Part shown: positions 1 through 64,000 of the stretch, one piece after another
Layout of the letters: each line of letters opens with the position of its first letter
Numbering within the stretch: the stretch's first letter is position 1
Source: an uncultured Spirochaetaceae bacterium
GTDB taxonomy: Bacteria > Spirochaetota > Spirochaetia > Sphaerochaetales > Sphaerochaetaceae
Reading direction: 5' to 3'
NCBI GenBank assembly: GCA_944390015.1
Contig: CALXOL010000001.1
Coordinates: forward strand, 62,001 to 126,000
Length of the DNA: 64,000 nt
The notes under the pieces: model-generated
What the model was told of the DNA's origin: nothing
Database searches by the model: none
Seen by the model: the letters and a program-made list of their open reading frames with translations, nothing else
Position numbers and translations under genes: made by a program

Positions 1-1
1 T

Positions 2-571
2 TCATATACACAGAGAGCTCATAAGGAGGGATACCCCGCCAGAAGCGTTTATAAGCTCGAGGAGATCAACGAGAAACATCAGCTCATAAAGCCAGGGGAT
101 AGCGTGCTGGATGTCGGAGCGGCTCCGGGCTCATGGACGCTTTATACTCATAGGATGCTTTTAAAAGGAAAAGGAAGCATCGTATCATGCGACCTAAACC
201 CTCTTTCCTTAGACCCTGTTCCGCCCACGGTTACTGAAATAACAGGAGATGCGTTCTCAAAAGAGATAAGGGCACGTCTTACCGCACTTGGCCCGTATGA
301 TGCCATCATAAGCGACGCTGCCCCCATGACGACGGGGAACAAGACAGTAGACACATCCAGAAGCGAATATCTTGCTCAAGAGGTTGTACTCCTAGCAGAG
401 GAACAGCTCAAAAAAGGCGGCAATCTCGTTATAAAAATCTTTCAGGGAGGCGGGGAGACGGAGATCCTTAAGCAGATGCGACTCCTGTTTGAAAAAGCAA
501 AGGCCTTCAAACCGAAGGCCTCACGTGATGATAGTTTTGAAATCTTTTTAATCGGACTAAACAAGAAGTAA
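2..571 (+). CDS. rlmE: 23S rRNA 2'-O-methyltransferase RlmE (FtsJ/RrmJ), 5'-truncated by the window edge
   Basis: SAM-dependent methyltransferase that methylates the 2'-OH of U2552 in the ribosomal A-loop during late 50S assembly. The frame is open from base 2, so the N-terminus is outside the window. Visible are the family opening KEGYPARSVYKLEEI with the first catalytic Lys, the SAM-binding loop DVGAAPGSW, SDAAPMTTGN with the catalytic Asp, LVIKIFQGG with the second Lys, and SFEIFLIG with the Glu, so the K-D-K-E tetrad is complete. The stop TAA abuts the stop of the convergent MscS gene with no gap, and I see no terminator between them. Identification is secure. Confidence 0.93.
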   Translation, partial: SYTQRAHKEGYPARSVYKLEEINEKHQLIKPGDSVLDVGAAPGSWTLYTHRMLLKGKGSIVSCDLNPLSLDPVPPTVTEITGDAFSKEIRARLTALGPYDAIISDAAPMTTGNKTVDTSRSEYLAQEVVLLAEEQLKKGGNLVIKIFQGGGETEILKQMRLLFEKAKAFKPKASRDDSFEIFLIGLNKK

Positions 572-1414
572 TCAGTCTTTTATAAGATTAACATCAAGTT
601 TATTGTATGGAATTTCAATTCCATTTGCCCTGAAGGCCTCAACAATCTCCTTCTGGAACCTCCAATAGACTGTCCAGTAATCAGCATTTGCAGTCCATGG
701 GCGAACAATGAAATTAATGGAAGACTCGCCAAGAGTATGAACTTCGATTTTCGCCTCAGGATCCTTAAGAACCTCAGTATATGATGAGAGCAAGTCCGTA
801 ATGACCTTCCTTGCCTTATCAAGATCGGTGTCATATGCTACAGAGACAACCATATCGATTCTTCTCTTATCGAGTGCGGATGAGTTTATTATCACACTAC
901 CCCATACGTTCTTATTGCTCATTGTAATCAACTTGTTATCTGCGGTAGCGAGGGAAATACCCATGATATCCATGGTCTTAACCGTTCCCTCCGTTCCTCC
1001 GATTGACACGTAGTCTCCGATTTCAAACGGACGCTTTACCGCAATTATGAAGCCGGAGAAGAAGCTTGCAATGGTCTCCTGAAGAGCAAAGCCTAAGACG
1101 ACACCAGAAATTCCAAGACCTGCGATAACGGGGGTGAGATTCACTCCGAAATCCTGCAGTATGAATACGCCTGCGACAACCCATATGATGGCGTTAAGCA
1201 CCTTTCGCATCAGAGTTCCGAATATCGACGATATCTTGTGCATACTCTGAAGTTTCTTGAAAGACTTCCTCACCAATCTTGTAAGCACGATGGCAATGGC
1301 AAGTATGACAATAAAAGCAATGACACGGGGAATGAATCTCTCCGGATCGAAATAATTTGTAATATCGCTGACAAAATCGTCAGCTCCTATCTGTGTAAGT
1401 AAAGATTGTTCCAT
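572..1414 (-). CDS. MscS-family small-conductance mechanosensitive channel
   Basis: A 280-aa membrane channel that opens under turgor and releases solutes on hypo-osmotic shock. Three N-terminal membrane segments are visible (about residues 30-47, 70-90 and 92-125). The third is the Gly/Ala-rich pore helix (AGLGISGVVLGFALQETIAS) followed by the conserved KRPFEIGDYV and the beta-domain, with a soluble C-terminal domain after that. Length matches short MscS proteins. The ATG has no Shine-Dalgarno sequence, but a perfect TATAAT lies 7 nt upstream, so the mRNA may be leaderless. That -10 box borders the htpG terminator hairpin. It is probably transcribed separately from htpG. Confidence 0.9.
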   Translation of the reverse strand: MEQSLLTQIGADDFVSDITNYFDPERFIPRVIAFIVILAIAIVLTRLVRKSFKKLQSMHKISSIFGTLMRKVLNAIIWVVAGVFILQDFGVNLTPVIAGLGISGVVLGFALQETIASFFSGFIIAVKRPFEIGDYVSIGGTEGTVKTMDIMGISLATADNKLITMSNKNVWGSVIINSSALDKRRIDMVVSVAYDTDLDKARKVITDLLSSYTEVLKDPEAKIEVHTLGESSINFIVRPWTANADYWTVYWRFQKEIVEAFRANGIEIPYNKLDVNLIKD

Positions 1415-1421
1415 GAGGGCT

Positions 1422-1427
1422 ATTATA
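1422..1427 (-). promoter_or_regulatory. -10 box of the mscS gene (leaderless type)
   Basis: TATAAT on the minus strand, 7 nt before the mscS ATG (1414). A start site 6-7 nt downstream would fall at the ATG itself. The -35 position (TTTAAG at 17-bp spacing) is poor. Confidence 0.5.
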
Positions 1428-1447
1428 AGGGAGGACGGGCCTCCCTT
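1427..1447 (-). terminator. Hairpin after htpG
   Basis: Perfect 8-bp inverted repeat AAGGGAGG / CCTCCCTT around a 5-nt loop, 21 nt past the htpG stop on the minus strand. It lacks a U-run, so it may be a weak terminator or an mRNA-end stabiliser. It overlaps the spacer and -10 region of the mscS promoter. Confidence 0.55.
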
Positions 1448-1467
1448 AAAATAGCTTTTAGCAAAAA

Positions 1468-3348
1468 TTATTTGGAAAGTAGTTCAGAAATCGCCTTTGT
1501 ATATGCAACAGGATCTGATGGCATGATACCTTCCTGCAGCATTGCAGAAGAAAGCACGATTGAAGAGAGAGTCTTCACGTACTCCTCATCACTGCTTTGC
1601 TCAATCTTCCTGATAAGAGGACTCGAGGCATTGACCTCTAAGATAGGCTTTACATCCCCCATCTCCGGGCCACCCATCTGCTTCATGATCCTCTGCATCT
1701 GTGCGCTTGGGTCATTATCATCATTAACTACAACGGCAGGAGTATCGACAAGACGACTTGAGATACGGACATCCTTGACTTTATCTGCCAAGGCTTTTTT
1801 AATCTTCTCTACAAGATCCTTCTTCTCCTCCTTCTCTTTCTCATCCCCTTCTTCCTTAAGGTCATCCATCGCTGCTGCTTTGTTAATAGCCTTTAGAGGA
1901 AGCTTCTCATATTCGTATACGCTGCTGATTACAATCTCATCGATATCATCATCCATGATGAGGACCTCATAACCTTTCTTCTTGTAAGCCTCAAGCAGAG
2001 GTGATGCTTTAAGAGTCTCCTCCTTACCTCCGGTGAGATAATAGATTGACTTCTGATCCGCAGGCATATGCTCCTTATAGCTCTTAAGAGAGACGTAGCC
2101 ATCCCTAGAAGAAGAATGATAGCGAACAAGCTCTAAAAGGGCATCCCTGTTGGCATAATCGCTGTAAAGCCCTTCCTTAAGCGGTCTGTTATACTCTTTT
2201 ATGAATTTATCATAGAGTTCTGGATTATTCTCACTTATCTTCTTGAACTCAGAAAGGAGCTTCTTAACGGAGCTGTTCCTTATTGATGCCATCACCCTGT
2301 TTTCCTGGAGAATCTCCCTGGAAACATTTAAAGGAAGATCCTCACTGTCGATGATTCCCCTTACGAACCTCAGATAAGTAGGCAGAAGCGTCTTATCGTC
2401 ATCTGTAATGTAAACCCTCTTCACATAAAGCTTCACACCTGGACGATAATCGGCATAGTTCATATCGAAAGGAGCCTTCTGTGGAATGAAGAACAGCGTA
2501 GTGTATTCAGTCGCTCCCTCAGCTTTCGTATGTATGTAGAAAAGAGGATCCTCCGTATCGTAATAGTTGTTCTTATAGAACTCCTTGTACTCCTCATCCT
2601 TTATCTCACTCTTAGGTCTTCTCCAGAGTGCGGAACATGTATTGATCTGTTCAACGACATGTTCGCTGGTCTTCTCCGGCTCACCCTTATCATCCTTCTT
2701 CTCATAATTGTAATTCACCTTGTCATATTCAAGATAAATCGGGTAAGCGATGTGATCGGAGTACTTCTTTACAAGGCTGTCGATCTCATAACGGTTAGCA
2801 AATGTATAACCATCCTCTGTAAGATGTAGGATTATGGTAGTTCCCTGCTCACTCCTTTCCGCCTCTTCAATCTCGTAACTGCTCTTTCCGTCACTTGTCC
2901 ATCTGAATGCCTTATCCTCTCCTGCCTTCCTTGATATCACCTCTATCTTGTCAGAGACCATGAACGCAGAATAGAATCCCACACCGAACTGTCCTATGAG
3001 ATTGCTGTCCTTCTTCTGCTCATCTGTCAGGGAAGAGAGGAATTTCCTTGTACCGCTGGATGCTATTGTACCGAGGTTGCTATTGAGATCCTCCTCGTTC
3101 ATTCCTATTCCGTTGTCTTTTATTGTAAGAGTCCTCTTTCCGTCCTCAGTGAATGAGATATCGATTCTGGGCTCGAAAGAGAAACCTTTCAGAGAGCCAT
3201 CGACAAGGCTCAGATATTTAAGTTTATCTATAGCATCAGATGCGTTAGAGATAAGCTCACGTAAGAAAATCTCCCTATTTGAGTAGAGGGAATGGATTAT
3301 CAGCTGAAGTAAATCGGTTACCTCAGTCTTAAACTTCTTTGTCGCCAT
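1468..3348 (-). CDS. htpG: Molecular chaperone HtpG (bacterial Hsp90)
   Basis: Cytosolic ATP-dependent chaperone of 626 aa, the usual HtpG length. The GHKL ATPase motifs are in order: ELISNASDAIDKL near residue 30, DNGIGM near 80, and LIGQFGVGFYSAF near 120. The middle domain carries the NVSREILQ region, and the C-terminal dimerisation domain ends without the eukaryotic MEEVD tail. The start is supported by GAGGTGATAATAA-ATG. It is divergent from the ROK gene with about 93 bp between the starts. I see no CIRCE element upstream. Confidence 0.97.
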   Translation of the reverse strand: MATKKFKTEVTDLLQLIIHSLYSNREIFLRELISNASDAIDKLKYLSLVDGSLKGFSFEPRIDISFTEDGKRTLTIKDNGIGMNEEDLNSNLGTIASSGTRKFLSSLTDEQKKDSNLIGQFGVGFYSAFMVSDKIEVISRKAGEDKAFRWTSDGKSSYEIEEAERSEQGTTIILHLTEDGYTFANRYEIDSLVKKYSDHIAYPIYLEYDKVNYNYEKKDDKGEPEKTSEHVVEQINTCSALWRRPKSEIKDEEYKEFYKNNYYDTEDPLFYIHTKAEGATEYTTLFFIPQKAPFDMNYADYRPGVKLYVKRVYITDDDKTLLPTYLRFVRGIIDSEDLPLNVSREILQENRVMASIRNSSVKKLLSEFKKISENNPELYDKFIKEYNRPLKEGLYSDYANRDALLELVRYHSSSRDGYVSLKSYKEHMPADQKSIYYLTGGKEETLKASPLLEAYKKKGYEVLIMDDDIDEIVISSVYEYEKLPLKAINKAAAMDDLKEEGDEKEKEEKKDLVEKIKKALADKVKDVRISSRLVDTPAVVVNDDNDPSAQMQRIMKQMGGPEMGDVKPILEVNASSPLIRKIEQSSDEEYVKTLSSIVLSSAMLQEGIMPSDPVAYTKAISELLSK

Positions 3349-3441
3349 TTATTATCACCTCATCGAATAAGTTATTCACAAAAAGTCAAATCGGCAACTC
3401 ATTTGTGGAAAAAGAGTGTCTCATCTGTTATTCTTCTTTAT

Positions 3442-4506
3442 ATGGACTTCTCCAGACCCGACAATGCCAGACTGATTAACAGACTAAAAATACTCTCTGC
3501 CATCAGAGAGAAGGAAAACATGACCCGTGCCGAGCTCTCAAGGGAGATTCTGATTAACAAGGTATCAATATCTGAGATCGTAGATTCCTTGATAAAAGAA
3601 GGGCTTGTCAGGGAGAGCGGCAAACTAACTCTGGATTCGGGGCGCCCTGCTACTCTACTTGATATAGATGTAAGGGCTGGGAAGGTAATAGGCCTTGTGA
3701 TAAGAGAAAAAGGCTGTCTCATAGCCGCAAGCGACCTTAAGGGGAAGATTCTAAGGCTAGAGAGATTTCCAAGAGGGGAAGATGAGGAAAGCCTGAAAAG
3801 AAACCTATCGGCCTCTCTTGAAAGAATATTGAGAAATGAAAACGTCAAAATATATGGCGCTGTCATCGTAAGTGACGAAGATAATCTGGATTTATCATCA
3901 TCGCTACCTTTTCCTAGTATCAAGATAAGCAGCATAAAAGCACAGGCTCTTGCGGAAAAAAGAAGATGCTCGGATGACCTTGAGAAAATGCTTTTCATCA
4001 TGGTATCGGAAGACGTGAGTGCATATTACGGCAAGTGTGAACTAACAGAATTCGCCCACGTAAAAACTCAAGGAACAAACTCCTGCTATTGTGGAAGCTC
4101 AGGGTGCTTATCCTCATCATTCAGCGGGAAAGCATTCAAGCGTGAAATTCTTGAAAAATACGGTATTACGATGACAACGAAGGAGATTCTTTCAAGCAAA
4201 GAAGGAAAAGCGGTCATTAAAGAAAACCTAAATGATCTCTCCTTTGCACTTGCAACAGCCTCCCTTGCCATAGGCGCATCATCTGCAATGCTTGTTGGGG
4301 ACTATGCCGCAATGGATGATGAGTCCTATGCGATGCTTAATGAAATGCTGCTCTCGATGCTCCCCAAATGGAAGAAGGATTTCGTAGCATATAAAAGCAT
4401 CGCAGGAGAAGGTGGGACAATCGAAGGAGCATGTCATGCCGCCCTCGACCATTTCTTCTATAAGAAAGACCTTCTTGAGAGCCTTAAAACTTTAGAAGCG
4501 CTCTAG
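3442..4506 (+). CDS. ROK-family (NagC/XylR-like) transcriptional regulator
   Basis: About 354 aa. The N-terminus is a winged helix-turn-helix (MTRAELSREILINK...SISEIVDSLIKEGLV) of the NagC/Mlc type. The ROK zinc motif is present as CYCGSSGCL (normally CxCGxxGCxE). The DxGGT phosphate-binding motif of sugar-kinase ROK proteins is not recognisable, so I infer a regulator without kinase activity; the sugar ligand is unknown. I chose the ATG at 3442. An in-frame TTG at 3403 would add 13 unlikely residues. Neither start has a good Shine-Dalgarno sequence. The 3' end overlaps the convergent lipoprotein gene by 4 bp. Confidence 0.8.
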   Translation: MDFSRPDNARLINRLKILSAIREKENMTRAELSREILINKVSISEIVDSLIKEGLVRESGKLTLDSGRPATLLDIDVRAGKVIGLVIREKGCLIAASDLKGKILRLERFPRGEDEESLKRNLSASLERILRNENVKIYGAVIVSDEDNLDLSSSLPFPSIKISSIKAQALAEKRRCSDDLEKMLFIMVSEDVSAYYGKCELTEFAHVKTQGTNSCYCGSSGCLSSSFSGKAFKREILEKYGITMTTKEILSSKEGKAVIKENLNDLSFALATASLAIGASSAMLVGDYAAMDDESYAMLNEMLLSMLPKWKKDFVAYKSIAGEGGTIEGACHAALDHFFYKKDLLESLKTLEAL

Positions 4507-5225
4507 TATCTCCTTTCCTTGGACCTAAAGACTCCGAAAGAGATGAGAAGAACCAGATACAAAAGGTGAAGGTTACTCCATCCTTTAATGACCATGCTTG
4601 CCACTATTGGCATCGCCGTAAGCAAAAGACTCAATAGTATCGAAATAAACAAAGGAAGTGGATGCTGGAACTTATTGCGGATCATGCTTGCTACTGTAAA
4701 AATAAAGACAATTACTATGAGCTCTACCATGATATACAAGATATCATCGCTGAGGTTGCTCTTAAGAGGTGGATACGCACTCTCCTTCTGTTCTTGAGCA
4801 CTTTCAACAGGTTCTGCATCCTGAGTAACGAGAACCTCCTCTTCATTTTCAAAAGAAGCATCCTCATTGTCCTCCTCAGTCTCTGCAATCAAGGGTTCCA
4901 CTATTTTCTCACTTATCTCTTCTACAATAGTAATAGGGCTTTGCTGCGTTGCATCCACATCTGGTAAAACCTCTTCAGTGGCGCTCACTGGCTCAGCAAC
5001 TTCATCCTCAGCATCTTCAATCTCCACTACCTCAGGTACGGCTGGCTCCTGCTCCACCTCAGGTATCGCCTCCTCGACAGGAAGGGTAACGACCACCTCA
5101 TCTTCTTCATAGACAGTAGGAATCTCCTCGACCACACTATCTTCCTCGACTAAGACAACATCTTTTGTAGAGCTGCAGGAAAATAGAAATATAAGAATCG
5201 CCAATACGGTTAATATTTTTCTCAT
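4503..5225 (-). CDS. Acidic repeat-like lipoprotein with two C-terminal membrane segments
   Basis: A 240-aa protein of unknown function. It opens with a signal peptide and a spirochaete-type lipobox (LIFLFSC, Cys near residue 17). About 130 residues follow that are almost only Glu, Asp, Val, Pro, Ala and Thr, a low-complexity linker. Two hydrophobic segments near the C-terminus (about 165-187 and 195-232) end in a short basic tail. A lipid anchor at one end and membrane helices at the other would tether a long acidic chain in the periplasm. I took ATG 5225 (MRKIL); a TTG 9 nt upstream is less likely. The gene follows a small-RNA terminator by about 60 nt. Confidence 0.65.
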   Translation of the reverse strand: MRKILTVLAILIFLFSCSSTKDVVLVEEDSVVEEIPTVYEEDEVVVTLPVEEAIPEVEQEPAVPEVVEIEDAEDEVAEPVSATEEVLPDVDATQQSPITIVEEISEKIVEPLIAETEEDNEDASFENEEEVLVTQDAEPVESAQEQKESAYPPLKSNLSDDILYIMVELIVIVFIFTVASMIRNKFQHPLPLFISILLSLLLTAMPIVASMVIKGWSNLHLLYLVLLISFGVFRSKERRY

Positions 5226-5281
5226 CGAATACAATGTAACAAAAAAAAGAGAAACACGTTACACATATGTGAAAAAAACAT

Positions 5282-5305
5282 AAAAAAACCGCTGAAGACC
5301 AGCGG
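5282..5305 (-). terminator. Intrinsic terminator of the small RNA
   Basis: CCGCTG-GTCTT-CAGCGG followed by seven T residues on the minus strand, a textbook Rho-independent terminator. Confidence 0.8.
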
Positions 5306-5377
5306 CAACCTCCTTGTCCCGAACCTAACGGGTATTCACTCAGCTGTATGCAAGAACAATCAGTACAACTCTTGAAC
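5282..5377 (-). ncRNA. Candidate small RNA or leader RNA of about 96 nt, family not recognised
   Basis: Minus-strand unit bounded by a good promoter and a strong intrinsic terminator. The RNA could fold a 5' hairpin (CAAGA...TTCTTG), a middle hairpin CCCG-TTAGGTT-CGGG, an exposed ACAAGGAGGTTGCC and the terminal hairpin. It does not match tmRNA, RNase P, 6S or a riboswitch I know. It could be a free sRNA, with AAGGAGG as a possible pairing region, or an attenuating leader of the lipoprotein gene whose ATG is about 57 nt further on. The overlapping open frame is not protein-like. Confidence 0.55.
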
Positions 5378-5383
5378 ATTTGA

Positions 5384-5412
5384 ATTATCGCACGAATATA
5401 AAAGTATTGCAA
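5384..5412 (-). promoter_or_regulatory. Sigma70-type promoter of the 5.3-kb small RNA
   Basis: Minus strand: -35 TTGCAA (5407-5412), 17-bp spacer, -10 GATAAT (5384-5389). It points at the terminator-ended region 5282-5377, with no coding start in between. Confidence 0.6.
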
Positions 5413-5602
5413 ATTTTTTTACACCGATTTTACAAAAATAATTAAAATTTTCGCTCTTTTTTTTAATATCGAAGATGCATTAATTGGGTGCAATTCTGTC
5501 ATAAGTTGTAAAATATAAACTCACACAAAAGGAAAAAAGAAGCTTTTTTCTTCCTTTTCCGCACTATAAAATCACAGAAAAGTCATTATACATCACTTTT
5601 TA

Positions 5603-5632
5603 TTGCATTAGTTGCCGAAGTTTAACTAAAAT
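5603..5632 (+). promoter_or_regulatory. Promoter of the esterase gene (leaderless type)
   Basis: TTGCAT (5603-5608), 18-bp spacer, TAAAAT (5627-5632), then 7 nt to the ATG at 5640, which has no Shine-Dalgarno sequence. The rest of 5413-5602 is A+T-rich and I see no other feature in it. Confidence 0.5.
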
Positions 5633-5639
5633 TAAATAT

Positions 5640-6689
5640 ATGACAGAATATAAGCTATCCAGAAGGATGCGCAAAATTGTCGAATATACTTCCGACATGT
5701 TTATCCGCTCAGAGGATCGTCCTTCGGATGAAATGATAGAACAAGTAAACAACATGAGCCTGAGCAAGCGGCATAGAAAGGTCCTTGTCCCAAGCTCTAA
5801 GAAAATATTAACAAGCTCATTCATAATCCCCGTATCATCAGGAGTCATTACTGGATATTATTTTTCAAATCCTCACCTGACGGCTATGGGACTCTCCCCT
5901 CTTATCGTCTACTACCACGGCGGAGGATGGACGTTTGGCAATATGGAGTACTACGAGGTATACCTGTCCCATCTTGCTGAAGTGACAGGGGCCTGCATAT
6001 TAAGCATCGACTACAGACTCTCTCCACGGTTCAAATTCCCCACCCCTGTTGAAGATTGCTACGATGCCCTCTTATGGGCGGCAGAGGGTGCCAAATACTG
6101 GAAAATAGATCCCGACAGAATCTTCGTCGCAGGGGACAGCGCAGGTGGAAATCTCGCTGCGGTTGTAGCACTCCTTGCCAGGGACAGAAAAGGACCTAAT
6201 CTCGCAGGACAGATTCTCCTATATCCGATAACGGATGGAAGGCTGAGAACCCTTTCCCTTGAAGAGCATGCGAATACCCCGTTTCTTAATTCAAAGAGAC
6301 TGAGCTTCTATATCGACACTTACGCCAGAGAGCCTAAAGATATTCTCTCTTCTGCGTTCTCTCCTCTTCTTGCCCAGGACAAGACACGACTTGCGCCGGC
6401 TTTAATTATCACGGCAGAGTACGATCCGCTTATGGATGATGGATGTCTTTATGCGATGGAACTGGAAAAAGCAGAAACGCCTGTTAAGGCCTTCACCGCA
6501 CCAGGGGCTTTCCATGGTTTCATGATGTACCGTCATGCTTCCGGCCGTCTTGAAGGTGAATGCGCGATAAGACAATTCGTCTCTGGCAGAAACCTTAAGA
6601 ACGTTCAGTTCATCTCCGAGAGCGTCCTGAAAAGAGAGGCTAAGGCTAGCCATCATTCGATACTTGATGAGAAGGACGAGAAAGCCTGA
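5640..6689 (+). CDS. Alpha/beta-hydrolase esterase of the hormone-sensitive-lipase (HSL) family
   Basis: A 349-aa cytosolic carboxylesterase; no signal peptide. The oxyanion-hole motif HGGGW is near residue 98, the nucleophile elbow GDSAGGN near 165, the acid in EYDPLMD near 260 and the catalytic His in AFHGFMMY near 290, so the triad is complete. This is the bacterial HSL (family IV) pattern, acting on short acyl esters; the natural substrate is unknown. It stands alone on the plus strand between a small RNA and a convergent transporter. Its translation signal looks leaderless. Confidence 0.87.
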   Translation: MTEYKLSRRMRKIVEYTSDMFIRSEDRPSDEMIEQVNNMSLSKRHRKVLVPSSKKILTSSFIIPVSSGVITGYYFSNPHLTAMGLSPLIVYYHGGGWTFGNMEYYEVYLSHLAEVTGACILSIDYRLSPRFKFPTPVEDCYDALLWAAEGAKYWKIDPDRIFVAGDSAGGNLAAVVALLARDRKGPNLAGQILLYPITDGRLRTLSLEEHANTPFLNSKRLSFYIDTYAREPKDILSSAFSPLLAQDKTRLAPALIITAEYDPLMDDGCLYAMELEKAETPVKAFTAPGAFHGFMMYRHASGRLEGECAIRQFVSGRNLKNVQFISESVLKREAKASHHSILDEKDEKA

Positions 6690-6704
6690 TTGACAATTGC
6701 ATAA

Positions 6705-6738
6705 GAAAAAAAAGAGTACCGCTTTTTCTGCGATACTC
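6705..6738 (-). terminator. Terminator of the amino-acid transporter operon
   Basis: Minus strand: GAGTATCGC and GCGGTACTC pair over 9 bp (one G-U), followed by a run of T residues. It lies just past the stop of the binding-protein gene. Confidence 0.8.
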
Positions 6739-6746
6739 CCATGATT

Positions 6747-7544
6747 TCACTCTGTTACATCAGAGCCAAAATATTTGATTGATATCTCGCTCAGTTCTCC
6801 ACTCTCCCTAAGCTGTTCAATCGCATTGTTCACAGCCTCAAGGAATTCAGGCTCTCCTTTTCTTACGGGAATGGAGACCAGGGACGGTGTATCCGTCTCT
6901 GCTACGATCTTCAGAGGCGCATCTGGATGTACTTTCATATAATCGAAGAACGAGACATCCGCATTAAGTGTCGCATCAACCCTTCCCTGTTCTACAAGAA
7001 GTATGGTATCTGCAAGAGAATCAACACCTGTTGCTTTCGCCCCATAGCTTTCCGCAAGGAGGGAATAAGTGGAGGCAAGTGTGTTTGCCGTCGTTTTTCC
7101 ATCAAGATCCTCAAAACTTGTAATATCGTCATTGTCATCACGCACGATGATTACAGTATTTATATATGCGTAAGGATCTGAGAAATCATAAGCCTGAGAT
7201 CTCTCATCTGTTACCTCGACTCCATTTGCAACGATATCATAACGGCCAGAATTGAGTCCGGCAAAAAGTCCATCCCATTCACTCTCATAGAAAACGGGTT
7301 CGAGCCCCATTATCTCTGCAATCCTTGTTGCAACCTCCACGTCAAACCCAACAAGAGCATTACTCTCTTCATGATATGTCCAAGGTGCCCATGTTCCTTC
7401 CGTTCCGATATATAACTGTCCTCTCTCCTGAACAGTAGCCAAAAGATTCTCATCGCCTTTTGACTGTCCATCACTCTTCTGGCAGGATGAAAAGGCAAGT
7501 AATACAATTAACGCCAGTAAGGCTGTTTTAAACACTTTTTTCAT
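6747..7544 (-). CDS. Amino-acid ABC transporter substrate-binding lipoprotein (solute-binding family 3)
   Basis: A 265-aa periplasmic binding protein for a polar amino acid (cystine, glutamine, histidine or arginine type; not resolvable here). It has a signal peptide with lipobox AFSSC, then the family-3 pattern: LYIGTEGTWAPWTY, VGFDVEVATRIAEIMG, DIVANGVEVTDERSQ and FSDPYAYI. Start supported by AGGAG 8 nt upstream. It lies 9 nt after the permease gene in one operon and ends at a strong terminator. The order permease then binding protein, with no ATPase, is unusual for this family. Confidence 0.9.
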   Translation of the reverse strand: MKKVFKTALLALIVLLAFSSCQKSDGQSKGDENLLATVQERGQLYIGTEGTWAPWTYHEESNALVGFDVEVATRIAEIMGLEPVFYESEWDGLFAGLNSGRYDIVANGVEVTDERSQAYDFSDPYAYINTVIIVRDDNDDITSFEDLDGKTTANTLASTYSLLAESYGAKATGVDSLADTILLVEQGRVDATLNADVSFFDYMKVHPDAPLKIVAETDTPSLVSIPVRKGEPEFLEAVNNAIEQLRESGELSEISIKYFGSDVTE

Positions 7545-7553
7545 TTTTTTCTC

Positions 7554-8228
7554 CTAGGCTTTAGAGTAGCCGTATTTATTCAATCTCTTCTCCCCATAGC
7601 TCTGAAGCTTTGTAAGAACCGTACAGAACATGAGGTATATGAAAGCAACTTCAAGGTAGAGTAGCAGTGGTTCATAGGTGCGGGCGACTATTCTCTGAGT
7701 AGCCATGAACATCTCAAGCACTGTTATATTTGCCGCAAGGCTTGTGTCCTTCACCATTCCAATAAGAGCATTGAAGAGGGAAGGAAATGCGATTCTCATC
7801 GCCTCAGGGTAAATTATATACCTCATTACCTGGAAGAAGCTGAGTCCGAGTGACATGCCTGCCTCCCTTTGCCCGACTGGGATTGCCTCTAAAGAGGCTC
7901 TTATCGTCTCAGATGCATAAGCTCCTTCGTTAAATGAGAATACAATTACCGCAGCAAGAAACGGATCGAGCGTCAAACCAACGCTGGGAAGACCGTAAAA
8001 GACCACATAAAGCTGTACAAGTACTGGAGTTCCACGTGTTATCCAGATATAGAAGCGCACGATATCTTTAAGTATCCTGACCCTCGCATACTGTATCGTC
8101 GCCGTTATAACAGCGATTATGAGTGCGAAAAAGAAGGATATTATCGTTAGCGGTATTGTCATCGTCAATCCTGGAATCAGAATCTGAGGAAATGACGATA
8201 TCAAGATATCTATTATTCTGCTGTCCAA
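7554..8228 (-). CDS. Amino-acid ABC transporter permease (HisM/GlnP type)
   Basis: A 224-aa inner-membrane permease with about five hydrophobic helices. The coupling-loop signature is EAIPVGQREAGMSLGLS, and YIWITRGTPVLVQLYVVFYG is the classical HisMQ family block. The start is a TTG: GGAG stands 8 nt upstream and no ATG fits the alignment. A good promoter lies upstream. First gene of a two-gene operon with the binding protein. No ATP-binding partner is encoded, so a shared or distant ATPase must energise it. Confidence 0.9.
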   Translation of the reverse strand: MDSRIIDILISSFPQILIPGLTMTIPLTIISFFFALIIAVITATIQYARVRILKDIVRFYIWITRGTPVLVQLYVVFYGLPSVGLTLDPFLAAVIVFSFNEGAYASETIRASLEAIPVGQREAGMSLGLSFFQVMRYIIYPEAMRIAFPSLFNALIGMVKDTSLAANITVLEMFMATQRIVARTYEPLLLYLEVAFIYLMFCTVLTKLQSYGEKRLNKYGYSKA

Positions 8229-8249
8229 AACGAATCTCCAAGCTGCTTA

Positions 8250-8278
8250 ATTATATTTATATAATCTTTTTTATACAA
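8250..8278 (-). promoter_or_regulatory. Promoter of the amino-acid transporter operon
   Basis: Minus strand: TTGTAT (8273-8278), 17-bp spacer, TATAAT (8250-8255), 22 nt before the TTG start at 8228. Confidence 0.65.
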
Positions 8279-8345
8279 ATACATACTACAGCAACCACAA
8301 ATAGAAGATATTAATTAGCTGAAAAGTGTCAATAGAGGTGAAAAC

Positions 8346-8375
8346 AAAAGCACCTACGACATATGCCATAGGTGC
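8346..8375 (-). terminator. Terminator of the propeller-protein gene
   Basis: GCACCTA / TAGGTGC hairpin (12-nt loop) followed by TTTTGTTTT on the minus strand, 22 nt past the stop codon of the gene at 8397. Confidence 0.7.
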
Positions 8376-8396
8376 AGGCAGATAAACTATATATCA

Positions 8397-9980
8397 TCAG
8401 TCTACCAAGTAGGCTGCTACTGTTCCTGAGACCTCATTGGCGACAAGAAGAACAGGTACATCTATCGGGCTTTCCTCCTCAGAAATGAAACAAAGTCCCT
8501 CTGGTGCGACATCTCCCCCAGTCACCCATTTGTCAAGTTCTCCATCCTCATACTCCTCAGAACCGGGAACTACGGTTGTGAAATCCCTTGTATTCACATA
8601 AGTTGTGAATTCCACCTCATATGGATCCGTAACATCGTAAACCATCACACCACCGGTGCGCTCAAGAGCGAGAAACGCATAGCATCTTCCATCCACTTTT
8701 CCTACTGTGATGCTCTCAGGCTCTGGACCTTTCTTTCCCGAGCGGTCATCGATTGTAGCATTATCATTCGAACAATTATAATACTCAGGAAGAATGGAAT
8801 ACGTGATGCTCTCGGCATCGTCCGCAGAAGAGAAGACAAGCTCTCCGTCCTCAACTGAATAGATTGTCATGCTCCTTCCTCCGAAAAGATAATCTGAATC
8901 CTGATCAAGTCCATCATAATCAGAGGAATCGAAAAACACGACCTTTCCTTCCACATCATAGCTTCTTGAAGAAGGAGAGATCTCTCCATCACTGAAATCG
9001 ACTTCTACTTCATTGAGATAATCCCCCCATTCACGGCTATCCCCTTCATTTGCTGTTGCGATATATGTTCTTCCATCGATGGAGAATGCTGCAATGCCAT
9101 CAGCCATCCTGATTCCATATAGCCCCTCATATGTTTCTGGGTCATATGTATCATCCTTCTTATCAATGTCAATTGCCGTCTTTGAATAATCCTCAAATCC
9201 TAAAGAGCTTATATCGACAATCTCCCTGTTTTTTAAATCCACAGTCGCAACAGCATTCGCCTCCTGAAGAGTGACGAATGCGAGACTTCCACTTACGGCA
9301 ATGTACTCAGGTTCAAAATCAACTGAAGGAAGGGATTCTTTCTTTATTATTACGCCTTTTTCAACAAGTTCGTCCCTTTTTTCATCAAAATCATCGAAAT
9401 AAAGATTCTCTGCAGTTGAAGAGGAGAGATCCACAATCGTTATGCTTCCCTTCGGATCTACTGCATCATATCCCTCTCTGGGTTCTCCTTCATTCGCACT
9501 AAGGATAAGGTATCCGCCAAAAACAACCATATCAGGCTGGACGCCTGCCTCATATACGCTTCTTAAAGTGATTCCCCCATCCTTTGCAATGCTGAAAAGA
9601 GCAATTCTTCCACTCTCATCATATCCTTCGGCCTGCAATGCAACAGCAAGAAGAGAACCGTCAGAGGAGACAGAAACACTTGTCATATCCCCATAGGAGA
9701 AAGAGGAATCGTACTCCTCTATGACAGTCTTTACATCAACATCTTCTCCATATAATCCACTCTCATCATATCCTATAATCGTTAACAGTCCGCTCTGTCC
9801 ATTAACGGCATAAGCTTTTCCTGAATATTGAGAATAATCAACAATCTCCATTACCCCGCCATCGGTATTGAACATACCGCTTTCATAACGGTCAAGGAAT
9901 GTAAGTGACAGTTCCGAAGCGGAAACAAAAGAAAACAAGGAAAAAAACACAGTTAAAAAAAGAGCAACGAATTTTCTCAT
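8397..9980 (-). CDS. Secreted beta-propeller protein of the choice-of-anchor-I type
   Basis: A 527-aa exported protein with a type I signal peptide (cleavage probably after SFVSA, about residue 21). The body has repeated blades, for example AYAVNGQSGLLTIIGY, VSVSSDGSLLAVALQ, LILSANEGEPREGY and YIATANEGDSREWGDY. The ANEG(E/D)xRE repeats, PEYIAV and PESITVG are typical of proteins annotated as choice-of-anchor I (alkaline-phosphatase-like or mesenchyme-type surface propellers). Its biochemical role is unknown. Strong Shine-Dalgarno AAGGAGG before the ATG. Monocistronic, with its own terminator. I see nothing further in the 120 bp upstream. Confidence 0.75.
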   Translation of the reverse strand: MRKFVALFLTVFFSLFSFVSASELSLTFLDRYESGMFNTDGGVMEIVDYSQYSGKAYAVNGQSGLLTIIGYDESGLYGEDVDVKTVIEEYDSSFSYGDMTSVSVSSDGSLLAVALQAEGYDESGRIALFSIAKDGGITLRSVYEAGVQPDMVVFGGYLILSANEGEPREGYDAVDPKGSITIVDLSSSTAENLYFDDFDEKRDELVEKGVIIKKESLPSVDFEPEYIAVSGSLAFVTLQEANAVATVDLKNREIVDISSLGFEDYSKTAIDIDKKDDTYDPETYEGLYGIRMADGIAAFSIDGRTYIATANEGDSREWGDYLNEVEVDFSDGEISPSSRSYDVEGKVVFFDSSDYDGLDQDSDYLFGGRSMTIYSVEDGELVFSSADDAESITYSILPEYYNCSNDNATIDDRSGKKGPEPESITVGKVDGRCYAFLALERTGGVMVYDVTDPYEVEFTTYVNTRDFTTVVPGSEEYEDGELDKWVTGGDVAPEGLCFISEEESPIDVPVLLVANEVSGTVAAYLVD

Positions 9981-10102
9981 AATTCCTCCTTAGAGTTATT
10001 ATGATGAAAAAAGTTTTCCTTATTATCTCCTCCATGTTAAAAACAGATTAAGTGCCATCCATTCCACCTTGCCCCATATACAGAATCAGAAGATGGAGAA
10101 AA

Positions 10103-11278
10103 TCAAATTTCAGATAAAACACAATCAATGATGGAAAGCGCTTCGTCTATATCACCAAAATCTATCACAAGAGGTGGTACGAATCTAAGGACAGTGTATC
10201 CCGCAGAACAGACAAGAAGTCCCTTCTCTCTGCATCTTGCTATCACATCAGAAGGCCTTACTTTTAAATCGAGGCCGAGCATGAGGCCAAGCCCCCTTAC
10301 ATCTGAGCATTTGTCAGGATGGGCAGCCATTATCTTCTCAAGGCCCTCTTTGAAATACCTCCCTTTTTTAGCAACCTCATCGGTAAGACCCGCCTCAAGC
10401 TCATCGAAGAGAACAAGGGAAAGGGCCGTAGAAAGTGCGTTTCCTCCAAACGTGGAGGCATGATCTCCCGGGGTGAATATTCCTCTTGCTCTCTCAAATG
10501 CGACAGTAGCTGAGAGGGGAAGTCCGCATCCTATGGCCTTTGCAAGCGTCATGATGTCCGGCTTGATTCCATAGTGCTCAAATGCGAAATTCCGTCCAGT
10601 ACGGCCAAGCCCACACTGAACGCAGTCAAAGATGAGAAGGAGATCATTATCATCACAGATTTTCCTTATTCCTTTAATAAAATCAGGATTAGAAGGTATT
10701 ATCCCCCCTTCGCCTTGAACGGGCTCAAGAATGATTGCACATACATTCTCATCCATTAAAGCCCTTACCGATTCCAGGTTATTGTATTCGGCGTATACGA
10801 TAGAAGGAACCATCGGGAAAAATCCTTTATGGTACTTTTCTTGACCTGTGAGTGAAATTGCACCATAGGTCCTACCATGAAAGCTATGGGAAAAAGAAAT
10901 GACTTTACTTCTTCCCGTCCTAGATCCGTATTTTCTCGCAGCCTTCAGAGCAGCCTCGTTAGCTTCCGCTCCGCTGTTTGCGAAAAAAACCTCCTTACCT
11001 CCTGATAGCTTATTAAGGCGCATCGCAGCCTGAGGGGCCCATTTATTATAATAAAGGTTTGAAACATGGAAGAAGCCGTCATCCATGACCTCTTTTACCC
11101 TCTCCTTTATCTTCTCGTTATCATAGCCCAGTGCGTTCACCGCTATACCTGCAACCATATCCAGATAACAGTTACCATCCGTATCGAAAATCCTTACTCC
11201 TTTTGCATGGTCCACACATAAATCCTGAGTGGAATATGTGCTCATGAAGTTCTCTTTTGCCAAGCTAATGTAATCCAT
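10103..11278 (-). CDS. argD: Acetylornithine aminotransferase ArgD
   Basis: PLP-dependent class III aminotransferase of 391 aa converting N-acetylglutamate semialdehyde to N-acetylornithine. Visible: the N-terminal VRIFDTDGNCYLDMVAGIAV, FFANSGAEANEAALK, SFHGRTYGA, LEPVQGEGG, the PLP Lys in MTLAKAIGCGLPL, and the phosphate-binding TFGGNALS. The ribosome-binding site decides the start: AAGGAGG directly abuts an ATG at 11287 but stands 9 nt before the ATG at 11278 (MDYISLAKENF), which I chose. It overlaps argB by 14 nt and is the last gene of argCJBD. Confidence 0.95.
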   Translation of the reverse strand: MDYISLAKENFMSTYSTQDLCVDHAKGVRIFDTDGNCYLDMVAGIAVNALGYDNEKIKERVKEVMDDGFFHVSNLYYNKWAPQAAMRLNKLSGGKEVFFANSGAEANEAALKAARKYGSRTGRSKVISFSHSFHGRTYGAISLTGQEKYHKGFFPMVPSIVYAEYNNLESVRALMDENVCAIILEPVQGEGGIIPSNPDFIKGIRKICDDNDLLLIFDCVQCGLGRTGRNFAFEHYGIKPDIMTLAKAIGCGLPLSATVAFERARGIFTPGDHASTFGGNALSTALSLVLFDELEAGLTDEVAKKGRYFKEGLEKIMAAHPDKCSDVRGLGLMLGLDLKVRPSDVIARCREKGLLVCSAGYTVLRFVPPLVIDFGDIDEALSIIDCVLSEI

Positions 11279-12167
11279 CTTCCACATCCTCCTTATCCAT
11301 GCTGTTGATCATAGTGCCAATTCCCTGGCTTGTAAAAACCTCAAGAAGTATCGAATGAGGTGTCCTGCCATCAAGAACGTGAACACTTTTCACACCTTTC
11401 TCAATTGCATCCAGACAGCACTCTGTCTTAGGAATCATTCCACCTTTGATGATGCCTTTCTCTATATACGTCCTCGCCTCTTCTGCGTTCAATCTCCTGA
11501 TAAGAGTTGACGGATCATCCTTATCCATCAGGATACCTTCCACATCAGTCATGAACACAAGCTTCTGCGCTCCAAGAGCACCTGCTATCGCAGATGCCGC
11601 ATAATCGGCATTAATGTTATACGTATTGCCATCCTCATCTACCCCGACAGGAGAGATTACAGGGATGAAATCCGCATCTAAAAGAGTGTCTATAAGGGTT
11701 GGATCGACTTTCTTAACAGAACCGACAAAGCCAAGATCCCTTCCTTTCTCGTCAATCTTCTTCTCGCTAAGCAGGGTATGTCCATCCTTACCGTTTATAG
11801 AGCAGGCATGAATGCCTACTGCCTCAAGGTCTTCTACAAGGCCTTTCCCGATGTGCCCGGAGAGTACCATCTCCGCAACAGAAGCTGTCTCCTCGTCTGT
11901 AACTCTAAGGCCATCAATGAATACGCTTTCCTTTCCAAGCCTTTTTAAAAGTGATGATATCTCTTTTCCACCACCATGAACGATTATCGGATAAAGCCCT
12001 AGATACTTCAGCATGGCGATGTCTGTTATTACCGCTTTTTTAAGATCCTCATCCAGCATCGCAGCGCCACCGTATTTTACAACTACGATAAAGCCTCTGA
12101 ATTTCCTGATATAAGGGATGGCTTCAATAAGAACCTCCGCTTTCTTGATATATGAATCGTAATCCAT
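11265..12167 (-). CDS. argB: Acetylglutamate kinase ArgB
   Basis: A 300-aa amino-acid kinase that phosphorylates N-acetylglutamate. Motifs: VVKYGGAAM near residue 30, IIVHGGGKEISSLLKRLG near 62, CSINGKDG near 125, and NINADYAASAIAGALGA near 185. The extra N-terminal helix (SYIKKAEVLIEAIPYIRKF) is the element that links dimers into the arginine-inhibited hexamer in known kinases, so feedback inhibition by arginine is likely. AGGAG lies 7 nt before the ATG. Third gene of the operon, 3 nt after argJ. Confidence 0.96.
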   Translation of the reverse strand: MDYDSYIKKAEVLIEAIPYIRKFRGFIVVVKYGGAAMLDEDLKKAVITDIAMLKYLGLYPIIVHGGGKEISSLLKRLGKESVFIDGLRVTDEETASVAEMVLSGHIGKGLVEDLEAVGIHACSINGKDGHTLLSEKKIDEKGRDLGFVGSVKKVDPTLIDTLLDADFIPVISPVGVDEDGNTYNINADYAASAIAGALGAQKLVFMTDVEGILMDKDDPSTLIRRLNAEEARTYIEKGIIKGGMIPKTECCLDAIEKGVKSVHVLDGRTPHSILLEVFTSQGIGTMINSMDKEDVEDGLH

Positions 12168-12170
12168 CTC

Positions 12171-13382
12171 TCAGCTCCTGTAATCCCCGTTGATCCTCAC
12201 ATAATCATAAGTCAAATCGCACCCCCACGCAGTTGCCTTCTCCTCTCCGTCGTGAAGAACGGCAAGAACGGATACGCTTTTTTCCTGCAGAATCATCTTC
12301 GCCTTCTCCTCGCTGAATGGATGGGGCCTTCCTCCTTTGAAAACTTCTATAGATCCCTTGGAGGATGAAAACACGAGATCGACTTCATCTGGGTTGAAAT
12401 CAGCTTTGCTATATCCCATTGCACAAAGTATCCTTCCCCAGTTCGCATCACTTCCAAAGAAAGCTGCTTTAACAAGATTGGATGATACTATTGAGCGGGC
12501 AAGCTTTTTCGCATCCCTCTTGCTCTTAGCACCCTCAACCTTTACCTCGATGAATCTTCCTGCACCCTCTCCATCCTTGACGATCATGCAGGCAAGCGTC
12601 ATCAGTATATGATCTAAAGCTTGCTTAAAAAGTGCATACTCTTCAGTCCCTTCTACTATCTCATCATTTCCAGCTTCTCCATTTGCAAGGACAAGACAAG
12701 TATCATTTGTTGATGTATCCCCATCCACGCTTATCATGTTGAAGGTATCTTCGACTCCCTCTCCTAGCATCTTCTGCAGCAGAGATGAAGATATATCGGC
12801 ATCCGTCAATATGAAACAGAGCATCGTCGCCATATTCGGATGAATCATCCCAGAGCCTTTTGCGAATCCAGTAACAATTACATCCTTTCCCGCAATCTTG
12901 ATTTTTACAGATGCCTCCTTCCTACAGGTATCGGTCGTCAATATAGCCTCAGAGGCATCCATCAGAGCCTCAGAGGACGGGGAAAGAGAAGAAGAGAGAT
13001 CTTTTATTCCCTTTTCAATCTTCGCCATTGGAAGGGGAACTCCGATTACACCTGTCGAGCATACGAAGTAATCCTCAGCTTTCCCCCCAAGGAAGGAGGA
13101 AGCAATCTCAGCCATCTTTCTGGCATCCTCATCTCCACGCTCTGATGTACATGCGTTCGCATTACCGCTGTTGACGATAAGTCCATGCTTTGGTCTCTTT
13201 AAAACGGAGATATCATATTTAACCGGTGCGGCCTTTACTTTATTCGTAGTAAAGGTTCCCGCTGTCGAGCACTCTTTTTCCGAGAAGATAAGAGCCATAT
13301 CCTTCTTAGCTTTCTTTATTCCAGCGTGAATACCCCCGGCTTTGAAGCCCTTCGGCATCACAATCTTGTCCAAGACGATCAT
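12171..13382 (-). CDS. argJ: Bifunctional ornithine acetyltransferase / N-acetylglutamate synthase ArgJ
   Basis: A 403-aa Ntn-type enzyme that recycles the acetyl group from acetylornithine to glutamate. The autoproteolysis site is clear in GSGMIHPNMATMLCF, where Thr of ATML becomes the N-terminal nucleophile. The N-terminal GFKAGGIHAGIKK, IVNSGNANACTS and the C-terminal FFGSDANWGRILCAMGYS are family blocks. argJ implies the cyclic acetyl pathway, consistent with no argE or argA here. It overlaps argC by 4 nt (ATGA), indicating translational coupling. Confidence 0.96.
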   Translation of the reverse strand: MIVLDKIVMPKGFKAGGIHAGIKKAKKDMALIFSEKECSTAGTFTTNKVKAAPVKYDISVLKRPKHGLIVNSGNANACTSERGDEDARKMAEIASSFLGGKAEDYFVCSTGVIGVPLPMAKIEKGIKDLSSSLSPSSEALMDASEAILTTDTCRKEASVKIKIAGKDVIVTGFAKGSGMIHPNMATMLCFILTDADISSSLLQKMLGEGVEDTFNMISVDGDTSTNDTCLVLANGEAGNDEIVEGTEEYALFKQALDHILMTLACMIVKDGEGAGRFIEVKVEGAKSKRDAKKLARSIVSSNLVKAAFFGSDANWGRILCAMGYSKADFNPDEVDLVFSSSKGSIEVFKGGRPHPFSEEKAKMILQEKSVSVLAVLHDGEEKATAWGCDLTYDYVRINGDYRS

Positions 13383-14410
13383 ATTCCCCCCTTCATGGTA
13401 AGGCCTTCCCTCTCATCGAGGGAAAATGCAATATTCATATTCTGTACCGCCTGACCTGCGGCCCCTTTTATCAGATTATCTATTGCTCCAATGGCAATTA
13501 CACTGTTTGTTCTCTCATCGATACGGAATGACAGGTCGAAGTAATTCGTACCACGCACGTATCTGGTCTGAGGAAGATGGGAGATAATGCGTACGAAAGG
13601 CTCTGCGGCGTAACACTCATTATAAGAGGCTGCGACATCGGCGGATGTTACACCTTCCTTCAGCGTCGCATAACAGGTCGAAAGGATTCCCCTCTGCATT
13701 GGTATGAGATGCGGTGTGAAGATAAGACGTATCTCTTTTCCGGCTGCATACGAGAGCTCCTGCTCTATCTCAGGTGTATGGCGGTGAGAGGCAACCGAAT
13801 ACGCCTTAACATTCTCATTTACCTCACAGAAAAGATTATCAGTCTTCTCACTCCGTCCTGCCCCACTTACGCCACTTTTAGCATCTATTACGACCCCTTC
13901 GGTGTTTATCAGGTCATGCTTGAGCAAAGGATAAAGTGCCAGGATCGAACATGTGGTATAACAACCAGGATTTGCAATGAGATGGCTCTTTTTTATCTCT
14001 GCCCTATGAATCTCAGGCAGTCCATAGACAGCATCTTCAAGCAGTGCAGGGCTTCCATGCTCTGCCTTATACCACTCCTGATAGACTTCACTGTTTTTGA
14101 GCCTGTAATCAGCCCCAAGGTCGATTACGACCTTCTCTTTTATTATCTCTTTTGTAACGAGGCGACTTGCCAGGGCATGAGGAAGGGCTAGAAAAATGAC
14201 ATCGGAAGAAGCAGATGCCTTGCTAATATCGTCATCTTGTAGAGTAAGATCCACACACTGAGAATATGCTGGATATATATCAGAAAACCTCTTGCCGACA
14301 TAAGAATGGGATGCCAGATATGTTAACTCTACATCTTTATGGCCAGAGAGAAGATTCACAAGCTCACTACCGGCATATCCAGTAGCACCAATTACAGCCG
14401 CTTTTATCAC
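13379..14410 (-). CDS. argC: N-acetyl-gamma-glutamyl-phosphate reductase ArgC
   Basis: NADPH-dependent dehydrogenase of about 343 aa. Visible: the Rossmann motif IGATGYAGSEL at the N-terminus, the catalytic Cys in ANPGCYTTCS near residue 145, and the C-terminal RGTNYFDLSF. The start is set by the ribosome-binding site: AAAGGAG lies 8 nt before a GTG at 14410. An upstream in-frame ATG at 14431 sits one base after the -10 box, too close to be in the transcript. First gene of argCJBD, under tandem ARG boxes. Confidence 0.94.
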   Translation of the reverse strand: MIKAAVIGATGYAGSELVNLLSGHKDVELTYLASHSYVGKRFSDIYPAYSQCVDLTLQDDDISKASASSDVIFLALPHALASRLVTKEIIKEKVVIDLGADYRLKNSEVYQEWYKAEHGSPALLEDAVYGLPEIHRAEIKKSHLIANPGCYTTCSILALYPLLKHDLINTEGVVIDAKSGVSGAGRSEKTDNLFCEVNENVKAYSVASHRHTPEIEQELSYAAGKEIRLIFTPHLIPMQRGILSTCYATLKEGVTSADVAASYNECYAAEPFVRIISHLPQTRYVRGTNYFDLSFRIDERTNSVIAIGAIDNLIKGAAGQAVQNMNIAFSLDEREGLTMKGGI

Positions 14411-14424
14411 CTTTTGCACTCCTT

Positions 14425-14483
14425 TTAGCATAATTATACAGAAAACTGAATATTAATCCATAGTTTCTGCATAATTATGTAAA
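14425..14483 (-). promoter_or_regulatory. Tandem ARG boxes (ArgR/AhrC operator) of the argCJBD operon
   Basis: Box A TGCATAATTATGTA (14468-14481) and box B TGAATATTAATCCA (14447-14460) each match the ARG-box pattern TGnATwwwwATnCA closely. Their starts are exactly 21 bp apart, the spacing bound by an ArgR hexamer. A third match AGCATAATTATACA (14427-14440) is 20 bp further and covers the -10 box. This predicts arginine-dependent repression. No argR gene is in the window. Confidence 0.75.
14433..14438 (-). promoter_or_regulatory. -10 box of the argCJBD promoter
   Basis: TATAAT on the minus strand, 22 nt before the GTG start of argC. The -35 is poor (ATGGAT or TATGGA) and lies under the ARG boxes. 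Confidence 0.6.
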
Positions 14484-14513
14484 ATTTCGGCAAAATTAGA
14501 CCCAATTTGAGTC

Positions 14514-15362
14514 TTACTTATCGATAACGACTTCTTTTGGTGGCTCTCTAAGCTCCTCTGGATTCGTCAGATACTTTTTAAGCATCTTCATCGCAGATGC
14601 ATAGTTATAGCCATCACAGATTCTCTCATCCATATTAAGAACGAGGTCTATGACGCGGCGTTTGCGTACCGTACCATCCTCATCAAGAAAGAGATCGCCT
14701 CTTTTCGCACCGAAAGCTATGAACAGAGGAACATTTCCAAAGTTATAAAGATGGTGCATGATTGGAGGAATATTCAGGGATGCCATGTTTGTTATAAACA
14801 GAGATCCGTGGAACGGACTTACCTCAGTCAAGGCTCTTGGAAGCAGACCAAAGTAATCAAGACATTTCAAAAGAGCTATTACGCCTTTCTTTATAAGCCC
14901 TGGAATATAATTGATTAAAGCCGCAGTCTTATCAACATTGGTATCCGCCTGATAGACAGGAGCAAGAGCTTCGTTTACGACTCTATATACGTCAAAAATA
15001 GTATCAGTGGGTTTAAAATGCATCTTTATAGTCGTATCCGGGCTATCAAGACTCATCTTCTTCTTTACTGCGAGATTTACGGAAATACCGTTTCTCGCAT
15101 AAATTTTCTGCCCTCTGATGAACCTGTTTACCGCTGGACGCTGTGATACTGTGCGTACATAGGCTGCAAGTATTATGTGCAGCATTCCTATGCTATCATA
15201 CCCTTCATGCCTGAGTTCCCTGATCATGGCTTCCGCATTGGCTGTCTCGAAGCTCGTCTCAATATGATTCTGAGCATCATTCCTCGTAACCATGATATAC
15301 GGAATAATCGCAAAATATGGATCGAGTTTTAACCTTCTACCTTCTTTTTGTCTTTTTGCCAT
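14514..15362 (-). CDS. Stand-alone E2-like acyltransferase-domain protein lacking the catalytic His
   Basis: About 282 aa, folding like the catalytic domain of 2-oxoacid dehydrogenase E2 / chloramphenicol acetyltransferase. Matches include the opening RRLKLDPYFAIIPYIMVTR, SLFITNMASL, and FGNVPLFIAFGAK near the end. There is no lipoyl or peripheral-subunit-binding domain. The active-site block HRxxDG is present as MDERICDGYNYA, with Glu in place of His, so classical acyl transfer is unlikely; role unknown. I chose ATG 15362: it has a TATAAT 6 nt upstream and no Shine-Dalgarno sequence. An in-frame start at 15404 would lie upstream of that promoter. Confidence 0.72.
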   Translation of the reverse strand: MAKRQKEGRRLKLDPYFAIIPYIMVTRNDAQNHIETSFETANAEAMIRELRHEGYDSIGMLHIILAAYVRTVSQRPAVNRFIRGQKIYARNGISVNLAVKKKMSLDSPDTTIKMHFKPTDTIFDVYRVVNEALAPVYQADTNVDKTAALINYIPGLIKKGVIALLKCLDYFGLLPRALTEVSPFHGSLFITNMASLNIPPIMHHLYNFGNVPLFIAFGAKRGDLFLDEDGTVRKRRVIDLVLNMDERICDGYNYASAMKMLKKYLTNPEELREPPKEVVIDK

Positions 15363-15368
15363 ACGGTT

Positions 15369-15374
15369 ATTATA
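15369..15374 (-). promoter_or_regulatory. -10 box of the E2-like gene (leaderless type)
   Basis: TATAAT on the minus strand, 6 nt before ATG 15362. The rest of 15375-15681 is A+T-rich intergenic DNA in which I see no gene. Confidence 0.45.
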
Positions 15375-15681
15375 ACGAAGTATTATGCTTTTATATACCC
15401 TCAAAAGCTCCTCATAAACATAAAACTTCCAATCATAGATACTTATACCACGAACAATTGCATAAATTCATACAAATGTTTGTTATGCTCTGATAGTATA
15501 CTTAGTTCCTAAGTTCTTTGCTTACTGAGTAAGGTTCAAGTCAGAGTAATGGAAAAGAAAAACCAGCATAAAAACCCAAGAAAATGCCAATAAAAACAAT
15601 CAAATATGGGAAAAGTTTCCATTTTCGGCTAAAAAAAGTAAAAACAGAGGGGAAAAGCGTGAATTTTATGAACTTGTAGAG

Positions 15682-15716
15682 TACAATAATGTTGCTTTAG
15701 GGCTAATATTGTTGTA
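15682..15716 (+). promoter_or_regulatory. Imperfect inverted repeat before the GntR gene, possible autoregulatory operator
   Basis: TACAATAATGTT (15682-15693) and AATATTGTTGTA (15705-15716) form a dyad with 10 of 12 complementary positions, ending 9 nt before the GntR ATG. The position fits an operator bound by the GntR dimer. Confidence 0.4.
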
Positions 15717-15725
15717 GAGGTTCAA

Positions 15726-16475
15726 ATGTCAAGAAAGAAGAATCCTTACGGGATGCAGAATTACACGAAGTCAGATAAGGTTGCAAAAATAATTGAGCAG
15801 AAGATACTCTCCCGTGAGTATCAGGTTGGGCAGCAGCTTCCAACCCAGGATGAGTTTTCATCATTCTTCTCCGTATCGACACGTTGCATCAGGGAAGCAT
15901 TCAAGATTCTAGAGGCAAAAGGCCTTATTGAAATAGGACAAGGAAGAAGAGGCATAGTCAAGTCCGACAATCTTGATACACTCATAGAGAATCTCTCTGC
16001 ATCCATGATAAACAAAAGCATCACAAACCGTAAGCTCATCAATGACCTGCTCGAAGTAAGGATGAATCTTGAGGTATCGTCGGCAAGAACACTCTCAAGG
16101 TTAAGCGACAGGGAATTCACAGTAAAAGCTCTTTATGCGATGCTTACACGGCTTGAGCTTTTAGTCCAAGGGCTTGAAAAGAACGCCGATCCAAGGATGA
16201 TGAAGGAAGTAAAAGACCTGGATTACGATTTCCATACGATGATAATGCACAGTAATAATAACGTCATTCTCAATACGATACTCAATGATTTAGGGCCGCA
16301 GCTGAAAAAAGTACTGGAAGAAACGGAAGAAACCGTTGCAGAGCTGAGAAGAAAAACATTAGATTACAGATATCTTGTTGATGCGATAAGGGACGGGAAC
16401 ACGGATCTCGCCGTAGCTCTGACCCTTACGGTAACATCCAACATAAAAACCAAGGTTGATAAGCTGGATTTCTAA
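15726..16475 (+). CDS. GntR-family (FadR/FCD subfamily) transcriptional regulator
   Basis: A 249-aa DNA-binding regulator. The winged HTH covers about residues 18-82 (VAKIIEQKILSREYQVGQQL, then STRCIREAFKILEAKGLIEI). The C-terminal all-helical FCD ligand-binding domain is about 100-235, with the LLEVRMNLEVSSAR pattern and DYDFHTMIMHSNNN, whose Asp and His are typical metal ligands. The ligand is unknown. GAGG lies 9 nt before the ATG. Its stop overlaps the ABC ATPase start (TAATG), so the two are translationally coupled. Confidence 0.88.
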   Translation: MSRKKNPYGMQNYTKSDKVAKIIEQKILSREYQVGQQLPTQDEFSSFFSVSTRCIREAFKILEAKGLIEIGQGRRGIVKSDNLDTLIENLSASMINKSITNRKLINDLLEVRMNLEVSSARTLSRLSDREFTVKALYAMLTRLELLVQGLEKNADPRMMKEVKDLDYDFHTMIMHSNNNVILNTILNDLGPQLKKVLEETEETVAELRRKTLDYRYLVDAIRDGNTDLAVALTLTVTSNIKTKVDKLDF

Positions 16476-17251
16476 TGTCTCAAATTGTAAGGATAGAACA
16501 TGCGAATGTAAGGCGGGATGGGAAGATGATTCTCAAAGACGCCTCTTTAAGTCTCAACGAGGGAGAACATATTGCCATCGTAGGCCCGAATGGAGCCGGG
16601 AAATCAACGCTCCTGGATGTGATTTCAAGAAATATCTACCCTCTTGCACTCGATGAATATAAAAGCCTACTATTCGGAGAGGAAAAATGGATGCGCACGG
16701 AGCTTGAGAAGCTGATTGGAACGGTTTCGGAAAGGAATGCGACATTCCTGAACACCTCTTACAATGTCCGAGAAATCGTATGTTCCGGTCTGTACTCATC
16801 CCTTGGCTTTGATTTCCATCATCAGATAAAAAAGGAAGACTGGCTTCTGGCAGATGAGGAGCTTAAAAGAGTCGGACTTTATGAGAAGAGGGATAGAATC
16901 ATGAACACGCTCTCCAGTGGAGAGAAAAGAAGGATAATGCTTGCCAGGGTAAACATCAATAAGCCAAAGCTCCTTCTTCTTGATGAGGCTTCATCCGCCC
17001 TCGATTTCCCATCAAGAGCAGCACTAAGGCGTTTAATCAGCACATATACGGAGAAAAGTACGATAATCATGGTAACCCATGAATTAAGCGAGATTCTTCC
17101 TGAGATAAAACGAGTCCTGCTGATGAAGGAAGGGAAAATCGTAATGGACGGAAAGAAAGAAGAAGTCCTGACGGAAGAAAATCTCTCAGCCCTCTTTTTT
17201 GACCATGTGCATGTGAGCCGCTCAGGCGATATTTACACCGCTTATTGTTAA
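16475..17251 (+). CDS. Orphan ABC transporter ATP-binding protein
   Basis: A 258-aa single-nucleotide-binding-domain ATPase. Walker A GPNGAGKST near residue 38, signature LSSGEKRRIML near 140, Walker B LLLLDEASSALDF near 165 and the switch His in MVTHELSEILPEIK are all present. It resembles the ModF/FepC-like ATPases used for metal import, but no permease or binding protein is adjacent, so substrate and partner are unknown. Coupled to the GntR gene by a TAATG overlap, which suggests regulation by or with it. Confidence 0.83.
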   Translation: MSQIVRIEHANVRRDGKMILKDASLSLNEGEHIAIVGPNGAGKSTLLDVISRNIYPLALDEYKSLLFGEEKWMRTELEKLIGTVSERNATFLNTSYNVREIVCSGLYSSLGFDFHHQIKKEDWLLADEELKRVGLYEKRDRIMNTLSSGEKRRIMLARVNINKPKLLLLDEASSALDFPSRAALRRLISTYTEKSTIIMVTHELSEILPEIKRVLLMKEGKIVMDGKKEEVLTEENLSALFFDHVHVSRSGDIYTAYC

Positions 17252-17305
17252 AAGAAATTTCCAACTCGCTTCTTTTCTGTAGTACAATCTTGTAAAGGAG
17301 TGATT

Positions 17306-17851
17306 ATGAGAGCGAATATCATATTCCATTCGGTTTCAGGAAACCTGTATCTGATTGCATCATGCATCAAGGAAGCACTCATCAAAGAAGGAATCGATGC
17401 AAGACTGTATAGGATAGAGGACCATGATCTGCATCTTCTTGCAGCAGACAGGAACGATGTAAACGAGTATTACGAGGATATCTTAAACCTCCCTGTGGCA
17501 AAGAACGAAAAACTCTTAAGCGCGGATATAATCATGCTAGGGATCCCAAGCATGTTCGGCATGCCATCTGCGGAGATGAAGGCGTTTCTCGACAACACAA
17601 TGAAGCTATATGAGGCAAGGAGTCTTGAGGGTAAATACTTCTATCCTTTCGCTACGAGCTCAATAAGCTACAAGGATTCCCTTGATGCTATTGAAGCCGT
17701 AGAGAACTGGGCACATCTGATGGGACTCATATCCTTAGATTACCCTCCATACATGCACAAAGATGGTCTCATGATGCCTAACAGGCCTGGAGAGGAGATG
17801 GAAATAATGGCATCAAGGCTTGCATCAAGCGTGAAATCAATCCTTTCTTAG
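17306..17851 (+). CDS. Flavodoxin/WrbA-like NAD(P)H-dependent oxidoreductase
   Basis: A 181-aa cytosolic flavoprotein fold. The N-terminus NIIFHSVSGNLYLIASCIKE gives the FMN-phosphate loop (SVSGN). ADIIMLGIPSMFGMPSAEMK near residue 75 is the WrbA/flavodoxin block with the isoalloxazine-contacting loop. The substrate is unknown. The start is the ATG at 17306, with AAAGGAG 5 nt upstream; a GTG at 17300 overlaps that ribosome-binding site. The 3' end overlaps the convergent ParB-like gene by 15 nt. Confidence 0.75.
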   Translation: MRANIIFHSVSGNLYLIASCIKEALIKEGIDARLYRIEDHDLHLLAADRNDVNEYYEDILNLPVAKNEKLLSADIIMLGIPSMFGMPSAEMKAFLDNTMKLYEARSLEGKYFYPFATSSISYKDSLDAIEAVENWAHLMGLISLDYPPYMHKDGLMMPNRPGEEMEIMASRLASSVKSILS

Positions 17852-18733
17852 CTTTGAGAGGAAGTACTTAAGATATTTGATGACGGGGAAGCCTTTTCCC
17901 CGTTTTTTTACTTCTTTTGCAGCATCGGCTATGGAGACGCTCTCATCCTTATGCTCGCGTTTCATCTCATCCCATGTCCTGACTATCCAGAGATACATGT
18001 CGCCCTCTGTACTCCCCGGGAACTGGAATAGCAGATGCTCCTCTCTTATGACCTTCACAATCGGGGAATATACGTTTCTATACCAGCTTACAGCTGCCTG
18101 CTCAAAAGGAATCTCCTCCTTTATTCCCTGATTTATGAAATATTTATGGACAAGAATATGATTCACCATCTCAGGGTATGCACCTGGAGATGTGAAAACA
18201 ATCTCTCCCATGGGAAGATAGGATGGCTTATACTGCTGGATGAATGCATTCCTCTCATATGTGACGACACGGCGCTTCAATGTCCTCATGGTCATCCCCT
18301 CTTCAAGAGGAATCTGGCTATCAAGTTCTACGACTTCGGCATCAATGAACTCCACTCCCTGTGCTTTTGCAACGGAGACACGGTGATTCCCGTCACGAAC
18401 GAAATAATAGCCTCCAAGTGAGAAGACCGAGATCGGGGGAAGTACGACATCGTTAAGAACGGCACGATCCACGCTCTCCCATCGACTACGCAGCATCTCC
18501 CTTTTCGGAAGAAAAGCAGAGGAAAAATCATGATAGCGCCCTTCCGAGCCTATAATCTTATTCACTGGTATGGTCTGCATTCCCTTATAAGTCTCGCTTT
18601 TCGGCTTTATGATGCTGGTAACCTCATAAAATGAAAGCAGATCAGTATTCTTCCATGTGAGAGTATTCAGCAGAGACTGAAACCTTGCCCTCGTCTTAGC
18701 CCTTGAAAAATCATCACCTGCATTTACTTCCAT
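17837..18733 (-). CDS. ParB/sulfiredoxin-like nucleotide-binding domain protein
   Basis: About 298 aa, function not established. Near residue 110 the sequence GGYYFVRDGNHRVSVAKAQG is the ParB-type GxxRxxAA-like nucleotide-binding motif, preceded by IPVNKIIGSEGRYHDF, the usual ParB entry strand. The C-terminal half matches nothing I recognise and contains no HTH, so a partition role is unlikely; a regulatory or NTP-hydrolysing role is possible. Start chosen at ATG 18733, where GGGAG lies 9 nt upstream; this gives a 20-nt overlap with the phosphoesterase gene, with which it is coupled. Confidence 0.6.
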   Translation of the reverse strand: MEVNAGDDFSRAKTRARFQSLLNTLTWKNTDLLSFYEVTSIIKPKSETYKGMQTIPVNKIIGSEGRYHDFSSAFLPKREMLRSRWESVDRAVLNDVVLPPISVFSLGGYYFVRDGNHRVSVAKAQGVEFIDAEVVELDSQIPLEEGMTMRTLKRRVVTYERNAFIQQYKPSYLPMGEIVFTSPGAYPEMVNHILVHKYFINQGIKEEIPFEQAAVSWYRNVYSPIVKVIREEHLLFQFPGSTEGDMYLWIVRTWDEMKREHKDESVSIADAAKEVKKRGKGFPVIKYLKYFLSKLRKD

Positions 18734-19412
18734 TTTTTCCATCTCCCAGTTCGTCATCTTCGAGGATGTAGTTCTTGTAGATATTGATGACTTTCGTAGA
18801 GGCGAACTGCCTTTCCCTCATATCATTTAAATCTATCAGGTGCACATGCCCGTGCAGTAGATATTTCGGCTTGAATTTATTCATGAACCACAGGAAACAT
18901 TCAAATCCCTTATGGCATAAATCATCCCCATCCCCAAGACCACGTGGAGGAGCATGGGTAATAAGTATATCCAGATAACGGCCATAACGGATCTTGTTGT
19001 AAAGCAGATGTGGAATCAGTTTAATGATTCTCCATTTCATCTCCCTTTCGCTGTACTGACTCTTTCCGTTGTTATATAGCATAGATCCGCCGAGACCGGC
19101 AATTAATAATCCACTGTTTTTCAGCCGTACCACCTTTCCATCCAACAAAAGCCCTGCGTATACAAGCGGCATGATTGGAACGAAGTTCGGCCCCATTGTA
19201 GGAGCATGTCCCATTGCCCTGTCAAAATCCTCAAGATTATGATTGCCATATACATATAGGACATCTTTTCTGAGAACAGTCTGGATATAATCATAATAAC
19301 GCAGAGGAAGATCACCACTGCTGATTACAAAATCAACATCCTTATATCTCTCAGGAGCGTTCTTCGAATAGATTAAAGCATCTGTCGCATCTGAAATACA
19401 GAGGATTTTCAT
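18714..19412 (-). CDS. Calcineurin-like metallophosphoesterase
   Basis: About 232 aa with the metallophosphoesterase motifs in order: ILCISDATD, ISSGDL, YGNHNLEDF, LDILITHAPPRGLGD, and LHGHVHL. The first motif has Thr where D-x-H is standard, so metal site 1 may differ. Substrate unknown. ATG 19412 (MKILCISDAT) is chosen: TATAAT lies 6 nt upstream, there is no Shine-Dalgarno sequence, and an upstream in-frame start at 19478 would precede the promoter. It is transcribed with the ParB-like gene. Confidence 0.8.
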   Translation of the reverse strand: MKILCISDATDALIYSKNAPERYKDVDFVISSGDLPLRYYDYIQTVLRKDVLYVYGNHNLEDFDRAMGHAPTMGPNFVPIMPLVYAGLLLDGKVVRLKNSGLLIAGLGGSMLYNNGKSQYSEREMKWRIIKLIPHLLYNKIRYGRYLDILITHAPPRGLGDGDDLCHKGFECFLWFMNKFKPKYLLHGHVHLIDLNDMRERQFASTKVINIYKNYILEDDELGDGKNGSKCR

Positions 19413-19418
19413 AGCCCT

Positions 19419-19424
19419 ATTATA
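19419..19424 (-). promoter_or_regulatory. -10 box of the phosphoesterase gene (leaderless type)
   Basis: TATAAT on the minus strand, exactly 6 nt before ATG 19412; a start site at the normal distance would be the A of the ATG. Confidence 0.5.
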
Positions 19425-19462
19425 TTTATTTCCAGATATCTTTTCCACATGCATAAAGGAAT

Positions 19463-19489
19463 AAGAAAAGCCCCTCATTACTGAGGAGC
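19463..19489 (-). terminator. Terminator of the nucleoside operon
   Basis: GCTCCTCA-GTAA-TGAGGGGC hairpin followed by TTTTCTT on the minus strand, 8 nt after the purine nucleoside phosphorylase stop. Confidence 0.8.
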
Positions 19490-19496
19490 CTAGTAC

Positions 19497-20315
19497 TCAC
19501 CAAATCCTGATTGTTTCCTTGACAAGAGATTGGAAGCTTTTCTTAACCCTTTCTCCCGTCTCCAGGACTTCCTCATGGTTAAGTTTCTGATCCAATATTC
19601 CTGCGGCCATATTGGTCATACAGCTGATACCTATACACTTCATTCCCATATGGGATGCGGCAATAGCCTCAGGGACTGTGGACATGCCGACGGCATCCGC
19701 ACCTGCGATACGTGCGAATCTAACTTCCGCAGGAGTCTCAAAATTCGGGCCAGAGAACATCATGTAGACACCCTCTTTCAAATCAATGCCAAGGGTGGCT
19801 GCCGCTTGTTTTACCTTCGCCCGTCCTTCCTTTGAATAAGCTTCGCTCATATCAAAGAACCTTGGTCCCAGCTCATCGATGTTTGCCCCTCTGTTCGGGC
19901 ATTCTGCTATGATTTTTATATGGTCGTTAATCAACATGAGAGAACCTGGCTTCCATTCTTTATTAACACAGCCTGCGGCATTGGTGAGAATGAGCTTATC
20001 TAGGCCAAGAAGCTTGAAAACCCTTATAGGATAGACAACCTCATCCATGCTCCACCCCTCATAGAAGTGGAATCTCCCCTGCATCGCAATAACCTTCTTC
20101 CCTTCAAGCGTTCCTGCGACAAGCATACCCTTATGCCCAGGAACCGTAGATACCGGAAAATGCGGAATCGCATGGTAATCAATGGCTACAGGATTCTCAA
20201 TCTCATCGGCAAGATCTCCAAGTCCAGAACCAAGAACAAGGGCATATTCATACTTTTCGCCGTTTAACTTCTTGTTTATATAAGATGCACTATCTTTTAA
20301 GTTATCAATAATCAT
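19497..20315 (-). CDS. Purine-nucleoside phosphorylase (trimeric, 6-oxopurine type)
   Basis: A 272-aa enzyme splitting inosine or guanosine with phosphate to base and ribose 1-phosphate. Motifs: LGSGLGDLADEI (phosphate Ser), GRFHFYEGWSMDEVVYPIRV, NAAGCVN, MFSGPNFETPAEVRF, GMSTVPE, and TNMAAG, where Asn at the purine site indicates 6-oxopurine preference. Start backed by TAGGAGG 6 nt upstream. Last gene of the operon after the ABC importer genes, so imported nucleosides are degraded directly. It has its own terminator. Confidence 0.93.
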   Translation of the reverse strand: MIIDNLKDSASYINKKLNGEKYEYALVLGSGLGDLADEIENPVAIDYHAIPHFPVSTVPGHKGMLVAGTLEGKKVIAMQGRFHFYEGWSMDEVVYPIRVFKLLGLDKLILTNAAGCVNKEWKPGSLMLINDHIKIIAECPNRGANIDELGPRFFDMSEAYSKEGRAKVKQAAATLGIDLKEGVYMMFSGPNFETPAEVRFARIAGADAVGMSTVPEAIAASHMGMKCIGISCMTNMAAGILDQKLNHEEVLETGERVKKSFQSLVKETIRIW

Positions 20316-20323
20316 AAAACCTC

Positions 20324-21274
20324 CTAGAACGGCTCTCCAGAAGCAATAGGAGCTGCGCTCTTCTTACTTGAGAGAACCAGTGCGATGAGCGTCGCAACAT
20401 ATGGGAACAGACCTAGATATCCAGTAGGAATTCCCTGGAAGACAGGAATAACACGCCCCATGTTTGCAATCGTCATACAGATACCGAAGAAGAATGTGGA
20501 AGCAAGAATGCCAAGAGGTTTCCACTGTCCAAAGATAAGAGCTGCGATTGCAAGGAATCCGAGTCCGTTTATTCCGCTTGTAGAATTGTATTCGCCTGCA
20601 TAGGTAGCAAGGATACAAGCACCTCCAAGACCGGAAAGAAGACCGGAAAGAATTACACCGATATAACGCATCTTATGAACGTTTATACCCGCAGATGCAA
20701 CAGCGGACGGATGTTCTCCACAGGCTCTGAGCCTGAGGCCGAAACTCGTCTTATAAAGAAGGAAGAACGATACGACCCAGATCAGGAGGCAGATCCATGT
20801 TGTCCAATATGTCCTCGTGAAAAGCAATGGTCCTATGATAGGAATCTTTGACAGAAGAGGTATATCCTGACGGATGATGCCCCTTAAAACAGTTACGTTT
20901 CCACTTCCAGTAATCGTCTGTGCGAGAAAAAGCGTTAAAGCCGTTGCAAGCATGTTAATAGCCGTTCCCGATATTACCTGATTACTCTTTAAATTAATCG
21001 CAGCAAAAGCATGAAGAACAGAAAGCAGCGCGCCGGCAAGCATTGCCGCAACTATTCCGCACACAATTGCAAGATTATAACCTATTCCTGCACTCTGCAT
21101 TAAATATGTTACCGTTGCAGAAGCAAAACATCCCGTAAGCATCAAGCCTTCGATACAAAGGTTGGTAACTCCGCTACGCTCTGAATAAAGGCCTCCAAGA
21201 GCTCCCATCAGAAGAGGCATCGTATAGGCAATAGCCGCAGGAATGATACTTGTAATAACTGACCAGACTTCCAT
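20324..21274 (-). CDS. Nucleoside ABC transporter permease 2 (BmpC/NupQ type)
   Basis: About 316 aa with roughly eight membrane helices. Family pattern: TMPLLMGALGGLYSERSGV near the N-terminus, then NLCIEGLMLTG, KSNQVISGTAINMLA and LGFLAIAALIFGQWKP. These match the second permease of the guanosine/PnrA importers. The start is the ATG at 21274, overlapping the stop of the upstream permease (TGATG); a GTG at 21277 is the alternative. AAGGAGG lies 7 nt before the ATG. Located in the inner membrane, partner of the next gene. Confidence 0.9.
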   Translation of the reverse strand: MEVWSVITSIIPAAIAYTMPLLMGALGGLYSERSGVTNLCIEGLMLTGCFASATVTYLMQSAGIGYNLAIVCGIVAAMLAGALLSVLHAFAAINLKSNQVISGTAINMLATALTLFLAQTITGSGNVTVLRGIIRQDIPLLSKIPIIGPLLFTRTYWTTWICLLIWVVSFFLLYKTSFGLRLRACGEHPSAVASAGINVHKMRYIGVILSGLLSGLGGACILATYAGEYNSTSGINGLGFLAIAALIFGQWKPLGILASTFFFGICMTIANMGRVIPVFQGIPTGYLGLFPYVATLIALVLSSKKSAAPIASGEPF

Positions 21275-22515
21275 CACTTAGCCTCCTTGTTATTCTTCTC
21301 ATTTTTACGTTTTTCTTTTAGTTCGGGCATGCCAAGCTTAACGAGATTTCTCCTCTCTTCTTTACTCAGAGAAGAAATGTCCTCACCACTTCTGCCCTGA
21401 TTTGAAAGAGCAATGGCTATCGCCTCTTCCTTGCGCTCAAAACTCTTTTTAAATCTTCCGTTCCAGAAATTCGCAAGAATGACATTAGTTGCCGTGAAAT
21501 AGATGATCGTGGCAATGATGGTATCAGCAATCTCAGTAGGTATTCCAGTCGCCGCAAGAGATCCCCTTCCCATCTTCAGTATGCCAAAGAATATCGCGGA
21601 GAAGAAAACACCGACAGGAGAACAGTTTCCTAAAAGAGCAACGGCTATACCGTCAAACCCCTCATTAGGCATCTTTCCCATCTCCATTATATTTGAATAG
21701 CCACAATAATATGTAAGCCCTGCAAGGCCTGCAAGGGCTCCTGCAACAGCCATTGATATCATGATAGAACGATTAACCTTGATGCCGGCATATTCAGCAC
21801 AGAACCTGTTGGAGCCAACAGCCTTGAGCCTGAATCCGACTGTCGTCTTATCAAGGATGAACCATATGATGACACATGCAATGACTGCTAAGAAGAACCC
21901 ATAGTTCAATGTAGAGAAATTCGTGATGTCCGTAAGCCATCCAGCCCTTAACGTATGCGCTTGCTCAATAGGTTTTGATTTTACGACAATCGTCGGATCT
22001 ACTATAAAACGCTGAATCCAGTCATAAACGAGCCAATAAGCAGTCCAGTTAAGCATAATCGTGGATACAACCTCGTGAACATTGAATTTCGCTTTTAAGA
22101 ATCCAGAGATGAATCCCCAAAGAGCTCCTACAAGACCGGATGAAAGAATGATTATCAGAAGATAAAGGGGCCTCGGCATACTCAGGGGAAGATAATAAGC
22201 AAGGATACTTCCCGTTATACCACCCATAAGCATCTGCCCAGATGCTCCGATATTGAACAGTCCAGTCTTGAATGCAAATGCTACTGATAAGCCAATCAAT
22301 ATCAGCTGAGTGGACATTCCAAGAGTATTTCCAACTCTTCTTACATTTGACAGGGCTCCGAATATGATTCTATCAAAACCAGCAATTGGATTCTTTCCAA
22401 TCATCGCAATGAGAATCGCACCAGCAACAATTCCCAAAAATACGGCAGATAGCGAGACAAGAAGAGGAGACGCCTTTCTTGCCTCCAGTGGTTTATTTGC
22501 AACCTTAGACTTCAC
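21274..22515 (-). CDS. Nucleoside ABC transporter permease 1 (BmpB/NupP type)
   Basis: A 413-aa inner-membrane permease. Blocks such as TGLFNIGASGQMLMGGITGS, AKFNVHEVVSTIMLNW, GSNRFCAEYAGIKVN and EGFDGIAVALLGN are typical of the first permease of BMP-type importers. A hydrophilic Lys/Glu-rich C-terminal tail of about 60 residues extends beyond the usual end. The start is GTG 22515 with GGAGGAG 6 nt upstream, overlapping the ATPase gene by 11 nt. Confidence 0.9.
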   Translation of the reverse strand: MKSKVANKPLEARKASPLLVSLSAVFLGIVAGAILIAMIGKNPIAGFDRIIFGALSNVRRVGNTLGMSTQLILIGLSVAFAFKTGLFNIGASGQMLMGGITGSILAYYLPLSMPRPLYLLIIILSSGLVGALWGFISGFLKAKFNVHEVVSTIMLNWTAYWLVYDWIQRFIVDPTIVVKSKPIEQAHTLRAGWLTDITNFSTLNYGFFLAVIACVIIWFILDKTTVGFRLKAVGSNRFCAEYAGIKVNRSIMISMAVAGALAGLAGLTYYCGYSNIMEMGKMPNEGFDGIAVALLGNCSPVGVFFSAIFFGILKMGRGSLAATGIPTEIADTIIATIIYFTATNVILANFWNGRFKKSFERKEEAIAIALSNQGRSGEDISSLSKEERRNLVKLGMPELKEKRKNEKNNKEAK

Positions 22516-24028
22516 TTCTCTCCTCCTTCTTGATTCCAGCCATCATCAGGCCTACGGCATGCTCATCGGTATCCTTAGTATATACAATATCGATGAGACG
22601 ACCGGCATTCATTACAGCGATTCTGTCAGAGAGATTGAAAATCTCATCAAGCTCGAAAGATACAAGAAGAACGGCCTTACCGTTATCCCTCTCCTTCACC
22701 AGCTCCTTATGGATGAATTCAATGGCTCCTACATCAAGTCCCCTGGTAGGCTGAACAGCGATTAAAAGCTCCGGGTCGGCCTCTATCTCGCGACCAATGA
22801 TTGCTTTCTGCTGATTTCCTCCAGAAAGAGTACCTGCAGGAGATTGTATACCCTCACCGCTTCTTACATCAAACTTGTTGATTATCTTCTCGCCATATTC
22901 TTCTATCTTGCCAAAGTTTAGTATGCCACGACGGGAGTAAGGCTCTTTATAGAACTCCTTTATAACGAAATTCGTACTAAGCGGAGCGGGAAGTATTAAA
23001 CCACGCTTCTGTCTATCCTCAGGAATATGCCCGAGTCCCATCTCGTTTCTCTCCTGGATCGAGGAATTCGTAATCTCTTTTCCATTGAAGTAGATTTCTC
23101 CGCTCTCTACCTTCCTCAATCCGCTGAGAGCCTCGACCAATTCACTCTGGCCGTTACCATCAACTCCTGCGATACCTACAATCTCTCCACGGCGTATGGA
23201 GAGTGAGAAATCCTTTACCCCGAGTACCTTCTTATTGTTCAGGACATTCAGATTCTTTATCTCAAGAACGGTCTCTCCTACCTTCGCCTCATCTTTTTCA
23301 ACCTTGAAACTGACTGGGTGCCCGACCATAAGGGCTGCCATATCCTCCGCCGACGTGCTCTTAACATCTACAACATCGATGAGCTTACCACGCCTTATGA
23401 TCGTACAACGCTCAGCAACAGCCTTGATCTCATCGAGCTTATGGGTGATCAGGATTATGGACTTACCCTCTGCGGCAAGATTTCTCATTATCTGCATGAG
23501 CTCATCAATCTCCTGAGGGGTCAATACCGCTGTAGGCTCATCGAATATGAGGATATCCGCATCCCGATACAGCATCTTCAAGATCTCAACTCTCTGCTGC
23601 ATACCTACGGTTATCTCTTCAATAACCATATCTGAATCTATAGATAGACCATAACGGTCAGATATTTCCTTGATTTTCTTGCTGGCGCTTTTTATATCGT
23701 AAACAAAACCGCCTTCCTTACCTAATATGATATTCTCTGCGACTGTGAAGTTGTGAACGAGCTGAAAGTGCTGATGAACCATTCCGATCCCTAAATCAAA
23801 CGCATCATTCGGACTGGATATATGCACTTCCTTACCACGAACCTTAATCACCCCTTTATCCGCATGATAAAGACCGAAAAGAATACTCATGAGGGTACTC
23901 TTACCGGCTCCATTCTCGCCTAAAATCGCATGAATCTCACCCTCTTCCACCTGAAGGGTTATATCGTCATTTGCAACGATTCCTGGAAATTCCTTACGGA
24001 TTCCAATCATTTCAATTACGTGACTCAT
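22505..24028 (-). CDS. Nucleoside ABC transporter ATP-binding protein (tandem ATPase)
   Basis: A 507-aa protein with two ATPase domains, as in NupO/RbsA-type importers. Domain 1: Walker A LGENGAGKST near residue 35, Walker B ILIFDEPTAVLTPQE. Domain 2: GVDGNGQSELVEALSG near 290 (degenerate Walker A), signature LSGGNQQKAIIGREI, and VQPTRGLDVGAIEFIHKEL. The first signature is replaced by ITVGMQQRVEIL, usual in the subfamily. AGGAGATATA-ATG start. It energises the two permeases that follow. Confidence 0.93.
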   Translation of the reverse strand: MSHVIEMIGIRKEFPGIVANDDITLQVEEGEIHAILGENGAGKSTLMSILFGLYHADKGVIKVRGKEVHISSPNDAFDLGIGMVHQHFQLVHNFTVAENIILGKEGGFVYDIKSASKKIKEISDRYGLSIDSDMVIEEITVGMQQRVEILKMLYRDADILIFDEPTAVLTPQEIDELMQIMRNLAAEGKSIILITHKLDEIKAVAERCTIIRRGKLIDVVDVKSTSAEDMAALMVGHPVSFKVEKDEAKVGETVLEIKNLNVLNNKKVLGVKDFSLSIRRGEIVGIAGVDGNGQSELVEALSGLRKVESGEIYFNGKEITNSSIQERNEMGLGHIPEDRQKRGLILPAPLSTNFVIKEFYKEPYSRRGILNFGKIEEYGEKIINKFDVRSGEGIQSPAGTLSGGNQQKAIIGREIEADPELLIAVQPTRGLDVGAIEFIHKELVKERDNGKAVLLVSFELDEIFNLSDRIAVMNAGRLIDIVYTKDTDEHAVGLMMAGIKKEERSEV

Positions 24029-24070
24029 TATATCTCCTAATGAGAGTGTCGTCTGACACGGTAAAAGCTC

Positions 24071-24098
24071 AAAAAGGCCGCCTTAATCGGGGCGGCCT
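24071..24098 (-). terminator. Intra-operon terminator after the nucleoside-binding lipoprotein gene
   Basis: AGGCCGCC / GGCGGCCT (8-nt loop) followed by TTTT on the minus strand, between the binding-protein stop (24119) and the ATPase start (24028). Partial read-through would give excess binding protein. Confidence 0.8.
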
Positions 24099-24118
24099 AT
24101 AGTTCATGTGTAAATTAC

Positions 24119-25231
24119 TTATTTAATAAGGCCATCTCCAGTTGCCTGTACGGTAACTGTTCCAGCTTTAATAAGTTTTACGACTTCTGCAACCTGTGCC
24201 TCAATCTCAGGTGTGAGGTTAGGGTTAGTTGCTGGGATACCAGCTCTGTCTTCTGCGATACCGAGCTCGATATGACGTCCACCCTCATATGTTCCATTTG
24301 CAGCTGCTGTAGCCTGGTCATATGCTACTCCTGCAACGTCCTTCATGGCGCTTGTGAGGATACAGGACTCTCCATTACCCATATCACCGACTGAGTACTG
24401 GTCTACGTCAACTCCGATTGCCCAGACATCCTCGCCAGAAAGTCTTCTGTTCTTAGCCTCGTTAATAACTCCAACGCCAGTTCCACCTGCTGCTGCGAAG
24501 ATGGCATCAACACCAGCATCATACATAGCTGTTGCAAGCTGCTGTCCAAGAGCAAGGTCAGCAAAAGAACCGGAGTATACGAAGTTGTTTGCATTCATCG
24601 TAACGTTTGTTCCGAGATTCTCATTAGCATATGTAACGCCCTGCTGGAATCCCCAGTTGAACTTCTGTACAGATGGAATTTCAAGACCGCCAACAAATCC
24701 GACCTCTCCCTCAGAGAGCTTCAATGCTGTTGCAATACCAGCGAGGAATCCTGCTTCGTTCTCACGGAATGTGATAGCAACTGTGTTATCTCCGATTCCT
24801 GCAGCAAGAGCATCGTCGATAATGATGATCATGAGATCCTCATACATCTGCTGAGCCTGAGCTACAGCTTCTGCAAAAAGATATCCAGGGCATGCGATGA
24901 AGCGGTATCCCTGGTCATAAAGATCAGAAATAGCTGTCAGATAATCTGTCGTAGTTGTTCCTGATGGGCGAAGATATGTGCACTCAAGACCGAGCTCCTC
25001 AGCTGCACGAGCAACACCTTCCCATGTTCCCTGGTTGAATGAACGGTCATCAATCGTTCCAGAGTCTGTTACCATTCCAAGCTTAAGAGCATCTTTAACT
25101 TCTTCTTTTGATGCTTCAACCTCAGTCCCTGTACTTGTTGTAGATGTTGCTTCCGCCTTTTCTTCTTTTGAACAGGATGAAAAAGAAAACACCATCAATA
25201 ACACGAGCAAAACTGCTAATAATTTTCTCAT
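24119..25231 (-). CDS. BMP-family purine nucleoside-binding lipoprotein (PnrA/TmpC-like)
   Basis: A 370-aa periplasmic lipoprotein. The signal peptide ends in lipobox FSFSSC. The BMP domain shows LGMVTDSGTIDDRSFNQGTW, YRFIACPGYLFAEAV, ENEAGFLAGIATALKL, VGFVGGLEIPSVQKFNWGF, IFAAAGGTGVGVINEA and AIGVDVDQYS. This is the T. pallidum TmpC/PnrA (TP0319) family, which binds purine nucleosides. First gene of an operon leading through ATPase and permeases to purine nucleoside phosphorylase. GGGAGG precedes the ATG. Confidence 0.94.
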   Translation of the reverse strand: MRKLLAVLLVLLMVFSFSSCSKEEKAEATSTTSTGTEVEASKEEVKDALKLGMVTDSGTIDDRSFNQGTWEGVARAAEELGLECTYLRPSGTTTTDYLTAISDLYDQGYRFIACPGYLFAEAVAQAQQMYEDLMIIIIDDALAAGIGDNTVAITFRENEAGFLAGIATALKLSEGEVGFVGGLEIPSVQKFNWGFQQGVTYANENLGTNVTMNANNFVYSGSFADLALGQQLATAMYDAGVDAIFAAAGGTGVGVINEAKNRRLSGEDVWAIGVDVDQYSVGDMGNGESCILTSAMKDVAGVAYDQATAAANGTYEGGRHIELGIAEDRAGIPATNPNLTPEIEAQVAEVVKLIKAGTVTVQATGDGLIK

Positions 25232-25238
25232 TATTTCC

Positions 25239-25946
25239 TCCCGAATAGAGTTATCGTGAAGTTATTGTAAATTGCAAGGCTTATACTGTCAAATAAAATA
25301 GAGGATGAATTCTCGACCATAAATAGCGATAAAGTCTAAAAATGGAAAGAGTTACGGAAAAAAAGAGGTAAAAAAACTTTTTTGAAAAAACAACAAGACG
25401 CAACAAAAAAATTGTTTTATGTACGTACTCAGTCGTATTCAGAGATTATCAAGTGAGCACTATCTTAAATACAGTCAACATTAATCATCTTCCCTAGAAA
25501 ATACTATTCTTCAAGTGTTTTGTCATACTCTTCTATAAAGCTATTTATATAATTAGAAGTCCTAAGAGCAGGAATAAGTTATCATTTAAGTTTTTTCATC
25601 CTAAAATATCCGAATAAGTGCTTAATACATTATTCTGCTGTTCTCATGGTATCATATAAAGAAAAATGAAAGTTTATCAGATGGTGCAAATAGGAAGGAA
25701 AGATAATCTCCGTTACTCTACCCTACTTGTATTGGTATGAATTATTATAGAAATAATATCGTCAGAACCGAAGTAAAACTTGCGCTGAGAGCAGAAATAA
25801 CTTATATTTATGCCTAGAATGAATTTTAGGGGTGCATTTAAAATAACAGAGGAAATATTAATAATTCTATTGACTGATTTCATTCTAGTAGCCAGTTCTG
25901 CTTTCTGCAATTTTAAAAGCACTTTCAAATAAAACGGGGAGTAAGA
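25239..25946. other. A+T-rich 0.7-kb intergenic region with no convincing gene
   Basis: No good coding sequence is visible. Near the left edge the minus strand has a plausible promoter for the nucleoside operon (TTGCAA, 16 bp, GATAAC). A short minus-strand open stretch at 25504-25578 reads protein-like (LRTSNYINSFIEEYDKTLEE, then stop), with broken frames upstream; it may be the tail of a decayed gene. Base composition matches the following envelope genes, not the flanking housekeeping genes. Confidence 0.4.
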
Positions 25947-28166
25947 TTGAGAAAAGTACTTGTTGTTTTTATTCTTATTATATTTTCAATCTCAATCGCT
26001 TGTGCCTCCGTGGTTGTGACAGGAGTTGGTTCAGGCCCGAGCCCCGAGATTGCATTATCTAATGCAAGAACTGATTTAGCCTCTCAGTTCTCAGTCAACA
26101 TTTCTTCCCTTACATTGTCTTCCATCTCTGATGATGGGGGGGGGGATACCTCAAGTCTTTCTTCTTTGAGTGTACAGACAACATCATTCAATCTATTTGG
26201 TGCACAAGAAACGACAACGCAGAATGAAGATGGCTCATTCTCGGCTACATCATCATTGAGTGATGCCCAAGTTCCTCTTTATGAAGCACAATTGAACAAT
26301 CTTTTCACCACTATTAATGAACTTTTGCCATACATTGATCCTTCTGGAGATTTCGAAGTTCAAAAAGATGTATACCCCAGATTGATATCAGCACTCAGAG
26401 AATACGAAATATATCAGATTGTGGTACTTGTTCTTTCTCCTGATAGCAACATAGGCAAAAGAGCCCTTCCTGTTACTAGATTTATCATAGAGAATGAATA
26501 TCAGTCTCGCCTTACATTGGAAAAGAATGAGACAGAAATTATGGTTTCTTCATTGATGCAACAATCACAGATAGGGATTCTACCGAGTAATGATGAATTA
26601 CTTGCAGATGCCTTGGCTCGTCTTGAAGAAATAAAAGCACAGCAAGAACAGATGGATCAACTGGTCACTGGTGATATGGCTCTTATGCTTGATGAGTTTG
26701 GCCTCGATTCCCCTGAGGCCCATGATGCAACATCGGATAAAGACACTGATAACAATTTTGAGAGCTTGATTAATTCGATTGAGGCGAACAGAGCTACAAT
26801 TCAAGCTATTAGAGATAATGCAAATGAGTGGCTTAAAATTTTAGAGGATTCTTTCCATGATGAAATTAACTCAATTCATAATAATAACAACTATTCATCA
26901 AGGGAAATTAAACAAGAAGTAGAACGAAAGAGAAGAGATTACACACAAAAAGCAAATTCATATTATCTTGAAGCATTCAATATAATGTCTGAAATTGCAA
27001 GAGACTCATTGGATTTAGTTGATGAGCTGAGTAACCGAACATTTACAGCAACATCAAATGATTCTTACCTGACTACATATATAGAGGGATATTTTGATAA
27101 CGCACAGCTCTATAGTGGCATAGCAGATATAACAATCGGAAATGAATCAATCCGACTGTATTTCCGTATCCCATATGATAATTGGATAGGTAGTGCTATA
27201 CCTTCTGAGAGCAATCGTAAAGCGTACTTAGAATACGAAGCAGATACAGGTTATTGGCTGGAAATATTACAGGATTATCCATCAATTTATACACTTGAAG
27301 TTGATTTCACGGTTTCAACAGATTACAGCCCGTCTTATGAAGTCAAATTCTCTCAGTTCAGAATCATCAGAAATGATACAGGGAAACAGGTGTTTTCATT
27401 TGATATTGATCAGACCGACACCCTGACATATGAATCAAGGACTAACCTTACGGAATTTTCCGTCACATATGATGAGCTTTTAGATACATCCCTTTTCATT
27501 TTTAAGCCAGAAGAAAAGAACGTTCATACAGATGAATTAACAGAATCTAGTGATGGACCTGAAAAATCAATTGCTATAGACACAACGACAACAGAAGTCA
27601 TTTCCTCAACACAGGTTTATAAAAACGATAAAAAACAAACAACTGTAAACAAGGAACCTGAATCTGAAAAAAATGACAAACAGGACGATCCTGTTGCATC
27701 AGAACAACTAGAAAAACAAGAGAAGAAGCCTATTAATTTATCAATCATAGGGGAAGGTGAGATATTAATAAATACCAAGGCAGATGATGTCAACAAGCAA
27801 TCTGGGTATGGGGGAAGACTCTCGTTACTGACAAATATTAATTCACGGCTGAAGATTGGCGGTGTTCTTGATGGAATCTTCTATCCCAATAAGGGATTAA
27901 TTTACATTGGAGCATCAGCATCATGGCTTATGGCGAGTCAAGAAAGGTATAACTGGTATTTTGATGTTACTGTCGGTCCTGGAATTTCTTTCTCTTACAA
28001 TCAGCAGATACAATTTACATTAAATGGTTCATTAGGCGTGAGTATGCAATATGTTTACTCAGGAACAAATGAAGTGAGAATTTCATTACAGTTTGCAAAA
28101 TCAGGAGAATATTTTGGCCCGCTGATGACAGCTGGCTTGGTTTTTAATCTAGGAGGAAAAAAATGA
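25947..28166 (+). CDS. LPP20-like secreted protein with predicted C-terminal beta-barrel, phase-variable by a G10 tract
   Basis: 739 aa, function unknown. It starts at a TTG with GGGGAG 5 nt upstream. A signal peptide ends near SIACAS; cleavage by either signal peptidase I or II is conceivable. Residues 22-60 (TGVGSGPSPEIALSNARTDL) resemble LPP20-type lipoprotein domains. A coiled-coil segment is near 228-245. Residues 520-600 are a Thr/Lys/Glu-rich linker. The last about 130 residues have alternating strands (YIGASASWLMAS, WYFDVTVGPGISFSY) like an outer-membrane barrel. Ten G residues at 26136-26145 encode GGG plus the first base of Asp; losing or gaining one G gives early stops. Coupled to the next gene by ATGA. 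Confidence 0.65.
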   Translation: MRKVLVVFILIIFSISIACASVVVTGVGSGPSPEIALSNARTDLASQFSVNISSLTLSSISDDGGGDTSSLSSLSVQTTSFNLFGAQETTTQNEDGSFSATSSLSDAQVPLYEAQLNNLFTTINELLPYIDPSGDFEVQKDVYPRLISALREYEIYQIVVLVLSPDSNIGKRALPVTRFIIENEYQSRLTLEKNETEIMVSSLMQQSQIGILPSNDELLADALARLEEIKAQQEQMDQLVTGDMALMLDEFGLDSPEAHDATSDKDTDNNFESLINSIEANRATIQAIRDNANEWLKILEDSFHDEINSIHNNNNYSSREIKQEVERKRRDYTQKANSYYLEAFNIMSEIARDSLDLVDELSNRTFTATSNDSYLTTYIEGYFDNAQLYSGIADITIGNESIRLYFRIPYDNWIGSAIPSESNRKAYLEYEADTGYWLEILQDYPSIYTLEVDFTVSTDYSPSYEVKFSQFRIIRNDTGKQVFSFDIDQTDTLTYESRTNLTEFSVTYDELLDTSLFIFKPEEKNVHTDELTESSDGPEKSIAIDTTTTEVISSTQVYKNDKKQTTVNKEPESEKNDKQDDPVASEQLEKQEKKPINLSIIGEGEILINTKADDVNKQSGYGGRLSLLTNINSRLKIGGVLDGIFYPNKGLIYIGASASWLMASQERYNWYFDVTVGPGISFSYNQQIQFTLNGSLGVSMQYVYSGTNEVRISLQFAKSGEYFGPLMTAGLVFNLGGKK
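26136..26145 (+). repeat. G10 homopolymer tract (phase-variation site)
   Basis: Ten consecutive G residues inside the envelope gene, starting at codon 64. G9 would stop about 8 codons later (TGA in CTTCTTTGA); G11 would stop about 30 codons later (GCAGAATGA). The sequenced state is ON. Confidence 0.85.
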
Positions 28167-28606
28167 AAAAAAAAGTATTCGTATTTGTATTATGCACTCT
28201 CCTTTTTATGGGAGTGCTCGGAGCTGCAAAACTCACTCCGTATAGAACAGAGGGAACGTGTGATAAAATTGACAGTACAAACCCTGTTTATATTATGGGA
28301 GAGCCATATAATAATGGCTATAGAGTAGAGAGAGGTAGTGGAAATTATAATTATTCCTTTACTCAATTATATAACTTAAAAAATAACTACCGGAGTCTTA
28401 CTTGCACAATAGGCCCGTCAGATAATGTAGAAATCGGGAAAAATTTGACATTTGAGTTTTATGTGGACAATGAAAAAATAGCTACATATAAATGTGTTGG
28501 AGGAGGTTTCCCTGAGGATATCGAAGTACCACTGAATTATGGCAGGCAGTTGAAGCTTTATGTTAGCGGAAAGAATGCTATAATTTCAAACATGGACTTT
28601 AAGTAA
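28163..28606 (+). CDS. Small secreted protein resembling an NPCBM-type carbohydrate-binding module
   Basis: 147 aa with a type I signal peptide (MKKKVFVFVLCTLLFMGVLG, cleavage near GAA). The mature part is a beta-rich jelly-roll-like domain: YRSLTCTIGPSDNVEIGK, LTFEFYVDNEKIATYKC, EVPLNYGRQLKLYVSG. The order of strands recalls NPCBM/NEW2 modules, but the match is weak and from memory. Two Cys near residues 80 and 113 could form a disulfide. Its ATG overlaps the stop of the phase-variable gene, so slippage upstream should also reduce its translation. Confidence 0.55.
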   Translation: MKKKVFVFVLCTLLFMGVLGAAKLTPYRTEGTCDKIDSTNPVYIMGEPYNNGYRVERGSGNYNYSFTQLYNLKNNYRSLTCTIGPSDNVEIGKNLTFEFYVDNEKIATYKCVGGGFPEDIEVPLNYGRQLKLYVSGKNAIISNMDFK

Positions 28607-29007
28607 TTTACTTAAAAATCTGAGACAAAAACTACTTTGATAAAAAATCAAAGTGACATTTTGAAGTAACTACTTATTTTCGCATACGATGTAGCGTAGC
28701 CAAGTGCTGTTTGGTATAGATTTTTTACCTTATCGTCTTTGGTTGCGCTAAGCATCATATATTGAGTGCGATATCTTTCTATTTTCAGTTGCTAGGAACT
28801 AAAGAGATAATCGCAAACGGCACAAAACAAATAAATGCTCTGGCTCATTTTGATGCTTTTAGTTCTACACACTGGTTATTCATCGTAAAGTTGTTGGTGC
28901 AATCATCCATATCTCGCATTTTAGAGGAATTCTTAAAGCCACAGAACCCATCTACCAAATCTTAAGTACCTTCTTCCTGCAACTTGAAAATATATCATTG
29001 CATGATG
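28607..29007. other. A+T-rich intergenic region with a weak terminator-like hairpin
   Basis: Holds ACTTTGAT-AAAAA-ATCAAAGT (28634-28654), a perfect 8-bp hairpin 28 nt after the preceding stop with no real U-run. An open frame at 28762-28965 lacks a ribosome-binding site and protein character. I see nothing else. Confidence 0.4.
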
Positions 29008-29706
29008 CTATCCTTTCTTGGGCCACACCCAATAAGATAGAACATCACCAGCAACAAGCCCAAGCTTCTTCTGCAGAGCTATACTCGCTTTATTGGATAC
29101 GAACACATTGCAAAAAGGTATCCACCCCCTTCTAAGAGCCTCATTAATGACATGGGCTTCCATAAAAGTACCAAGTCCTCTGTTCCTGTACTCAGGGAAA
29201 ATAACTAGAAGTCCCATTGCATCCTCAGAGTGGAAACCACAGAACCCCATTACCTTCCCCTCATCATCCTCAATGCAGAATACATTGTCATGCTCGATAT
29301 CATATCTTATCGATTTTTCATTTGAATCATAATGCGAGAGAATCAGATCCATCTCATCAAGAGTCATAAGACGGAACCTATACGGGCCCTCATCAACAGG
29401 ATTTCCATAATAAGAGAACGTATAACACGGCTCATTGAAATCATAACCTTTTTCAAGAAAATGAGTGCACATGATAGCAGAATGAACACAATATAAGCGC
29501 TCATTTCCCATTGCCTCATAAAGGGAATCAAGGCCCTCAGAACGGAAAGGCACGGCAAAAACCGTCCCCTCTGGATGCCTAAGTGCAAGCCCTATCTCTC
29601 CATCATAGAAAAGAACATCTCCTATCTTTCTCTTCAGCATGTGCAGTATATCAACATGACTGATGGGGTCTATGGCCTCTATTTTCCTTATAATTTCCTC
29701 TCTCAT
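29008..29706 (-). CDS. GNAT-family N-acetyltransferase
   Basis: 232 aa. The C-terminal half (about residues 130-225) is a GCN5-type acetyltransferase: VMGFCGFHSEDAMGLLVIFP followed by EYRNRGLGTFMEAHVI, which carries the acetyl-CoA pyrophosphate loop (RxRGLG), then NVFVSNKASIALQKKLGL. The N-terminal half (LAL RHPEG..., YCVHSAIMCTHFL) is a family-specific substrate domain. Substrate unknown. No clear ribosome-binding site precedes the ATG. Single gene, divergent from the uxa operon. Confidence 0.8.
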   Translation of the reverse strand: MREEIIRKIEAIDPISHVDILHMLKRKIGDVLFYDGEIGLALRHPEGTVFAVPFRSEGLDSLYEAMGNERLYCVHSAIMCTHFLEKGYDFNEPCYTFSYYGNPVDEGPYRFRLMTLDEMDLILSHYDSNEKSIRYDIEHDNVFCIEDDEGKVMGFCGFHSEDAMGLLVIFPEYRNRGLGTFMEAHVINEALRRGWIPFCNVFVSNKASIALQKKLGLVAGDVLSYWVWPKKG

Positions 29707-29834
29707 GGCAAGATAAGAGGATAAGACTAAAGCAAAAGTAATTCAAGAAGGAATACAATTGCCTTAGAAATAGTATTTGCATGGAAAAAGCCTTCTTTGG
29801 ACAAATGGCAACGCCAAAATACAATTCTTTTTAA

Positions 29835-29864
29835 TTGACAGTATCGGTATTGTAAAATTAAAAT
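29835..29864 (+). promoter_or_regulatory. Promoter of the uxaB-uxaA-uxaC-kdgR operon
   Basis: Consensus TTGACA (29835-29840), 18-bp spacer, TAAAAT (29859-29864). The predicted start site falls inside the KdgR-like palindrome. Confidence 0.6.
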
Positions 29865-29877
29865 GAAACCATGTTCC
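29865..29877 (+). promoter_or_regulatory. KdgR-like operator at the uxaB promoter
   Basis: GAAACCATGTTCC matches the enterobacterial KdgR core GAAACAnTGTTTC at 10 of 12 fixed positions, and the preceding AAT also fits. It begins right after the -10 box, a classical repressor position. kdgR is the last gene of the same operon. Confidence 0.5.
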
Positions 29878-29940
29878 AGAAATAAAATAAATGGAAAAAT
29901 AAAAAGTATAAAAGCTAAAGAAAATAAGGAGAAAATGAAA

Positions 29941-31428
29941 ATGCAGGCAATTCAGGAAATCTCAAGCCGCCCTGTGCGTCCAATAAAGGCAGTACAGTTC
30001 GGAGAAGGAAACTTTTTAAGAGCTTTTATCGATTGGCAGATCGATGTACTCAATGAGAAGACGGATTTCAATGGAGATGTGATGATGTTCCAGCCTCTTG
30101 GAAGAGGTATGGGTGATATGATCAACGCTCAGAATGGTTTCTATACCACCGTACTCAGGGGCATAGAGAATGGAAAAGAGGTTGAGCAGTTAAGAAAGAT
30201 TACTTCAGTCCGCGGATGCATCAATCCGTATTCCGACTATGAGGATTATATCAAGCAGGCAGATAATCCTGACCTCCGTTTTGTTTTCTCCAACACGACA
30301 GAAGCAGGTATCGTATATGATGAGACTGTTAAGCTTGAGGATAAGCCTCAGTCCTCTTTCCCTGGCAAGGTGACGGCATTCCTCTACAGGAGATTCAAGA
30401 CTTTTGGTGCAGACGAGACAAAAGGACTCATCTTCATCCCATGCGAGCTCATCGATAAGAACGGAGATACGTTGAAGAAATATGTTCTTCAGCATGCATC
30501 GGATTGGAAGCTTGAGAAGGAATTCACCGACTGGGTTAATAACGCCTGTGATTTCTGCAATAGCCTCGTAGATAGGATTGTTCCGGGTTACCCAAGGGCA
30601 GAGGCTGCAAAGCTTGAAGAGAAACTTGGCTATAAGGACAACCTCCTGGATTCTGCGGAGAGCTTCCTCTTCTGGGCAATCGAATACAAGTCAAAGAGCC
30701 ATGAGGATGAACTTCCTACTGGAAAGGCTGGCCTCAATGTCGTATGGACTGATGATATGACGTTCTTCAGGACAAGAAAGGTCCGCATCCTTAACGGTGC
30801 CCATACCATGAGCGTTCTTGCCGCTTACCAGACAGGACTCAATACGGTTGAAGAGTGCATGCACTCACCTCTCATCTCATCTTTCATGAAGAAGGGTCTT
30901 TTTGATGAGATTATTGAGAGCATGGACGGAGATAAGGCGCTTCTTACTTCTTATGCGGGCGATGTTCTTGAGAGATTCCAGAATCCGTACATCGTACACC
31001 TTCTTCTCTCCATCAGCCTTAACAGCACATCCAAGTTCAAGACAAGAGATCTTCCTAGCCTTCTTGGATATATCGAGAAGAAGCATGAAATGCCGAAGAT
31101 TCTTCCATTCAGCCTCGCTGCTCTCATCTCTTTCTATGAAGGAACGGAGATTGAGGGAGACTACCTCAAAGGAACAAGAGCCGGTGAGACCTATCAGATT
31201 AAGGACAGCATGGATGTACTCAAGAAATTCCAGGAGCTCTACAGCACTTCCTACTCATCTGTAAAAGAAAAGAGTGAGAAGATTGCAAAAGCCGTTCTCT
31301 CCATGGAAGGATGGTGGGGCCAGGATCTCACGAAGATCGAAGGCCTTGAGAAAGTAATTGCACTTGACCTCGAAAGCATCTGGACCGATGGCATGGAAAA
31401 GGCAATTGAGAAAATCATGGAGAACTGA
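29941..31428 (+). CDS. uxaB: Tagaturonate reductase (altronate oxidoreductase) UxaB
   Basis: A 495-aa NAD-dependent mannitol-dehydrogenase-family enzyme that reduces D-tagaturonate to D-altronate. Blocks: KAVQFGEGNFLRAFIDWQID (dinucleotide loop), FSNTTEAGIVYDE, FIPCELIDKNGDTL, and RKVRILNGAHTMSVLAAYQ carrying the catalytic Lys/Asn/His set. AAGGAG stands 9 nt before ATG 29941 but only 3 nt before an ATG at 29935; further upstream in-frame starts encode a Lys-rich leader unlike the family, so I chose 29941. First gene of uxaBAC-kdgR. Confidence 0.93.
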   Translation: MQAIQEISSRPVRPIKAVQFGEGNFLRAFIDWQIDVLNEKTDFNGDVMMFQPLGRGMGDMINAQNGFYTTVLRGIENGKEVEQLRKITSVRGCINPYSDYEDYIKQADNPDLRFVFSNTTEAGIVYDETVKLEDKPQSSFPGKVTAFLYRRFKTFGADETKGLIFIPCELIDKNGDTLKKYVLQHASDWKLEKEFTDWVNNACDFCNSLVDRIVPGYPRAEAAKLEEKLGYKDNLLDSAESFLFWAIEYKSKSHEDELPTGKAGLNVVWTDDMTFFRTRKVRILNGAHTMSVLAAYQTGLNTVEECMHSPLISSFMKKGLFDEIIESMDGDKALLTSYAGDVLERFQNPYIVHLLLSISLNSTSKFKTRDLPSLLGYIEKKHEMPKILPFSLAALISFYEGTEIEGDYLKGTRAGETYQIKDSMDVLKKFQELYSTSYSSVKEKSEKIAKAVLSMEGWWGQDLTKIEGLEKVIALDLESIWTDGMEKAIEKIMEN

Positions 31429-31431
31429 TTT

Positions 31432-32949
31432 ATGGCAAAAAAGCTTATTAGGATAACTGATAAGGATAATGTCGCAGTAGCACTGTCCCCCATTGTAAAG
31501 GGGGATGTGCTTAATATAGACAACCTTACGATCACAGCCACAATGGATATTACCGCTGGGCACAAGATCTCTCTTTTTGATATCAAAAAGGGTGAGCCTG
31601 TAATCAAATACGGCTATCCTATCGGATATGCAAAAGAGGATATTCCTGTCGGTAGTGCGGTCCATACCTTCAACGTCAAAACAGGTCTCAGTGAAGGCGC
31701 AGAATACAGCTACGATGAAGAGGCTGCTAAAGAATGCGTTCTAGAGATGGAGGCGAAGAAGAGAGAGTATACGGATGAGAAAGTTCCAAGAATCAACGCA
31801 TACGAGAGAAAGAAAGGGAAAATCGGAATCCGTAACGCCCTCTGGATTGTTCCAACCGTCGGCTGTGTAAACCAGATTTCAAAGAAACTCGAGCAATGGG
31901 GAAACGAAAATCTTGGTCTTGAAGATGGCGTACATGCCTGGATTCATCCTTTTGGCTGCTCCCAGATGGGAGGAGACCATGAGAATACAAGAGTGATTCT
32001 CGCAGACCTTGTAAATCACCCCAATGCAGGTGGAGTCTTAGTTATCGGACTAGGATGTGAGAACAATACGATGCCTGAATTCAAGGCACTCTGCGGTGAT
32101 GTGGATCCTCAAAGGGTTAAGTTCATGGTCTCTCAGGATTATGAGGATGAGCTTGAAGAAGCAAAGAAGCTGCTTAAAGAGATTGCCGAGGTAATGAAGA
32201 AAGACAGAAGAACAAGCGTACCAATGTCACGCCTGGTCGTGGGAATGAAGTGCGGTGGCTCTGATGGCTTCTCTGGCATTACGGCAAACCCACTCGTCGG
32301 CAGGTTTACGAACGAACTTGTAGCCATGGGAGGAACAGCAATCCTGACTGAGGTTCCGGAGATGTTCGGTGCTGAGCAGATTCTCATGAACAGGGCTGTA
32401 AACAAGGATGTTTATACCAACATCGTGGATATGATTAATGGATTCAAGCACTATTTCACCTCACATGGACAGGTAGTCTACGAAAATCCAAGCCCAGGAA
32501 ACAAGGCTGGTGGAATCACAACTCTTGAAGATAAGAGCCTTGGATGTGTACAGAAGGGAGGAAGAGCCCCTGTATCAGCGGTTCTGAAATACGGAGAGAG
32601 GGTGAGCGAAAAAGGAATGAACCTTCTTACGGGACCTGGAAACGACATTGTCTCTACGACGGTGCAGAGTGCAGCCGGAGCACATATGATCCTCTTTACC
32701 ACAGGAAGAGGCACTCCACTTGGATCACCTGTTCCAACCGTAAAGATAGCTACGAACCCCGATCTTGCGACAAAGAAATCCAACTGGATAGATTTCAATG
32801 CAGGAGCGATGCTCACGGAAGATCCTGAGAAAGTCGTATCTGACCTTATAAACCTCGTTATTGCAATCGCTAACGGCGAGAAGAGGACGAAGAACGAAGA
32901 GAACGGCTACATGGAAATCTCAATATTGAAGGACGGCGTTGTCCTTTAA
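31432..32949 (+). CDS. uxaA: Altronate dehydratase UxaA
   Basis: A 505-aa iron-dependent dehydratase converting D-altronate to 2-keto-3-deoxygluconate. The N-terminal SAF domain (about 1-95) includes TMDITAGHKISLFDIKKGE. The long C-terminal domain has HPFGCSQMGGDHENT, VIGLGCENN, GMKCGGSDGFSGITANPLVG, LTEVPEMFGAEQILM and LLTGPGNDIVSTT. The ATG is 3 nt after the uxaB stop. A hairpin follows before uxaC. Confidence 0.96.
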   Translation: MAKKLIRITDKDNVAVALSPIVKGDVLNIDNLTITATMDITAGHKISLFDIKKGEPVIKYGYPIGYAKEDIPVGSAVHTFNVKTGLSEGAEYSYDEEAAKECVLEMEAKKREYTDEKVPRINAYERKKGKIGIRNALWIVPTVGCVNQISKKLEQWGNENLGLEDGVHAWIHPFGCSQMGGDHENTRVILADLVNHPNAGGVLVIGLGCENNTMPEFKALCGDVDPQRVKFMVSQDYEDELEEAKKLLKEIAEVMKKDRRTSVPMSRLVVGMKCGGSDGFSGITANPLVGRFTNELVAMGGTAILTEVPEMFGAEQILMNRAVNKDVYTNIVDMINGFKHYFTSHGQVVYENPSPGNKAGGITTLEDKSLGCVQKGGRAPVSAVLKYGERVSEKGMNLLTGPGNDIVSTTVQSAAGAHMILFTTGRGTPLGSPVPTVKIATNPDLATKKSNWIDFNAGAMLTEDPEKVVSDLINLVIAIANGEKRTKNEENGYMEISILKDGVVL

Positions 32950-32965
32950 GACATATGATATGGTG

Positions 32966-32999
32966 AGGGGAGATTAGGACATCTAGCCTCCCCTTTCTT
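32966..32999 (+). terminator. Possible attenuating terminator between uxaA and uxaC
   Basis: AGGGGAG and CTCCCCT pair around an inner TAG/CTA stem, followed by TTCTT. It lies inside the operon, so only partial termination is expected. Confidence 0.5.
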
Positions 33000-33016
33000 A
33001 CATAAGGAGGAAAGAA

Positions 33017-34420
33017 ATGAAGAAATTCATGGATGAGAATTTTCTATTAGACAACAAAATGGCTGAGAAGCTTTTCCACGACCATGCGGCGAAAATGCCG
33101 ATTTTCGACTATCATTGCCATCTGATTCCATCACAGATCGCAGAAGACAAGAGATTCACGACTATTACCGATGCATGGCTTGGAGGAGACCACTATAAGT
33201 GGAGACAGATGAGATGGATGGGATTCGATGAGAACCTCATTACAGGAAATGCTGACCCATATGATAAATTCATGGCATGGGCAGAGACGATGGAGAACCT
33301 TATTGGTAATCCTCTCTATCATTGGACGCATCTGGAGCTTCAGAGATATTTCGGCATCACAGACGTTTTCTCAAGAAAGACGGCAAAGAAGATCTATGAT
33401 GAGGCAAACGAGAAGTTCAAGAGCGATCCAGAGCTCTCCGTATTCGGAATCATGAAGAAATTCAAGGTCTATGCGGTTGGAACAACGGATGATCCAGCAG
33501 ATGACCTGGCAATGCATCAGAAAATCAGGGAAGACGGAAAGTGCCCGGCAAAGGTAATCCCATCATATCGCCCTGATAAGGCTATCAATATCGATAAACC
33601 TGACTATGCTGAATACATCGCAAAACTCGGTAAGGCTGCAGGAATGGAGATCAAGAGTGCAACGGATGTCGTTACGGCTCTCATCAAGAGGCTTGACTTC
33701 TTCGCATCCCTCGGCTGCCGTGCAAGTGACCATGCCCTTGTCACATGCCCGCATACTTTCTGGGAAGAGAAGAATGTAAATCTCGTATTTGACAAGAAGA
33801 TGAATGGAGGAGATCTTACAGCAGAGGAAATTGATGCCTACAGGACATTTGTCCTCTTCGCTCTTGCAAAGGCTTATCATGACAGGAACATCGCAATGCA
33901 GTTCCACTTCGCATCAATCAGAGACAACAACGCCCTCATGTTCAAGGCGCTCGGCCCTGATACAGGATATGATGCCGTACATGACAAGGAACTCGCAGAA
34001 GGTTGTGCAATCTTCTTCAGTCGCCTGACAGATACGGACAGCGTTCCAAAGACGATACTCTACTCCCTCAATCCAAAGGATTACTATACAATCATGACCC
34101 TTATCGGATGCTATCAGGGAGGAGGAATCGCAGGCAAGCTTCAAATGGGATCCGCATGGTGGTTCTGCGATCACAAAGATGGAATGGAGGAGCAGATTAA
34201 GACATTCGCAAATCTTGGAACACTTCCAAAATTCATCGGAATGCTCACAGACTCAAGAAGCTTCCTCTCCTATCCAAGGCACGAGTATTTCAGAAGGATA
34301 CTCTGTAATGTAATCGGAACATGGGCTGAGAACGGAGAAATCCCATATGATGAGGAGTACCTCGGCAAGATTGTTGAAGACATCTCTTTCAACAATGCCC
34401 AGAAGTATTTTGAGGGTTGA
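33017..34420 (+). CDS. uxaC: Glucuronate/galacturonate isomerase UxaC
   Basis: A 467-aa amidohydrolase-fold isomerase for D-glucuronate to D-fructuronate and D-galacturonate to D-tagaturonate. Visible: MPIFDYHCHLIPSQIAED with the metal-binding HxH, AVGTTDDPADDL, SYRPDKAINID, ALAKAYHDRNIAMQFHFASI, and MLTDSRSFLSYPRHEYFRR near the end. Start supported by AAGGAGG 7 nt upstream. No mannonate-branch genes (uxuA/uxuB) are in the window, so galacturonate is the branch fully served here. Confidence 0.96.
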   Translation: MKKFMDENFLLDNKMAEKLFHDHAAKMPIFDYHCHLIPSQIAEDKRFTTITDAWLGGDHYKWRQMRWMGFDENLITGNADPYDKFMAWAETMENLIGNPLYHWTHLELQRYFGITDVFSRKTAKKIYDEANEKFKSDPELSVFGIMKKFKVYAVGTTDDPADDLAMHQKIREDGKCPAKVIPSYRPDKAINIDKPDYAEYIAKLGKAAGMEIKSATDVVTALIKRLDFFASLGCRASDHALVTCPHTFWEEKNVNLVFDKKMNGGDLTAEEIDAYRTFVLFALAKAYHDRNIAMQFHFASIRDNNALMFKALGPDTGYDAVHDKELAEGCAIFFSRLTDTDSVPKTILYSLNPKDYYTIMTLIGCYQGGGIAGKLQMGSAWWFCDHKDGMEEQIKTFANLGTLPKFIGMLTDSRSFLSYPRHEYFRRILCNVIGTWAENGEIPYDEEYLGKIVEDISFNNAQKYFEG

Positions 34421-34423
34421 TTA

Positions 34424-35197
34424 ATGACGAGGGAAAAGGATGATGAAAAGCAGATGAGTGCGGTTCTTCGCACCATCAATATTCTTGAAACTCTCTCAGA
34501 GTGCGAATCAAGCAATCTGGAAAGCCTGAGTAAGGAGACTGAGCTGCCAAAGGCCACCCTTCTTCGCTTTCTCTCATCCTTATCTAATCTCGGATATGTC
34601 TACAGGGACAGTGCCGACCGATATCATCTTACACTGAAGATGTTCTCTGTGGGATCGAGGTCTTTGAAATATATAGATCTTATAAGCACGGCACGTCCTT
34701 TTGCCCATGAGCTGTGTAAGAGTCTTGGGGAGACCGTACATATGGGAATCCTGCAGGATGATTACGCTGTTTATGTCTTGAAAGAGGAATCCTCTTATAC
34801 GCTCAGGATGTACTCAAGGATTGGGAAGGTCATTCCGCTCTATTGCACTGCGATAGGAAAAATCTTTCTATCTGAAATGAGTGATGATGAGCTGAGAGGT
34901 TATCTGGAGAGAAACACTTTAAAGCCTTATACGGCAAAATCCATCAGAAGCGAGGAAGCTCTGAGGGAAGAGCTCGAAAGGGTTAAAAAAAGAGGCTATT
35001 CGGTAGATGATGAAGAGCATGAGGAACAGGTAATGTGTATTGCCTGCCCTATCAGAGATTATGAGAACCAGGTTGTTGCCGCAATCAGTGTATCCTGGCC
35101 GATTTTCAGATTTGACCGTGATGATTTCGAGAACACCGTCAAACAGATAAAGAAAACAGCAAATAAGATTTCTGAGATTCTGGGATACCAAGAATGA
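34424..35197 (+). CDS. kdgR: IclR-family regulator, probably KdgR
   Basis: A 257-aa IclR-type regulator. The N-terminal winged HTH is about 12-75 (VLRTINILETLSECESSN, KATLLRFLSSLSNLGYV). The C-terminal effector domain has GETVHMGILQDDYAVYVLKE, YCTAIGKIFLSE, and CIACPIRDYENQVVAAISVS. Its place as the last gene of a hexuronate operon, together with KdgR-like palindromes at uxaB and kdgK/eda, indicates a repressor responding to 2-keto-3-deoxygluconate; the ligand is inferred. Start 3 nt after the uxaC stop. Confidence 0.82.
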   Translation: MTREKDDEKQMSAVLRTINILETLSECESSNLESLSKETELPKATLLRFLSSLSNLGYVYRDSADRYHLTLKMFSVGSRSLKYIDLISTARPFAHELCKSLGETVHMGILQDDYAVYVLKEESSYTLRMYSRIGKVIPLYCTAIGKIFLSEMSDDELRGYLERNTLKPYTAKSIRSEEALREELERVKKRGYSVDDEEHEEQVMCIACPIRDYENQVVAAISVSWPIFRFDRDDFENTVKQIKKTANKISEILGYQE

Positions 35198-35202
35198 TTT
35201 AT

Positions 35203-35227
35203 GGGAGGTGGAAACACCTCCCTGTTT
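35203..35227 (+). terminator. Terminator of the uxaBAC-kdgR operon
   Basis: GGGAGGTG-GAAA-CACCTCCC, a perfect 8-bp stem with a GNRA loop, then TGTTT, 5 nt after the kdgR stop. Confidence 0.75.
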
Positions 35228-35246
35228 CATCAATTATTATTTCACA

Positions 35247-35342
35247 TCAAATAATAGTCAATAAAATATCAAATAACAGTCAAATAAATTTCTCTTTATA
35301 ATACAAAGAGTTAGATGATTTTATATCTTTTTTTGAATTTAC
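35247..35342. repeat. 96-bp direct repeat, copy 1 (downstream of the AlbA_2 gene)
   Basis: About 96 percent identical (4 differences by eye) to 36844-36939 in the same orientation. Each copy holds two near-identical TCAAATAAYAGTCAA units 22 bp apart and the segment CTTTATAATACAAAGAGTT. Confidence 0.9.
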
Positions 35343-35354
35343 CCATCAAAGAAA

Positions 35355-36812
35355 TTATGCCCAATAGGGGATATATTTCCTTGATTTTTTTCCTCCGATT
35401 TCATCATATATTCTGATTTTTCCTGATGCTAAAGCTTCATTTAATATCCTTGAAACAATAGAACTGTTACTTGCCTTAATATTAAATCTTTCCCGCAGAT
35501 CCGCATTGGTTAAATACTCCCCTTCTATGTATTTTAAGCAGGAGGAAAGATAAACAGTCCATATTCTATCTTCCAACTTCCATTCAGAAAATTCCTCATA
35601 AAAGAATAACTTAATGCGAGTAAATGTCTCATCTGTATCAATAGCAGGGGAAGGTAGATGATAAGCTTCCATAGCCTCCTCGATTCTATCAAAACCACTC
35701 CCTCTTTCTTCTACGATATGCAACCTTCTGAGGAAGGCGGCAAGCGCTTCGTTTCTTGCTTTTGGTGGAGCATCGATTATCCTATCCTTTGGAACGAGAA
35801 GCATCCCGGGGTTAGAGCCTTCCAACCTATTATCGAAAATTTCAATCATCGGGCCAGCACCTCTATCTGACAAATCCTGATGGATCAAGGTATTGGCTAG
35901 AACCTCTCTTACCGCTTGAATTGGAATACGAATCACATCCTTTCTTATTGCGCTGTCAATAATCTCACCTTTCTTCAGCATGTTTGAAGCCGTATCCAAA
36001 GCAACGGAAAAAGAAACAGCATAGCCGGCCGTTAGAGAGACATCATTCACTGCATTCAACTTCCCCTTTCCCTTGTAAAGTATTATTCTGATTGCCTTCA
36101 TCGCCAAAGAAGGAAAGTGATTCAGATTTCTTGCAAAGAGCAATGCGCCAAGAAAAGTAATAGAATATGTTTTACTGTCATTAACAATAAGAAATTTCTC
36201 ATCTATAAACCTTTCTATTTTTCCTCGTAGAGAAGATGGTAATGGCAAGTTTTGTAAGATGAAATAAGAATCAAAATCCAAAAGATAGGAAATTTCTTCT
36301 TCTTTCAAATCAGACTGTGCTATAAGCATTTCTGAGGGAACGTTATCAAATCTCTTCCATAATAGCCTTTCTTTTTCTGGATAATTTCGTAACTCTCGTG
36401 TTGAGGATCCTATCCTTATATACTCTTTATCACAAAAACGCTGTGGCTCTTTCTGCGCCGCGGGGATTTCCAGGACAACTATTCTTTTTCCTTCCATCTC
36501 CAATTCTATAAAATCTAAAACAAGTCTTGGATATGATTGAGTGCTTAGCCAGCCAAGAAGTTCATCGTTGCCCTTCTTTTCTGTTTTCGGCTTAAATGTA
36601 GTCCCAATAATCTCATGATTTCCATCCTTGATGCCCCATATCATGTATCCATAAGGATGGTCGCTTAACGCCGCACTATTACTTAAAGCCGAGATATCTT
36701 TCCCGATTATTTCAGGATTTGAATTTGAACTCTTGAATTCAAACCAATCCTCTTCACTGTCATAACTGCATAAAATATTTATCAAGGCTTTATAATCATA
36801 TCCATTCTGCAT
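35355..36812 (-). CDS. AlbA_2/Schlafen-type ATP-binding helix-turn-helix protein
   Basis: 485 aa. The N-terminal AlbA_2 (Schlafen AAA_4) domain shows EDWFEFKSSNSNPEIIGKDI, HPYGYMIWGIKDGNHEIIGT, ERIVVLEIP-like RIVVLEIPAAQKEPQRF and YIRIGSSTRELRNYPE. The middle is a GHKL-like C-terminal module (VREVLANTLIHQDLS, GPMIEIFDNRLEGSNPG, GSGFDRIEEAM), and the end is a winged HTH. Such proteins are often annotated as putative transcriptional regulators or linked to mobile or defence loci; the function is unknown. It is enclosed by 96-bp direct repeats, separate in orientation and function from its uronate neighbours. No Shine-Dalgarno sequence; TTGACA-17-TAAGCT lies 6 nt before the ATG. Confidence 0.78.
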   Translation of the reverse strand: MQNGYDYKALINILCSYDSEEDWFEFKSSNSNPEIIGKDISALSNSAALSDHPYGYMIWGIKDGNHEIIGTTFKPKTEKKGNDELLGWLSTQSYPRLVLDFIELEMEGKRIVVLEIPAAQKEPQRFCDKEYIRIGSSTRELRNYPEKERLLWKRFDNVPSEMLIAQSDLKEEEISYLLDFDSYFILQNLPLPSSLRGKIERFIDEKFLIVNDSKTYSITFLGALLFARNLNHFPSLAMKAIRIILYKGKGKLNAVNDVSLTAGYAVSFSVALDTASNMLKKGEIIDSAIRKDVIRIPIQAVREVLANTLIHQDLSDRGAGPMIEIFDNRLEGSNPGMLLVPKDRIIDAPPKARNEALAAFLRRLHIVEERGSGFDRIEEAMEAYHLPSPAIDTDETFTRIKLFFYEEFSEWKLEDRIWTVYLSSCLKYIEGEYLTNADLRERFNIKASNSSIVSRILNEALASGKIRIYDEIGGKKSRKYIPYWA

Positions 36813-36818
36813 ACTATA

Positions 36819-36847
36819 AGCTTACAAAACAAAGTATAATTTGTCAA
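36819..36847 (-). promoter_or_regulatory. Promoter of the AlbA_2 gene
   Basis: Minus strand: TTGACA (36842-36847), 17-bp spacer, TAAGCT (36819-36824), then 6 nt to the ATG. The -35 straddles the edge of repeat copy 2. Confidence 0.4.
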
Positions 36848-36939
36848 ATAATAGTCAATAAAGCATCAAATAATAGTCAAATAAATTTCTCTTTATAATA
36901 CAAAGAGTTGGATGATTTTATATCTTTTTTTGAATTTAC
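36844..36939. repeat. 96-bp direct repeat, copy 2 (upstream of the AlbA_2 gene)
   Basis: Partner of 35247-35342. Units TCAAATAATAGTCAA start at 36844 and 36866. The copy covers the upstream control region of the AlbA_2 gene. Confidence 0.9.
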
Positions 36940-36965
36940 TTGTCAAATAAAAAGACTTCTTAAAA

Positions 36966-36999
36966 TGAAAAACCCCTGCAAGCCGATTGCCCACAGGGG
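36966..36999 (-). terminator. Terminator of the GH88-end of the sugar operon
   Basis: CCCCTG / CAGGGG outer stem with an inner TTGC/GCAA stem, followed by TTTTTCATTTT on the minus strand, 19 nt after the stop of the GH88 gene. Confidence 0.75.
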
Positions 37000-37017
37000 A
37001 TTATGCGTTTTTTTAGG

Positions 37018-38145
37018 TTACCACTGGAAGAAATCTATTCCACTGAGCTTCATAAGAGCTTCAATGAAGAAGTAATCTCCGTAAAGGATTCCTGTCTCCT
37101 TCTCTCCATCATGGTAAGCGACAGTTCCCTTTGTGGTTATGTTGTCGGTCTTCGGATCCCAGTCCGCGCTCTTTTCATCTATTGCCTTGAGCATCTTAAG
37201 AGCCGCATTCATATAAACATCCTTGTCCCTGCCCTCTGAATGCTTTGCAATCTCTATCATTCCACAGGCTGCGATTGCGGCTGCCGTCGTATCCTCATAG
37301 TTAGGACTCTCCGGTTGCCTGAAATCACAAGGAATCAGACCAGATTCAGGAGTATTGGCTATGAAATAGTTTGCAACCTTCTTAGCAGTATTAAGATACT
37401 TCACGTCTCCTGTGTGCATGTAGCTCAGAGTAAAGCCATAGATAGCCCAGGCCTGCCCACGAGTCCAGGAGGAGCCATGAGCATACCCCTGGCCGCCATA
37501 AGACTCAACACGCTCACCTGTGAACGGATCAAACTTAACGATATGGCAGACAGAACCATCATCTCTGATGAAGCACTCAATCGTACGGTCGGCATGACTT
37601 CTTGCGATATGAAGGAATCTTGGATCCTTAATCTCCTCATAAGCCCAATAAAGGAGTGGAAGATTCATCATACAGTCAATAATAGCCCAACCCCTGTCAT
37701 CATCGTCTTTTCTCACATGGTCGTTCCATGCCCTGATGAAATGGCCTGCGACATTGTACCTTCCTGCAAGGTTGGTTGCGGCAATTAATCCTCTGTTCTT
37801 AGAGGCGGCATTTCCATCCTTCTTGTAGTGATAGACGGAAGTGAGAAGCCACTTAAAACCGTTATCATGGTCAAGACCATCATAATCCATTAAGTTGGCA
37901 TCCTGCTTATCTTCCAGCTCACATGCGAGATCTGCATAGAACTTATCGCCTGTCAGCTTCTCCATCTCCCACATCAGACCACCCCAGAAACCATTAGTCC
38001 ACCAGCTGATCTGAGAGCCATCGCGGTCATCATACTTACCGTTTGTGGTAATATAAGGAACCTTATGTGCGTTGCGCTTTGCAACTTCCTTCATCTTCAC
38101 TTTCACTTTCTCAAGTGTCTCATCGGCGTATTTCTTATAATCCAT
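37018..38145 (-). CDS. Unsaturated glucuronyl hydrolase (GH88)
   Basis: A 375-aa (alpha/alpha)6-barrel enzyme that removes the 4,5-unsaturated uronic acid left by polysaccharide lyases. Signs: SWWTNGFWGGLMW near residue 50, LDHDNGFKWLLTSVYHY with the catalytic Asp, WAIIDCMMNLPLLYWA with the second Asp, SSWTRGQAWAIYGF, and DTTAAAIAACGM. No signal peptide, so it acts on imported unsaturated oligosaccharides. Last gene of the minus-strand sugar cluster; AGGAG precedes the ATG. The product would need KduI/KduD-type enzymes that are not in the window. Confidence 0.92.
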   Translation of the reverse strand: MDYKKYADETLEKVKVKMKEVAKRNAHKVPYITTNGKYDDRDGSQISWWTNGFWGGLMWEMEKLTGDKFYADLACELEDKQDANLMDYDGLDHDNGFKWLLTSVYHYKKDGNAASKNRGLIAATNLAGRYNVAGHFIRAWNDHVRKDDDDRGWAIIDCMMNLPLLYWAYEEIKDPRFLHIARSHADRTIECFIRDDGSVCHIVKFDPFTGERVESYGGQGYAHGSSWTRGQAWAIYGFTLSYMHTGDVKYLNTAKKVANYFIANTPESGLIPCDFRQPESPNYEDTTAAAIAACGMIEIAKHSEGRDKDVYMNAALKMLKAIDEKSADWDPKTDNITTKGTVAYHDGEKETGILYGDYFFIEALMKLSGIDFFQW

Positions 38146-38153
38146 AACCTCTC

Positions 38154-39980
38154 CTAGATTAACGGAAGTTCTTTTCCGTCGATAATCACGGTCTCCCCTT
38201 TAAGAGAAACCTCAGGAAGCTTCTCCCAATTCCTCTCTTTCTTAGAAGCACCAACTATACAGCCATACCACTGCACACCCTTAATTATCCTACCCTCAAG
38301 GCACGGCACCATCGTAGTGGATGCCATGAGGTTGAGATTCGGCCTGGGTTTTGCCCAGAACGGCTTTCTTTCCCCCATTATATCCTTGATGACAGAGGAA
38401 GCCCAAGGTACGCTGATACCAAAAAGATCTTTTTCTTCATGGAAATCAACAACCGGCTCAAGCTCATGTTCCCTATAATGCAGTATTCCAAATCCGCCTT
38501 CCCTTGTAACATATTCTTTCTTACTTACGATTTTGTGAATCCTGACATGATAGTCTCCTGCGGGAATCAGCCATGTAGTAATAACAAGATCCTTATCGCT
38601 GAATGGAGTCCATGTACTCCTTACCATCTCCTTAGATCCCATGACATCCTTAACTTCCCTTCTAGGCCTCCAGTAGTTATCACCTTCAGAAATGAAGAGC
38701 ATACTATCGCATCCTGTGAATTCAAATCCCCAATTGCTTATTGATGCGGAGAATCCATAATCAGCACTGTATGCGAACTTGCAGTATTTCTCAGCAAGAT
38801 GGTTCATCTCAAATGCGGGATACTGTCCGGCATTAAGCATCACGACATCATCGTCGCTCGTGCGGCACATGAGGGCACCCGGCATCCTTAGATAGGTGAC
38901 CTTATCGATCTTAGGCATAGGAAGTTCTTCTGATGCCCAGAACGGATGCTCCTCTCCAAGGGCAAGGATGATGAAAGTCTTGAAAGCCCAGTACGGAGAT
39001 CCCGGTGCATTGTACTCATCAGCCATTAAAAGCGATGAATATGCATAACCTATCGTCAAGAGTCCCTTGCTGTCGAAAATCGGCTGTCTGAACCACCATC
39101 TGAGATTTCTGAGCACTATTCCTTTCAAAACACCCCAAGGAAGAACCTCTATTCCGGCAAAAGCACAGGATGCAAAGAATGAAGAGACTGCGAAACGATA
39201 TGTAAGAGAGCGTCCATACGGAACACTGTTTCCCTTATCCGTGAAATACGTCACATACTGTTTTGCAAAAATCTCAGCCCTTTTCTTAAAGCGTTCACAC
39301 CGCTCTGGATCATCTTCCCTGTTATAGACGTAGTAAATCATCGAATAGAAATGGAAAGCAAACGGATTATAGTTATCAAACGGGATGGCATCATGATACC
39401 AGCCATCATCCGCATAAAGACTTTCAAGGAAGATAAGATCCTCCTCCATCTGCTCCCCATCATATTCCAGACCTATCCTCTTGAGAGCAAGATTCACAAG
39501 AACCCTGAAGAAATGCCAGTTGTTGTCACTCAGAGGTTTGCGGTTAATCTCCCTAAGCCATGAAGCAAGATTTTCCTTCTCCCTCTCAGATAGTGGATCA
39601 AAAAAGGTTTCACGACTGAGCAACAGGCAAAGAGAAATCGCAGCCTCCTCAACCATCCTCTGATCATGCGGAGGAACATGCCCCCAGAAACCGTCACTCT
39701 CAGGATCCGGGCCATGCTTGAAGCCTTCAAAGAAAGAAGGAAAGTCATCAAACTTGAACCCTCCTTTCATTAAAGGGCCAATACCCCAGAGCAGACGGCT
39801 CCAACCTTCCATTAAAGCAACCCTTGAGCTGTAGTGGGCATCGCTGTTTCCAACGAAAAGCCCACCACCTTCAAGTACGAGCTGATCCTTGCATGGCTCA
39901 AGCATCTCTAGAAGAGCTTTTGCCACATCATCCCTTGTCTTTAATGGATTATGCGTGATAGGTAGATCAAAAGCTTTCAT
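38154..39980 (-). CDS. DUF2264 family protein, linked to polysaccharide degradation
   Basis: A 608-aa cytosolic protein without signal peptide. The first about 380 residues look like an alpha/alpha barrel: LEGGGLFVGNSDAHYSSRVA, LMEGWSRLLWGIGPLMKGG, NWHFFRVLVNLALKRIGL, DGWYHDAIPFDNYNPFAFHF. The rest is beta-rich. This is the DUF2264 pattern found in uronate and heparin/pectin loci; no activity is established to my knowledge. It lies 8 nt upstream of the GH88 gene, so it probably acts on the same oligosaccharide. AGGAG precedes the ATG. Confidence 0.82.
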   Translation of the reverse strand: MKAFDLPITHNPLKTRDDVAKALLEMLEPCKDQLVLEGGGLFVGNSDAHYSSRVALMEGWSRLLWGIGPLMKGGFKFDDFPSFFEGFKHGPDPESDGFWGHVPPHDQRMVEEAAISLCLLLSRETFFDPLSEREKENLASWLREINRKPLSDNNWHFFRVLVNLALKRIGLEYDGEQMEEDLIFLESLYADDGWYHDAIPFDNYNPFAFHFYSMIYYVYNREDDPERCERFKKRAEIFAKQYVTYFTDKGNSVPYGRSLTYRFAVSSFFASCAFAGIEVLPWGVLKGIVLRNLRWWFRQPIFDSKGLLTIGYAYSSLLMADEYNAPGSPYWAFKTFIILALGEEHPFWASEELPMPKIDKVTYLRMPGALMCRTSDDDVVMLNAGQYPAFEMNHLAEKYCKFAYSADYGFSASISNWGFEFTGCDSMLFISEGDNYWRPRREVKDVMGSKEMVRSTWTPFSDKDLVITTWLIPAGDYHVRIHKIVSKKEYVTREGGFGILHYREHELEPVVDFHEEKDLFGISVPWASSVIKDIMGERKPFWAKPRPNLNLMASTTMVPCLEGRIIKGVQWYGCIVGASKKERNWEKLPEVSLKGETVIIDGKELPLI

Positions 39981-39989
39981 AAAGCACTC

Positions 39990-41054
39990 CTATTTTAGTT
40001 CCTCATCAAAACAGACGGCAACCTTTCCACAGGCACCAGAGGCCATAAGCGCATATGCTTTATCAGCATCCTTGAGTGCGAAACGGTCCGTTATGAGGGT
40101 ATCTGGATGAATTCCCCATCTTACAAGACGCTCAACAAGATCCTCCATCTTCCAGATACTTGTCACCCAGCTTCCATAGATGGTCTTCTGTCCATGTATG
40201 ATATCAGGAGATGGGTTGAAGTTAACTGTCCCTCCCTCTCCGACAAAAGCGATCCTACCCCATTCCCTGGTAGCTCTAATCGCGGTAGCTCTACCCTTAT
40301 CATTTGCAGAACAGTCAAATGCACGTTCGACACCCTTTCCTCCGGTTACGGAGAGCACCTCTTCGACATTCTTCTCAGATGGCGTGAATACATGGTCAAC
40401 AAGTCCGAGTTTCTTTGCAAGCTCAATTCTTTCCGCCTTTCCCTCTATTCCTATGAGCTTATTAGCCCCAAGAGCCTTACAAAGCATCAGACAAGCAAGT
40501 CCAACCGGCCCAAGCCCTACAACGAGAACAGCATCATCGCCAGAGACTCCAACTTTCTCAATAGCCTCATATACAGTTCCAAAACCACATGCAACCTGTG
40601 CGCCATCGGCATATGAAAGCTCATCAGGAAGTGCGACAAGATCTTTTTCATCACAGAGGATGTACTCGGCCATGCCTCCGTCCCTCTGCCATCCATAAGC
40701 AGCCCTCTTCTCGCTCTTGCAACTGATCATGTAACCCATACGACAATCATGGCACACACCACAACCTGAGATATGATAAACTATTACCCTGTCTCCGTTC
40801 TTGAACCTCTTAAGCCCAAGACCTTCCTTCACGATCTGTCCACATGGCTCATGCCCTGCAATAACTCCCTGATAACCCTCAGGACCTTTTCCCGTATGCT
40901 CATGATAGATGCATCTTATATCACTGCCGCAGATTGTCGTGCACTTTGTCTTTACAAGAACCTGTCCATATCCCGGCTCAGGGATATCAAACTCTTTTAG
41001 TTCAACCGTACTGTTACCTGGAAGAATAGCTCCCAACATCTTCTTCTTTTCCAT
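39990..41054 (-). CDS. Zinc-dependent alcohol dehydrogenase (MDR family)
   Basis: About 354 aa. Catalytic zinc site in TTICGSDIRC and AGHEPCGQIV; structural zinc Cys cluster in GCGVCHDCRMGYMISC; Rossmann loop VLVVGLGPVGLACLMLCKAL. Related to sorbitol, threonine or idonate dehydrogenases; the substrate may be a polyol or uronate derivative but cannot be told from sequence. ATG 41054 (MEKKKML) is used since GAGGT lies 8 nt upstream; the frame stays open upstream into the glucuronidase gene without family similarity. In the minus-strand sugar operon. Confidence 0.86.
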   Translation of the reverse strand: MEKKKMLGAILPGNSTVELKEFDIPEPGYGQVLVKTKCTTICGSDIRCIYHEHTGKGPEGYQGVIAGHEPCGQIVKEGLGLKRFKNGDRVIVYHISGCGVCHDCRMGYMISCKSEKRAAYGWQRDGGMAEYILCDEKDLVALPDELSYADGAQVACGFGTVYEAIEKVGVSGDDAVLVVGLGPVGLACLMLCKALGANKLIGIEGKAERIELAKKLGLVDHVFTPSEKNVEEVLSVTGGKGVERAFDCSANDKGRATAIRATREWGRIAFVGEGGTVNFNPSPDIIHGQKTIYGSWVTSIWKMEDLVERLVRWGIHPDTLITDRFALKDADKAYALMASGACGKVAVCFDEELK

Positions 41055-41106
41055 GATAATATACCTCAAATTATATATTGGGGTCCCAGAGCAAGACCCT
41101 TTTATG

Positions 41107-42882
41107 TTATTTCGTCTTATAGAAATCAGAGAGAACCTTGAAAGCCAGCTTCTTTGTCTTTCTGTCAGCATCGATAAGCCCTTTCCTGTTAAAACCTTCC
41201 TGGTAACGGTTATATCTTCGCTGAGCTCTGAAATCATAAAGAATCCAAGGAGAAACTCCTTTTATGAACGGACAAGATTCTATTTCCTTTACCTGCTTCT
41301 TATAAAGCTCTTCTTGGAATTCTTCCGTCCAGAGCATATCGCTGGTTCCATGATTTCCCGCTCTTGCTCCTGCTCCAACCTCCGTTATAATCACAGGCTT
41401 TGAAGGATTTGAATTCTTTAACACCCTTCCAAGTTTCGAGAAATCCGGATTGTACCATCCGTAATACTCATTGATTCCAATGATATCCAGTTTCTCAGCA
41501 AGACGGTCATCAATCTTCTCTCCAACTTCATCAACCAGACAAGCGGCGCCAACAGCTCTTGTCGGATCTGTTTTCTTCGCATATGAGGCGAGATTGGACA
41601 TGAAGGTAAAGCGGTCATCAGTATCCGGGTTCTCATTTCCTACAGACCAGATTACGACACTTGCACGGTTCTTATCCCTTTTAATGAGTTCGGCAAGCTG
41701 GTTCTCCGCATCCTGATAGGTCTGCTCGTTATTGAAAGCGATTGACCAGTATACTGGGATTTCCTCCCAGAGCATGATACCCAGTTCATCAGCAATCTTT
41801 GAGAAAAGCCTGGTATGAGGATAGTGAGCAAGGCGGATAAACACACCATTAAGATCTTCCTTCACGGTCTTAATCGTATCCCTGATTACAGCCTCATTCG
41901 TGCTTTTTCCGAGATCGATGTGATCCTCATGCACGCAGATGCCCTTCATGAATCTCTCTTCTCCGTTAAGAATGATCTTATTACCTACGACCTTGAACTC
42001 CCTGAATCCAATTCTATCGGAAAGCGTGTCATTACATGTTGAAATAGAGACATTGTAAAGTTTTGGATTCTCAGGACTCCAGAGTTCCGGCTTTGCCTTT
42101 ATAACTGCGCTACCCTTGCCGTTCTCATAAGCGACGGTCTCCTTTATTCCAAGCTCTTCAATAGAGAAAACAGCTTCTCCGCTCTTCTTTCCATCCACGG
42201 AGAAATCGAGAGCTATTTCTGAATACCCTGACTCTGGTACAAGGCGTACAAACCAGTCAGAAATGAAGGCTGATGGTGTGCGCACTACAAGAACATCCCT
42301 ATAGATTCCACCATAGTTAAACCAGTCCGTGTTCGTCATCGGAACCCTGTCATCCTGCCTCTTGGCATCGACACCGATTAAAATCCGATTAACATCTTTT
42401 ACCTTATCGGTTATCTCGACAGAAAAAGGAGTGGATGCACCATCATGCATTGCAACACACTCTCCATTTAAGAAGATGTACGCCCTATATGCGATTCCCT
42501 CAAAATGAAGGAATACCCTCTCTCCTTCCTCATGCTTTTTATATTTAAACGTCCTGAAATACGTTCCCATGTTCTCATAAAGGAACAAGTCGGGACGAGC
42601 CATATTCCAGCAGGAAGGGACATTAATCTTTTCCATTTCCTCGAAGTCGTAGTCACAGGGTTTCTCTCTTTTCTCTGCATCATATCTCGATTCCTTGTAC
42701 CATGCACCACGAAGAAGGTACTCTATCGGATCAGCATAGAAATTCCACTTTCCATTGAGGCTCTCGGTCTTTCTTCCATCGATGGAGATCAGAGAGTCCC
42801 TGTCTACCTTTTTTACCTCAAACTCCTTCCTGTAATCCGTGACATGAATCTCAGGATTAAAGTTACCGGGCTTATTGCTCAT
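41107..42882 (-). CDS. Beta-glucuronidase (GH2)
   Basis: A 591-aa glycosidase without signal peptide, acting on imported glucuronides. Domains: sugar-binding jelly roll (about 1-190, NTDWFNYGGIYRDV), Ig-like (190-290), TIM barrel from about 290. Acid/base Glu in WSVGNENPD and nucleophile Glu in VIITEVGAGA. Near the C-terminus FNRKGLIDADRKTKK carries the N-x-K motif that recognises the glucuronate carboxylate, which separates glucuronidases from GH2 galactosidases. GGAGGAG precedes the ATG. Lies between the sugar transporter and the dehydrogenase in one operon. Confidence 0.92.
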   Translation of the reverse strand: MSNKPGNFNPEIHVTDYRKEFEVKKVDRDSLISIDGRKTESLNGKWNFYADPIEYLLRGAWYKESRYDAEKREKPCDYDFEEMEKINVPSCWNMARPDLFLYENMGTYFRTFKYKKHEEGERVFLHFEGIAYRAYIFLNGECVAMHDGASTPFSVEITDKVKDVNRILIGVDAKRQDDRVPMTNTDWFNYGGIYRDVLVVRTPSAFISDWFVRLVPESGYSEIALDFSVDGKKSGEAVFSIEELGIKETVAYENGKGSAVIKAKPELWSPENPKLYNVSISTCNDTLSDRIGFREFKVVGNKIILNGEERFMKGICVHEDHIDLGKSTNEAVIRDTIKTVKEDLNGVFIRLAHYPHTRLFSKIADELGIMLWEEIPVYWSIAFNNEQTYQDAENQLAELIKRDKNRASVVIWSVGNENPDTDDRFTFMSNLASYAKKTDPTRAVGAACLVDEVGEKIDDRLAEKLDIIGINEYYGWYNPDFSKLGRVLKNSNPSKPVIITEVGAGARAGNHGTSDMLWTEEFQEELYKKQVKEIESCPFIKGVSPWILYDFRAQRRYNRYQEGFNRKGLIDADRKTKKLAFKVLSDFYKTK

Positions 42883-42932
42883 AGTTTTTCTCCTCCATAA
42901 AGAAAGGAAGGCTTGCCGCCTTCCTTAAAAGT

Positions 42933-43763
42933 TTAACCCTTAATACCCGCAGCTGAAACGCCCTGGATGAAGTACTTCTGTCCGATAAGGAATATGATGA
43001 GGACAGGTATGATGGAAATCAGAGCTGCCGCCATCTGAGGTCCATAGTAGACATACTGCTCGGTTGTGAAGTCCGTCATTCCAAGAGGGAGTGTCTTAAG
43101 TTCCGGCGTAATGATGTAAAGCAATGGTGTATAGAAATCATTCCAGAAATAGCGGAAACTGAAGATAGCCTGAGTGATGAGAACTGGTTTTGTCATAGGA
43201 AGGATGATTCTTCCAAAGATAACCCACTCTCTTGCACCGTCTATGCGTGCCGCCTCATTATACGTCTCGGGAATTGAAAGCATGTACTGCCTGATAAGGA
43301 ACGTACCTACGGCAGTGAATGCGCCAAGAAGAACAATCGCCGTATGAGTATCAAACAGGCCCATGTTCCTTACGATGATGAACTGAGGAACGGTAACAGC
43401 CTGGGATGGAATCATCATTGACATGACATAGAGCATGAAAAGAGCATTCCTCCCCTTCCACTGGATTTTTGAGAACACATAAGCTCCCGTAGATGCCGTG
43501 ACAAGCTGAACCACCGTTGTTATGAAAGTAACCTTTACGGAGTTCCAGGTATACATCGGGAAGTTCTCAGCAAGTTGCTCGAAGTTCGATAAAATCGGCT
43601 TCTTCGGGAATATGGTGAACGGGAATGCGAATATCTCCGTCTCCATCTTAAAAGATGAGCTTACAACAACGATCAGCGGGAAGAGCATTATAACCGCAAC
43701 GATAATCAAAAGAATATATTTAGCAATATTACCAATTAGTTGTTTTGTTCTATACGACGTCAT
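42933..43763 (-). CDS. Carbohydrate ABC transporter permease (MalG/CUT1 type)
   Basis: A 276-aa inner-membrane permease with six helices. Family blocks: VVSSSFKMETEIFAFP near residue 35, MMIPSQAVTVPQFIIV, and the coupling loop ETYNEAARIDGAREWVIFGR, which is the EAA motif. It overlaps the preceding permease by 14 nt. Cognate sugar inferred from neighbours to be a glucuronide or an unsaturated uronic oligosaccharide. No ATPase gene adjoins, as is common for CUT1 systems that share an MsmK-like ATPase. Confidence 0.93.
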   Translation of the reverse strand: MTSYRTKQLIGNIAKYILLIIVAVIMLFPLIVVVSSSFKMETEIFAFPFTIFPKKPILSNFEQLAENFPMYTWNSVKVTFITTVVQLVTASTGAYVFSKIQWKGRNALFMLYVMSMMIPSQAVTVPQFIIVRNMGLFDTHTAIVLLGAFTAVGTFLIRQYMLSIPETYNEAARIDGAREWVIFGRIILPMTKPVLITQAIFSFRYFWNDFYTPLLYIITPELKTLPLGMTDFTTEQYVYYGPQMAAALISIIPVLIIFLIGQKYFIQGVSAAGIKG

Positions 43764-44697
43764 ATACTACCCACTTCTTCTGTCCTTCCTGCTGGACTAC
43801 CGTAAGGGCGAGGATAATAACCATCAGTATTACGGCTTCTGCTGATGCATATCCATATCTTGACATGGTGAACATCTTATAGATGTCGAAAGCAAGAACG
43901 TTCGTAGAGCCCGCAGGACCACCACCGAACTGTCCACCAGTCATAACGTATACATAATCGAACATCTGGAATCCACGGATGATTGCGATCGTGATACCAT
44001 AGAAAAGAATCGGAGAGATTCCAGGAATCGTAACCGTTGTGAACTTCTTCCACCATCCAGCTCCATCCATGTCAGCAGCCTCATAAAGAGAGGTATTGAC
44101 GTTCTGAAGACTTCCGATGAAGAGAACCATGTAATATCCGAAGTTCTGCCAGATGGAAACGACTATGATTACACCAAGGGCTGTCTCCTGTCCGGCCAAG
44201 AACTGCGAAGGCTCGAGTCCAAGACTTATGAGCGTTGCATTTATTATACCTCCGTTAGGAGCACCGGCAGCCTCACTTACAGGGCGGAACATCGTCATGA
44301 ATGCGATACCGACAGCAACGGATGCGAGGATATTCGGAAGATAATATACGCCGCGGAAAAATCCACAGCCTCTGAACTGATGCTGAAGAAGAATTGCAAA
44401 TGCGAGGCCTAGAACAATCTGGAATACTACTGTGATAACCATGTACTTAGCCGTTATCCAGAGATATGACCAGAAATCCGGGGAAGAGAACGCATTAATG
44501 TAATTCTCAAGGCCTATGAACTTATAGTTCGGACCACCACGATAGTTCGTAAAAGAAAGAAACACGGACCATATCATAGGGGCCAGAACAAAAACGACGA
44601 AACCTATGAAACTTGGTAACAGGAATGAAAGAATTGTCACACATTTTACCCAGTTTATAGGCTTCTTACCAAGTTGGGCAGTTTTTATTGTTGCCAT
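43750..44697 (-). CDS. Carbohydrate ABC transporter permease (MalF/CUT1 type)
   Basis: A 315-aa permease with six to seven membrane helices. Blocks: PSFIGFVVFVLAPMIWSVFL, FRGVYYLPNILASVAVGIAF and the EAA coupling loop SLYEAADMDGAGWWKKFTTV. AAGGAG 5 nt before ATG. It follows the binding-protein gene after an attenuating terminator and overlaps the MalG-type gene, forming the membrane heterodimer. Confidence 0.93.
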   Translation of the reverse strand: MATIKTAQLGKKPINWVKCVTILSFLLPSFIGFVVFVLAPMIWSVFLSFTNYRGGPNYKFIGLENYINAFSSPDFWSYLWITAKYMVITVVFQIVLGLAFAILLQHQFRGCGFFRGVYYLPNILASVAVGIAFMTMFRPVSEAAGAPNGGIINATLISLGLEPSQFLAGQETALGVIIVVSIWQNFGYYMVLFIGSLQNVNTSLYEAADMDGAGWWKKFTTVTIPGISPILFYGITIAIIRGFQMFDYVYVMTGGQFGGGPAGSTNVLAFDIYKMFTMSRYGYASAEAVILMVIILALTVVQQEGQKKWVVYDVV

Positions 44698-44751
44698 ATT
44701 TTCTCCTTTTTATATCAAGCGACTGCTTTTCAACGAAGGAAAAAGCCTCAT

Positions 44752-44799
44752 AAATAAAAAACGGCACCCTCCACGCACTCTGGCGCTGAGGCGTGCCGT
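44752..44799 (-). terminator. Intra-operon terminator after the sugar-binding protein gene
   Basis: ACGGCAC / GTGCCGT with an extended inner stem, followed by TTTTTTATTT on the minus strand, between binding protein and permeases. It would allow excess binding protein over permeases. Confidence 0.75.
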
Positions 44800-44816
44800 A
44801 AGATCATAATCTCAAT

Positions 44817-46112
44817 TTAGTTTGTCTTAACAATCTGCTCGAGATTTGCCTGGAACTGAGCATTTACCTGATCGTCTGGGATATTACCAAGGAGGTAGCT
44901 CTCCTGGAATGTATCGATCATGGACTCTGTTGCAGAACCATAAGGTCCGAAGTTAGGTGTGAAGTTTACCTTGTCCTCGAGGAAGTAGTTAAGAGATGTT
45001 CCATCATCTGGAATGCTCTCTGCAAGGATTTCCCTTACTTCGTCCGTAGCTACTGCAGGAAGAACACCAAGACCAGCTGCGATAGCTGCTGCCTCTGGGC
45101 CAGCCATCCATGAGATGAACTCATATGCGGCATCCTTCTTCTCGGAGTATGATGTTACGTGGTTGTTTGTAGAAGCACCGAGAGTTGTGTATGAAGGAGC
45201 ATCGCACGGAAGACGGCAGATACCATAATCGGAAGCTGTGAATCCGTTGAGAAGTCCATCTCTCTCACCTGTTGTCATCTGTCCAGGGAACCACTCTCCG
45301 ATGATGAGCATACCGAGGTTACCATTATAGAAGAGGTTGGAATAGTGAGTTCCTGTTACCTTCATGTCTGTAAGAGGAACCATTGCGCCTGCACCTTCGA
45401 GCTCTTTCTTAATCTGGAGCATTCTGAGGAATCCATCATCAAAGTCGATATTTCCATCAGCGTCGATGATTGGCTTATGATTCTGTGCCTCGATGAACAT
45501 CGTTCCGTTAGCCCAGATGTAGATACATGAACCGACGGTACCGAGTTCTGCATTCGTAAGAGCCTTTGAAACCTCTACGAACTTATCCCATGTCCATTCA
45601 CCGTTCTCGATGTATTCACTTGGATAAGGAACGCCACATGCATCAAATACTTTCTTGTTGTAGTATACATAGTAAGCACCACCGCGCCATGGGATACCAA
45701 GGATATCACCATTGTAGACCATCTGGGATTCATATGCCTTTACAGCTCCGTCTGCAGGAGATCCCTCTACGATGTAATCATTGAGTGGCTCGATATATCC
45801 GTTGTTGTACTGTACGAACATATCGGTCTGTCTCTTTTCCATGAAAGCATCCATCTCAACACGTCCAGCGAGGAGTGTATTGAGTCTTGCTTCATAGTTT
45901 GCAGAAGGAAGGATTTCAGCATCGACCTGAATGTCATCATGTGTAGCATTGAATGCCTCGATAAGAGGAGCATGAGCTGCATCTTCCCATGTATAATACT
46001 TGATAGTTACAGGACCATCAGAAGAACCGGAGGATTCTTTGCCTCCGCCAGCAAATACTGCTACTGGCATTAAAGCAAGCAGCACGGTAAGTAAAACAAA
46101 GAGTTTTTTCAT
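44817..46112 (-). CDS. Sugar ABC transporter substrate-binding protein (CUT1, family 1)
   Basis: A 431-aa periplasmic protein. The signal peptide MKKLFVLLTVLLALMPVAVF ends before AGGGKESSG, a pattern common in spirochaete sugar-binding proteins. Family-1 features: IKYYTWEDAAHAPLIEAFNA, LLAGRVEMDAFMEKRQTDMF, GIPWRGGAYYVYYNKKVFDA (the domain crossover), and ASTNNHVTSYSEKKDAAYEF. The sugar is inferred from the neighbouring glucuronidase and GH88. AAAGGAG precedes the ATG. First gene of a minus-strand operon that probably runs to 37018. Confidence 0.92.
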   Translation of the reverse strand: MKKLFVLLTVLLALMPVAVFAGGGKESSGSSDGPVTIKYYTWEDAAHAPLIEAFNATHDDIQVDAEILPSANYEARLNTLLAGRVEMDAFMEKRQTDMFVQYNNGYIEPLNDYIVEGSPADGAVKAYESQMVYNGDILGIPWRGGAYYVYYNKKVFDACGVPYPSEYIENGEWTWDKFVEVSKALTNAELGTVGSCIYIWANGTMFIEAQNHKPIIDADGNIDFDDGFLRMLQIKKELEGAGAMVPLTDMKVTGTHYSNLFYNGNLGMLIIGEWFPGQMTTGERDGLLNGFTASDYGICRLPCDAPSYTTLGASTNNHVTSYSEKKDAAYEFISWMAGPEAAAIAAGLGVLPAVATDEVREILAESIPDDGTSLNYFLEDKVNFTPNFGPYGSATESMIDTFQESYLLGNIPDDQVNAQFQANLEQIVKTN

Positions 46113-46185
46113 TGCGTCTCCTTTTTTTAATCGTGTCTTATTCTTAATCGTACCTAATATTTTCTAAAAAGCAAGAAAAATTTTG

Positions 46186-46213
46186 AACTTTTTTAAATGG
46201 TTTTAAAAAAGTT
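46186..46213 (-). promoter_or_regulatory. Perfect 12-bp inverted repeat upstream of the sugar-transporter operon
   Basis: AACTTTTTTAAA and TTTAAAAAAGTT flank 4 bases, 74 bp before the binding-protein ATG and just upstream of a plausible promoter (TTGCTT, 16 bp, TACGAT). It could be a regulator site or simply an A/T hairpin. Confidence 0.4.
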
Positions 46214-46474
46214 TTTTAAATTATAAGAAAATATAACAGCATAAAGAATTATTGAAAAAATGAAAATAAAAATAGGAGAAAAAATACGTTAAATTTTTTT
46301 CGCTTTAAGCATCTTCTAACGCATAAGAGCGATGTCGTTTTTGTTATAAATTACATCTTTTTATTCATGCTAAATTTATACATTGAAAGAAAACAAAGAA
46401 ATTATGTTATATAAATACAAATTTAAAAATCTACCTATTAAGAATACAAAATCAGAACCATCAAAATTAAAATT

Positions 46475-46487
46475 AAAACAATGTTTT
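46475..46487. promoter_or_regulatory. KdgR-like palindrome in the region between kdgK and the sugar transporter
   Basis: AAAACAATGTTTT keeps the AAACAnTGTTT core of the KdgR box and is a perfect palindrome extended by T and A. It lies about 360 bp upstream of the binding-protein start. The remaining bases of 46214-46474 are very A+T-rich and show no gene. Confidence 0.35.
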
Positions 46488-46521
46488 AGGCGGGGAAAAA
46501 CCTCATTTCCATTCAATAATG

Positions 46522-46547
46522 AAAAAGGGACGCCGATAAAGCGCCCC
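46522..46547 (-). terminator. Terminator of kdgK
   Basis: GGGGCGC-TTTATCG-GCGTCCC hairpin (one G-U pair) followed by TTTTTC on the minus strand, 25 nt after the kdgK stop. Confidence 0.75.
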
Positions 46548-46572
46548 TCCCCAGATTAGAAAGATAAACAGC

Positions 46573-47607
46573 TTAGCGCTGTACTCTTCCGCTTCCATCT
46601 CCCTTTGCAAGAGCCTCGACCTCGCTCTTTCTTGTGAGGTTGAAATCTCCGCTGATTGAGTGCTTAAGACAGGATGCTGCGACAGCATAGTTGATTGCAT
46701 ACTCCTCATCCTCATAGTGGCTAAGACCATAGATGATTCCTGCTGCGAAGCTGTCACCACCACCAACACGGTCAACGATGTTGTGGATGTCATAATGTCT
46801 TGAGAGGTAGAATCCCTTTGTTCCTGAGAGTGCGGCAGACCAACCGTTATAGTCCGCGCTCTTACTCTCACGAAGAGTAACTGCTACATACTTTATGTTA
46901 GGGAACTGCTTCTTTACTTCTGCACAGAGATCCTCATATACCTTTGTGTTAAGCTCACCCTTTGTAACATCGCTGTCTGCTTCAATTCCAAGGCACATCT
47001 GGATGTCCTCTTCGTTAGCAATAACAACATCTGCATACTTTGCAAGCTCCCTCATAACCTCTGGAGCCTTCTTTCCGTAGTTCCAGAGCTTCTTACGGTA
47101 GTTAAGGTCGATGGAAACCGTTGCCCCTGCCTTCTTTGCAGCCTTCATCGCAGCAAGTGCACAGTCCGCAGCTCCCTGGCTGATTGCAGGAGTAATACCT
47201 GTGGTATGGAACCAAGTAGCGCCCTTCATGATCTCATCAAAATTGAAATCCTCTGGCTTTGCATCTGCGATTGCTGAATTAGCTCTATCATAAACAACAA
47301 GGCTTGGTCTCTGGTTTGCACCTGTCTCAAGGAAGTAAATTCCAAGTCTTGATCCTTTTACCTTATTAATATGGTTTGTCTTTACTCCATATTTCATGAG
47401 TTCTCTCTCGGCTGCCTCACCTACTGCGTTATCTGGAAGAGCTGATACGAACTCTGCCTCTTCTCCGAAAATAGAAAGAGAAACTGCAACGTTAGCCTCA
47501 CCACCACCGAATGTAGCCTCAAGCTCCGGCTTCTGGAAAAGTCTCTCTCTTTCATTGCTTCTTAAACGAAGCATGATCTCACCAAATGTTACATACTTAT
47601 TAGCCAT
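46573..47607 (-). CDS. kdgK: 2-keto-3-deoxygluconate kinase KdgK
   Basis: About 344 aa, PfkB/ribokinase fold; phosphorylates 2-keto-3-deoxygluconate to KDPG. Visible: VTFGEIMLRLRSNERERLFQ at the start, FGGGEANVAVSLSIFG, LGIYFLETGANQRPS, FHTTGITPAIS, and DRVGGGDSFAAGIIYGL with the catalytic Asp and anion hole. The start is ATG 47607 (MANKYVTFGE) with AGGAGG 10 nt upstream; a longer frame upstream has no family similarity. Divergent from eda with a KdgR-like box between the promoters. Confidence 0.93.
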   Translation of the reverse strand: MANKYVTFGEIMLRLRSNERERLFQKPELEATFGGGEANVAVSLSIFGEEAEFVSALPDNAVGEAAERELMKYGVKTNHINKVKGSRLGIYFLETGANQRPSLVVYDRANSAIADAKPEDFNFDEIMKGATWFHTTGITPAISQGAADCALAAMKAAKKAGATVSIDLNYRKKLWNYGKKAPEVMRELAKYADVVIANEEDIQMCLGIEADSDVTKGELNTKVYEDLCAEVKKQFPNIKYVAVTLRESKSADYNGWSAALSGTKGFYLSRHYDIHNIVDRVGGGDSFAAGIIYGLSHYEDEEYAINYAVAASCLKHSISGDFNLTRKSEVEALAKGDGSGRVQR

Positions 47608-47638
47608 GGAAAAAATTCCTCCTATTGAATTATCTACC

Positions 47639-47667
47639 ATTCTAAGGGCAGAAATGTCATTAGTCAA
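47639..47667 (-). promoter_or_regulatory. Promoter of kdgK
   Basis: Minus strand: TTGACT (47662-47667), 17-bp spacer, TAGAAT (47639-47644), 32 nt before ATG 47607. Confidence 0.65.
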
Positions 47668-47675
47668 GAATTTTC

Positions 47676-47688
47676 GGAACAATGTTTC
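47676..47688. promoter_or_regulatory. KdgR-like operator between kdgK and eda
   Basis: GGAACAATGTTTC, followed by ATT, matches the KdgR core GAAACAnTGTTTC at 11 of 12 fixed positions. It sits 8 bp upstream of the kdgK -35 and about 45 bp upstream of the TATACT (47731-47736) likely used by eda. Confidence 0.55.
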
Positions 47689-47787
47689 ATTTTTTGAAAA
47701 ATTACTATTCCATTCTCATTCAACCCGTGTTATACTTCATTACATCAAACGGAGATATTCCGGATTTAAAAACTAAGGAGAAATGAA

Positions 47788-48750
47788 ATGACAAAGGAAG
47801 AACTTTTTAAGACTTTCCATGATATCGGACTCGTTCCTGTAGTAAAAATCGATGACGCATCAAAAGCTGAGAAACTTGCAAAGGCTATGATCGATGGCGG
47901 TATTCCTTGTGCAGAGGTTACATTCAGAACGGATGCAGCCGAAGAAGCCATCAAGAAGATGACAAAGGCATATCCAGAAATGATCGTAGGAGCAGGAACA
48001 GTAATCAATGCAAAGCTTGCAGAAAAAGCAGTCAACGCAGGAGCAAAGTTCATCGTAAGCCCAGGCTTCAATCCAGAGACAGTCGAGTGGTGTCTCGCAC
48101 ATAACATCCCAGTAGTTCCAGGAGTCGCAACTCCAAGTGAGATTGAAAGAGGGCTCAGCTACGGACTCACAGTACTCAAGTTCTTCCCATCAGAAGCATC
48201 CGGTGGTGTTGCAATGCTCAAAGACCTCTCAGGTCCTTTCAGCCAGGTAAAGTTCATGACCACGGGTGGAATTAATGTAAACAACCTTCCAGACTACGCC
48301 AAGGCTCAGAACGTCCTCGCAATCGGAGGAAGCTGGATGGTAAAAGCAGACCTGATCGCAAATGACCAGTGGGATGAGATTACAAGGCTTTGTAAGGAAG
48401 CTGTAATCAAGCTTCAGGGAATCCAGCTCGTCCATGTTGGAATCAACACACCTAGCGAAAAGGATGCATTCTCAGTTGCTGAGGATTTTGCAAAGCTCGG
48501 CTACGAGACACTTCCTGGAAACTCATCTGTCTTCATGGGCAAGGATATCGAAATCATGAAGAGCATGTATCTCGGAAAGAACGGACATCTTGCATTCAAG
48601 TGCTATGATGTGGACAGAACCGTATACTTCCTCAAGCAGAGGGGATTCACCGTTAACGAGAGCACAGTCAAGTACGATGCAAAGGGTGCGATGAAAGTAG
48701 CATATTTCAATGAGGAAATAGGCGGCTTCGCATTCCACCTTGTAAAATAA
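47788..48750 (+). CDS. eda: KDPG aldolase fused to a C-terminal VOC/glyoxalase-like domain
   Basis: 320 aa against about 210 for ordinary Eda. Residues 1-210 are the class I aldolase cleaving KDPG to pyruvate and glyceraldehyde 3-phosphate: GIPCAEVTFRTDAAEEAI with the catalytic Glu, IVGAGTVINA, FIVSPGFNPE, and LKFFPSEASGG with the Schiff-base Lys. Residues about 213-320 (QLVHVGINTPSEKDAFSVAE, GHLAFKCYDVDRTVYFLKQR, GGFAFHLVK) look like a vicinal-oxygen-chelate domain of unknown role. AAGGAGAAATGAA precedes the ATG. Monocistronic with terminator. Confidence 0.93.
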   Translation: MTKEELFKTFHDIGLVPVVKIDDASKAEKLAKAMIDGGIPCAEVTFRTDAAEEAIKKMTKAYPEMIVGAGTVINAKLAEKAVNAGAKFIVSPGFNPETVEWCLAHNIPVVPGVATPSEIERGLSYGLTVLKFFPSEASGGVAMLKDLSGPFSQVKFMTTGGINVNNLPDYAKAQNVLAIGGSWMVKADLIANDQWDEITRLCKEAVIKLQGIQLVHVGINTPSEKDAFSVAEDFAKLGYETLPGNSSVFMGKDIEIMKSMYLGKNGHLAFKCYDVDRTVYFLKQRGFTVNESTVKYDAKGAMKVAYFNEEIGGFAFHLVK

Positions 48751-48772
48751 GATTTAATAATAAGTCAAATGT

Positions 48773-48800
48773 GGGGAGCATCTGCTGCTCCCCTTTTCTT
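48773..48800 (+). terminator. Terminator of eda
   Basis: GGGGAGCA-TCTGC-TGCTCCCC, a perfect 8-bp stem, then TTTTCTT, 23 nt past the stop codon. Confidence 0.85.
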
Positions 48801-48846
48801 ATAAAATAACCAGTGGGAATACTCCTACCTTTAGGAGGGAGAGTTG

Positions 48847-49989
48847 TCACAAGAGTGAACCCTGCTCGAAAGAGACCGGATGTCTGTTATCTGAAAGCGT
48901 CTTACTCATATACGCAGTATCAAGTTCCAGATCTTTTGCCATCTTCAAAAGAAGGGTCTCCCCTATCATGTTCTGCTCTGAGAAAAGATAACAGAGTGCT
49001 TTTTCCGCAATATGGTTCGGAATTATCGCATTCGTATATATCTCTCCATCTGGATCACTACCGTAGCGAAGCATAAGATTTCGATAGAGCTCACTATGTT
49101 CCTTATCCTCGTTAAGAGCCCGAATCTCCTTATAAAGCGGCTCTGCATTCCCCTTTCCAGCCTCCTCTCCAAGAGGTTTGAGAGTAAAGAAAGTATATTC
49201 CTTTGCAGGCAGGAAGTGATGCCGGTCACAACGAGAGGCATAGTTTGGCTCTAAAGAACCATCTTTGATCTTATCTCCACCGACTACGATCAGCGGATCA
49301 AAATAGAGTGCGGGGCATTCTTTGCCTTCCACCTGATAATACCGGTATGTATAAAAGGCGGAGTCCATGCAGTCTGGATGCTCACAGTAAGCGGTAAGTG
49401 GAATCACATCCGTCGCTATATCAAGCATCAAACGAGCCGTGGAATTAAAGATATCTTTCCTGAAATTAAGAATCAGTGTAGGAAAGATGAACATGCACCC
49501 TTTTTCCATTGAGTAGTTCCTGACCACATAGGCAAGCCTCTCATCAAAAAAGGAAGCCTCATCAATTATATAAGTCCCAACCTCAGGATTATCCTTCAAA
49601 ACCTCTTCAAGTCCGAAAGAATCCCTGATCTTGGCTATATTCTCCCCACAACGAACGTAGCCACCCCTATAGCAGAGCGCATCATCAGGATAATCCTGGA
49701 AACGGGAAGAATCTATCTCAGAACGAATGAAGAACACCTTTCTCCTGTCAAGCATTCCGGTACTGGTCATCGCCCTTACACGCTCACTCTTCTTCTGCGC
49801 AATTGCCGCATCCCTCCAGACTCTGGCAGCGAATTCGGTTTTTCCTGACCCCATAGGACCAATAAGAAGAACCCTACGACCTGGGGAGAGGAAATCAAAA
49901 TGGGTAAAAGTATCATGAACGGTTATAGTAGGGAAACCAAGGCTCTTAAGGAAATCCTCTCCGCTCTCCTTCTTCTCAATATGAGGCAT
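48847..49989 (-). CDS. tdk: Thymidine kinase (TK1-like family), extended
   Basis: 380 aa, about twice the usual TK1 length. Walker [19 protein letters not shown] near residue 40, [17 protein letters not shown] with the conserved Glu-equivalent region, [20 protein letters not shown] with the lasso-type loop, zinc ligands in CEHPDC and RCDRHH, and [13 protein letters not shown]. These support phosphorylation of thymidine; the about 110-residue C-terminal extension and large inserts are unexplained and could change the substrate. It overlaps deoC by 14 nt, linking deoxynucleoside salvage and breakdown. Confidence 0.72.
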
Positions 49990-50638
49990 TACTCTTTTCC
50001 CCTTTGATTATAGCCATACCACTGCTGCAGCCAAGCCTCTCTGCACCGGCTTCGATCATTTCCATGGCACTCTCATAGCTTCTGATTCCACCTGATGCTT
50101 TTACCTTCATGGAAGATGGAATGCATCTCCTCATAAGAGCAACGTCTTCTTTTGTAGCTCCAGCCTTTGAAAATCCCGTGCTTGTCTTCACAAAGTCCGC
50201 ACCGGCCTCTGCAGAAAGCTCACATGCTTTAATCTTCTCATCCTCGGTTAAAAGACAGGTCTCTATGATGACTTTCAATATCTTACCTTTGGAGGCTTCT
50301 CTTACCGCTTTGATATCAGAAAGAACCTCATCAAACATTCCACTCTTCAAAAATCCGATATTGATGACCATGTCAATCTCATCAGCACCATCATCTATCG
50401 CTATTTTCGTCTCCGCAGCCTTAGCTTTCGATGACATGGCACCAAGAGGAAATCCGATTACGGTACAGACATTAACACTACTTCCTGATAAAAGCTCCTT
50501 AGCATAAGACACCCAGCAGCTGTTTACGCATACGGAAGCAAAATTCGCCTCTCTTGCCTCAGCACACAGTTTTTCTATCTTATCTTTCGTCGCATCTGCG
50601 GCAAGCTGTGTATGATCAATGTATTTGGCTAAATCCAT
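49976..50638 (-). CDS. deoC: Deoxyribose-phosphate aldolase DeoC
   Basis: A 220-aa class I aldolase cleaving deoxyribose 5-phosphate to acetaldehyde and glyceraldehyde 3-phosphate. Motifs: [18 protein letters not shown] at the start, [24 protein letters not shown] with the catalytic Asp, KVIIETCLL, and [14 protein letters not shown] with the Schiff-base Lys, then VKASGGIRS. Start at ATG 50638 with GGAGG 5 nt upstream; the longer upstream frame lacks support. Coupled to the thymidine kinase gene. Confidence 0.95.
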
Positions 50639-50698
50639 ATATCCCTCCATCGCTATATAATACCCTAAGATTACCACAACTGACAACAAAAGGGGAAA

Positions 50699-51856
50699 TC
50701 AGTAGCTGACCCTGAATATGCCTAAGCTACCATCAATCCTGGCAGTGTAATATATGTAACGGCAGCTATGATCTGCAACAGGATGAGGATGGGCATCCTG
50801 AGATGACCAGTCCGAACCATGTCGGCAAAGGGGAATCCAAGAGAGGCTACTATGCTCCCAATCAGGATGAATAAGGCTTATATACCTTCCCATCCCCCCG
50901 TCATCCTCCCCATCTTCATGATAATAGCCGTCACAGATAAGAAGACCGTTTGCATCGACCGTAAAATGCCCATAGGAAGAGAAAGATGGTTCGAGAGGAA
51001 TCTCTATGCACTCTCCTGAAAACGGATCGATGCGCCCTACAAACGGGCCATCCTTCCTCGTACCATGATAGACGACATATCTGCCATCCAGCGTCCAGAG
51101 CTCATGGCACACCCAATCATCTCTGCTTCTTTTGCCCCCTTCCCTCCTCAGCTGACGATAACTCTCACCGTCATAGAGCCAGATTCTTCTAAGACCGGGA
51201 TTCTCAGTTGTCCACTCGTTATTGAATAAAAGAAGCCTAGAATCAACAGGGGAGAAAACGACATGGGTAATCCAGCAATCTGGAACGCTTATTTCTTTTA
51301 AAAGGGAACCATCTTCCGTATCATAGAATGAAATATAGGAAGAAATATGCTCTCTTCGGCACCTCTCATCGATTGAGAAGCAAGGTTTACGGTCTGCATC
51401 CATCCCCTCTTTTTCCAAATCATATTCTAATGCTCTCTTTTCTGTCGTGGGGACCGCAAGGATTTTTCCGTCATTAGAAACATGAGTGAACGCAGTAACC
51501 CTATCAGGGGCGATATTGTTCAGAATTCTGATCTCTCCGTTACGGATACGTCTTATCTCATTTCCTTGGACATAAAATATAGTGTTAGTATTTGAATCCA
51601 AAGAGACACTCGCCTTTCCCAATCCCCTCATCCAAGAGCCGGAGAAATAAACATAACTACGAAGAATGTCTTCTTTGTTGTCGCTTATTATTTTGAATTC
51701 CTTAGACTTCAGATTATAAGAAAAAATATTATCTTTTCCGTTTTTATCGCTCATTCCATAAAGAATCTCATCATCAGAAGAAAGGGATGAACTCGTGAAA
51801 TACAGCATCTGATAATTAACGCCCTTCTCCTTCAAAACTATTTCCGCATCTATCAT
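50699..51856 (-). CDS. Oligogalacturonate lyase-like protein (PL22 propeller)
   Basis: 385 aa, matching the known Ogl length (about 388). A seven-bladed propeller with WITHVVFSPVDSRLLLFNN, CHELWTLDGRYVVYHG, GHFTVDANGLLICDGYY, and CRHGSDWSSQDAHPHPVADH near residue 345. In PL22 enzymes the Gln and the two His of QDxHPHP, with an upstream His, bind the catalytic metal, and they are present. It would cleave unsaturated or saturated digalacturonate in the cytosol; no signal peptide. Start supported by AAGGTG. It stands near the uronate genes but not in their operon. Confidence 0.83.
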   Translation of the reverse strand: MIDAEIVLKEKGVNYQMLYFTSSSLSSDDEILYGMSDKNGKDNIFSYNLKSKEFKIISDNKEDILRSYVYFSGSWMRGLGKASVSLDSNTNTIFYVQGNEIRRIRNGEIRILNNIAPDRVTAFTHVSNDGKILAVPTTEKRALEYDLEKEGMDADRKPCFSIDERCRREHISSYISFYDTEDGSLLKEISVPDCWITHVVFSPVDSRLLLFNNEWTTENPGLRRIWLYDGESYRQLRREGGKRSRDDWVCHELWTLDGRYVVYHGTRKDGPFVGRIDPFSGECIEIPLEPSFSSYGHFTVDANGLLICDGYYHEDGEDDGGMGRYISLIHPDWEHSSLSWIPLCRHGSDWSSQDAHPHPVADHSCRYIYYTARIDGSLGIFRVSY

Positions 51857-51915
51857 ATGAACACCTTCTCTGCTAAGAATAGCATATGAAAAGTCATGTG
51901 CATCATATTTTCCAA

Positions 51916-51945
51916 TTGATTAACAGCCTCTTTTATTAATAATCT
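51916..51945 (+). promoter_or_regulatory. Possible promoter of the Nudix operon (leaderless type)
   Basis: TTGATT, about 18-bp spacer, TAATCT, then 6 nt to ATG 51952 with no Shine-Dalgarno sequence. The -10 is weak. Confidence 0.3.
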
Positions 51946-51951
51946 ACTGAT

Positions 51952-52896
51952 ATGTTACTTAAGTTTTTCAATGAATCGTTCACATGGGTCATGATCCTCA
52001 TACTCCTAGTAAACATGCAACAGAGGAAGTACCCTAACAGTAATAAAAAGAAAAAGGCAGTGCTTGTAATCGGAAGCCTTTACCTCACAGTCTACATCCT
52101 CATAATCCTGACGGGAACGACAGGACTTCCAATCTGGACAGAGTGGATAGCTCTTGCCGTAGGTATACTGCTTTTCGTAATATTCAGAAAATCGTGCTTC
52201 CCCTTCAAAAGAAAATGCCAGAATTGTGGCAAAAAGCTGAAATTCGACGAGTGGCTTGGAAACGATGACAACCTATGCATGGACTGCCATTATGAGAAGC
52301 ATCCAGAAGAGAAGAGAAAGGTTGAGGAGAAAAAACCAAAGACCGAGGACCAGAAAAGAGACGAGATGAAGAGTGCCGGGACTGTAGATGAGATAGACTG
52401 GGATCTCTGGGAAGCGGAAGAAAGATGCACGCTCTGCTATGTCGTTGACAGAGAGAAGGGAAAAATCCTTCTAATCGAGAAGAAGAGAGGCATGGGAACC
52501 GGCTACCTAAACGGACCGGGCGGACATATCGAACTTGAAGAGACGAGCACAGAAGCCGCCATCCGTGAGACAAAGGAGGAAACGGGTCTCGATGTAACGG
52601 ATCTAAGAAACATGGGCACCCTTCGTTTCCAATTCAAGGAAGGGACATCTATGGTTGGCTATATCTTCTACACGGAAAGCTTCTTTGGAGAACTTAAAGA
52701 GTGCGAGGAGGCACGACCTGACTGGTATGACCTGGACAGTCTGGATTACTCCAGGATGTGGGAGGATGACAGGCTATGGCTTGAAGCGATGCTCAGCGGC
52801 AAACATATCGAAGGTTTCTTCATTTTCGATAATGATAACAACATGCTCGACTACAAGCTGGATATAACAGAAACAGAAAAAACAGATGAAGAGTAA
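51952..52896 (+). CDS. Membrane-anchored zinc-ribbon Nudix hydrolase
   Basis: 314 aa with an unusual order. Residues 1-85 hold three hydrophobic segments. Residues about 87-115 form a zinc ribbon (CQNCGKKL then CMDCHYEKH). A charged Lys/Glu-rich linker follows to about 145. Residues 160-300 are a Nudix domain with a complete box GX5EX7RExxEExG (GGHIELEETSTEAAIRETKE) and the MTH1-like tail GFFIFDNDNNMLDYKL. It probably hydrolyses a nucleoside triphosphate such as 8-oxo-dGTP, here tethered to the inner membrane face. First of four plus-strand genes. Confidence 0.8.
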   Translation: MLLKFFNESFTWVMILILLVNMQQRKYPNSNKKKKAVLVIGSLYLTVYILIILTGTTGLPIWTEWIALAVGILLFVIFRKSCFPFKRKCQNCGKKLKFDEWLGNDDNLCMDCHYEKHPEEKRKVEEKKPKTEDQKRDEMKSAGTVDEIDWDLWEAEERCTLCYVVDREKGKILLIEKKRGMGTGYLNGPGGHIELEETSTEAAIRETKEETGLDVTDLRNMGTLRFQFKEGTSMVGYIFYTESFFGELKECEEARPDWYDLDSLDYSRMWEDDRLWLEAMLSGKHIEGFFIFDNDNNMLDYKLDITETEKTDEE

Positions 52897-53755
52897 GATC
52901 TCTCTTGGACTATGGGCCCTTGGAAATTCCGAGGGCTTTCATAATCCGATGACAGCACGAGAAGCAAAAGATATAATAAAAGATGCATATAAGAAGGGAA
53001 TCAGATCCTTCGATAGTGCATTCTCCTATGGCACTGACAATCTGCTTTATTCCGCATTAAAGGAAATCGGAATAAAAACCAGCGACGTGGAGATATTTGA
53101 GAAAATCATGCCTTACCAGAGCTTTAGGAAAAAAGCGGAGGCAAGCCTAAGGGCGCTGAAAACAGAGAAGGCAGAGGCAATCATAATCCACTGGCCACGA
53201 AGGGAAGAAGAGCTCTTTGCCGTGTTAAAAGAAGCGGAGAAGATGGTAGCAGAAGGGAAATTCAACGCATTGGGAATAAGTAATTTCCCCGCCTCTCTTA
53301 CTAAGAAAATTTCTTCATCCTTCGAGATAACATATGATGAGTATTTCTTCTCACCGACTTATGCTCCAGCCTCCCCCAAAGGGGTTAAAAACCTGAAATA
53401 CGGAATATTCTCTTTCGGCAGTCTATTAAAAGATGAAAAAGAAGAGGATAGAAGGAAAGATCTTTTCTATTACTCAGAAGATGCTTTTCCTCTCTTTCTC
53501 CAGCTGAAGCAGACAATTAGGAGAATCGCAGAAGAGAGAGGAAGTACACCAAGGGACGTTCTGCTTTCCTTCGCACTTTACGATAATCCCTATCGTGTAA
53601 TCATAGGATCAAGGAGAAAGGAACAGATAGACCTTCTCTCCAACATCATCAGTATGGAAGAAAAAGACTATTCTGCTATAATAGAAAAAAGCAGGGCTTT
53701 GTCACATTATATGAAGGGCGACAACATATTCAACCATGACTGGAGAGCGCTATGA
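52886..53755 (+). CDS. Aldo/keto reductase family protein
   Basis: 289-aa NADPH-dependent oxidoreductase of unknown substrate. The catalytic tetrad is visible: Asp and Tyr in RSFDSAFSYGTDN, Lys in EIFEKIMP, and His in AIIIHWPRREE. GKFNALGISNFPASL is the family strand-helix block, and VIIGSRRKEQI near the C-terminus binds the 2'-phosphate of NADPH. It overlaps the Nudix gene by 11 nt and the YigZ gene by 4 nt, so it is translationally coupled on both sides. Confidence 0.85.
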   Translation: MKSKISLGLWALGNSEGFHNPMTAREAKDIIKDAYKKGIRSFDSAFSYGTDNLLYSALKEIGIKTSDVEIFEKIMPYQSFRKKAEASLRALKTEKAEAIIIHWPRREEELFAVLKEAEKMVAEGKFNALGISNFPASLTKKISSSFEITYDEYFFSPTYAPASPKGVKNLKYGIFSFGSLLKDEKEEDRRKDLFYYSEDAFPLFLQLKQTIRRIAEERGSTPRDVLLSFALYDNPYRVIIGSRRKEQIDLLSNIISMEEKDYSAIIEKSRALSHYMKGDNIFNHDWRAL

Positions 53756-54336
53756 AGGTTCTTTTGGAGAGAGCAGAAAGTGAGATTATCGTAAAAAAAT
53801 CGAGATTCATTGCTATTGCTCTTAAAGCAGAAAGCCTTGAAAAAGTCAAAGACATAGTAAAAGAGATCAGGGCGGAGCACCCAAAAGCAAATCATGTTGT
53901 CCATGCCGCTGTAATCGGGAAAAATGGAACGCTCTATTCATCCTCTGACGATAAGGAACCAAAGAACACAGCAGGGCGTCCCGCTCTGGAAGTCCTCAAA
54001 GGCTCAGGTATTACGAACATCATCGTCTGTATAATACGTTATTTCGGAGGAACACTGCTTGGAACAGGGGGACTCGTCAAAGCTTATGGAGATGCGGTAA
54101 AAAGCGTATTGGAAAAAGTAAAGACTGAGGAGATGAAGGATAAAGAGACTATCTCTCTCAGATTTTCCTATGAATACTATACGCTTTTAAAACGCCTTTT
54201 TGAGAAGAACTCTGTTACAATAGATGCAGAGGATTTCAACACCGATATCAGCATAACACTTACGATAGATAAGGAGAAAAAGGATTTATTCGTCACAGAA
54301 GCCAGGGATATAGATCCTTATATCTCAATTGAATGA
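53752..54336 (+). CDS. YigZ/IMPACT family protein
   Basis: A 194-aa conserved protein of the IMPACT/UPF0029 family. The N-terminal domain shows IVKKSRFIAIALKAESLEKV, KANHVVHAAVIG, DDKEPKNTAGRPALEVLKGS and IRYFGGTLLGTGGLVKAYGD, the diagnostic block. A ferredoxin-like C-terminal domain ends the protein. Bacterial members are linked to nucleic-acid or protease roles without a settled function. ATGA overlap with the aldo/keto reductase. Confidence 0.9.
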   Translation: MKVLLERAESEIIVKKSRFIAIALKAESLEKVKDIVKEIRAEHPKANHVVHAAVIGKNGTLYSSSDDKEPKNTAGRPALEVLKGSGITNIIVCIIRYFGGTLLGTGGLVKAYGDAVKSVLEKVKTEEMKDKETISLRFSYEYYTLLKRLFEKNSVTIDAEDFNTDISITLTIDKEKKDLFVTEARDIDPYISIE

Positions 54337-54348
54337 AAGGATGGAAAA

Positions 54349-55167
54349 ATGAAAATTTACAGGATATGTAGAACTCTTGCACGTTTATCGCTTCTATTAA
54401 TTGTTTTCGGTTTCTTTCAGCCGGTAGCCTGTGGTTTCTCCGGTCCGGAAATAGCCGATTTAGCATTTTCAGATGGCTCATTCAGCCTTATTCTTCCGAC
54501 TGTTCTGCTCATCGCGGCATCGCTCGTCTCTTTAATTCCAATCTTTAGGCTCAGAAAGAAAAGTACAATGGATCTCTTCATAATCCCGCTTGTAATCATT
54601 GTCCTTCTATTAGCATCCCTTTTCTCTGCAAAGAATTCTTTTGGCGATTTAATGGATTTTATAAGTTATGACAGGGGATCTACATTCATCGCCTCTGCAA
54701 TCGTACTGAGTCTGCTTTTTGCCTCTCTTTTCTATATTCTCAGTGCAAAAGAGAGAAGAGAAGAAAAAAATATGATTTTAATCAGAGAAACGAATGAGTC
54801 TCTTCTCTCCTCATACGAAAGATGCGGTTATGTAGCAGAAGAGCCAAAGTATGAGGAGTTCTCCCTTCCCCAGAACGACGGAAGCCCCGCTTGGCAGTCC
54901 AAACCTTTCATCATACCCCAGGGGATAAGGAAAATAGCCTGTGCTCTCACTATCGATAAAAACGAAGATAAGGACGGCACATTCCTCTGTAGCGTAGTAA
55001 TTAACGGCAGGAAGATAAGAACAAGCTATAATGAGGATGCGTTCATCATGGCAGCCCCAGATGTGAAAGAAGGGGATGATGTCTCTTTTGAAGTAGAATT
55101 AAACAGCCTTCCAGACTCGTCATATTTAAAAGCAAGAGCTGAGATAATCATACTTAAAAAGAGCTAA
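54349..55167 (+). CDS. Membrane protein of unknown function
   Basis: 272 aa. Four hydrophobic segments lie in the first 145 residues (about 12-28, 42-68, 78-95, 115-135), with a Cys at FQPVACGFSG in the first loop. The C-terminal about 125 residues are soluble and beta-rich (IPQGIRKIACALTIDKNEDK, FLCSVVINGRKIRTSYN). I recognise no family. GGATGG precedes the ATG. Last of the Nudix operon; its end overlaps the convergent M28 peptidase by 4 nt. Confidence 0.65.
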   Translation: MKIYRICRTLARLSLLLIVFGFFQPVACGFSGPEIADLAFSDGSFSLILPTVLLIAASLVSLIPIFRLRKKSTMDLFIIPLVIIVLLLASLFSAKNSFGDLMDFISYDRGSTFIASAIVLSLLFASLFYILSAKERREEKNMILIRETNESLLSSYERCGYVAEEPKYEEFSLPQNDGSPAWQSKPFIIPQGIRKIACALTIDKNEDKDGTFLCSVVINGRKIRTSYNEDAFIMAAPDVKEGDDVSFEVELNSLPDSSYLKARAEIIILKKS

Positions 55168-56492
55168 TCATGGAGGGAGAGGCGATATTTTCTCCCATCA
55201 AGCAGGCTTTTTACCACACCTTCCTCCCTTTCTATCTTCCCATCCTCCGTCTCTATGAACTTAAGCAGAATGGAGATGACCTCCTCTAGCGCCTTCATCT
55301 CCACGTTTTCTATCGTATCGTTCTTAGTGTGGGCGATTTCGCTCCCCTGCTCTGCCATTGATGTAATGGTAACGGCCCTTATCCCATGCCTTGCAGCAGA
55401 GGAGGCATCAGTAGCGCCTGAGAAAAGAGAGAGTTTTCCGCTTTTAATCTTATAGCCTTGAGTCTTTGCGATATTTGAAAGTGCCGAAGAGAGCGCCTCA
55501 TCAAGCTTTACAAGACCATTACCGTCATTTGTCAAAACCGCAAGATCCTCAGAAGAAAATATTCCATCGATGTTGATGTTTATCGTTCCATCCAGATAGT
55601 GCGATGACTCATAATACGCCCTAGATCCCTGGCAGCCACACTCCTCCCCGTCAAACGACAGTATCTCAAGGCGAGTACGTTTCAGCCTTTTTTTTGAAAA
55701 GTACTCGGCAACAGCGAGAGCCACGCCTACGCCTGAAAGATTATCTCCTACCCCTGGGGAATATTCAGAAGAAAAGAGTGAGAAAAAGCGGAGAGATAAA
55801 ACAGATAGGGCAAACGCAATTAAAATGAATATTAGGGGGAAAAGGGATGGTAGATTAAAACGAAGAAAACATCCTTTTAGCACCTCATAAAGCATCAAAA
55901 ATAAAGCTAAAACCGTAATATAGGCTATTGAAAAGAGTGGTAGGTATATGTCTCTCACCCGCTCTTTCCTCTTATATAAAGGGGCTGAGTCATGATGAGA
56001 CGAGAGGATTATGACACGCTCTTCTTCCTCTTTTGGCCTGATGATGGAGAATACACTCTCTCCTTCTTCTTTCTTAAAGAAACGGGAAAACAATCCCATT
56101 GCCTCAAGCCCTTCGCAATAACATAAAGCCAAAGCGGAAAGAGCAAGCATGAAAGATAAATATGGTAACCCTATAAAAAGAAAAACAGAGCAAAAAGGAA
56201 GGAGGACAGAGACCACCTTCACCCAGAAGGATGTTCTGTTCCTATCGATTTTACATGATTTGAATTCAACCTTATCACAAAAACCTTCTAAAATCGAAGC
56301 AATATTATTTGCAACCATCCTTGAAGTTTTCGATGCGGCCGGCCTAGGACCGAACGAGGCAAGCTTCTCAATATGAGAATATGCCTTATTAGCAAGAGAG
56401 TTAGGACTCATACTCTCTTCAAAGACATAAACCGGTTTTTCTTCCTTCTTTTCTTTTTTCTCTCTTTTACTGAAGAACGGTATCTTGAACAT
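55164..56492 (-). CDS. M28-family metallopeptidase with inserted membrane helices
   Basis: About 442 aa. The peptidase fold is interrupted: after an N-terminal soluble part and two helices (about 115-150), VIILSSHHDSAPLYKR gives the first zinc His, then two or three further membrane helices (about 205-260). The catalytic part resumes with SPGVGDNLSGVGVALAVAEY (bridging Asp), LSFDGEECGCQGSRAYY (Glu pair), INIDGIF (Asp) and GSEIAHTKNDTIENV (His). All metal ligands are present, so it is likely an active aminopeptidase-like enzyme in the membrane. Start ATG 56492, one base after the stop of the preceding gene; a TTG at 56516 is less likely. Confidence 0.8.
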   Translation of the reverse strand: MFKIPFFSKREKKEKKEEKPVYVFEESMSPNSLANKAYSHIEKLASFGPRPAASKTSRMVANNIASILEGFCDKVEFKSCKIDRNRTSFWVKVVSVLLPFCSVFLFIGLPYLSFMLALSALALCYCEGLEAMGLFSRFFKKEEGESVFSIIRPKEEEERVIILSSHHDSAPLYKRKERVRDIYLPLFSIAYITVLALFLMLYEVLKGCFLRFNLPSLFPLIFILIAFALSVLSLRFFSLFSSEYSPGVGDNLSGVGVALAVAEYFSKKRLKRTRLEILSFDGEECGCQGSRAYYESSHYLDGTININIDGIFSSEDLAVLTNDGNGLVKLDEALSSALSNIAKTQGYKIKSGKLSLFSGATDASSAARHGIRAVTITSMAEQGSEIAHTKNDTIENVEMKALEEVISILLKFIETEDGKIEREEGVVKSLLDGRKYRLSLHD

Positions 56493-56493
56493 G

Positions 56494-57198
56494 CTATCTC
56501 TGCACGTAGCCCTCAACCAGGGTAGAAAGCCTTTTCGCCTCCTCTTCTCCCGTATAAAGGCAATGAGGATTATTCTTTATCGTATCAAATGTGAAATTCT
56601 TAAAATCCTCCTCGGAAAAAAGTCCACTCTTTCCGACGATAAGGTTAAGATCTTCCCATTTTGTATTGCCTGTATATGCGTTCAGTCTAAACCATTTTAT
56701 AACTTTATTACGAATCCTGTTCTTGTCATTCGCACTGACCTCGGTATTACTTTTATTCCTCACATGTAAAAGCAGGCCTTCCTTGGAGCAGAAATCTATC
56801 CCCTGCATTGAATTTCCCCAGCAACATGTCCAACCATAAGGCCTGAGCCTGTCATGGATATATTCATCGAGCATTGTACCTATTATGCTGTCTGCTGCCA
56901 TCGATATCTTATGGGAGATTCTGATTAAAGAGAGCATCGTCTCATCCAAAGATGGAATAAGGGCATATAGGATTGAATCAGTAGAATAATCGGGGACGGT
57001 TCTTGTAGGAAGAGCCTCTTTTACTGTAGGCCTGTCAATAAATCCCCTATGGAACTTATCCACAAACTTCTTCTCCATACTGGCACCGCTATCTTCTCCA
57101 TAAACAGAGTCATAAACGACAGAAGCAATCTCAAACCCGGAGTATTCATACCCCTCAGATAAAAGATCTTTTGCATAACTGATACTACTTGCCAGCAT
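56494..57198 (-). CDS. SinI-like type II restriction endonuclease, orphan
   Basis: About 234 aa, equal to R.SinI in length (about 230). The part RPYGWTCCWGNSMQGIDFC, then LLLHVRNKSNTEVSAND and IKWFRLNAYTGNTKW, resembles the SinI/AvaII family from memory, whose members cut GGWCC. The Asp of IDFC and the later Asn-Lys are candidate catalytic residues. No methyltransferase gene is nearby. The start is ATG 57198, 5 nt after AGGAGG; the adjacent ATG 57201 is too close to it. It forms a two-gene unit with the M28 peptidase next to a tRNA cluster. Assignment is probable, not certain. Confidence 0.58.
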   Translation of the reverse strand: MLASSISYAKDLLSEGYEYSGFEIASVVYDSVYGEDSGASMEKKFVDKFHRGFIDRPTVKEALPTRTVPDYSTDSILYALIPSLDETMLSLIRISHKISMAADSIIGTMLDEYIHDRLRPYGWTCCWGNSMQGIDFCSKEGLLLHVRNKSNTEVSANDKNRIRNKVIKWFRLNAYTGNTKWEDLNLIVGKSGLFSEEDFKNFTFDTIKNNPHCLYTGEEEAKRLSTLVEGYVQR

Positions 57199-57375
57199 CA
57201 TCTCCTCCTACAGAATGTAACCATATTACCATAAAAACAGGGGCTAGGTGTATTTTCGACCTAAAAATACATACCAAATCAGGAAAAAGAATATTTATTC
57301 TTTTTTTCTACTCAATAATTCATTTCGTATTTTCTTTAATCATAAGCAAAAAAGATTTTTTATATGAAAATCATA

Positions 57376-57404
57376 TTGACAAATGGAAATCTCTTTCTTA
57401 TAGT
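57376..57404 (+). promoter_or_regulatory. Promoter of the four-tRNA operon
   Basis: Consensus TTGACA (57376-57381), 17-bp spacer, TATAGT (57399-57404), 17 nt before the first tRNA. Confidence 0.75.
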
Positions 57405-57421
57405 GATAGAGCTGATTTATT

Positions 57422-57506
57422 GGAGAGATGTCCGAGTGGTCGATGGTGGCAGTCTTGAAAACTGCTGTGGGGAAACTCACCGGGGGTTCGAATCCCTCTC
57501 TCTCCG
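57422..57506 (+). tRNA. tRNA-Ser (anticodon TGA)
   Basis: Acceptor GGAGAGA/TCTCTCC with discriminator G, long class II variable arm, anticodon loop CTTGAAA giving TGA, T-arm GGGTTCGAATCCC-type. CCA is not encoded. Confidence 0.95.
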
Positions 57507-57513
57507 GAGCTTT

Positions 57514-57600
57514 GGAAAGGTGCGAGAGTGGCCGAATCGGGCTCCCTGCTAAGGAGTTGACCTGGTAACGGGTCCGGGGGTTCGAATCCCCCCCTTTCCG
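57514..57600 (+). tRNA. tRNA-Ser (anticodon GCT)
   Basis: Acceptor GGAAAGG/CCTTTCC with discriminator G, long variable arm, anticodon loop CTGCTAA giving GCT. It starts 7 nt after the previous tRNA; CCA is not encoded. Confidence 0.94.
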
Positions 57601-57604
57601 AAAT

Positions 57605-57678
57605 GAGACCATAGCTCAGCTGGATAGAGCATCAGTTTGCGGAACTGAGGGTCGGAGGTTCGAATCCTCTTGGTCTCG
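57605..57678 (+). tRNA. tRNA-Arg (anticodon GCG)
   Basis: Acceptor GAGACCA/TGGTCTC, D-arm GCTCAGCTGGATAGAGC with the arginine-type A20, anticodon loop TTGCGGA giving GCG, short variable loop. It reads CGC/CGU. Most bacteria use ACG (modified to inosine) for this box. Confidence 0.9.
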
Positions 57679-57685
57679 TAATATT

Positions 57686-57774
57686 GGAAAGATGTCCGAG
57701 TGGTCTAAGGAGACGGACTCGAAATCCGTTGTAGCCATTTTTGGTTACCGAGGGTTCGAATCCCTCTCTTTCCG
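57686..57774 (+). tRNA. tRNA-Ser (anticodon CGA)
   Basis: Acceptor GGAAAGA/TCTTTCC with discriminator G, long variable arm, anticodon loop CTCGAAA giving CGA. Last tRNA before the operon terminator. Confidence 0.94.
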
Positions 57775-57782
57775 GAAAGAGA

Positions 57783-57812
57783 AGCATCCAGTCTTGGGTG
57801 CTTTATTTTTTT
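57783..57812 (+). terminator. Terminator of the four-tRNA operon
   Basis: AGCATCCA-GTCT-TGGGTGCT hairpin (one G-U pair), then TTATTTTTTT, 8 nt after tRNA-Ser(CGA). Confidence 0.8.
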
Positions 57813-57871
57813 ACCATGTTCTGAAATCATGGATTAAGTGCGGTATTTTCATACCCTGTTTCCATTTGTCC

Positions 57872-57901
57872 TTGACAAAGGACGACATTTTAAATTTTAA
57901 T
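57872..57901 (+). promoter_or_regulatory. Promoter of tRNA-Ser(GGA) and SRP RNA
   Basis: TTGACA (57872-57877), 18-bp spacer, TTTAAT (57896-57901), 17 nt before the tRNA. Confidence 0.65.
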
Positions 57902-57918
57902 GTTATAGCAACATCTTT

Positions 57919-58005
<87 letters not shown>

Positions 58006-58008
58006 TAC

Positions 58009-58113
58009 GGCGACAGATCCCAAGCTACGTGTGCCGCCCAACCCCGTCAGGATCGGAAGATAGCAGCGGTAAGTGGATTTCACGTGAGACTCGGACAATT
58101 TGTCGCCTTTTTT
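58009..58113 (+). ncRNA. ffs: Signal recognition particle RNA (small, 4.5S type)
   Basis: The domain IV core GTCAGGATCGGAAGATAGCA, with the GGAA tetraloop and the asymmetric AGCAGC side, is diagnostic. The ends pair (GGCGACA at 58009 with TGTCGCC at 58101) and are followed by TTTTTT, which acts as terminator. It binds Ffh to target membrane proteins. Position between tRNA-Ser and dnaX is a common arrangement. Confidence 0.93.
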
Positions 58114-58166
58114 CATGTCGAAAGGTTCATCGATTATATGCTATACTCGCTTTATAGGAGGATGTT

Positions 58167-59876
58167 TTGCCTTACGAAGTAACAGCGACAAGGAAGAGAC
58201 CTCAGGATTTTGAGTCCCTTATCGGGCAGGAATTCGTCGTTTCAACCCTTGAAAATGCGATAAAAGAAGGGAAAATCGCACATGCATACCTTTTCTCCGG
58301 CCCCAGAGGTGTAGGAAAGACAAGCTCCGCACGTCTTCTTGCAAAGGCTTTAAATTGCGAGACGGGACCGACAGCGCATCCTTGCGGCAAGTGCGACTCC
58401 TGCGTGAATATAACAAAAGGTTCCTCTGTCGATGTAATCGAGATTGACGGAGCGAGCAACAATGGCGTAGATGCCGTCAGGGCAATAAAGGAAGAGGTGG
58501 CTTTCCCCCCTCAGAGCTCAAGATATAAGATTTATATCATAGATGAAGTACATATGCTCAGCATAAGCGCTTTCAATGCCCTGTTAAAAACAATCGAAGA
58601 GCCGCCAGAGTACGTAATATTCATTTTTGCGACAACGGAGATCCAAAAGGTACCACAGACTATCCGAAGCCGTTGCCAGCAGTTTCACTTCCAGCTTATA
58701 AGTCAGGAGAATATCGTAAAATGCCTAAAGAGTGCCGCAGAAGACCTTTCCATCGAGGCAGATGAGAACGCACTTTACTGGATTGCGAAAGAAGCCGCAG
58801 GCTCCATGAGGGATTCATATACCCTCTTTGATCAGGTTGCAGCATTCAGCGAGGGGCATATAAGCCTTGATAAAATCAGGGAAAAACTCGGCCTTGCAAG
58901 TACGGATGCGATTTCATCCATCCTAAGGCACTGCTATTTAGGAGAAGATAAAGCTGCCATTGAAGAGCTTAACACTCTCTTTCTTCAGGGGGCGACAGAG
59001 AACCAGATCGTTAAGGATTTCACCTCATTCATCCGTACCATCCTCTTCTATAAGGAAGGAGTAAGAAGAAAAGAACTACTCGGTTTTGATGAAAGCGATT
59101 TGCCTCAGGATCTTATCAGTCTTTACACGAAAGACATGCTAGAGACGATGCTTCGATCTTTTCTCGACCTGTATAGGGATATGAGGTACTCTCTTTCTCC
59201 AAGATTCGAACTGGAGCTGCTTATCTCAAGGCTATCAAGAATAAGATTCTTATCTTCCCCCATTTCCATCGCAGAAAAACTGGAGGAGATAACAAAAGCA
59301 GTAAAGAGCGGAAAATTTGAGATAGAGAGAAAAGAAGTAAGCATTACAGCTTCTAAAGATGAGAAAAGAAGCCCCTCTATCATAGAAGAAGATAAGGAAG
59401 ATAAAAGAAAACCTGAAGAGAGTTCTATCACACCAAGGTCTGAAGAGACAGAGAAAAAAAAAGAACACCCTGATCTCTTAAAAGAGATTTCAAATGCTTT
59501 CAAGGCAAACGGCCTTTCATTTGAGGCAAGACAGATTGAAACAGGTGTAAAAAACTTTACTTTAGAAGAAAATAACCTTACCTTGATTATGTCCTCCCCA
59601 ATGGCCGCAGATATGATAAGCAAATCCCGCTTAAAGGCGGAACATATCATATCGAGGATCTTAGGGGAAGAGACCCATCTCCATATTAAGAAATATGAAG
59701 AAGAGGAAAAAAAATACTCTGAGGAAGTCGAATATGTCCGTTCTTTCTTTAAGAACACGGAAGTCTATGAGTTGAAAGAGGAGAATATAAGGCATGAACA
59801 TAAACCCGTTCGAAATGATGAAACAGTTAGGGAGTTTGGAGAGCAAGATGAAGGGGATGAAGGAGGAGATTTCTAA
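58167..59876 (+). CDS. dnaX: DNA polymerase III subunit tau (and probably gamma) DnaX
   Basis: A 569-aa clamp-loader ATPase. Domain I: TRKRPQDFESLIGQEFV, Walker A FSGPRGVGKTSSARLLAKAL, zinc Cys in CGKCDSCVN, Walker B YIIDEVHMLS, sensor FATTEIQKVPQTIRSRCQQF. Domains II-III follow to about 370, then a charged linker and the tau-specific C-terminus. The start is a TTG with AGGAGG 5 nt upstream. At codons 430-432 there is an A9G tract; a shift to the -1 frame ends after three residues, giving a gamma-like product of about 435 aa. Its last 83 nt overlap ybaB. Confidence 0.95.
   Translation: MPYEVTATRKRPQDFESLIGQEFVVSTLENAIKEGKIAHAYLFSGPRGVGKTSSARLLAKALNCETGPTAHPCGKCDSCVNITKGSSVDVIEIDGASNNGVDAVRAIKEEVAFPPQSSRYKIYIIDEVHMLSISAFNALLKTIEEPPEYVIFIFATTEIQKVPQTIRSRCQQFHFQLISQENIVKCLKSAAEDLSIEADENALYWIAKEAAGSMRDSYTLFDQVAAFSEGHISLDKIREKLGLASTDAISSILRHCYLGEDKAAIEELNTLFLQGATENQIVKDFTSFIRTILFYKEGVRRKELLGFDESDLPQDLISLYTKDMLETMLRSFLDLYRDMRYSLSPRFELELLISRLSRIRFLSSPISIAEKLEEITKAVKSGKFEIERKEVSITASKDEKRSPSIIEEDKEDKRKPEESSITPRSEETEKKKEHPDLLKEISNAFKANGLSFEARQIETGVKNFTLEENNLTLIMSSPMAADMISKSRLKAEHIISRILGEETHLHIKKYEEEEKKYSEEVEYVRSFFKNTEVYELKEENIRHEHKPVRNDETVREFGEQDEGDEGGDF
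59454..59488 (+). promoter_or_regulatory. A9 slippage site with downstream hairpin in dnaX
   Basis: AAAAAAAAAG (59454-59463) followed after 9 nt by ATCTCT-TAAA-AGAGAT (59473-59488). The -1 frame stops at 59471-59473 and the +1 frame stops soon after. This is the place where E. coli and Thermus dnaX make gamma. Confidence 0.65.
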
Positions 59877-60111
59877 AATCACCGCCGAAGGATCCTCTGG
59901 CGCTGGACTTGTTACCGTAATTTTAAATGGAGAGTACCAAGTACAGAAATTCTCTATCAATCCAGTAATCATCGAAAAAAGCGAGAAAGACACGATGGAA
60001 GTCCTCATACAGAGTGCATTCAATGATGCTGCTCAGAAAATAAGAAAGATTACAGAAGAACTCATGATGAGGGAACTCCAGAACAGCGGACTTGCAGGAC
60101 TAAGGAAATGA
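59794..60111 (+). CDS. YbaB/EbfC family nucleoid-associated protein
   Basis: A 105-aa small dimeric DNA-binding protein. Typical features are MNINPFEMMKQLGSLESKMK at the start (amphipathic helix), a central beta-sheet (GSSGAGLVTVILNGEYQVQK) and a C-terminal helix. In spirochaetes the homologue EbfC binds DNA near erp genes. The start at 59794 lies inside dnaX in another frame, an 83-nt overlap; GAGGAG is 10 nt upstream. It sits in the common dnaX-ybaB-recR order. Confidence 0.93.
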   Translation: MNINPFEMMKQLGSLESKMKGMKEEISKITAEGSSGAGLVTVILNGEYQVQKFSINPVIIEKSEKDTMEVLIQSAFNDAAQKIRKITEELMMRELQNSGLAGLRK

Positions 60112-60695
60112 ATGCGATTGAGGATCTTTCAAGACTTATAAAAAAACTCCCTGGAATGGGAGAAAAATCCTCTTTAAGGCTATGTTATCACCTGTTGAAG
60201 ACCGATCCGTCATTCAACAAAGCCCTTGGCGAGAGGATAATAAGCCTACAGGAAAAAATCCACCCGTGTCCCATATGCGGAAGCTATACAGAAGAGGATA
60301 TCTGTGAATACTGCAGCTCTCCAAGAAGGGACCATACTCAGTTGATGGTAGTTGAAGAGAGTCAGGATACGATTACTATTAATCAGGCAGGCATCTATAA
60401 CGGACTTTTTCATGTCCTTGGAGGTGCGATAAACCCCCTCAGCGGTATAGGTCCGGACAAACTCAGAATCCGAGAACTTATCGACAGGATTGAAAACGGA
60501 GACTTCAAAGAAATCATAATAGCGACAAATCCAACGGAGGAAGGTGATACCACTGCACTTTATATAAAGCGCATTCTGGAGGGAAAAGATCTTACCATAA
60601 CCCGTCTTGCATCAGGCCTTCCAATCGGCGGAGATCTCGGCTATGCAGATAAGACGACGCTAATGCGTTCTCTTAAATCAAGAATCAAAATCTAA
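60108..60695 (+). CDS. recR: Recombination mediator RecR
   Basis: 195 aa, full length. Helix-hairpin-helix LIKKLPGMGEKSSLRLCYHL at the N-terminus, zinc finger CPICGSYTEEDICEYC near residue 53, TOPRIM domain beginning LMVVEESQDTITINQAG, and the conserved C-terminal ITRLASGLPIGGDLGYADKTT. It works with RecO/RecF in gap repair by loading RecA. ATGA overlap with ybaB; the end overlaps the convergent permease by 18 nt. Confidence 0.96.
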   Translation: MNAIEDLSRLIKKLPGMGEKSSLRLCYHLLKTDPSFNKALGERIISLQEKIHPCPICGSYTEEDICEYCSSPRRDHTQLMVVEESQDTITINQAGIYNGLFHVLGGAINPLSGIGPDKLRIRELIDRIENGDFKEIIIATNPTEEGDTTALYIKRILEGKDLTITRLASGLPIGGDLGYADKTTLMRSLKSRIKI

Positions 60696-61451
60696 TGCAT
60701 CATGCATCAAGTGCAAAGCAAGGGAAATAAGGAAGAGAACTGCGGAAGGGATTAAAACCAGAGATGGATGGCTTAGAAGAAGAGGCCTTCCTTCCGAGAG
60801 CATCCCTCCGATTGAAGGTAACAACACGGGGATTCCTGCACCGAGGAAAGAGAGGGCTGATTCCGTGAGGATGGAAGAAGAGAATATGCTTATACTCTGC
60901 GTTAGTACTTCCTTCCTCATCTGAGGAATAATATGCCTTACGGCTATCTCCAGATCACCCATTCCTTCCGCTTTTGCATAAAGTACGAACTCCTCTTTTT
61001 TTATGATCGTAATCCTTGAATACGCAGTACGGGCGATATCGGGGATGTGAGAGATGGAAATGGAGATAAAAATCACCATAAATCCAGGACGGAATACAGA
61101 AGAGAGAAACAATGCGAGTATTATCGGGTTAAGACTCTTCATCGTATTTGAAACGAGAAAAGACAAAGAGGAGACAATACCTTTGCGATCCATCAGGAAT
61201 GCAATTAATAGTCCCACTATAGTCGTTGTAACGGTTATCAGAGAGGATAATGCGATAGATATCAGAGAGCCGAATGAAAGACGGGAAAGAACATCTCTTC
61301 CATAAATATCAGTCCCAAAAGGATGAGAAAGAGATGGAGGAAAAAGGGATGAATCCATATCCACCTCCGATATTCCTGCCGTAAGGAAGAAAAAGAGGAG
61401 TAGAGAGAAGAAGAATGCAGAGGATGCAATGAGTTTTCTCTTATCTACCAT
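60678..61451 (-). CDS. Peptide/nickel ABC transporter permease (DppC type)
   Basis: About 257 aa, inner membrane, six helices. Family blocks: SLSHPFGTDIYGRDVLSRLS near residue 45, the coupling region EFVLYAKAEGMGDLEIAVRH, and ESALSFLGAGIPVLLPSIGG. ATG 61451 is used, with AGGGGGGAG just upstream; a GTG at 61469 is the alternative. It overlaps the DppB-type gene. No ATPases follow; the operon meets recR tail to tail. Confidence 0.9.
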   Translation of the reverse strand: MVDKRKLIASSAFFFSLLLFFFLTAGISEVDMDSSLFPPSLSHPFGTDIYGRDVLSRLSFGSLISIALSSLITVTTTIVGLLIAFLMDRKGIVSSLSFLVSNTMKSLNPIILALFLSSVFRPGFMVIFISISISHIPDIARTAYSRITIIKKEEFVLYAKAEGMGDLEIAVRHIIPQMRKEVLTQSISIFSSSILTESALSFLGAGIPVLLPSIGGMLSEGRPLLLSHPSLVLIPSAVLFLISLALHLMHDALDFDS

Positions 61452-62400
61452 ACTCTCCCCCCTTTGCACTTATGGCATATATGATGATACGGGCTACTAT
61501 CATAGAGAGCGCAACGGCAAGAGACACAATCATCATGATAATCGTAATTACTGAAACATCTCGCTGAAGGCACGCAGAGACGGCAAGGCTACCAAGGCCA
61601 GGGACTGCAAAGACCGTCTCTGTTACTGCACTTCCTGCTATTAAAGAGGCTATGGACTGCGAAAAAAGTGCTATCAAAGATACGGATGCAGGAGCAAACG
61701 CATCTGTCAGTATTACTCTTTTCCTACTTTTTCCTCGAGCAAGAGAACCTAGAACATAGCTCTTATGCATCTGATCCGATAGACTCCTCTTCAACACCCT
61801 TATATAAAGAGCGGAGTGCATCAGCGTAAGAGAGAGGGAGGGAAGGAAAAGAGTTCTGATATTCCCTATAACCGATGTACGCATCGAAATGAATCCACTA
61901 CTCGGAAAGAGTGGAATATAAATGGAAAAACATAGCATTAAAATTATAGCAAGGAAAAAAGACGGGAGGCTGAATATAATCAGAATGAGAGCATCGGAAA
62001 ACCTATCTGCAAATCCTTTTTCCTTCCTGATGCAAAAGAGGGAGACCGGAATAGAAACCAATAAGGAAAGGACGAGAGTAATAATCATTATCTCAACGGT
62101 GACAGAAGCTCTCTGAGCTATGAGGGCCCTTATATCATAACCGTTAATAGTCCGCCCCCAATTGAGGGTGAAGAAATTTCTCAGGAAAACGATATACCTG
62201 GATAGAATTGGCTCATCATATCCAAGAGAAGAAGAGAGTTTTAAGACATCTTCCTCTCTTGCATTATCCCCAAGAACATAATAGCTTATGTTTCCCGAAG
62301 ATAGGGAAGAAAGGAAAAATACAGCAAAAGAGATGATGATGAGAGAAAGGGCAACAAGCAGTATCTCTCTTAGTAATTTAACCCTCAAGCCGCCTTGCAT
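61441..62400 (-). CDS. Peptide/nickel ABC transporter permease (DppB type)
   Basis: A 319-aa permease with six helices. Visible: ILSRYIVFLRNFFTLNWGRT near residue 65, SLPSFFLAIILMLCFSIYIP, the coupling loop MHKSYVLGSLARGKSRKRVI, and AVTETVFAVPGLGSLAVSAC at the C-terminus. The start is uncertain: ATG 62400 lies inside the binding-protein gene, and a TTG at 62388 also fits. Coupled by overlaps to the genes on both sides. Confidence 0.9.
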   Translation of the reverse strand: MQGGLRVKLLREILLVALSLIIISFAVFFLSSLSSGNISYYVLGDNAREEDVLKLSSSLGYDEPILSRYIVFLRNFFTLNWGRTINGYDIRALIAQRASVTVEIMIITLVLSLLVSIPVSLFCIRKEKGFADRFSDALILIIFSLPSFFLAIILMLCFSIYIPLFPSSGFISMRTSVIGNIRTLFLPSLSLTLMHSALYIRVLKRSLSDQMHKSYVLGSLARGKSRKRVILTDAFAPASVSLIALFSQSIASLIAGSAVTETVFAVPGLGSLAVSACLQRDVSVITIIMMIVSLAVALSMIVARIIIYAISAKGGEYGR

Positions 62401-63889
62401 TCCAGAAATGATTACCGTCCTCCTCTATTATCCCGCTTATTGTAGCCGAAGATGCATTTATCGTACTATAGTGCCCGGGTACAATCACGGGAACATCATG
62501 CCAAAAGAAATACTGAGCCTCCTGCCATAGTAAGGAAGCTTCTTCGATGCTTTCCGCTTTAAAAAGCCGGTCAAGATACTCATCCTTTCTATCACTCTCA
62601 TACCAGCCAGGATACGTATCTAAAAGATAGAGTTTCATCGTCGGAAGAACTACAGAAGAGAATGCTGAAATGAAAAGGTCATATGAGTCCGGATTATTCC
62701 TCTCTTCAAGAAAACCGACCCAGTCCAAGACCTTTATCTCAACATTTATACCTATTCTCTTAAGCATTCCCTCCATCGCAACGGCTATTTTCTCCATGTT
62801 GGATAGGTTTGAAGTTAGTATTCTAAACGGACGACCATCATATGGCGACTCAGAAAGCGCCTTTTGCGCCTTCTCAAGATCCTCTTCTAGATATGGGTCT
62901 CCGGATACGGAAAAAAGGCTCTGCTCCTTCTCCATATAATCTGAATGAACGCTATAGCCGGATGTACCATAGCAAGCCTTCATCACTCCATCATAATCAA
63001 GAACGTATGCAACGGCACGACGAAAAGAAGGAGAAGATCCAAGCATGCTGCGCTTGTTAAATACCAATGCGATAGATCCGCTTTCCTCTCCTCCCAGAAG
63101 TCGGATGTCCTCATTCTTCTCAAGATCTGGAATGTCATAACTCATGACATCGTTTATGAAATCATAGTCCCCCCTTTCAAGGCCAAGCCTTCTAGTTGTT
63201 GAATCAGGGACGATATTGAAGATGATTTGTTCAAAATAAGCATGTTTTATACCGCTTATGCCATCATTATCCTCTCCATAAGCGCTGTAAGATGGGAATT
63301 TTCTCAATTTTATGCTTGTCCCCGGCTGAAATGATTCCAAGACATAAGGCCCCGTCCCAATAATATCGGTAATAAGCCCATACTCATTTTCTCTTAGCGA
63401 CTCCGCTTTAGCTATAACTGCGCTCTGCGGACTTGAAGCGATGAGATATATGAACAGATATAAAGGCCTCTCCGAATAGATTTCCACACCCGTCGGAGTT
63501 TCTATGAAACGAGAAGAGCCTGTCATATCAGAAGCTGGCTCATAGCTGTCTATGTACCTATTGAGTGAAGAGGCTACATCATGAGGACTCATAACCGAAC
63601 CATCATGCATCATCACATCATTCCTGATATCTATCGCAAGATATTTACCATCATCACTTAGCCTGTAAGACGAGGCGAGTTCATTTTTAATCTCTCCCCC
63701 ATCAAGAACAAAAAGCTTCTCATATACAGAGCCAATCAGGATGTCACGAAGAACACGACTACTCGATTTCATCACATCAAGAGAGGCCACATCCTGTGAT
63801 ATTGCTACATTCAAAACATCAGAATCTCTTTCCTCTCTACAAGATATAAAAAAAAGAAGAACAAATAGAATTAATAGGATTTTTCTCAT
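62378..63889 (-). CDS. Peptide ABC transporter substrate-binding lipoprotein (family 5)
   Basis: 503 aa. The signal peptide MRKILLILFVLLFFISC ends with the lipobox Cys. Family-5 features: NVAISQDVASLDVMKSSSRV, YLAIDIRNDVMMHDGSVMSP, IIGTGPYVLESFQPGTSIKL, RRAVAYVLDYDGVMKACYGT, and LEKAQKALSE. It would bind oligopeptides or a nickel-type complex; the ligand is not clear. No good Shine-Dalgarno sequence before the ATG. First of three overlapping genes; the ATPases are absent from the window. Confidence 0.9.
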   Translation of the reverse strand: MRKILLILFVLLFFISCREERDSDVLNVAISQDVASLDVMKSSSRVLRDILIGSVYEKLFVLDGGEIKNELASSYRLSDDGKYLAIDIRNDVMMHDGSVMSPHDVASSLNRYIDSYEPASDMTGSSRFIETPTGVEIYSERPLYLFIYLIASSPQSAVIAKAESLRENEYGLITDIIGTGPYVLESFQPGTSIKLRKFPSYSAYGEDNDGISGIKHAYFEQIIFNIVPDSTTRRLGLERGDYDFINDVMSYDIPDLEKNEDIRLLGGEESGSIALVFNKRSMLGSSPSFRRAVAYVLDYDGVMKACYGTSGYSVHSDYMEKEQSLFSVSGDPYLEEDLEKAQKALSESPYDGRPFRILTSNLSNMEKIAVAMEGMLKRIGINVEIKVLDWVGFLEERNNPDSYDLFISAFSSVVLPTMKLYLLDTYPGWYESDRKDEYLDRLFKAESIEEASLLWQEAQYFFWHDVPVIVPGHYSTINASSATISGIIEEDGNHFWNARRLEG

Positions 63890-63901
63890 CAGTAAAAACT
63901 C

Positions 63902-63921
63902 AGGCCATCAAAAGATGGCCT
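63902..63921 (-). terminator. Terminator of the partial gene at the right edge
   Basis: AGGCCATC-TTTT-GATGGCCT hairpin followed by GAGTTTTT on the minus strand, 4 nt after the stop at 63926. It separates that gene from the peptide transporter operon. Confidence 0.7.
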
Positions 63922-63925
63922 TCTA

Positions 63926-64000
63926 TCATAGTTTATCAATCAGCATTGAGCATTTTCCGCTCGGTATCGGAAGTGTCTTTTTCTTATCCTCATCAAGAAT
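63926..64000 (-). CDS. C-terminal end of an unidentified gene, cut by the window edge
   Basis: The last 24 codons and stop of a minus-strand frame that continues beyond the window: ILDEDKKKTLPIPSGKCSML then IDKL. Terminated by a hairpin directly after the stop, which supports a real gene. Too short to identify. Confidence 0.5.
   Translation of the reverse strand: MLDEDKKKTLPIPSGKCSMLIDKL

Follow-up and report, generated by a model that had tools for sequence, protein, structure and literature searches.

A ten-G tract in the gene for a predicted spirochaete outer-membrane protein as a probable slipped-strand contingency locus within a genus-wide set

The DNA analysed here, a 64-kb window from an uncultured Spirochaetaceae bacterium, contains an open reading frame (ORF1) with an unbroken run of ten G among its early codons. 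The locus raises the question of whether this run is a switch that turns an envelope protein on and off through changes in its own length, or simply a stretch of glycine codons. The G10 tract is most probably, at a probability of about 0.8, a contingency locus that switches by strand slippage and belongs to a set of phase-variable envelope genes found across the genus, because of its behavior in a frame test, the excess of similar tracts in the genome and the genus, the promoter sites and lipoboxes associated with such tracts, and the poly-G found in relatives of ORF1.

The proposed mechanism is as follows. Slipped-strand mispairing during replication would add G residues to the tract or remove them. 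An allele of G10, or of G7 or G13, would allow the outer-membrane protein to be made, while adjacent lengths would end translation at codon 73 or 93, with loss of the barrel that forms the C-terminus of the protein. The species would in this way keep a mixed ON/OFF population for the ORF1 envelope protein, which would belong to a group of about 15 genes switched by poly-G, most of them related to the envelope. We infer hypermutability of the G10 tract, ON/OFF switching of ORF1 in cells, and a surface role or exposure for the ORF1 product.

The tract, its reading frames and the two-gene unit

The sequence contains exactly ten G, at codons 64–67 of ORF1 as the initial annotation had described. 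The tract starts at the first base of codon 64 and is read GAT GAT GGG GGG GGG GAT; its coordinates and those of the surrounding features are given in Table 1. Altering only the tract length in silico moves the stop of the G9 allele to codon 73, 10 codons from the tract start and about 7 past the tract, and that of the G11 allele to codon 93, 30 codons from the tract start. The G7, G10 and G13 alleles read on as far as the normal stop, which makes the assembled allele ON. The early stops that had been predicted for G9 and G11 are thus confirmed, and the further claim that only G10 is ON holds among neighboring lengths but not in general, since G7 and G13 are open too. ORF1 accordingly contains a G tract of at least 8 residues, the length looked for in an ORF or promoter, and adjacent tract lengths abolish or change its product in the frame test. 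The arrangement known from tp0126 of Treponema pallidum, with poly-G between −35 and −10, is a different one: the window tract lies inside ORF1, whereas a relative of ORF1 in genome G020 and 205 sites in the genus carry poly-G in the tp0126 position.

Table 1. Coordinates of the G10 tract and the features of the two-gene unit in the window
Feature	Position	Strand	Description
ORF1	25947..28166	+	739 aa, TTG start; secreted, with a weakly LPP20-like N-terminus, helical middle and predicted C-terminal 8-strand barrel; ON at G10
Shine-Dalgarno-like GGGGAG	25936..25941	+	5 nt ahead of the TTG start; from the sequence
Predicted signal peptide, residues 1–21, MRKVLVVFILIIFSISIACAS	25947..26009	+	read by eye; N-terminal helix 2–19 in the model
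Beta-alpha-beta-beta N-terminal domain, residues 24–104, LPP20-like	26016..26258	+	structure model; Pfam LPP20 12.9 bits, below cut-off
G10 tract	26136..26145	+	codons 64–66 and the start (one base) of codon 67, encoding Gly-Gly-Gly-Asp; proposed switch by strand slippage
C-terminal 8-stranded beta barrel, residues 600–734	27744..28148	+	structure model and PDB fold matches
AGGAGG ribosome site of ORF2	28151..28156	+	inside the end of ORF1; from the sequence
ORF2	28163..28606	+	147 aa, secreted NPCBM-domain protein; start overlaps the ORF1 stop (ATGA)

An AlphaFold2 model of ORF1 built on a 22-sequence alignment (mean pLDDT 75.7, pTM 0.56) places, in order, a signal helix, a beta-alpha-beta-beta domain, long helices, a second alpha/beta part, a disordered linker (residues 523–598) and eight strands between residues 600 and 734. 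Foldseek matches the strands to NspA (1p4t, E 4e-5, TM normalized to the target 0.67) and also to the OmpA/Ail entries 1bxw and 3qra, so that the modelled C-terminus conforms to an eight-stranded outer-membrane barrel of the OmpA/OmpX/NspA kind. Sequence identity of the barrel to these PDB matches is only 9–16%, and the resemblance is therefore one of fold and not of sequence membership. The model and the fold matches bear out the barrel tail proposed earlier and predict that ORF1 encodes an outer-membrane protein with a C-terminal barrel. The proposed LPP20 likeness of the N-terminus survives as a weak resemblance: the score for LPP20 (PF02169) is 12.9 bits, under the Pfam gathering cut-off of 25.9, and one of the 22 family members reaches E 0.01 (best E 0.005). 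A sequence search of the PDB with the ORF1 family profile returned chance hits only. Two other candidates were rejected, the TP0733 barrel of NCBIfam, which scores 14.3 bits against a cut-off of 130, and DUF4085, a match under its cut-off in the helical part. A promoter scan 5' of ORF1 found sites no more frequently than in shuffled sequence.

The second gene of the unit had been annotated as NPCBM-like and as starting within the stop codon of the first, and both points stand: ORF2 scores 32.2 bits for NPCBM (PF08305) against a cut-off of 23.9 (E 1.3e-7), and its start at 28163 lies within the ATGA that contains the ORF1 TGA. When ORF1 is OFF, ORF2 would, by a judgment close to evenly balanced, be reduced and not fully silenced, because the overlap with ORF1 favors coupling but the strong AGGAGG of ORF2 itself opposes it. 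Full shut-down of ORF2 together with ORF1 may occur, at about even odds.

Run lengths in the window and the genome

The tract-coded residues form the turn between strands 55–62 and 67–74 of the model, where confidence is low, and across the ORF1 family this turn varies in both sequence and length. The tract could thus be an incidental glycine-rich turn, three GGG codons and a GAT in a tolerant hairpin loop, stable and without a selected function. Alignment and model agree on a variable, loop-like site, and homologs have DDG-x at the same place, so that a small drift would yield GGG GGG GGG. GGG accounts for 13.6% of Gly codons here, which makes such a triplet by codon drift not impossible. The window run by itself is also only mildly unusual against shuffled sequence, with 3 G8 words observed in 64 kb, a shuffle mean of 0.89, and 8 of 100 dinucleotide shuffles reaching 3. 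The window alone is statistically not compelling, and this result led to a genome-wide test of run length.

The genome (2.19 Mb in 34 contigs, 95% complete) was searched by pattern for G/C runs of exact length. It contains 123 runs of length 6, 6 of length 7, 2 of length 8, 9 of length 9, 6 of length 10, and none of 11 or more. A first-order model built on the base steps of the window predicts 415, 98, 23, 5.5, 1.3 and 0.3, respectively. Lengths 7–8 are depleted relative to the model and lengths 9–10 are enriched, giving a second peak unlike random decay. The 15 runs of G9 and G10 stand against 2 of G8 and 6 of G7, an order contrary to that of the model. Runs of A9 number 18, close to the 15 of G9–10, although A is the commoner base. 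The genome has about 15 such runs, of which the window tract is one, and the pattern extends across the genus, a context absent from the initial annotation. The runs of 9–10 G are located in envelope genes, relatives of ORF1 carry poly-G at two other control points, and Campylobacter tracts of at least 8 G are hypermutable (PMC6321876). Together with the strong depletion of 7–8 G runs, these observations make an incidental turn unlikely and argue for the contingency locus.

The genes that carry the other tracts point in the same direction. Context and frame tests show that the window gene and the genes at L053 6020, L055, L057 and L058 are open at the assembled length. Those at L051, L052, L053 9428 and L059 are split exactly at the tract, and in each the long frame is open at an adjacent length. 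A genome with phase variation would be expected to yield just such an assembly, in which some genes are ON and others OFF. Pfam identifies among the tract genes three Acyl_transf_3 proteins, a Bac_transf sugar transferase, a PlsC-type acyltransferase, a Wzi-like protein below the cut-off and a TnpB-like ORF (L057), and lipoprotein genes are present as well. In other cases the tract lies upstream of the gene, as with a BspA-type LRR gene and an LpoB-like lipoprotein. The tract of L056 and the first tract of L054 are near gene 3' ends, where a change in length would alter the C-terminus and not abolish the protein. Two G8 runs were not counted as switches; one (L063) looks like an ordinary ribosome site and the other (L064) lies upstream of a PapD-like gene. 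The G9 at L057 (7001–7009) is near the start of an in-frame ORF that has OrfB_IS605 and Cas12f1-like_TNB matches and an odd Ala/Pro/Lys-rich N-terminus.

One tract can be followed between genomes. A lipoprotein gene on contig C10 of the same genome (L059) has G10 in its signal-peptide region, and its counterpart L159 has G9, which leaves the two assemblies in different frames; the DNA is about 85% identical over 2 kb around the tract. L159 belongs to the genome of L095, the closest relative of the window locus. That genome (G100) has two promoter-tract sites at matching coordinates in common with G215, which is from another genus of the same family, so the difference in length is one between species and not within one. 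The similarity of L059 and L159 spans genomes that appear to be from different genera of the family, possibly through recent transfer.

Relatives of ORF1 and tracts across the genus

A search of 100 genomes found relatives of ORF1 in 13 of them, with several in each, and the genome of the window itself contains one tract-free paralog (C27). The pair of ORF1 and NPCBM genes recurs in L066, L067, L068 and L078, and twice in L095. The closest relative, in L095 (uncultured Spirochaetales bacterium, CASDXQ010000005.1), has 64–66% identity and was the sole match in the genome-contig scan; a scan of viral contigs with the tract flank found no other copy of the locus. L095 keeps the pair with its ATGA overlap and lacks the tract, reading DDGENST where the window has DDGGGDT, and the switch is therefore not conserved. 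Window positions 25947–28606 and L095:6000–8676 are 71.5% identical as DNA across 2.7 kb; the similarity is confined to the two-gene unit, and the flanking genes are unrelated. The G+C content of the unit is 36.8%, against 43% for the window. The two-gene unit looks like a mobile or horizontally moved cassette.

Two other relatives have poly-G elsewhere. The relative in G020 (L067/L096) has G9 upstream of the gene, in an 18-nt spacer between TTGACT and TATAGT. The relative in G007 (L068) has G9 just after the signal peptide and is out of frame at the assembled length. This copy, on the reverse strand of L068 (1400–4200), also has an in-frame TAG and a frameshifted NPCBM gene; with its tract out of frame, it looks decayed for these reasons. 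Poly-G at three unrelated positions in one family suggests independent captures.

Across 36 genomes of the genus, G9 words outnumber exact G8 runs by 612 to 106. Several other spirochaete families show the reverse, with 11 G9 words and 47 G8 runs in G083, and 24 and 175 in G066. G067 and G078 are also tract-rich (1041 and 240 G9 words against 35 and 5 exact G8 runs) and lack the promoter pattern described below, so their tracts are of another kind. Of 87 tracts tallied from six genomes, 70 are directly followed by T, and this frequent T led to a test of a promoter pattern. The pattern TTGAC-N6-14-G9+-TA occurs 205 times in the 48 genus genomes searched, 37 of which have at least one match; its reverse, searched as a control in the same genomes, is absent. 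In a sample of the class (297 genomes) it is present in 12 of 16 genus members and in 36 of 281 others. In a tally of 94 sites, TTGACN is mostly separated from TA by a distance of 19 (range 16–22), and the tract is G9 in 63 and G10 in 20.

The genes behind these promoter-type tracts are of a particular kind. A signal peptide with lipobox is encoded by 31 of 35 of them, at loci that are those returned by the search and not a random sample, against 6 of 54 window ORFs (Fisher p 9e-14). A few have the adhesive domains Big_3, LRR_5 or Pectate_lyase_5, and most are without a Pfam match. G027, G047, G024, G018, G012 and other genomes have promoter tracts with a near-identical −35 and spacer that differ in G count within one genome, often near contig ends. 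These features suggest a multi-copy lipoprotein family that breaks assemblies.

These sites also bear on two further explanations. Transcriptional slippage or ribosomal frameshifting could fix a ratio of full-length to short product with the DNA unchanged, and such a mechanism would also be compatible with a homopolymer in an ORF whose two other frames stop early. Transcriptional slippage is known mostly on A/T runs. Action at the RNA or ribosome level leaves unexplained the many tracts between −35 and −10, the tract genes whose assembled length puts them out of frame, and the difference in length at the orthologous tract of L059 and L159; we regard it as very improbable. Homopolymer lengths are error-prone in sequencing and assembly, and the genome is a multi-contig assembly, so the true length of the tract might not be 10. 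At G10, however, ORF1 runs uninterrupted through 739 codons and aligns collinearly with L095, which makes the assembled length the coding length, and errors would not yield a genus-wide placement of tracts in promoters with a control of zero. An erroneous length is barely credible.

The poly-G contingency switch predicted by the initial annotation is instead well supported by the tract pattern of the genome and genus, by tract genes broken in frame, by poly-G elsewhere in two relatives of ORF1, and by the tract of another gene, whose ortholog in a species of a neighboring genus has a tract of a different length. A broader reading is also reasonably probable, if less firmly so. The genus would run a large poly-G phasome in two modes, with promoter-spacer switches (TTGACA-N-G9-TA) mostly before genes for surface lipoproteins, and with in-frame switches in genes whose products modify the envelope or belong to the outer membrane. 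Poly-G would have captured the ORF1 family independently at three control points, in the middle of the ORF for the window species, behind the signal peptide for G007 and in the promoter spacer for G020, implying repeated selection for phase variability.

Comparison with known systems

The mechanism is already known, in spirochaetes included; the lineage and the targets are new. In the open-licence PMC literature, we found no description of the ORF1 gene family, of this lineage or of the size of its repertoire, and no report of poly-G phase variation in uncultured spirochaetes. The genus-wide pattern is more interesting than the single locus. If confirmed, it would mean that phase variation of the envelope through G tracts is general in a large genus and not peculiar to one pathogen. 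Reads from a single metagenome sample could then measure switching in uncultured bacteria, and the promoter pattern offers a simple sequence rule for finding phase-variable lipoproteins.

The poly-G switching in T. pallidum to which the initial annotation had appealed is documented for the promoters of tp0126, tprE/G/J and tprL and for the TP0127 ORF (PMC7864442, PMC3373638). In tp0126 the G run separates the −35 and −10 elements, and a spacing of 17 nt works best; in tprL the run has 7–11 G, mostly 9, and poly-G within TP0127 shifts the frame (PMC7864442, PMC3373638). T. pallidum and the window species share a bacterial class and a type of repeat, and the G020 relative of ORF1 has the tp0126 arrangement. 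The window tract differs in being intragenic and in being known from one assembled length, whereas length variation is documented in T. pallidum. The searches run gave no match between the ORF1 family and the Tpr or TP0126 families.

Tracts near gene 3' ends, as in L056 and the first tract of L054, resemble the C-terminal switching by homopolymeric tracts described for Helicobacter canadensis (PMC2823697), with no homology implied. A parallel in numbers comes from Campylobacter, where PhasomeIt finds 53% of poly-G tracts at length 9, 26% at length 10, and 77% within ORFs (PMC6321876). The window genome shares with the Campylobacter phasome a peak at 9–10 G, a location mostly within ORFs, G on the coding strand and a mix of ON and OFF genes in assemblies. 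The two differ in that many tracts of this spirochaete genus lie in the promoter spacers of lipoprotein genes, whereas most of those of Campylobacter lie in ORFs (PMC6321876).
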